Part shown: piece after piece, positions 1 to 19,196 of the stretch
Position numbering within the stretch: position 1 is the first letter of the stretch
How the letters are laid out: the number at the start of each line of letters is the position of its first letter
Source: Actinomycetota bacterium
Lineage (GTDB): Bacteria; Actinomycetota; Actinomycetes; Streptosporangiales; Streptosporangiaceae
Assembly (NCBI GenBank): GCA_003168295.1
Contig: PMST01000102.1
Coordinates: forward strand, 19,311-38,506
Reading direction: 5' to 3'
DNA: 19,196 bases
Translations under genes and position numbers: made by a program
The notes under the pieces: model-generated
What the model saw: only the letters and a program-made list of their open reading frames with translations
Databases searched by the model: none
What the model was told of the DNA's origin: nothing

Positions 1-135
1 GAGATGAACGGGGAACGCCACGAGCTGACCCGCTCGCTTCTCGGCTCCGGAACTGGCGCCGGCGTCAGCCCCGGGGAATACGCCGAACGGGGACCCACGG
101 GCCAGCCCGCTCCCGTCCGCCGCCGCCGGTACTGA
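1..135 (+). CDS. possible 3' end of an upstream gene (partial)
   Basis: An open frame enters from the left edge and stops at a TGA at 133-135, giving 44 residues that end in a basic Arg-rich tail (RRRRY). I recognise no domain. A second frame is also open until about 188, so the coding call rests only on an open frame at the edge and is weak. The rest of the stretch up to 252 holds no gene I can support. Confidence 0.25.
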   Translation, partial: EMNGERHELTRSLLGSGTGAGVSPGEYAERGPTGQPAPVRRRRY

Positions 136-252
136 CGGCCTTGCGGTCAGTGGCGCGTCGCGGTAGGCCCGATACCAGCTGGCCTGCCTGACGCCTGGTT
201 CGCCCGATCTGCTAAGTGTTGGGTTAGGCACTCGAGGAAGAGAGGTCAGTCA

Positions 253-1374
253 ATGTCCCGCAGAACCAGCCCGCCGTTCCGGGCCGACCACGTCGGCAGC
301 CTGCTGCGCCCGCAGCGGCTCCTTCAGGCGCGTGACGACTTCGCAGGCGGGCGGATCACGGCGGATGATCTGCGGGCCGTCGAGGACGAAGAGATCGTCG
401 GGGCCATCCGGATGCAGGAGGAGGTCGGCCTGCAGTCCGCCACCGACGGGGAATTCCGCCGGGCTTCGTGGCACATGGACTTCATCTATGCCCTCGGCGG
501 GGTCTCCAAGGCCCCGGGCAATCTGGCGGTGAAGTTCACCAACCCGTCGGGCACCATCGAGTGGACCCCGGCCGCGCTGCACGTCGGCAGCAAGGTCAGG
601 CTCGAGCAGACCATCTTCGGCGAGGACTTCACGTTCCTGAAGTCCCACGTCACCACGGCCGTGCCCAAGCAGACCATCCCGTCGCCGAACATGGTGCACT
701 ACCGGGGCGGACCGGCCATGCTCGATCCGGACGTCTACCCGGACCTCGAGCAGTTCTGGACCGACCTGGCCGCCGCGTACGCCGAGGAGGTCCGGCGGCT
801 GGGCGAGCTTGGCTGCACCTACCTGCAGTTCGACGACACGTCCCTGGCCTACCTGAACGACCCCGCCCAGCGAGCCGAAATCAGCGAGCGCGGCGAGGAC
901 GCCGAGCACATGCACCTGCGGTACATCAAGCAGATCAACGCGGCGGTCAAGGGCAAGCCGGCCGGTATGGCGATCACCACGCACCTGTGCCGGGGTAACT
1001 TCCGGTCCTCATGGGCCGCCTCCGGCGGCTACGACTTCGTGGCCGAGGCGCTGTTCTCAGAACTGAACGTGGACGGGTTCTTCCTCGAGTATGACGACGA
1101 GAGGTCCGGTGGCTTCGAGCCGCTGAGGTTCGTCCCCCAGGACAAGATGGTGGTGCTCGGCCTGGTCACCACCAAACGTCCGGAGCTCGAGTCCAAGGAC
1201 GATCTCAAGCGGCGTATCGACGAGGCCGCCAAATACGTCCCGCTTGACCAGATCTGCCTGTCCGGGCAGTGCGGGTTTTCCTCGACCGTGGAAGGCAACG
1301 CACTGACCTACGATCAGCAGGTCGCCAAGCTCCGCCTGATCGTAGAGACCGCCGCCGACATCTGGGGAGGCTGA
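253..1374 (+). CDS. core-MetE / YxjG-type cobalamin-independent methionine synthase homologue
   Basis: This 373-residue protein resembles the C-terminal catalytic half of cobalamin-independent methionine synthase (PF01717); full-length MetE is about twice as long. The zinc/thiolate ligand set of MetE is visible: H244 and C246 in THLCRGNF, E279 in FFLEYDDE, and C340 in LSGQCGFS. The N-terminal RADHVGSLLRP is typical of YxjG/YxjH-like proteins. Related short proteins use homocysteine as methyl acceptor with a donor other than triglutamyl-folate, but the donor here cannot be read from sequence. The ATG follows GAGAGG with a 7-nt gap. It stands alone, with nearly 300 bp free on its right. The family is fairly certain; the substrate is not. 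Confidence 0.85.
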   Translation: MSRRTSPPFRADHVGSLLRPQRLLQARDDFAGGRITADDLRAVEDEEIVGAIRMQEEVGLQSATDGEFRRASWHMDFIYALGGVSKAPGNLAVKFTNPSGTIEWTPAALHVGSKVRLEQTIFGEDFTFLKSHVTTAVPKQTIPSPNMVHYRGGPAMLDPDVYPDLEQFWTDLAAAYAEEVRRLGELGCTYLQFDDTSLAYLNDPAQRAEISERGEDAEHMHLRYIKQINAAVKGKPAGMAITTHLCRGNFRSSWAASGGYDFVAEALFSELNVDGFFLEYDDERSGGFEPLRFVPQDKMVVLGLVTTKRPELESKDDLKRRIDEAAKYVPLDQICLSGQCGFSSTVEGNALTYDQQVAKLRLIVETAADIWGG

Positions 1375-1668
1375 TCCCGGTTCCCACGCCTCTCGGCCCG
1401 CCGGCGGTAATTCAGTAGCCGCTACGCCGAGCTTTTCACCTTGCAGGCATCCCAGTACGGGCTGTGAACACCGATGCTCTGCGGCTAGCTTCTGAGCCAC
1501 TTGGCCTCGCCATTTACTGCCCCGAGGCAAAGGTCATTTGCCCGGCGGGACTGGTCGCGCGGACATTTTCCGCCGGCATTTTGACCCACCGCGAATGAAC
1601 GCTTCCCGGGGCCGGTACCGTCGCGGTTAAACCCGGTTAGCGCGGTGCGATCGGGGAAGCAGTGAGGC
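1375..1668. other. intergenic stretch without a recognisable gene
   Basis: About 290 bp separate the methyltransferase from the small membrane protein. There is a short GC-rich self-complementary patch near 1399-1408 (GCCCGCCGGCGG-like), but it lacks a T-run, so I do not call it a terminator. I see no convincing ORF, RNA gene or repeat. Confidence 0.4.
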
Positions 1669-1836
1669 ATGCTAGCCATCATCGCGGCGATCCTCTTCGG
1701 TATCGCCTGGATTATCAATGCCACGGGCACCGCGACCAACGCATGGTTCTCCGTCACCGACCTGCTGCTTCTCGGACTGGCCTGCCTGGCCCTGCATCAG
1801 GCAGGCATCGGAAGCGCCTGGGTCCGGCGCCGCTAG
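1669..1836 (+). CDS. small two-helix membrane protein, 55 aa
   Basis: A 55-residue ORF starts with MLAIIAAILFGIAWIINATG and has a second hydrophobic stretch, VTDLLLLGLACLALHQAGI, before a basic end (WVRRR). This is two short membrane helices joined by a polar turn. The ATG is preceded by a purine-rich GGGGAAGCAGTGAGG at a workable distance. Tiny proteins of this build are common in actinomycetes and usually have no assigned role; I infer none. It converges on another micro-membrane protein at 1938-2093. The start, composition and basic C-terminus support a real gene. Confidence 0.6.
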   Translation: MLAIIAAILFGIAWIINATGTATNAWFSVTDLLLLGLACLALHQAGIGSAWVRRR

Positions 1837-1937
1837 GACACGCGGCGTCGTACTGAGCCCAGCGCAGCGTGCTGGGTGCGACGCTCCGTATCGGTGCGCC
1901 GCACCCGCATGGTTGTGCGTCGGAAGGTTTGTGCCTG

Positions 1938-2093
1938 CTACCAATAGTGCCTGCGACCGCCGATGGCGTGGCCGATCGAGCCGAGCAGGACGGCTATCAG
2001 GCCGAGGACCAGAATGACGATCCCGATCGTCCAGACGATAGCGATCTTGGCTACGAAGCCGATAATCAGCAGAATAATCCCGAGTATGATCAT
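1938..2093 (-). CDS. DUF6131-like micro-membrane protein, 51 aa
   Basis: Reading leftward from 2093, ATG follows AGGGGAA with a 3-nt gap. The product begins MIILGIILLIIGFVAKIAIVW, continues TIGIVILVLGLIAVLLGSIG, and ends HAIGGRRHYW. That is two hydrophobic helices and a conserved-looking GGRRHYW tail. Two Ile/Leu/Val-rich helices with a terminal RRHYW match my memory of the actinobacterial DUF6131 family, whose function is unknown. It is too short for most gene callers but has a clear ribosome binding site and a plausible stop (TAG). No partner gene is evident; it converges with the 55-aa gene on its left. Confidence 0.72.
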   Translation of the reverse strand: MIILGIILLIIGFVAKIAIVWTIGIVILVLGLIAVLLGSIGHAIGGRRHYW

Positions 2094-2306
2094 GATTTCC
2101 CCTAGCCGCTGGTGGCGAACCCTGGATTCCGCCGATGCGGTCAGAGGGCCCTTCGACGCGATGTCTTAAGGCGATGACGAGCATCGGCTTCGTTGGCAAC
2201 CGCGGGGCTCTGGGCGGCCTTGGTCCTGCATTACCTCCTATGCCGCAGATCGCTTCAGGTAAACCTCCGCATCGCGGCCATTTTCGCCTGTCCGCCGCGA
2301 TCCCTT

Positions 2307-3029
2307 TCAGGACGACCCGTCCGCCTGGCGGACCGCGCTGCGTACCAGCTCGGCGGACAGGACCGCGAGCTTTCGGCGCTCAGACCGAGCCTGCGCCCGC
2401 AGTTGCTGGTAGGCGGCATGCGCGGAAATGCCCTGGCGACCGATGAGGATCCCCTTGGCCTGCTCGATAATGGCCCGGGAGTTCAGCGCTGACTGCAGTT
2501 GCCCGGTCAGCTCGGTCTGCTGCTCGCCCATGAGCATCGTGGCGATGAGAAGCGCGGCGAGATCAGTAAACGCCAGCAACCCGAGCTCAGCCTCGGCGGA
2601 CCAGGGACGACTCTGCTCCGACATCACCGCGACGACGCCGACGGCGTCCTGGTTGTAAGGGATGGGGCTGGCGAGCACGGCCCGTACCCCGCGGGCGACC
2701 GCATGCTTGCTAAACGACGGCCAGCGCATCTCTTGGGAGAGGTCCTCGGCCCGGACCAGCTGCTTGTCTTCGAAGGCCGAGATGCACGGACCCTCCTGGT
2801 GGCGTATCTGCAGCTCCTCCAGGTGACCCATCCGGACATCGGATACCGCGGCGTTCAGCAGGTGGTGGTCGGCATTGGCCAGCATCAGGCCCGCGCCGTC
2901 CACCGAGAAGATCGCGTGAGTGGTCTGGACGACCTGGTGCATCGCATCTTCGACTCGCATCTCGCCGAAGCGCAGCCGGCCGAGCTCGTTCAACGCGTGG
3001 CGTACATCCTGTATCGAGACGCTGCTCAT
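2307..3029 (-). CDS. GAF-ANTAR transcription antitermination regulator
   Basis: 240 residues. A GAF-like sensor fold spans roughly residues 25-165, with VDGAGLMLANADHHLL and the ASPIPYNQDAVGVVAVMS strand pattern. An ANTAR RNA-binding domain follows at about 175-232, with the hallmark RAIIEQAKGILIGRQGISAHAAYQQLR. ANTAR proteins bind paired hairpins in nascent RNA and prevent termination; the GAF part probably senses a small ligand or redox state, unknown here. It lies 62 nt downstream of the STAS gene on the same strand and is probably co-transcribed. The start is supported by GGAGCAGGCAG before the ATG. The domain call is secure; the signal and targets are not known. Confidence 0.88.
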   Translation of the reverse strand: MSSVSIQDVRHALNELGRLRFGEMRVEDAMHQVVQTTHAIFSVDGAGLMLANADHHLLNAAVSDVRMGHLEELQIRHQEGPCISAFEDKQLVRAEDLSQEMRWPSFSKHAVARGVRAVLASPIPYNQDAVGVVAVMSEQSRPWSAEAELGLLAFTDLAALLIATMLMGEQQTELTGQLQSALNSRAIIEQAKGILIGRQGISAHAAYQQLRAQARSERRKLAVLSAELVRSAVRQADGSS

Positions 3030-3091
3030 CTGCCTGCTCCCGGAAATGTCTTGTGGCCTTCGCGAGGCGCCGTCCGGATACTACCCACGAG

Positions 3092-3451
3092 TCATCCCTC
3101 TATCTCGCAGTTAGCATCAAGCCCGGTGAGCTCAAGAATCCGCCGGACCCCCGGGCTCGGACGCCGGATGACCGGACGCCGGCCCGCCGGCAGCGAGCGG
3201 CCCGTCGCGACGATCATCCGGGCGGAGCCGCAGTCCAGGAAGCCGGTCCGGGTCAGGTCGAGCACGAGCCGCTCGGGCCTTGTTTGGTGGACCAGCGCCA
3301 GTTGCTCGGAAACGAACGGCATCGTCGCCAGGTCGAGCTCACCGCTGATGAACACCGTCGTCGTGCCCGGACTGACCTCTACTTCTATCTCGACCCGGCC
3401 GGCCGCGGACCGGAGAACGCGCGGAGGGACTGGGGGACTGAGGCACATCAT
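3092..3451 (-). CDS. STAS-domain protein (anti-sigma factor antagonist-like)
   Basis: 119 residues. After a short Pro-rich leader, a STAS fold is visible: VEIEVEVSPGTTTVFISGELDLATMPF, then RLVLDLTRTGFLDCGSARMIVATG, then RRILELTGLDANCEI. In SpoIIAA the phosphorylated serine sits in a D-S-S-G motif; here the corresponding stretch is D-C-G-S, so that serine is a glycine and a serine follows one position later. It may act without canonical phosphoswitching. Two adjacent ATGs (3451 and 3448) both follow AGGAG. It is followed on the same strand by the GAF-ANTAR gene, suggesting a small signalling unit. Partner anti-sigma factor: not in the window. Confidence 0.8.
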   Translation of the reverse strand: MMCLSPPVPPRVLRSAAGRVEIEVEVSPGTTTVFISGELDLATMPFVSEQLALVHQTRPERLVLDLTRTGFLDCGSARMIVATGRSLPAGRRPVIRRPSPGVRRILELTGLDANCEIEG

Positions 3452-3701
3452 GAGGACTCCTGCCCAGCAGCGACGGCGGGGGTCTCAGCCGGATGCTGTC
3501 AGAGGGCCTCTTTCTCAGATTATCCAAGAAAATGCGGGGCCAGCATCGACCTAGCGGCGGGCCGCAGGAGTCTGGGCGGCGTCATGGTTGCCCCTTAGTA
3601 TGCCCCACTTTGGCCGCACTGCAAGCCACCTCGCCGGCCGCGGGAAGGGCACATGCCGGTCACCTTGCCGGGCCGGCGGCTCCATCTGCCAAGGTGTTGT
3701 C

Positions 3702-4559
3702 ATGGCATGGATTGAGCTTGAGGGTGCGGTCAACGTGCGTGACCTGGGGGGCCTGCCCACCGAGGATGGCAGGCGAACCGCGGGAGGCCGGCTGCTGCGT
3801 GCGGATAACCTGCAGGAGCTGTCGCCATCCGACGTCGCGAAGCTGGTGCGCGACATCGGCGTGACCACGGTCGTGGACCTGCGCAGCTCCAACGAGCTGA
3901 AGTCGGAGGGCCCGGCGCCGCTGGACGCCGTCGCGGGGGTGCGCCATGCTCACCACCCGGTGCTTCCCGAACGCGGATCCAACACCGACATGATCGCCGA
4001 AGCGCTGCTCACCATGGCCGATCGCGATAAGTCGCGCTACCCGGATGATCCCGTCTGCGGGCACTACCTGGGTTACCTGGAAGACCGTCCCGATCAGATT
4101 GTGGCCGCGCTGCGCAGCATCGCGCACTCTGAGGGCGCGGCGCTGGTCCACTGCGCCGCGGGCAAGGACAGGACCGGTGTGGTGGTGGCTCTCGCGCTCA
4201 CCGTCGCCGGAGTCCGCGCGCAGGACGTGGTCGAGGATTACGCCGCGTCGGGGGATCGCGCCGAAGCCATCGTGGCCCGGCTGCGCAGGTCCCGCACGTA
4301 CGCCAGGGACATCGACAGCAAGCCCGTCACCGCGCACCGGGTGCGGGCAGAGACGATGGCAGCGTTTCTTGAGCAGATGGCAGCTCGCTACGATGGGGTC
4401 ACCCGGTGGCTGACCGACCACAGCCTCGTCGCCGAGGACCTGCAGCTGCTGCGCGCCAAACTCCGCGATTCCGCCGACCGGCAAACCCCCGAAGACAGCC
4501 GCCGCTTAGCTGTCCGCCCCGGACAGCCGCCCGAGGGGGAAAGGCGGGAGGACGCGTAG
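3702..4559 (+). CDS. PF13350-type tyrosine phosphatase
   Basis: 285 residues from the ATG at 3702, which follows AAGG with a 7-nt gap. An upstream in-frame extension to 3588 has no ribosome binding site and an unrelated composition, so I rejected it. The N-terminus (GAVNVRDLGGLPTEDGR...GRLLRADNL) is the classic opening of the IphP/Y_phosphatase3 family. The P-loop CX5R is HCAAGKDRTG at 150-159, with catalytic C151 and R157. Members dephosphorylate phosphotyrosine and sometimes phosphoinositides or other small phosphate esters. The last 54 bases overlap the 3' end of the convergent metallophosphoesterase gene. No signal peptide is seen, so it is presumably cytosolic. The substrate is not deducible. 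Confidence 0.88.
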   Translation: MAWIELEGAVNVRDLGGLPTEDGRRTAGGRLLRADNLQELSPSDVAKLVRDIGVTTVVDLRSSNELKSEGPAPLDAVAGVRHAHHPVLPERGSNTDMIAEALLTMADRDKSRYPDDPVCGHYLGYLEDRPDQIVAALRSIAHSEGAALVHCAAGKDRTGVVVALALTVAGVRAQDVVEDYAASGDRAEAIVARLRRSRTYARDIDSKPVTAHRVRAETMAAFLEQMAARYDGVTRWLTDHSLVAEDLQLLRAKLRDSADRQTPEDSRRLAVRPGQPPEGERREDA

Positions 4560-6176
4560 TTCGGTGTTCCTGTCGCGGGGGGTGCCGGGCAGGGCGGCGG
4601 TGCCCCAGGGGATGTTGGCCGCAAGCTCGCGATGCAAGGCGGCGAGGTCGTCCGTGGTCTCCAGCGACGCCGCGGCGGTCGGCGTGTCATGGTCGACCAT
4701 CGTGGTCACGATGGACAGGTACTCGCCATGATCGAGGATCTCGACCACCCGGGTCTGGCACGGCCAGTCGACCACCGCGCAGGTGGTGACCTCCCAGAAT
4801 CCGCGGGCCGGGTCGGCCGGGTCACTGCGCGGCCGGACCGCGTTGGTGTGCGTATGGCCGTTCAGCCACAGCACGACGTTCGGGAATCGGTGCAGCAGGG
4901 CGAGTAGGTCGGCCGCGCCGAGCAGCGGCTCACCTCCCGGCCCGGCGTGCTCGCCGCGGGTGTTGGTCAGCGTGTCGATCCCGTGGTGGGACAGCAGGAT
5001 CACCAGCCGGTCCTCGCGGCCGGTCCTGACGTCGGTGCCGTCCGGTTCGCGGTAGGCCGAATGCACCTCGGCGAGCCGGGTTTCCAGCCACCGGGCCTGC
5101 TGGCGGTCCAGGCAGCCGGCCGCGCCGCCGGCCAGGCAGTTGGTGTCGAGCGTGATGAACCGCACCGCGGGCGTGTCGTAGGCGTAGTACGCGGTGCCGT
5201 CCAGGCGGTTGCGCTCGGCGAACCCGTGTCCGAACGGCCTTGAGCCGGCCCGCAGGTGCGCGTCGACGAAGTCCCGCCTGCTGATCGGCCCCCGGAAGGG
5301 ATCAGGCGTGACGTGCCGGGACGGACCCGACATGAACACCTCGGGATGGCAGGTGAAGAGCTCAAGCGCGGCGTCATGATCGAAGCCGGCCGGCAACCCG
5401 GCCGGCTTCTTGCCGCCCGTCAGCGCGGCGGCCAGACCGGGCGTCTGGACGCCGACGCCCTGGTTAAGGGCCTCATGATTGCCGAAGCAGGATAGCCACG
5501 GGACGCGCAGGCCCGAAGCGGAGAACTCGCGCAGCGCGCGCCGCAGCAGCCCCGGATAGTACGGGAAGCCGAATTCGCGCGCGAAGAAGTCGGGACCGCC
5601 GGGACCCGGACCGTCCGGTCTCCAGAAAATGTCGCCCGGCCAGTCAGGCGACTGCACGCCCTCGTAATCGGGACCGCCGGAATCCGGCGATACCACCCCG
5701 CCCTCGAACAGGGCGATGAACGCCTGCAGTTCATTCCACTGCGCATTGTCGATCGCGTCGCCCGTCGTCACGGCCAGTTGCAGCGCCAGGCCGGTCGCCG
5801 GGCCGTGTACCGCTTCGAGGGTGCGGATGGTGGCATCGACCGCGTGCCACGTCAGTGCCTCCTGGGGACGCTGCACAGGGACGATCTCGGCGTACCTGGG
5901 GTCCGCGAAGTAAGCGTTGAGGAACTCGAACCGGGCCGGCGACTGGACGTCGGCGAGCTGCAGGTCAGTGATGTGGGCCAGGCAGAGCAGCGCACGACCG
6001 GCATCGCGCGCGGGCTCAGGCCTCCCGGGGCGGGTACCGCCGAGTTCGGCGCGGATGAGGTGCGGTTCACCCGCGCCGGCCTCGACGGCCCGGTAGGGCG
6101 CCGAGGCCCCGCGGCGGAGTACCGCTCCGGGCTGAAGCCGGCGGTGCGTCGTGAGCGGCGGCTGCCCGCCGCTCAC
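4506..6176 (-). CDS. metallophosphoesterase, TIGR03767-like
   Basis: 556 residues, last gene of ABC operon 1. Metal-site motifs of calcineurin-like phosphoesterases appear in order: HITDLQ (D71), TTGDAIDN (D140), SCFGNHE (N233-H234), LLSHHG and WLNGHTHTN. The GEPHLIR region and TDLQLADVQSPARFE recall the actinobacterial TIGR03767 (PPA1498) family. The usual Asp-X-His of motif I reads Asp-Leu-Gln here (Q73), a possible change in one metal ligand. Its ATG shares ATGA with the stop of the transporter ATPase gene, so translation is coupled to import. No signal peptide is seen. I infer that it hydrolyses an imported phosphoester or a phosphonate ester; the substrate is unknown. Confidence 0.85.
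   Translation of the reverse strand: MSGGQPPLTTHRRLQPGAVLRRGASAPYRAVEAGAGEPHLIRAELGGTRPGRPEPARDAGRALLCLAHITDLQLADVQSPARFEFLNAYFADPRYAEIVPVQRPQEALTWHAVDATIRTLEAVHGPATGLALQLAVTTGDAIDNAQWNELQAFIALFEGGVVSPDSGGPDYEGVQSPDWPGDIFWRPDGPGPGGPDFFAREFGFPYYPGLLRRALREFSASGLRVPWLSCFGNHEALNQGVGVQTPGLAAALTGGKKPAGLPAGFDHDAALELFTCHPEVFMSGPSRHVTPDPFRGPISRRDFVDAHLRAGSRPFGHGFAERNRLDGTAYYAYDTPAVRFITLDTNCLAGGAAGCLDRQQARWLETRLAEVHSAYREPDGTDVRTGREDRLVILLSHHGIDTLTNTRGEHAGPGGEPLLGAADLLALLHRFPNVVLWLNGHTHTNAVRPRSDPADPARGFWEVTTCAVVDWPCQTRVVEILDHGEYLSIVTTMVDHDTPTAAASLETTDDLAALHRELAANIPWGTAALPGTPRDRNTELRVLPPFPLGRLSGADS
5382..5409. repeat. perfect 12-bp inverted repeat inside the phosphoesterase gene
   Basis: GAAGCCGGCCGG, a 4-nt loop (CAAC on the plus strand), then the exact reverse complement. 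It lies in codons for KKPAGLPAGFD, so the repeated Pro-Ala-Gly codons may explain it. No T-run follows. Confidence 0.6.
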
Positions 6177-7297
6177 ACCTCTTCCTCGACCGCCGGAACG
6201 TCCGGATCGGAGCTGGCGGATACGAGCACCGGGTCCGGCCGGATCGTCAGCTGGACCCGGCTGCCGGCCGGCAGCGCGGAAGCGTCCGCGGTGGTGAGCT
6301 GAGCCATGATCGAGGTGTCACCGAGGTCGACCGTGACCCGGCTCATCGCGCCGAGGAAGGTGACGGCGATCACCGTGCCGACCAGCGGCCCGGACTCTGC
6401 TGAGGAGTCTGATGCCAGCGTGACCGCTTCTGGCCGCACCAGCGCGACCGCCTGGCCGTCGGGTGTCGACCGGTCCACCAGCGGCAGCGTCCGTCCGCGG
6501 ACGGTGACCTCGCCGTTCCTGACCTCACCGGCCAGCCGGTTGGACAGGCCCACGAACTCGGCGACGAACGACGTGGCCGGGCGCGAGTAGACATCGGTGG
6601 GCGGTGCGAGCTGCTCGAGGTGTCCGGCTTGCATGACGCCGACCCGGTCCGCGATGGCCAGCGCCTCCTCCTGGTCGTGGGTGACGAACAGCGTGGTGAT
6701 GCCCACTTCGAGCTGGATCCGGCGGATCTCGTCCCGCAGCTGCGCCCGGACCTTGGCGTCCAGTGCCGACAGCGGCTCGTCGAGCAGCAGCACCTGCGGC
6801 TCGATGGCCAGGGCGCGAGCGAGCGCCACTCGTTGTTGCTGCCCGCCGGAGATCTGGTGCGGATACCGGTCCGCCTGCGTGGACAGCCCGACCAGGTCGA
6901 GCATCTCCAGTGCGCGCTTGTCCCGCTGAGCCGAACTGACCCGGCGCAGCCGCAGCCCGAAGGCCACGTTCTGCCGCACGGTCATGTGCGGGAACAGCGA
7001 GTAGGCCTGAAACACCATGCCCATATCGCGCTTGGCCGCCGAGACGCGGGTGATGTCCTTGCCGCCGACGGTGATGTGGCCGGCGTCGGCGTCCTCCAAA
7101 CCCGCAAGCAGGCGCAGCGTGGTGGTCTTGCCACAGCCCGACGGGCCAAGCAGCGCGATGAGCTCGCCGGGATGCAGGGTCAGGTCGAGGCGGTCGAGTG
7201 CGACGACCGGGCCGTAGTGCCGGCTCAGCCCCTCCATCCGCACTTCGACGGCGGTCCTGGCCACGCCGTCCTGGGTCCTAGTTACTGGTGAAGTCAT
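6173..7297 (-). CDS. ABC importer ATP-binding protein, operon 1 (PotA/PhnT-like)
   Basis: 374 residues from the ATG at 7297, chosen because GAGGTG lies 6 nt upstream and the gene then starts 10 nt after the preceding permease stop; a longer start at 7339 would overlap that permease. Walker A GPSGCGKTT is at 51-59, Q-loop Q97, signature SGGQQ at 150-154, Walker B VLLLDEP at 169-175, then SALD and switch H207. The C-terminal ~130 residues form the TOBE regulatory region typical of the polyamine/Fe/phosphonate importer ATPases. It powers the two permeases encoded just upstream. Its stop overlaps the phosphoesterase start (ATGA). Closest relative here is the ATPase at 14686-15807. Confidence 0.93.
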   Translation of the reverse strand: MTSPVTRTQDGVARTAVEVRMEGLSRHYGPVVALDRLDLTLHPGELIALLGPSGCGKTTTLRLLAGLEDADAGHITVGGKDITRVSAAKRDMGMVFQAYSLFPHMTVRQNVAFGLRLRRVSSAQRDKRALEMLDLVGLSTQADRYPHQISGGQQQRVALARALAIEPQVLLLDEPLSALDAKVRAQLRDEIRRIQLEVGITTLFVTHDQEEALAIADRVGVMQAGHLEQLAPPTDVYSRPATSFVAEFVGLSNRLAGEVRNGEVTVRGRTLPLVDRSTPDGQAVALVRPEAVTLASDSSAESGPLVGTVIAVTFLGAMSRVTVDLGDTSIMAQLTTADASALPAGSRVQLTIRPDPVLVSASSDPDVPAVEEEV

Positions 7298-7307
7298 GAA
7301 CGGCACC

Positions 7308-8171
7308 TCATCCCCGGCCGCGACGGCGGCGGCCGACAAAGGACAGGATCAGCAGCAGCACGAAGCCGAACAGCAGAGCGGCGAACGAGGTGGAGAAGAG
7401 CACTCCGGCGTTCGGCGTGGTGCGGCTGATGGAGTACAGCTCCTCCTGCAGGTTGTTGTACAGCAGGAGATAGGCAATGGTGAACTCGCCGAGGACCAGG
7501 GCCGAGGTCAGTAGCAGGGCGTTCAGGATAGCCTGCCGCATGTTCGGCGCGATCACCCGGACGATCACGGTGAACCAGTTCGCCCCGAGACTGCGCGCGG
7601 CCTCGGACAGGGTGCTCACGTCGATCGCGTTTATCCCGGCGGCGAGCGCCCGGTAGGCGTAGGGCAACGCCAGGATGACGTAGATCCAGAACAGCATGAG
7701 CGACGACACGCTGTAATGCTGAATCTTGTTGTAGATCGGGCCGAGGCCGACCACCAGCACGATAGCGGGGATGGTGAGCGGCAGCAGGCAAAGAATCTCC
7801 ATGGTGCGCGCCAGCCACTGCACCCGCAGCCGGATCCAGATCATGGTCGGCACCAGCAGTACGAGCACGATCACGCAGGTGATGAGCGCCAGTTCCAGGG
7901 TGATCTCGATCGAGCTGATCAGGGGAGGGATGCCAGAGTTCTGGAAGGAGGCGATCTGCCGCCAGGCCGTCAGCGACCACGTGCCGAGCTTGGCTCCCTC
8001 CAGGGAGAACCGGGCCATGGCTAGCAGGGGCACGAGGAAGAACAGCCCGAACACCGTGAAGACGATGTAACGGAATACGTTCAGCCGTCGGCGGCGGCGA
8101 ACCTGCATGCCGCCCGGACGGCCGGCCGACGCAGCGGCGGGTGTCTCGTTGAGTGCGGTTACCGCAGCCAT
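7308..8171 (-). CDS. ABC permease 2, operon 1 (PotC/PhnV-like)
   Basis: 287 residues. A basic cytoplasmic N-terminus (RRRRRLN) precedes about six hydrophobic helices, beginning VFRYIVFTVFGLFFLVPLLAMA. The ATPase-contacting EAA loop reads TLSEAARSLGANWFTVIVRVIAPN. The C-terminus ends in RRRRGRG. Its ATG lies inside the last codons of permease 1: ATGGCTGCGGTAA holds both the new start and the old stop, a 13-nt overlap. The same overlap occurs in operon 2. It forms the membrane channel together with permease 1. Confidence 0.92.
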   Translation of the reverse strand: MAAVTALNETPAAASAGRPGGMQVRRRRRLNVFRYIVFTVFGLFFLVPLLAMARFSLEGAKLGTWSLTAWRQIASFQNSGIPPLISSIEITLELALITCVIVLVLLVPTMIWIRLRVQWLARTMEILCLLPLTIPAIVLVVGLGPIYNKIQHYSVSSLMLFWIYVILALPYAYRALAAGINAIDVSTLSEAARSLGANWFTVIVRVIAPNMRQAILNALLLTSALVLGEFTIAYLLLYNNLQEELYSISRTTPNAGVLFSTSFAALLFGFVLLLILSFVGRRRRGRG

Positions 8172-9025
8172 CGTGCCGCCCTTCGCTGCAGCAACGCGTA
8201 CCCGGTCATGACGATAGCCACCAAGACCACCATGCCCAGGGCGAGCAGGTCGGCCACGTTGACGTTACTCAGCCCGACCTCGCTGGACAGGGCCGTACTG
8301 ATCTGCTGCGGCACGATGTAGGCGATCTGGTTCTCCCAGGCGATGATGGTCGCGAAGGACGACAGCGCGTTGGCGAACAGCAGCAGAAGGCCACCGAGGA
8401 AGGCAGGCATCAGCAGCGGGCCGCCGACGTACCGCCAGTACTGCCACGCGGACGCGCCCAAGTTCTCCGACGCCTCTCGCCACTGGACCTTTACCCCATC
8501 GATCGCGGGCAGGAAGACCAGCACCATCAGCGGGATCTGGAAATAGGTGTAGATCAGCCCGATACCCCACGGGAAGTCGTAATACCAGCTGGCGTGGAAC
8601 AGCAGCCCCACGGGGCCGATGGTCACCAGGAACGCGAACGCCAGCGTGACCCCGCCGAACTGGGCGAGAACACCGGAGCCGGCCAGGTAAAGCCTGCGCA
8701 CCACGCCATCCGGGTTACCTGACGCTATGGCATAGGCCAGGATCGCGCCCAGCACCGCCCCCGCCACCGACGAGAGCAAGCTCAGCTTGAACGAGCCGAT
8801 GAAGTAACCGCGCACCAGTGAGTTGCCAAGCTCGGTCACGTTGGAGAATGCCCACGCGCCGGTCGGGTTCTTCAGCGAGTCGACCACCACGATGCCGGTC
8901 GGCCACAACAGGAAGATTGCGACGTAAACGAGGAACGGGACGGTGCCCACCCAGGTGGGGGCGGAGAGCCGGCGCCCGGCCCGTGAAGGCCGGGCGCCGA
9001 TCTCAGATGTTGCAGCGACAGCCAC
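8159..9025 (-). CDS. ABC permease 1, operon 1 (PotB/PhnU-like)
   Basis: 288 residues, GTG start after GAGGGAAC and 9 nt beyond the SBP stop. The first helix is WVGTVPFLVYVAIFLLWPTGIVVV; several more follow. The EAA loop reads REASENLGASAWQYWRYVGGPLLMP. It ends RRAARWLR, a tail mirrored as RRSAKWLR in its paralogue at 12912. The 5' end of the gene folds into a strong GC hairpin (8970-8999) with apex TTCACG. It pairs with permease 2 in an importer of the spermidine/AEP/ferric class. Confidence 0.92.
   Translation of the reverse strand: MAVAATSEIGARPSRAGRRLSAPTWVGTVPFLVYVAIFLLWPTGIVVVDSLKNPTGAWAFSNVTELGNSLVRGYFIGSFKLSLLSSVAGAVLGAILAYAIASGNPDGVVRRLYLAGSGVLAQFGGVTLAFAFLVTIGPVGLLFHASWYYDFPWGIGLIYTYFQIPLMVLVFLPAIDGVKVQWREASENLGASAWQYWRYVGGPLLMPAFLGGLLLLFANALSSFATIIAWENQIAYIVPQQISTALSSEVGLSNVNVADLLALGMVVLVAIVMTGYALLQRRAARWLR
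8970..8999 (-). repeat. 12-bp hairpin with TTCACG loop in permease 1, operon 1
   Basis: Read on the coding strand: CGGCGCCCGGCC, loop TTCACG, then the perfect reverse complement. It occupies nucleotides 27-56 of the permease gene, about 35 nt after the SBP stop codon. There is no T-run, so it is not a standard terminator. A counterpart with different stem sequence but the same loop exists at 12936-12970. Confidence 0.8.
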
Positions 9026-9034
9026 GTTCCCTCG

Positions 9035-10168
9035 CTAGCTGACGGCCTTCGCCCAGTTAGCCGCCAGGTAATTCGCGGCGTCGGTGGACTGGGACGGGCT
9101 GAGGAACACCGGACTTCCGGTGACCGCGGGCAGCTTTGAGGCCGCGCTGGTGTCGATGCTGCCGTTGGACGTCATAGCCTGCTGCTCCACCGGCCGGGCA
9201 CCACCCTGAAGCCAGAGGTTCTGTCCTCCGGTCGCGGACTGCGAATAGAGGAACTCCTCCCACAGCCGGGCCGCCGCCGGGTGCGGGGCGTTCTTGTTGA
9301 CGGCCTGCGCGTAGTACCCGCCCAGGACGGCGTTCGCCGGGATGAACACCTTCCAGTTCGACACGCCCACGTAGCTCGACAGGTTGAGGTAGTCCCAGTC
9401 GAACACGACCGGGGTCGTACCCGCCTTGATGGTCGCGCCGGTCGCCGACACGGGGGAGAAGTTGCCCGCGGCCTTGAGCTTCTGGAAGAAGGACACGCCG
9501 TCGGCAATATTGCTGGCCGTGCCGCCCTCCGCAAGGCTAGCCATCATGACGCCGTTCAGCGCGGCGTTGGCCGAGGTCGGGTTCCCGTTCAGGGCGACCG
9601 CGTTCTTGAACTTCGGGCTGAGCAGGTCGTTGAGCGAGGTGATCGTGCCGAACTTGCTCGAGTACCCGACCGCCATGTAGCCGCCGTAGTCCTGAACCCA
9701 CAGGCCGTTCGTGTCCTTCTGCGCCGTCGGGATGCTGCTCCAGGTGCTGACCTCGTACGGGGCGAACAGGCTGGTGTTGGCCAGGGCGACGGACATGCCG
9801 ATGTCCATGACGTCGGGCGCCTTGGCGGTGCCGTTCTCCGTCTTCACCGCGTCAACCTCCTGCTGGCTGGTGCCATCAGGAAGGGCGGAATTGACCTTGA
9901 TGCCGTAATCCTTCTCGAAGGTCGAGATGATGGTGCCGTAGTTCGCCCACGTCGGCGGGAGCGCGATGACGTTGAGCGTGCCCTCCGCCTTGGCCGCCTT
10001 GACCAGAGCGCTCATGCCGCCTCCGGCCGACGCGGAAGTCTCGTTGGCCCAGTTGACGCTGCTGCCGCCCGAACTCGAGCCCGAGGAGGAACTCGACGAG
10101 CATCCGGCGGCCGCAAACAATGCCGCGGCCGCGACTCCGGCGGCCGCATATCGATAGGACAATTTCAC
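9035..10168 (-). CDS. ABC importer substrate-binding lipoprotein, operon 1
   Basis: 377 residues with a GTG start after AGGAGG (4-nt gap). The signal peptide MKLSYRYAAAGVAAAALFAAAGC has lipobox AAGC with C23 as the lipidated residue, followed by a flexible Ser/Gly linker, so the protein is tethered outside the membrane. The fold is of the SBP_bac_6/8 class (ferric, polyamine, AEP binders): AEGTLNVIALPPTWANYGTI, VQDYGGYMAVGYSS, NGNPTSANAA, AARLWEEFLYS, GGQNLWLQGGARPVE. It shares most of these blocks with the SBP at 11758-12909. The ligand cannot be read directly; the neighbouring phosphoesterase suggests an organophosphorus compound. A LacI-type palindrome lies upstream. Confidence 0.92.
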   Translation of the reverse strand: MKLSYRYAAAGVAAAALFAAAGCSSSSSSGSSSGGSSVNWANETSASAGGGMSALVKAAKAEGTLNVIALPPTWANYGTIISTFEKDYGIKVNSALPDGTSQQEVDAVKTENGTAKAPDVMDIGMSVALANTSLFAPYEVSTWSSIPTAQKDTNGLWVQDYGGYMAVGYSSKFGTITSLNDLLSPKFKNAVALNGNPTSANAALNGVMMASLAEGGTASNIADGVSFFQKLKAAGNFSPVSATGATIKAGTTPVVFDWDYLNLSSYVGVSNWKVFIPANAVLGGYYAQAVNKNAPHPAAARLWEEFLYSQSATGGQNLWLQGGARPVEQQAMTSNGSIDTSAASKLPAVTGSPVFLSPSQSTDAANYLAANWAKAVS

Positions 10169-10294
10169 AGTGCCTCCTGAAAGCTTTCCCTGTCCCGAAG
10201 CGGATCACGGCGGCCCGAAAAAGGATCCGGGCGGCGGTACCGAGGAGGTCTACCGACCCACTAATCCCCCAGCTGAGAGTGCAGGATAAACGCA

Positions 10295-10309
10295 TCTAAA
10301 ACGTTTAGA
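10295..10309. promoter_or_regulatory. candidate LacI-family operator before operon 1
   Basis: TCTAAAACGTTTAGA contains AAACGTTT (10299-10306), a perfect palindrome with the central CpG usual for LacI-family operators; the flanks TCTAAA/TTTAGA also pair with a one-base offset. It lies about 127 bp upstream of the SBP start, right after the LacI-type gene. It stands out as AT-rich in a GC-rich setting. Assignment to this regulator is inferred from position. Confidence 0.6.
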
Positions 10310-10319
10310 GTTCGAATGC

Positions 10320-11411
10320 TCACACACGCGCTGGAAGGGTGTCAAGGGACGTTACCGAGTTGTCGCACTGGGCCGTGCGGGCACTGGGTGAACGGACAAA
10401 GTCCGGTGCCCGCAGGGACGCGCGTTCGACCAGTTCCACCGGAGCGACGTAATCGGTGGGCGGATCCCAGTCGAGCAAGCGTGTCATCAGAGCCCGGCCC
10501 ATCTCCTGGCCGTCGACGCGGATGGTCGCCAAGGGCGGATCGAGGAGCTCAGAGGTCGGCAGGTCGTCATGCCCGATGACCGAGACGTCCGGCCCGATCC
10601 GCAGGGACAGGTCACGGGTGGTCTTGTAGATTCCGAGCGCCGTGTAATCGGAGTTGGTGATGATCGCCGTGGGGGCGTCCCCGCGCGTCAGCAGGGTCCT
10701 GGCGGCCTTGCGCACGTCGGCGACCGTCAGGGACGAGCGCATCACGTGCGGCCGGACGCCGAGTTCACGGGCGTGGCGGCGGAAATAGCGCAACCGGTCG
10801 GTGTCGGCCGCCATGCCGCGCGGCGCGGACAGGAAGGCGGCGGAGGTGTGACCTAGTTCGGCGAGGCGGCGCATCGCCAGCTCCACCCCGACCGCATTAT
10901 CGGGGTACACCCGGGACACCCCGGCGAAGCCCTCCATGGACGCGTTCAGCGCCACCACCGGGGTACCGGGTCGCAACTCCTGCCACAGCCGAACGGACTC
11001 GCCGTCGCCGACCGGGGCGATGGCCAGGCCGGCCAGGCGCTGGGCGGCCATTTCCCGCACGTGCATGCGCTCGCGTTCCATCGAGTAGTGCGAGTCAAGG
11101 AGCAGCAAGGTTACGTCCGCCTCGTCCGCCGCCCGTTCGGCTCCGGTCAGCACCTCGAGGAAGAAGGGATTGCTGAAGTTGCGGATGACCAGGCCGTAGG
11201 TGGTGGTGCGTCCTCGCCGCAGCGCCTGGGCCTGCGGGTTGGCGCGGTACCCAAGCTCCGCCGCAGCCGCCAGGATCCGCCGGCGGGTATCCTCCGCGAC
11301 CCCAGGCTGGCCGTTGAGAGCGAAGCTCACCGAGGCGACTGAGACGCCGGCCTTCCGCGCAACGTCACGAATTCCCGCTGGCTGCCGCGATCCGCCCTGC
11401 TGATTCGTCAT
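10320..11411 (-). CDS. LacI/GalR-family transcriptional regulator
   Basis: 363 residues from the ATG at 11411; an in-frame extension to 11486 adds residues unlike the family. The helix-turn-helix is at about 13-33 (GIRDVARKAGVSVASVSFALNG), the hinge at 56-70 (RANPQAQALRRGRTT), then a periplasmic-binding-protein-like effector domain (TYGLVIRNFSNPFFLEVLTGAERAADEADVTLLL ... DVSVIGHDDLPTSELLDPPLATIRVD). Such proteins are usually repressors released by a small ligand, often a sugar. Its gene lies directly upstream of operon 1 on the same strand, with a good operator candidate at 10295-10309, so it is the likely local regulator of operon 1. The ligand is unknown. Confidence 0.92.
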   Translation of the reverse strand: MTNQQGGSRQPAGIRDVARKAGVSVASVSFALNGQPGVAEDTRRRILAAAAELGYRANPQAQALRRGRTTTYGLVIRNFSNPFFLEVLTGAERAADEADVTLLLLDSHYSMERERMHVREMAAQRLAGLAIAPVGDGESVRLWQELRPGTPVVALNASMEGFAGVSRVYPDNAVGVELAMRRLAELGHTSAAFLSAPRGMAADTDRLRYFRRHARELGVRPHVMRSSLTVADVRKAARTLLTRGDAPTAIITNSDYTALGIYKTTRDLSLRIGPDVSVIGHDDLPTSELLDPPLATIRVDGQEMGRALMTRLLDWDPPTDYVAPVELVERASLRAPDFVRSPSARTAQCDNSVTSLDTLPARV

Positions 11412-11757
11412 GGCCTTATCCACCCTTGACGCTCTGCTTCCCCCGAAAGGAGCGGATGTACGTCGCTGAGCGCACATCCTAGCCACCGCGGCAGGCCGCC
11501 AGCCAGATGGCGGTCGCAGCGCATCGCGCCGCGGCCGAGAAGAATTTTCCCGAAGCGGCGGCTGTCACCTCGTGCGACACGGTGGATGGCTCGGCACCCC
11601 AAGTCAGGGACATCACCAACCTGACCGCTAACTAACGCCTGACCGTCATGGCCTGGCTACCTCCGGTTTGCCTTGACTAGCCATGATCTCCACTTGTCTA
11701 GCCAAGATTCGGCGGCTTGTCCCCATATTCGGGGGCTGTGGTTTGGGAGGGATAATT
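11412..11757. other. divergent intergenic region between lacI-type gene and operon 2
   Basis: About 346 bp without a supportable gene. It must hold the leftward promoter of the LacI-type gene and the rightward promoter of operon 2. Two things stand out: an imperfect inverted repeat GGATGTACG ... CGCACATCC at 11454-11479, and tandem direct repeats at 11672-11705 (annotated separately). Confidence 0.6.
11672..11705. promoter_or_regulatory. tandem operator-like boxes before operon 2
   Basis: CTTGACTAGCCA at 11672-11683 and CTTGTCTAGCCA at 11693-11704 are direct repeats with a 21-bp period, two helical turns, so both boxes face the same side of the DNA. Each is an imperfect palindrome TTGnCTAGnCAA, resembling sites of HutC/GntR-type regulators (PhnF, NagR, DasR class: TGGTCTAGACCA). 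The left box contains a -35-like TTGACT and the right one covers the expected -10. The right box recurs with one change at 17721-17734. Confidence 0.65.
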
Positions 11758-12909
11758 TTGCGAGCAAGGCATGCTATTGCGGCAAGCGCCGCGGTTGCCA
11801 GCGGCCTGCTGCTTACCGTCGGCTGCGGTTCCTCGAGTTCAAGCAGCGATAGCACAAGTGGTAGCACAAGCAGCGGGACCAACTGGGCCACCGCCAGCTC
11901 TGTCTCGGCGGGGGGTGGCATGACCGCGCTGATCGCGGCGGCCAAGAAGGAGGGCCAGCTCAACGTCATTACGCTGCCTGCCAACTGGGCCAACTACGGC
12001 ACGATCATGAAGGACTTCACCGCCAAGTACGGCATCAAGATCAACGACGCTAACCCGGACGGTTCCAGCCAGGACGAGCTCAACGCGGTCAACCAGCTCA
12101 AGGGCCAGAGCCGTGCACCTGATGTCCTCGACGTGGGCACGGCGTTCGGGGTTAAGGGCGACCAGGAGGGCATCCTGGCCCCTTACAAGGTGGCGACCTG
12201 GAGCGACATCCCGGCTGAGGCCAAGGCGGCGGACGGCACCTACTACGCCGACTACGGCGGCTACGTGGCCATCGGGTACAACTCGGCGAAGGTGAAGACC
12301 CCGCCGACGTCGTTCGCGTCCCTGCTGAATCCTGAATACAAGAACGAGGTCGCCATCAACGGCAACCCGACCCAGGCCAGCGCTGCCTTCTCGGCCGTGT
12401 TCGCCGCGGCGCTCGCCAACGGCGGCTCGCTCGACAATATCGCGCCCGGCATCGCGTACTTCAAGAAGCTGCACAGCGCGGGCAACTTTGTGCCGGTCAC
12501 CGCGAGTGCGGCGACCATGGAGAGCGGCCAGACCCCGATCGTGATCTGGTGGGATTACCTGCTGGCCTCCGAGATCGGCCCGAGCGTTCCCGGCCTCAAG
12601 ATCGTGATCCCGTCGGACGCTTCGTACGCCGCATACTACGACCAGGCCATCAGCAAGTACGCCCCTGACCCGGCCGCGGCCAGGCTCTGGGAGGAGTACC
12701 TCTACTCCACCACGGGCCAGAACCTTTGGCTCCAGGGAGAGGCCCGGCCAATCGAGCTGCCGTCACTGGTGTCAGCCGGAACGGTCGATCAGACGGCGTA
12801 CAAGGCACTGCCGCCCGCCCCGGCCGGGAATGTGACCTTCCCGACCCAGGCACAGCAGTCCGCGGCGGAATCCCTTGTCGCCCAGCAGTGGTCTAGCGTG
12901 ATCGGCTAG
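11758..12909 (+). CDS. ABC importer substrate-binding lipoprotein, operon 2
   Basis: 383 residues from a TTG start at 11758, preceded by GGGAGG with a 7-nt gap; the upstream ATG at 11683 lies inside the operator boxes and was rejected. The signal sequence (RARHAIAASAAVASGLLLTVGC) ends in a lipobox with C23, then a Ser/Thr linker. The body matches the operon 1 SBP: KEGQLNVITLPANWANYGTI, YADYGGYVAIGYNS, NGNPTQASAA, IVIWWDYLLA, AARLWEEYLYS, GQNLWLQGEARPIE. The class includes 2-aminoethylphosphonate binders. Shared operator boxes with the phosphonate genes to the right suggest a phosphonate ligand, possibly AEP or its N-methylated forms. This is an inference. Confidence 0.92.
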   Translation: MRARHAIAASAAVASGLLLTVGCGSSSSSSDSTSGSTSSGTNWATASSVSAGGGMTALIAAAKKEGQLNVITLPANWANYGTIMKDFTAKYGIKINDANPDGSSQDELNAVNQLKGQSRAPDVLDVGTAFGVKGDQEGILAPYKVATWSDIPAEAKAADGTYYADYGGYVAIGYNSAKVKTPPTSFASLLNPEYKNEVAINGNPTQASAAFSAVFAAALANGGSLDNIAPGIAYFKKLHSAGNFVPVTASAATMESGQTPIVIWWDYLLASEIGPSVPGLKIVIPSDASYAAYYDQAISKYAPDPAAARLWEEYLYSTTGQNLWLQGEARPIELPSLVSAGTVDQTAYKALPPAPAGNVTFPTQAQQSAAESLVAQQWSSVIG

Positions 12910-12911
12910 CT

Positions 12912-13874
12912 GTGGACCAGACAGTAGCGGCCTCCGGGGCCCCGGGATCCTTCACGGATCCCGGGGCCCCCGGGCCGGGCCCCGCCGCGGCACCCGGGCC
13001 GCCCGCGAAGCTGACCGTGCCGGGTGCCGTGCGCTGGCTGCGCCGGGTGGCGGGGATCGTGCCTTTCGGCGTCTACGTGACGCTCGGCCTGCTGCTGCCG
13101 ATGATCGCGGTGGCGGTCGGAGCATTCCAGAGCAACAGCGGCGGCTTCACGCTGAGCAACGTCCACGCCGCCACCCACGGCGTATACCTGCATGGCTTCG
13201 AGCAGACCATCATCTTGTCCGCGGTTACCTCCATCGTGCCGGGGATCCTCGGGCTGCTGATCGCGTACGCGATCTTCACGGCCAACCGCGGGACGATCCT
13301 GCGCCAGGTCGCGGTGACCGCGTCCGGCGTGTTCGCCAACTTCGGCGGGGTGCCCTTGGCCTTCCTGTTCATCGCTACTCTGGGCTCCAGCGGGCTCGCC
13401 ACCCAGTGGCTGACCGACCTCGGATTCAACCCCTATGATCACGGCTTCAGCCTGTACACGCTGGCTGGCGTAGTGGTCGTGTACATGTACTTCCAGATCC
13501 CGCTCATGGTGCTTGTCATCTTGCCGGCTCTGGAGGGGCTTCGTCCGGCCTGGCGCGAAGCCGCCCAGAACCTGGGCGCGCGGACCTGGGATTACTGGCG
13601 CTTCGTGGGTGGCCCGGTGCTGCTGCCGTCGTTCCTCGGGTGCGTGCTGCTGCTGTTCGGCAGCGCCTTGTCCGCTTACGCCACCGCTGAGGCACTGACC
13701 ACGGGAACCATCCCGCTGACCGCGATCCAGATCGGGTCGTTCCTGAACGGCAACGTCATCGCCGGCCAGGAGAACATCGGCAAGGCCCTCGGCCTGGGCA
13801 TGGTCGTCATCATCGCGGTCGCCATGGTGCTCTACGTCGCGCTGCAGCGGAGGTCGGCCAAATGGCTGCGATAA
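12912..13874 (+). CDS. ABC permease 1, operon 2 (PotB/PhnU-like)
   Basis: 320 residues from a GTG 2 nt after the SBP stop; no Shine-Dalgarno is evident, so translation is probably coupled. The N-terminal 35 residues are a low-complexity Gly/Pro/Ala stretch, partly encoded by a 15-bp hairpin. The membrane part begins VAGIVPFGVYVTLGLLLPMIAVAV. The EAA loop reads REAAQNLGARTWDYWRFVGGPVLLP, close to its operon 1 paralogue, and both proteins end in a (R/K)WLR tail. If translation instead begins at a later GTG (for instance near 13018, VPGAVRWLRR), the hairpin would be untranslated leader. Confidence 0.9.
   Translation: MDQTVAASGAPGSFTDPGAPGPGPAAAPGPPAKLTVPGAVRWLRRVAGIVPFGVYVTLGLLLPMIAVAVGAFQSNSGGFTLSNVHAATHGVYLHGFEQTIILSAVTSIVPGILGLLIAYAIFTANRGTILRQVAVTASGVFANFGGVPLAFLFIATLGSSGLATQWLTDLGFNPYDHGFSLYTLAGVVVVYMYFQIPLMVLVILPALEGLRPAWREAAQNLGARTWDYWRFVGGPVLLPSFLGCVLLLFGSALSAYATAEALTTGTIPLTAIQIGSFLNGNVIAGQENIGKALGLGMVVIIAVAMVLYVALQRRSAKWLR
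12936..12970 (+). repeat. 15-bp hairpin with TTCAC(G) loop in permease 1, operon 2
   Basis: GGGGCCCCGGGATCC, a 5-nt loop TTCAC, then the perfect reverse complement. It lies 26 nt after the SBP stop and covers nucleotides 25-59 of the permease gene. No T-run follows. The loop and closing bases (CCTTCACGG) match the operon 1 hairpin although the stems differ. Confidence 0.85.
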
Positions 13875-14689
13875 CGCGCCCGCCAGGAGCCGGAAGGCGG
13901 GAGTCGCTGCCGATCTGGCGCTGGGTGATACTGGTCCTGGCCGGCATCTACTTCGTCATCCCGCTGATCGCGGCGTTCCGGTTCACCGGAACCAGCGCCT
14001 TCGGCTCGGTCATCAGCGAGTCGGGCTTCACGGCGTCCCTCGCGCTGTCGGTCAAGCTCGCCGTCATCACGACGGTGATCACGATCGCGCTCATGCTGCC
14101 CACGGCGGTCTATGTCCACCTCCGGCTGCCCAGGCTCCGGCGGCTGCTCGAGGGAATCACGATCCTGCCGATCGTCATCCCGCCCGTGGTGCTGATCGTG
14201 GGCGTGCTGCAGATCGCCCCGGGCTTCATCAAGAGCACGCCGTACCTGCTCGCCCTGGAATACGTCGTGCTGGCCATGCCGTTCGCGTACCGCGCCATAG
14301 ACGCCGGGCTGCGTGCGCTTGACCTGAAGACCATCACCGAAGCGGCCAGCTCACTGGGCGCGAGCTGGAACAGCACGCTGTGGCGGGTGATCCTGCCGAA
14401 CCTCAGCACGGCATTGCTTTCCTCGGTGGTGCTGACGGTAGCCCTGGTTCTCGGCGAGTTCACCATGGCCAGCCTGGACCTGTACCAGACCTTCCCGGTG
14501 TGGATCTACGTCAACAGCCAGACCAGCGGTCAGGTCTCGGTCGCGGCCTCATTGCTCTCGCTGTTCGTGACCTGGCTGGTCCTGATGGCCATCACGGTGA
14601 TCGGTACCCGGCGGTCGCGCAAGCGCGGCGGCGGCTCAGTCACGTTGTTTACCACCGCGCGTCAAGAAACAGCTGGGGGAGAATTATGA
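13862..14689 (+). CDS. ABC permease 2, operon 2 (PotC/PhnV-like)
   Basis: 275 residues. The ATG lies inside the last codons of permease 1 (ATGGCTGCGATAA), a 13-nt overlap identical in length to operon 1. Helices begin WRWVILVLAGIYFVIPLIAAF; the EAA loop reads TITEAASSLGASWNSTLWRVILPNLS. The C-terminal tail is basic (RRSRKRGGG) and then runs on to a TGA that overlaps the ATPase start as ATGA. With permease 1 it forms the channel of the second importer. Confidence 0.92.
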   Translation: MAAITRPPGAGRRESLPIWRWVILVLAGIYFVIPLIAAFRFTGTSAFGSVISESGFTASLALSVKLAVITTVITIALMLPTAVYVHLRLPRLRRLLEGITILPIVIPPVVLIVGVLQIAPGFIKSTPYLLALEYVVLAMPFAYRAIDAGLRALDLKTITEAASSLGASWNSTLWRVILPNLSTALLSSVVLTVALVLGEFTMASLDLYQTFPVWIYVNSQTSGQVSVAASLLSLFVTWLVLMAITVIGTRRSRKRGGGSVTLFTTARQETAGGEL

Positions 14690-15807
14690 CCGCCAACAAC
14701 GGCAGGAACGCCGCCGCAACGGCGGCTGGTATCGGGCTGGCCGACGGGAGTAGCGGAACCAGCGTGCTCCTGGAGGACCTGACTCGTATATTCGGGGCCA
14801 CCCGGGCCCTGGACGGGCTGTCGATTCAGATGGCACCCGGTGAGCTCGTCGCGCTTCTTGGTCCCTCGGGCTGCGGCAAGACGACCGCCCTGCGCATCGT
14901 GGCCGGCTTCGAGTTCGCGGACGGCGGCTCGGTCCTGATTGACGGCAAGGACATCTCGTCGGTGCACGCTTCCCGGCGGGACATGGGCATGGTGTTCCAG
15001 AGCTACAGCCTGTTCCCGAACATGTCGGCACTCGACAACGTGGCCTTCGGGCTCCGGATGCGCAAGATGGGCGCCGGAGAGCGCCGTAAGCGTGCCGCCG
15101 GGCTGCTGGACATGGTCGGCCTGGCCGGTCAGGCCGCACAGTACCCGCACCAGCTATCCGGCGGTCAGCAGCAGCGCGTCGCGCTGGCCCGCGCGCTGGC
15201 CATCGAGCCCCGGGTGCTGCTGCTCGACGAGCCGCTGTCCGCCCTCGACGCCAAGGTGCGCCAGCAACTGCGGGAGCAGATCCGCCTTCTGCAACAGCAG
15301 CTCGGCACCACCACCCTGTTCGTCACCCACGACCAGGAGGAGGCCCTGTCGATGGCCGACCGGGTCGGCATCATGCGGCAGGGCAAGCTGGAGCAGATCG
15401 CCGCGCCCGACGAGCTGTATTCGGACCCAGCGACTCCGTTCGTGGCCGAGTTCGTCGGCGTCATGAACCGGATCCCCGGCGAGCTGCAAGCCGGCGGGAC
15501 GGTGCTGGTACTCGGCACTAACGTGCCGGTCCGCGGCCAGGGCCCCGACGGGGTCGACGGCAACGCCGTGGACGTGCTGGTGCGGCCGGAAGGGCTGAAG
15601 ATGGAGGTCACGGAGCACGGAAACGGGATCGTGACCACCCGGACCTTCCTCGGCTCGGTGACCCGGGTCGGGGTCCAGCTCTCCACCGATGTCGCTGTCC
15701 GGATCGACAAGTCGAGCGTCGAGGCGGCCGCACTGGCCCCGGGCACGTCGGTGTCGGTGACGCTGCCGCCAGAGGCGGTACACGTCGTCCCTCGGTCAGC
15801 CAGCTGA
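14686..15807 (+). CDS. ABC importer ATP-binding protein, operon 2 (PotA/PhnT-like)
   Basis: 373 residues from the ATG at 14686, preceded by GGGGGAGA and overlapping the permease stop by 4 nt. The frame stays open upstream to 14380, but that part is antiphase to the permease and not coding. Walker A GPSGCGKT is at 59-66, Q-loop Q105, signature LSGGQ at 157-161, Walker B VLLLDEP at 177-183, switch H215, and a TOBE-type C-terminal region (VDVLVRPEGLKMEV ... TRTFLGSVTRVGVQL). It ends operon 2; unlike operon 1, no phosphoesterase gene follows. A bidirectional hairpin lies just downstream. Confidence 0.93.
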   Translation: MTANNGRNAAATAAGIGLADGSSGTSVLLEDLTRIFGATRALDGLSIQMAPGELVALLGPSGCGKTTALRIVAGFEFADGGSVLIDGKDISSVHASRRDMGMVFQSYSLFPNMSALDNVAFGLRMRKMGAGERRKRAAGLLDMVGLAGQAAQYPHQLSGGQQQRVALARALAIEPRVLLLDEPLSALDAKVRQQLREQIRLLQQQLGTTTLFVTHDQEEALSMADRVGIMRQGKLEQIAAPDELYSDPATPFVAEFVGVMNRIPGELQAGGTVLVLGTNVPVRGQGPDGVDGNAVDVLVRPEGLKMEVTEHGNGIVTTRTFLGSVTRVGVQLSTDVAVRIDKSSVEAAALAPGTSVSVTLPPEAVHVVPRSAS

Positions 15808-15830
15808 CCCGGGAGCTAGACGCGCAAGAG

Positions 15831-15873
15831 CCAGCTGGTCGGCCTGCCGCACGAGGCGGGCCGGCCCAGCTGG
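15831..15873. terminator. candidate bidirectional terminator between operon 2 and the HAD gene
   Basis: CCAGCTGG-CGGCC-GCC on the left pairs with GGC-GGCCG-CCAGCTGG on the right around a 6-nt loop (15849-15854), with one or two internal mismatches. It sits in the 90-bp gap between convergent genes. T-runs are weak on both sides (GGTTAAACC follows), as is common in actinomycetes. Confidence 0.6.
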
Positions 15874-15897
15874 GTTAAACCGCGGAACAGGGTGCCG

Positions 15898-16575
15898 TCA
15901 GGCCAAGGAAGAATCGATATGCGGAAGGATGCCCGCGATCGTATCCAGGATGATGGGCGCGCCCGCCTGTTCGAGGTCGGCGCGGGAGCTGGCGCCGGTC
16001 AGCACGCCGGCGACGATCGCGGCCCCGGCCCGCAGCCCGGACTCGATGTCGCTGCCTGTGTCGCCGGCTACCGCCAGCTCGCCGACGGCGCCGCCGCGCA
16101 GCCGCAGCAGGGCGGTCAGCGGCAAGTCGGGCCAGGGACGGCCACGGCCCGCATCGGCGGGGGACAGCGCCAGGTCGATCAGCCCGCCCCAGCCGAGCTT
16201 GTCGATGATGGCGTCCCTGGTGACCGGGGAGAAGCCGGTGGCCAGGCAGACCTGCACGCCGGCGTCGCGCAGCCGCGTGATCGTGTCCTCGGCCCCGGGC
16301 ACGGCCGAGATCGCACCGCGCCGGACAGCCGCCGCGTAGTGATCCTCGAACGCCTCGTTGGCCTTCCGCGCGCTGGCATCGTCGCCGAGGATCCGCCGGA
16401 ACACCTCGATCTTGGACTGTCCCATGCTCGACCGCACGTCGGTCATGGCCTGCTGGTATGCCGCCTCGGGCAGGTTCTGCTCGGTGATGGCCCTGGTGAA
16501 CGCCTCCATCACCGTGCCGTCGTCGGCCACCGTCGTGCCCGCCATGTCCAGGCAGGCCACCGTGATGCGGGTCAT
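15898..16575 (-). CDS. phosphonatase-like HAD hydrolase (PhnX-related, TIGR03351-like)
   Basis: 225 residues from the ATG at 16575, with GAGGAG 8 nt upstream and a 4-nt ATGA overlap with the FAD oxidoreductase gene. The HAD nucleophile motif is CLDMAGTTV (D10), the DxAGT form special to phosphonatases. The cap contains MGQSKIEVF: K55 aligns with the Schiff-base lysine of PhnX (MGxxK), but the histidine three residues later in PhnX is V58 here. GRGRPWPDL and AGDTGSDIESGLRAG supply the arginine and acidic motifs. PhnX splits phosphonoacetaldehyde into acetaldehyde and phosphate; the same reaction or a relative is likely, fed by the adjacent oxidase. Confidence 0.88.
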   Translation of the reverse strand: MTRITVACLDMAGTTVADDGTVMEAFTRAITEQNLPEAAYQQAMTDVRSSMGQSKIEVFRRILGDDASARKANEAFEDHYAAAVRRGAISAVPGAEDTITRLRDAGVQVCLATGFSPVTRDAIIDKLGWGGLIDLALSPADAGRGRPWPDLPLTALLRLRGGAVGELAVAGDTGSDIESGLRAGAAIVAGVLTGASSRADLEQAGAPIILDTIAGILPHIDSSLA

Positions 16576-17696
16576 CGAAACGTCTCCTCGGCGATCGCTG
16601 GGGAACATGTCATGCCGCGCCCGCCTGGCCCGGTGACCAGGACCACCCCGGGCTCGACTTCGGATCGGTGGTAGAGGGCGTGTCCGGCCACCGCCGGGGC
16701 TACTTCGCTGTAGACGCCGGCCCAGCGACGCTTTATCCGCGGGATGGGCAGGCCGAGCAGTGTCTGCGCCCGGGCGCGCAGGTGATCGTAGGCGTCTTCG
16801 TCCACGTCGAACGCGAACGGCTCGGCGTATTCGTGCGTGTCCCCGATGGTCAGCCCGCCGTCGGCCCGCTGGACCAGCAGCAGCTGCGCCCGCGCCCGCG
16901 CCGCGGCGGCGGTCTGCGGCGTGAGCTGTCCCCGTCCCGGCAGGTCATAGGCGGGGTAGTAACGCAGCGAGTCACCGTCGGCCAGCGCCGTGGTGATCCG
17001 CTCGGCCAGCGGTGCCGTCTGCATCATCTGCAGCCGGACCCGGCGCACTGCGCCTGCCCCGCCGCGGGCCAGATACCGGCCGGCCACCCCGGTGTGGGCT
17101 GCCCCGGTGCACAGGACCACCAGATCACCGTGGTGCCAGGTCCCCGTGTGATCGCGCACCGCGTTGGGCACGACTTCGGCGACCTCTCGCCCGGGCCGCC
17201 ATTGGTATGCCTCGCCAGCAAGATAGCCGCGCAGCGCGGGCAGCACGTGCCGAGGCTCCACGATCGCATCGAGCCGGCACAGCAGGCCACCCGCGAACTC
17301 GCCGCGCAGCGCCGGGTTGACGGCGCGAACGGCACCCGGATCGAGCAGCTCGAACCCGCGGCGCTGGGCGTCCGGCAGCGCGGCCGCCTCCTTGAGCACG
17401 CCGAGTTCGGCGTCATCGGCGGCCAGCGTGAGCGAGCCCGCGGCCCGGAAACCCAGGCCGGGTATCTCGGCGCCCAGCTCCTGCCACAGTTCGCGGGCTC
17501 GCAGCGCGACCGCGAGTTCCGGGCCCGCCTTGCGGCCGCTCACCCAGACCAGGCCGAAGTTCCTGACGCTGGCCCCGCGGGCCTCGGCTTCCCGTTCCAG
17601 CTGCACGACCTCGAAGCCGCGCCGCCGCGCCGCCACCGCGTGCATGGTGCCGAGCACACCGCCGCCGACAATGATTACCCGTTGCCTGGATGCCAC
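16572..17696 (-). CDS. FAD-dependent amine oxidoreductase of phosphonate catabolism (TIGR03364-like)
   Basis: 374 residues from GTG 17696; an ATG at 17714 gives six more residues but falls inside an operator box and lacks a ribosome binding site. The Rossmann FAD motif RVIIVGGGVLG is followed by an acidic residue at the end of strand 2 (VVQLERE). RGASVRNFGLVWVSGRK and the C-terminal VTGPGGRGMTCSPA fit the DAO-family TIGR03364 group found in phosphonate gene clusters. Related enzymes (named PbfC/PbfD in published work, as I recall) oxidise 2-aminoethylphosphonate or its N-methyl form to phosphonoacetaldehyde. It is cotranslated with the PhnX-like hydrolase, so the pair would turn an aminophosphonate into phosphonoacetaldehyde and then acetaldehyde plus phosphate. 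Confidence 0.88.
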   Translation of the reverse strand: MASRQRVIIVGGGVLGTMHAVAARRRGFEVVQLEREAEARGASVRNFGLVWVSGRKAGPELAVALRARELWQELGAEIPGLGFRAAGSLTLAADDAELGVLKEAAALPDAQRRGFELLDPGAVRAVNPALRGEFAGGLLCRLDAIVEPRHVLPALRGYLAGEAYQWRPGREVAEVVPNAVRDHTGTWHHGDLVVLCTGAAHTGVAGRYLARGGAGAVRRVRLQMMQTAPLAERITTALADGDSLRYYPAYDLPGRGQLTPQTAAAARARAQLLLVQRADGGLTIGDTHEYAEPFAFDVDEDAYDHLRARAQTLLGLPIPRIKRRWAGVYSEVAPAVAGHALYHRSEVEPGVVLVTGPGGRGMTCSPAIAEETFR

Positions 17697-17702
17697 GCTC
17701 AA

Positions 17703-17734
17703 AAGTATAGTCATCTTTGAACTTGTATAGCCAA
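17703..17734. promoter_or_regulatory. divergent promoter region with tandem operator-like boxes
   Basis: AAGTATAGTCAT (17703-17714) and TTGTATAGCCAA (17723-17734) repeat with a 20-bp period. The second, extended as ACTTGTATAGCCAA, matches the operon 2 box ACTTGTCTAGCCAA at 13 of 14 positions. Read leftward, TTGGCT and TATACT within the boxes form a -35/-10 pair (19-bp spacer) ending 7 nt before the GTG of the FAD gene, which suggests a leaderless transcript. Read rightward, TATAGC could be a -10 for the TmpA-like gene. Confidence 0.65.
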
Positions 17735-17791
17735 CTTTAAGTGCTCGGGAGTCTCAGGCACCCGGGGAGAACGCCTTATGGAGGCACCACC

Positions 17792-18979
17792 TTGACCGAC
17801 GGGGATCGCCGCGGAGCCGACGGGTACGAGGCGCTTGAGCTGGTGACCGGCGGACGGAAGCTGCGTTTCCCGGCGGTATGGCTGCGGGACAACTGCCCGT
17901 GCGTCCAGTGCGTTGATCCCGGCAGCGGGCAGAAGCTCCACGACATCACCGATATCCCGAATGAGCTGGTGATCACGGCGACCGAACAGGCAGAAGACCT
18001 GGTGGAAGTGACCTACGCGCCAGGCCAGCACCGGTCCGCCTTCTCTCGCCGGTGGCTGGCCGAGCACGCGCTTGACGGCTACGGCGACGGCGACGGGCGC
18101 ACCGAGGACGACAAGGAACTCTGGCTGCCGGCCGACCTCGGCTCAAAGACCGGGCACGGTGCTGGCCGGAGCCAGGGGCCGCAAGCCAGCTGGCCCAGGT
18201 ACCTGACCGAGTCCGCGGACCGGGCCCGGGCCGTGGACGCGGTGCTGCGCTGGGGTTTCGTGCTGCTGCGCGACGTGCCGGCCGAACCCGGCATGGTACT
18301 CGAGGTCGCCGCGAGCTTCGGGTTCGTGCGCGAGACGAACTATGGCGCCCTCTTTGACGTGCGCGTCCAGCCGGCGCCGGGCAACCTGGCCTACACCAGC
18401 CGCGCGATCCTGCCGCACACGGACAACCCCTACCGCGACCCGGTGCCGACCGTGCAGCTGCTGCACTGCCTGAGCACGGCGGACGACGGGGGAGAAACGG
18501 GCCTGGTCGACGGCTTCGCCGCCGCCGCTGCTCTGCGCGCCGAGGACGCAGAAACGTTTGACGTGCTCACGAGAACCGCCATCCCGTTCGGATATATCGA
18601 TAAAGAGACAGAGCTGCGGGCCAGCCAGCCCCTTATCCAGCTCAGCCCGCGCGGCCGGATTCGCTGGGTGCGGTTCAACAACAGATCGGCGCGGCCGCTG
18701 CGGCTGCCGTACGCCGAGGTCGTCGCGTTCTACCCGGCCTACCGGCGGTGGGCCGGGTTGCTCGCGCAGCCGGAGCGGCAGCTGAACTTCCGGCTGGCGG
18801 CGGGGGACTGCCTGGTCTTCGACAACACGCGGATTCTGCACGCCCGCACCGCGTTCAGCATGACCCCGGACTCGCCGGGGCGCCGCCTGCAGGGCTGCTA
18901 CGCGGACCTGGACGGTCTGGCGAGCACCCTGGCCGTGCTCAGACGGCCGGGGAACCACGAGCTGAGGGAGGAATCGTGA
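17792..18979 (+). CDS. tmpA: TmpA-like Fe(II)/2-oxoglutarate dioxygenase (phosphonate hydroxylase)
   Basis: 395 residues from a TTG at 17792, preceded by GGAGG with a 7-nt gap; the frame extends to GTG 17741 but without a ribosome binding site. The N-terminal zinc domain (DUF971-like) has LRDNCPCVQC with C35, C37, C40 and likely H50. The TauD-type catalytic domain carries H209-x-D211 (LPHTDNPYRDP) and distal H350 (TRILHARTAF), with an arginine region near 364. This is the gamma-butyrobetaine hydroxylase architecture. With the PhnZ-like gene overlapping its stop (GTGA), the best fit is TmpA, which hydroxylates C1 of 2-trimethylaminoethylphosphonate. Butyrobetaine hydroxylase is the alternative, made unlikely by context. 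Confidence 0.85.
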   Translation: MTDGDRRGADGYEALELVTGGRKLRFPAVWLRDNCPCVQCVDPGSGQKLHDITDIPNELVITATEQAEDLVEVTYAPGQHRSAFSRRWLAEHALDGYGDGDGRTEDDKELWLPADLGSKTGHGAGRSQGPQASWPRYLTESADRARAVDAVLRWGFVLLRDVPAEPGMVLEVAASFGFVRETNYGALFDVRVQPAPGNLAYTSRAILPHTDNPYRDPVPTVQLLHCLSTADDGGETGLVDGFAAAAALRAEDAETFDVLTRTAIPFGYIDKETELRASQPLIQLSPRGRIRWVRFNNRSARPLRLPYAEVVAFYPAYRRWAGLLAQPERQLNFRLAAGDCLVFDNTRILHARTAFSMTPDSPGRRLQGCYADLDGLASTLAVLRRPGNHELREES

Positions 18980-19196
18980 CAGGAATCGAGGCCATCGCGG
19001 AGCTGTTCGCTGGCCCGGGGGCGCGGGACTACCTGGGTGAGCCGGTGACGATCGGCATCCACATGCGGCAGGCCGGTGCGCTGGCCGAGGCGGCCGGGGC
19101 AGAACAGCCGCTGGTGGCCGCGGCCCTTTTGCACGACATCGGTCACCTGCGCCAGGAAAGCGACAGCCGGCACGGGGACGCGGGCGCGCAGTGGCT
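18976..19196 (+). CDS. tmpB: PhnZ/TmpB-like HD-domain mixed-valent diiron oxygenase (partial)
   Basis: The first 73 codons are present; the window ends inside the gene. GTG at 18976 shares GTGA with the tmpA-like stop and follows GGAGG. Y19, E22 and H29 (DYLGEPVTIGIH) and H53-D54 with H57 (LLHDIGHL) keep the spacing I recall for PhnZ Y24, E27, H34, H58-D59 and H62 with a constant offset of 5. H66 (SRHGDAGAQWL) is a further candidate ligand. PhnZ cleaves 1-hydroxy-2-aminoethylphosphonate to glycine and phosphate; TmpB does the same with the trimethyl form, giving glycine betaine. It is the expected second step after the TmpA-like hydroxylase. Confidence 0.87.
   Translation, partial: MTGIEAIAELFAGPGARDYLGEPVTIGIHMRQAGALAEAAGAEQPLVAAALLHDIGHLRQESDSRHGDAGAQW

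Follow-up and report, generated by a model that had tools for sequence, protein, structure and literature searches.

Common HutC-like boxes and a linked GntR/UTRA gene suggest joint control of methylated aminoethylphosphonate uptake and breakdown in soil actinobacteria

Control of other phosphonate pathways has been ascribed to LysR, Pho, CbrAB/NtrBC, PhnF and PhnR-type systems, and the available sections of this literature describe none for TmpA/TmpB. PhnF of Mycobacterium smegmatis is, according to the accessible part of PMC7866108, a GntR/HutC repressor of phnDCE that binds two promoter-region sequences. The parallel to the present proposal is repression of ABC transporter genes by a GntR protein through two promoter sequences, but the orthologues found here fall under the PhnF cut-off and the genes concerned are oxygenases, an FAD/HAD pair and an AEP-type transporter. 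AepR and other LysR regulators of phnWX, Pseudomonas proteins in the available sections of PMC10574752, are likewise substrate-linked local regulators of aminophosphonate genes, whereas a GntR/UTRA protein of Actinobacteria is considered here. Salmonella PhnR/STM3602 and the GntR genes of C-P lyase operons share the GntR family and local phosphonate control but, in the accessible portions of their sources, serve phosphonoacetate use or C-P lyase pathways in other bacteria; TmpA is not mentioned in the three papers concerned. The reactions of TmpA/TmpB of Leisingera caerulea and of the PbfC/PbfD FAD oxidases are given in the available parts of PMC10574752 and PMC10590968, and the main texts of both do not mention GntR. 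The tmpA and FAD genes analysed here pass NF049936 and TIGR03364, the latter presumably equivalent to PbfD, but here both routes and a transporter appear to be placed under one operator.

The features of the window, as the whole 19,196-nucleotide stretch of DNA analysed here is called, are collected in Table 1. The two 14-mers pointed out in a preliminary description, ACTTGTCTAGCCAA (11692-11705) and ACTTGTATAGCCAA (17721-17734), are present as described, each with a weaker box to its left, and are the sole zero-mismatch matches to ACTTGTNTAGNCAA within the window. The start of the FAD gene at GTG 17696, which was chosen by comparison with loci L001 and L149, may be leaderless.

Table 1. Genes, boxes and candidate promoter elements of the window
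Feature	Position	Strand	Remarks
LacI-type regulator gene	10320-11414		diverges from SBP2 around box 1
Weaker left box, SBP2 promoter	11669..11688	+	21 bp from primary box; score -2.4, window rank 5
Primary box (putative operator) CCACTTGTCTAGCCAAGATT, SBP2 (transporter operon 2) promoter	11690..11709	+	19.9 bits, window rank 2
SBP2, substrate-binding protein, PhnS-like (below cut-off)	11758..12909	+	TTG start after GGGAGGG
Permease A2	12912..13874	+	
Permease B2	13862..14689	+	
ATPase 2	14686..15807	+	best match PhnT2, 392.3 bits vs cut-off 457.7; start from ORF reading
HAD phosphonatase-like hydrolase	15898..16608	-	TIGR03351 (PhnX-like hydrolase) 197 bits, under cut-off 218.9
FAD oxidoreductase HpnW	16572..17696	-	TIGR03364 312.3, above cut-off 285.1
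Promoter-like pair TTGCCT-N18-TATAGT for tmpA	17682..17711	+	consensus scan; by itself no evidence of function
Weaker left box, tmpA side	17699..17718	+	20 bp from primary box; score 5.6, window rank 3
Candidate -10 TATACT, leftward FAD/HAD unit	17704..17709	-	read from sequence; 7 nt before GTG 17696
Primary box (putative operator) GAACTTGTATAGCCAACTTT, between FAD gene and tmpA	17719..17738	+	36.0 bits, window rank 1
tmpA, 2-trimethylaminoethylphosphonate dioxygenase	17792..18979	+	NF049936 401.5 vs cut-off 400, barely over; TTG start after TATGGAGG
tmpB, first 73 codons	18976..19194	+	cut by window end

A motif was derived de novo from the tmpA upstream DNA of 60 further loci, the window and the three loci sharing its gene order (L001, L002 and L007) being excluded and the DNA upstream of SBP, FAD and UTRA genes forming no part of the training. 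The motif, AAAGTTGTATAGCCAACTTT, is a 20-bp near-palindrome with a log-likelihood of 993 (best of 25 starts) vs 83 after a single shuffling (best of 8 starts), and the two top matches of its matrix in the window are exactly the two primary boxes. The operator of M. smegmatis PhnF is TGGTATAGACCA. In related loci the site heads 43/47 SBP, 5/5 FAD, 63/86 tmpA and 35/69 UTRA segments, where some genes contribute two segments and the site is common to FAD and tmpA in three of the five FAD cases, and it heads 0 of the 157 operon-internal segments (permA 45, permB 45, ATP 44, HAD 6, TmpB 17). This recurrence before SBP, FAD and tmpA argues for the single operator that had been proposed for uptake, FAD/HAD and TmpA/TmpB.

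At the scale of whole genomes, a strict 15-mer gives 17 matches in nine genomes vs 15 for a reversed control, and 12 of the 17 fall at cluster or regulon genes. The exact ACTTGTMTAGCCAA occurs six times in four genomes, and at up to two mismatches it gives 34 matches in these genomes vs 115 for the control; signal and background are thus separated by location only (12/17 strict, 6/6 exact). In the 6.7-Mb L001 MAG, the nearest genome examined, both copies of the strict pattern lie in the cluster. The scatter over many unrelated loci that would have spoken against the preliminary description is not what this genome displays.

The boxes themselves are conserved to different degrees. In the SBP2 box, 13 bases (ACTTGTCTAGCCA) are unchanged across six aligned SBP2 promoters, and the box before tmpA aligns with those of five relatives. 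Each primary 20-mer agrees with its reverse complement at 12 of its 20 positions. The left box of SBP2, within which TTGACT could be a -35 element, is recognisable in L001 and L002 and not in L007, L076 and L151; a second box at 20 bp, as on the tmpA side, is found in L001, L002, L003, L007, L061, L149, L152 and L153. The left boxes score poorly and are confined to certain lineages; across the loci, a minority of sites (13 of 121) show the tandem arrangement. No matrix site at the promoter of transporter operon 1 is found among the 14 best matrix positions of the window, and the Pho box GTTCAYC is absent from the three stretches of window promoters tested.

The site is accompanied by a candidate regulator gene. 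A GntR/UTRA gene is present in 63 of 80 tmpA loci and, in the DNA covered, 61 of these 63 have a site no more than 300 bp from tmpA, compared to 2 of the 17 others. Where the gene order equals that of the window (three loci), this gene is convergent and follows tmpB, at the point where the window stops, and by position a GntR/UTRA gene is predicted just beyond the tmpB of the window's organism, to the right of 19196 as had been anticipated. In the rearranged Trebonia kvetii, FAD-HAD is found ~20 kb from the SBP-permease-ATPase-TmpA operon, which has its own box, and directly 3' of a UTRA gene of the same orientation, a tandem operator separating the UTRA stop from the FAD start; the link of site and regulator is kept there after rearrangement. 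Exceptions exist on both sides: in Catenulispora (L017, L067) the UTRA gene is linked and the canonical site absent, while in L037 and L046 the site is present and the UTRA gene absent from the DNA covered. The UTRA gene itself has no site before it in 34 of 69 segments, including those of L001, L002 and L007.

The regulator-site link rests on adjacency, because each of four genomes searched has 4 to 13 UTRA matches. A tree-aware test of UTRA gene vs operator, in which L076 and L151 were counted as site-bearing because their operon has the site, gave five independent pairs on well-supported branches (on average 3.1 agreeing, 0.0 opposed and 1.9 without difference); the direction is right but not significant (median p 0.25), the independent changes being too few. 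In metagenomes, the TmpA and UTRA tables have four source-contig sizes in common (2724, 10348, 11303 and 71059) vs 0.43 expected, for hand-copied values above about 2,500 only (91 and 68 distinct), compared to at most three in any of 2000 jittered sets. This supports linkage in metagenomes, not in the window's organism; the size 66,248, the largest of the window's TmpA cluster, is absent among the 120 UTRA proteins listed.

Four of four orthologues of the regulator (L001, L002, L007, L051) carry an N-terminal GntR HTH (PF00392) and a C-terminal UTRA domain (PF07702), both above cut-off. The HutC/UTRA character that had been read from the motif is supported by the related loci, but the protein stays below the PhnF family cut-off: the best of five orthologues reaches 107.5 bits for PhnF (TIGR02325, cut-off 156.8), 105.6 for HutC (TIGR02018, 220) and 87.7 for PhnR (TIGR03337, 296.75). 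The closest solved structures are DasR and NagR/YvoA, and the PhnF structure 3f8m is also a sequence match. The accessible part of PMC4494728 gives GTMTAKAC as the operator consensus of the HutC subfamily; the window cores GTCTAGCC and GTATAGCC fit it at 7/8, one half being CC in place of AC, and several Streptomyces sites have the full GT-N4-AC. In 63 of 63 regulators, one per UTRA-bearing locus, the equivalent of NagR Arg48 in the recognition helix is Arg (58 by pattern match, 5 by eye), while that of Arg38 is Arg in none. Both agree with the operator half-sites, which have G at -4 and T at -5: the Arg48-G(-4) contact of DasR and NagR/YvoA appears retained, whereas for the Arg38-G(-5) contact protein and DNA alike have lost their partner residue. 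Sugar-phosphate effectors, as for DasR/NagR, would not be expected here.

Taken together, the comparison yields a common putative operator, a linked regulator gene and a recurring gene set headed by the operator, and it supports the interpretation first put forward. Because many soil actinobacteria have site and regulator gene next to these genes, the boxes are most likely sites for one GntR/UTRA regulator, and it is highly probable that they are operators through which this dedicated protein controls the uptake, FAD/HAD and TmpA/TmpB units. The HutC-type regulator, predicted to be encoded just to the right of the window and convergent with tmpAB, would place dimers at both the SBP2 promoter and the divergent FAD/tmpA promoter; a second dimer would probably occupy the weaker box two helical turns leftward in this lineage. 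Bound regulator would most likely block three units: SBP2-permeases-ATPase; FAD/HAD, which would convert N-methylated aminoethylphosphonate via phosphonoacetaldehyde to phosphate; and TmpA/TmpB, which would yield glycine betaine and phosphate from the trimethylated compound. The regulator would then be released once its UTRA domain had bound a phosphonate or early metabolite.

The same protein might instead act as an activator, or respond to a non-phosphonate. From the SBP2 box to the start codon of SBP2 the distance is about 50-70 bp, and both mode and ligand are predictions; however, the HutC-type DasR, NagR and M. smegmatis PhnF are repressors in the available sections of the literature, the primary tmpA box is placed where transcription from the 17682-17711 pair would start, and the phosphate-binding R-x-R pair of NagR/DasR is retained in the L001 regulator. 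We regard this variant as unlikely.

Much less probable still is a role of the boxes as conserved core promoter elements (-35/-10) and not as operators. It had been noted that they cover probable elements of this kind, which is supported in part: the consensus scan found one promoter-like site at 17682-17711, where the left box would supply the -10 and TATAGT/TATACT resemble -10 hexamers, and none within 11400-11900. Moreover, a 20-bp near-palindrome exceeds a promoter element, its distance to tmpA differs from locus to locus, it tracks the UTRA gene (61/63 vs 2/17), and every exact copy of ACTTGTMTAGCCAA in the four genomes falls at a promoter of SBP, tmpA or FAD.

Binding of the boxes by the window's LacI-type regulator is about as improbable, if not slightly more so. 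It is the only regulator found adjoining these operons in the window, divergent from SBP2, and the same LacI stands beside the site in L001. However, in L002 both promoters carry operators and the 3.8 kb left of its SBP2 box show no LacI match, L007 likewise has none in a scope of 0.8 kb only, one of six LacI-like segments in the loci has a site nearby, and the box core is of the HutC-type GT-N4-(A/C)C.

A chance resemblance is hardly credible: one of 60 first-order simulated windows (best score mean 3.5, max 18.5) does come near the SBP2 box and one-mismatch 14-mer pairs are common in a 19-kb window, but the matrix of other genomes picks precisely these positions and 13 bases of the SBP2 box are invariant. 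Raw 14-mer resemblance was rejected as proof since such pairs are too frequent by chance, with 757 at up to one mismatch in the window vs a mean of 417 over 12 windows simulated with a third-order Markov model; of AT-rich pairs (at least 8 A/T in both) the window has two, and all 12 simulated windows combined have eight (0-3 each).

Comparison with related loci largely bears out the prediction, which points to a local regulon of HutC type serving the use of methylated aminoethylphosphonates. More tentatively, an undescribed actinobacterial family, 'TmpR', could control the whole supply line of these compounds: their release, in some Streptomycetaceae, through a co-regulated enzyme of the endonuclease/exonuclease/phosphatase fold, their uptake, and two parallel breakdown routes divided by degree of N-methylation, the phosphonate being sensed directly in the UTRA domain. 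This is possible but rather doubtful; if true, the loss of NagR Arg38 and of DNA G(-5) would be a matched specificity change marking the group. The proposed regulon itself would define, for soil actinobacteria, the regulator, the operator and the set of genes behind methylated aminoethylphosphonate use. The operator could serve for finding further pathway genes and the regulator could become a phosphonate sensor.

A weak 25.5-bit similarity on the minus strand of the window at 11649-11993 was taken as an artefact of the L051 seed, because it is antisense to SBP2 and the seed was cut from stop to stop, antisense extension included. A plasmid search with TmpA returned 40 records, every one below 60% identity.

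The two 14-mers that the preliminary description had placed at the SBP2 transporter promoter and at the FAD/tmpA promoter were both confirmed at their positions, one base apart, and the pattern that they share has no further exact match anywhere in the window. Taken by itself, the likeness of two 14-mers is weak evidence. Pairs of 14-mers with at most one mismatch number 757 in the window against a simulation mean of 417, while AT-rich pairs number 2 against 8 summed over 12 simulations; since chance pairs are common, the question of the boxes needed comparison with other loci.

Features of the window; gene names were assigned by curated family models, and ranks and scores of sites are those of the matrix scan
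Feature	Position	Strand	Remarks
TIGR03767 family metallophosphoesterase	4506-6176	-	over cut-off; last gene of transporter operon 1
Second transporter operon of phosphonate type, which includes a LacI regulator gene of its own	9035-11414	-	left of the SBP2 genes; without operator copy
Matrix site	11669-11688		rank 5, score -2.4
Matrix site (SBP2 box)	11690-11709		rank 2, score 19.9
14-mer, SBP2 promoter	11692-11705		
Terminator-like stem	11719-11736	+	6 pairs; between SBP2 box and SBP2 start
SBP2, two permeases, ATPase			2-aminoethylphosphonate-type ABC transporter; all under the cut-offs of those models
HAD hydrolase, phosphonatase-like			197 bits, cut-off 218.9
FAD oxidoreductase TIGR03364			over cut-off
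Matrix site	17699-17718		rank 3, score 5.6
Matrix site	17719-17738		rank 1, score 36.0
14-mer, FAD/tmpA promoter	17721-17734		
TmpA			401.5, cut-off 400
TmpB			start only inside window

The loci compared (L001-L080) were the best 80 of 588 TmpA relatives, found with a TmpA profile built from 20 sequences; record titles or tree labels mark 77 of them as actinobacterial. The nearest, L001, has a TmpA 73% identical to that of the window, of which it is the sister in a quick tree. The window shares with L001, L002 and L007 the gene order SBP2-permA-permB-ATPase, reversed HAD and FAD, tmpA, tmpB, and in these three loci a convergent gene for a GntR/UTRA regulator (UTRA gene) follows tmpB. In line with the claim that the window itself encodes no such regulator, neither the ORF list nor family scans of its main ORFs nor a similarity search with three UTRA seeds turned up a GntR gene there. 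A GntR/UTRA gene is present in 63 of the 80 loci, the remaining 17 being judged within locus DNA that is short in several. A TIGR03767 homologue (41%) likewise comes after transporter genes in L003.

A motif was sought by expectation-maximisation in ~240 bp upstream of and around the tmpA match of 60 UTRA-bearing loci, a training set that left out L001, L002, L007 and the window. The result, AAAGTTGTATAGCCAACTTT, reached a log-likelihood of 993 (best of 25 starts); a single shuffled set gave 83 at best in 8 starts. The best score in simulated windows averages 3.5 with a maximum of 18.5, which places the SBP2 box near the edge on score alone. In six aligned SBP2 promoters ACTTGTCTAGCCA is unchanged throughout, and the longest conserved stretch besides it is the ribosome-binding region. 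The terminator-like stem downstream of this box may be due to chance, given that shuffles average 0.4.

With the motif trained on tmpA upstream DNA only, sites of at least 12 bits were counted for segments whose 5' end lies inside locus DNA, some genes being counted twice. A site was found upstream of 43/47 SBP segments, 5/5 FAD genes, 63/86 tmpA genes and 35/69 UTRA segments, and upstream of none of the operon-internal segments (permA 0/45, permB 0/45, ATPase 0/44, HAD 0/6, TmpB 0/17). Among the SBP segments, four lack a site: operon 1 and a second SBP2 piece in L001, one in L003 (8.2 bits) and a second SBP of L076. The FAD site is the same one as that of tmpA in L001, L002 and L007, and a separate one in L028 and L149. 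Hence the proposal of one regulator for uptake, the FAD/HAD route and the TmpA/TmpB route is upheld to the extent that the same predicted operator heads SBP, FAD and tmpA in relatives. The most telling case for the link between predicted operator and genes is Trebonia kvetii, where FAD-HAD, ~20 kb away from the SBP-permease-ATPase-TmpA operon, immediately follows a UTRA gene on the same strand, with a tandem operator between UTRA stop and FAD start and a separate box at the SBP operon. In 61/63 loci with a UTRA gene a site lies at most 300 bp from tmpA, against 2/17 loci without such a gene; of random 320-bp segments, 7 of 1048 contain a site. Shared ancestry accounts for part of the difference between the loci, since the tree holds only five well-supported independent comparisons (3.1 for, 0 against, 1.9 neutral; p 0.25). 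In L017 and L067 (Catenulispora) the regulator is linked and CTTGGTCC(C/T)ACAAG boxes stand upstream of the UTRA gene instead of the canonical site, L067 having a similar box ~20 bp to the left; possibly the operator changed along with its regulator.

The GntR and UTRA domains are over cut-off in the regulator orthologues of L001, L002, L007 and L051. The assignment to the HutC/GntR-UTRA group that includes PhnF stood in part: the best NCBIfam model is PhnF in three of five (L001, L002, L051) and HutC in two (L007, L023), but all scores are under both cut-offs. Among solved structures, DasR and NagR are the nearest. In NagR, according to PMC4333415, G(-5) is read by Arg38 and G(-4) by Arg48. 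The Arg48 equivalent is retained in 63/63 regulators, whereas the Arg38 position is G, S, D, A, H, E or N in all 63; the Arg48-G(-4) pairing would apply here as well. In each window box the two half-sites carry G at -4 and T at -5, in agreement with this expectation.

A review describes PhnF of M. smegmatis as repressing its transporter operon through two bound promoter-region sequences; by analogy, the regulator would keep both promoters shut and release them on binding a phosphonate. For N-methyl-aminoethylphosphonate, oxidation to phosphonoacetaldehyde by PbfD-type FAD enzymes is described (PMC10590968), and we infer that TIGR03364 is of this kind; TmpA/TmpB act on the trimethyl form and yield glycine betaine and phosphate (PMC10574752). 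GntR control of other phosphonate pathways is on record, with PhnF, with the Salmonella PhnR clade and with the GntR genes that C-P lyase operons contain. For TmpA/TmpB, the listed titles and abstracts of open-licence literature yielded none, and earlier work may exist elsewhere; GntR is not mentioned in PMC10574752, PMC10590968 and PMC11203657, nor TmpA in PMC5351497, PMC9426474 and PMC9381506.

The tandem arrangement proposed for the operator is seen at the window promoters and in some relatives, but only 13/121 primary sites have a positive second score at 20 or 21 bp (two each in L001 and L002, one each in the window, L003, L007, L050, L057, L061, L149, L152 and L153), and almost all Streptomycetaceae loci have a single box. 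The left box at FAD/tmpA is retained in the window, L001, L002, L007 and L149 and partly in L003, that at SBP2 being recognisable in the window, L001 and L002 only among the six promoters aligned. At tmpA, part of the left box may be retained because it also serves as a candidate -10 element of the FAD promoter. The GntR survey PMC4494728 gives extra half-sites at 7-12 nt and uses -20/-21 as null, which suggests that a complete second box 20-21 bp away is no general family trait.

In the nearest genome searched, the 6.7-Mb MAG of L001, the motif is not spread over many unrelated loci: a strict 15-mer occurs twice, at the two cluster promoters. Over nine genomes 5 of its 17 matches lie elsewhere, the other 12 being at cluster/regulon genes, one of them the EEP-fold gene described below; as the reversed control gives 15 matches, match number alone does not discriminate. 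In four genomes, exact ACTTGTMTAGCCAA has six copies, all at SBP, tmpA or FAD promoters, as are 2/3 matches at one mismatch; up to two mismatches give 34 matches against 115 for the control.

The operator also stands upstream of a gene related to EEP-fold proteins (endonuclease/exonuclease/phosphatase, PF03372) in L014, L029, L044, L059 and L075, that is in 5/5 loci having one (5/7 segments), and in L090, apart from the cluster in the K. xanthocidica genome. PF03372 is barely over cut-off in L044 and L090, and the L075 piece is without Pfam match. This gene is a candidate fourth regulon member, its product perhaps a phosphodiesterase releasing phosphonate.

GTTCAYC, which we take to resemble the Streptomyces Pho-box unit, is absent from the window promoters; in the 220 bp upstream of tmpA in L001-L080 it occurs in 32/80 on the coding strand and 8/80 on the reverse strand (random segments 94/1244), with no pairs at 11 or 22 bp. 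L091 (G005) contains a separate near-palindrome, GAACTTGTCTGAACAAGTTG, close to two ORFs, of which one has a GntR-like start (MTARHEEIADELRKAID); this palindrome may belong to another regulator using a similar site.
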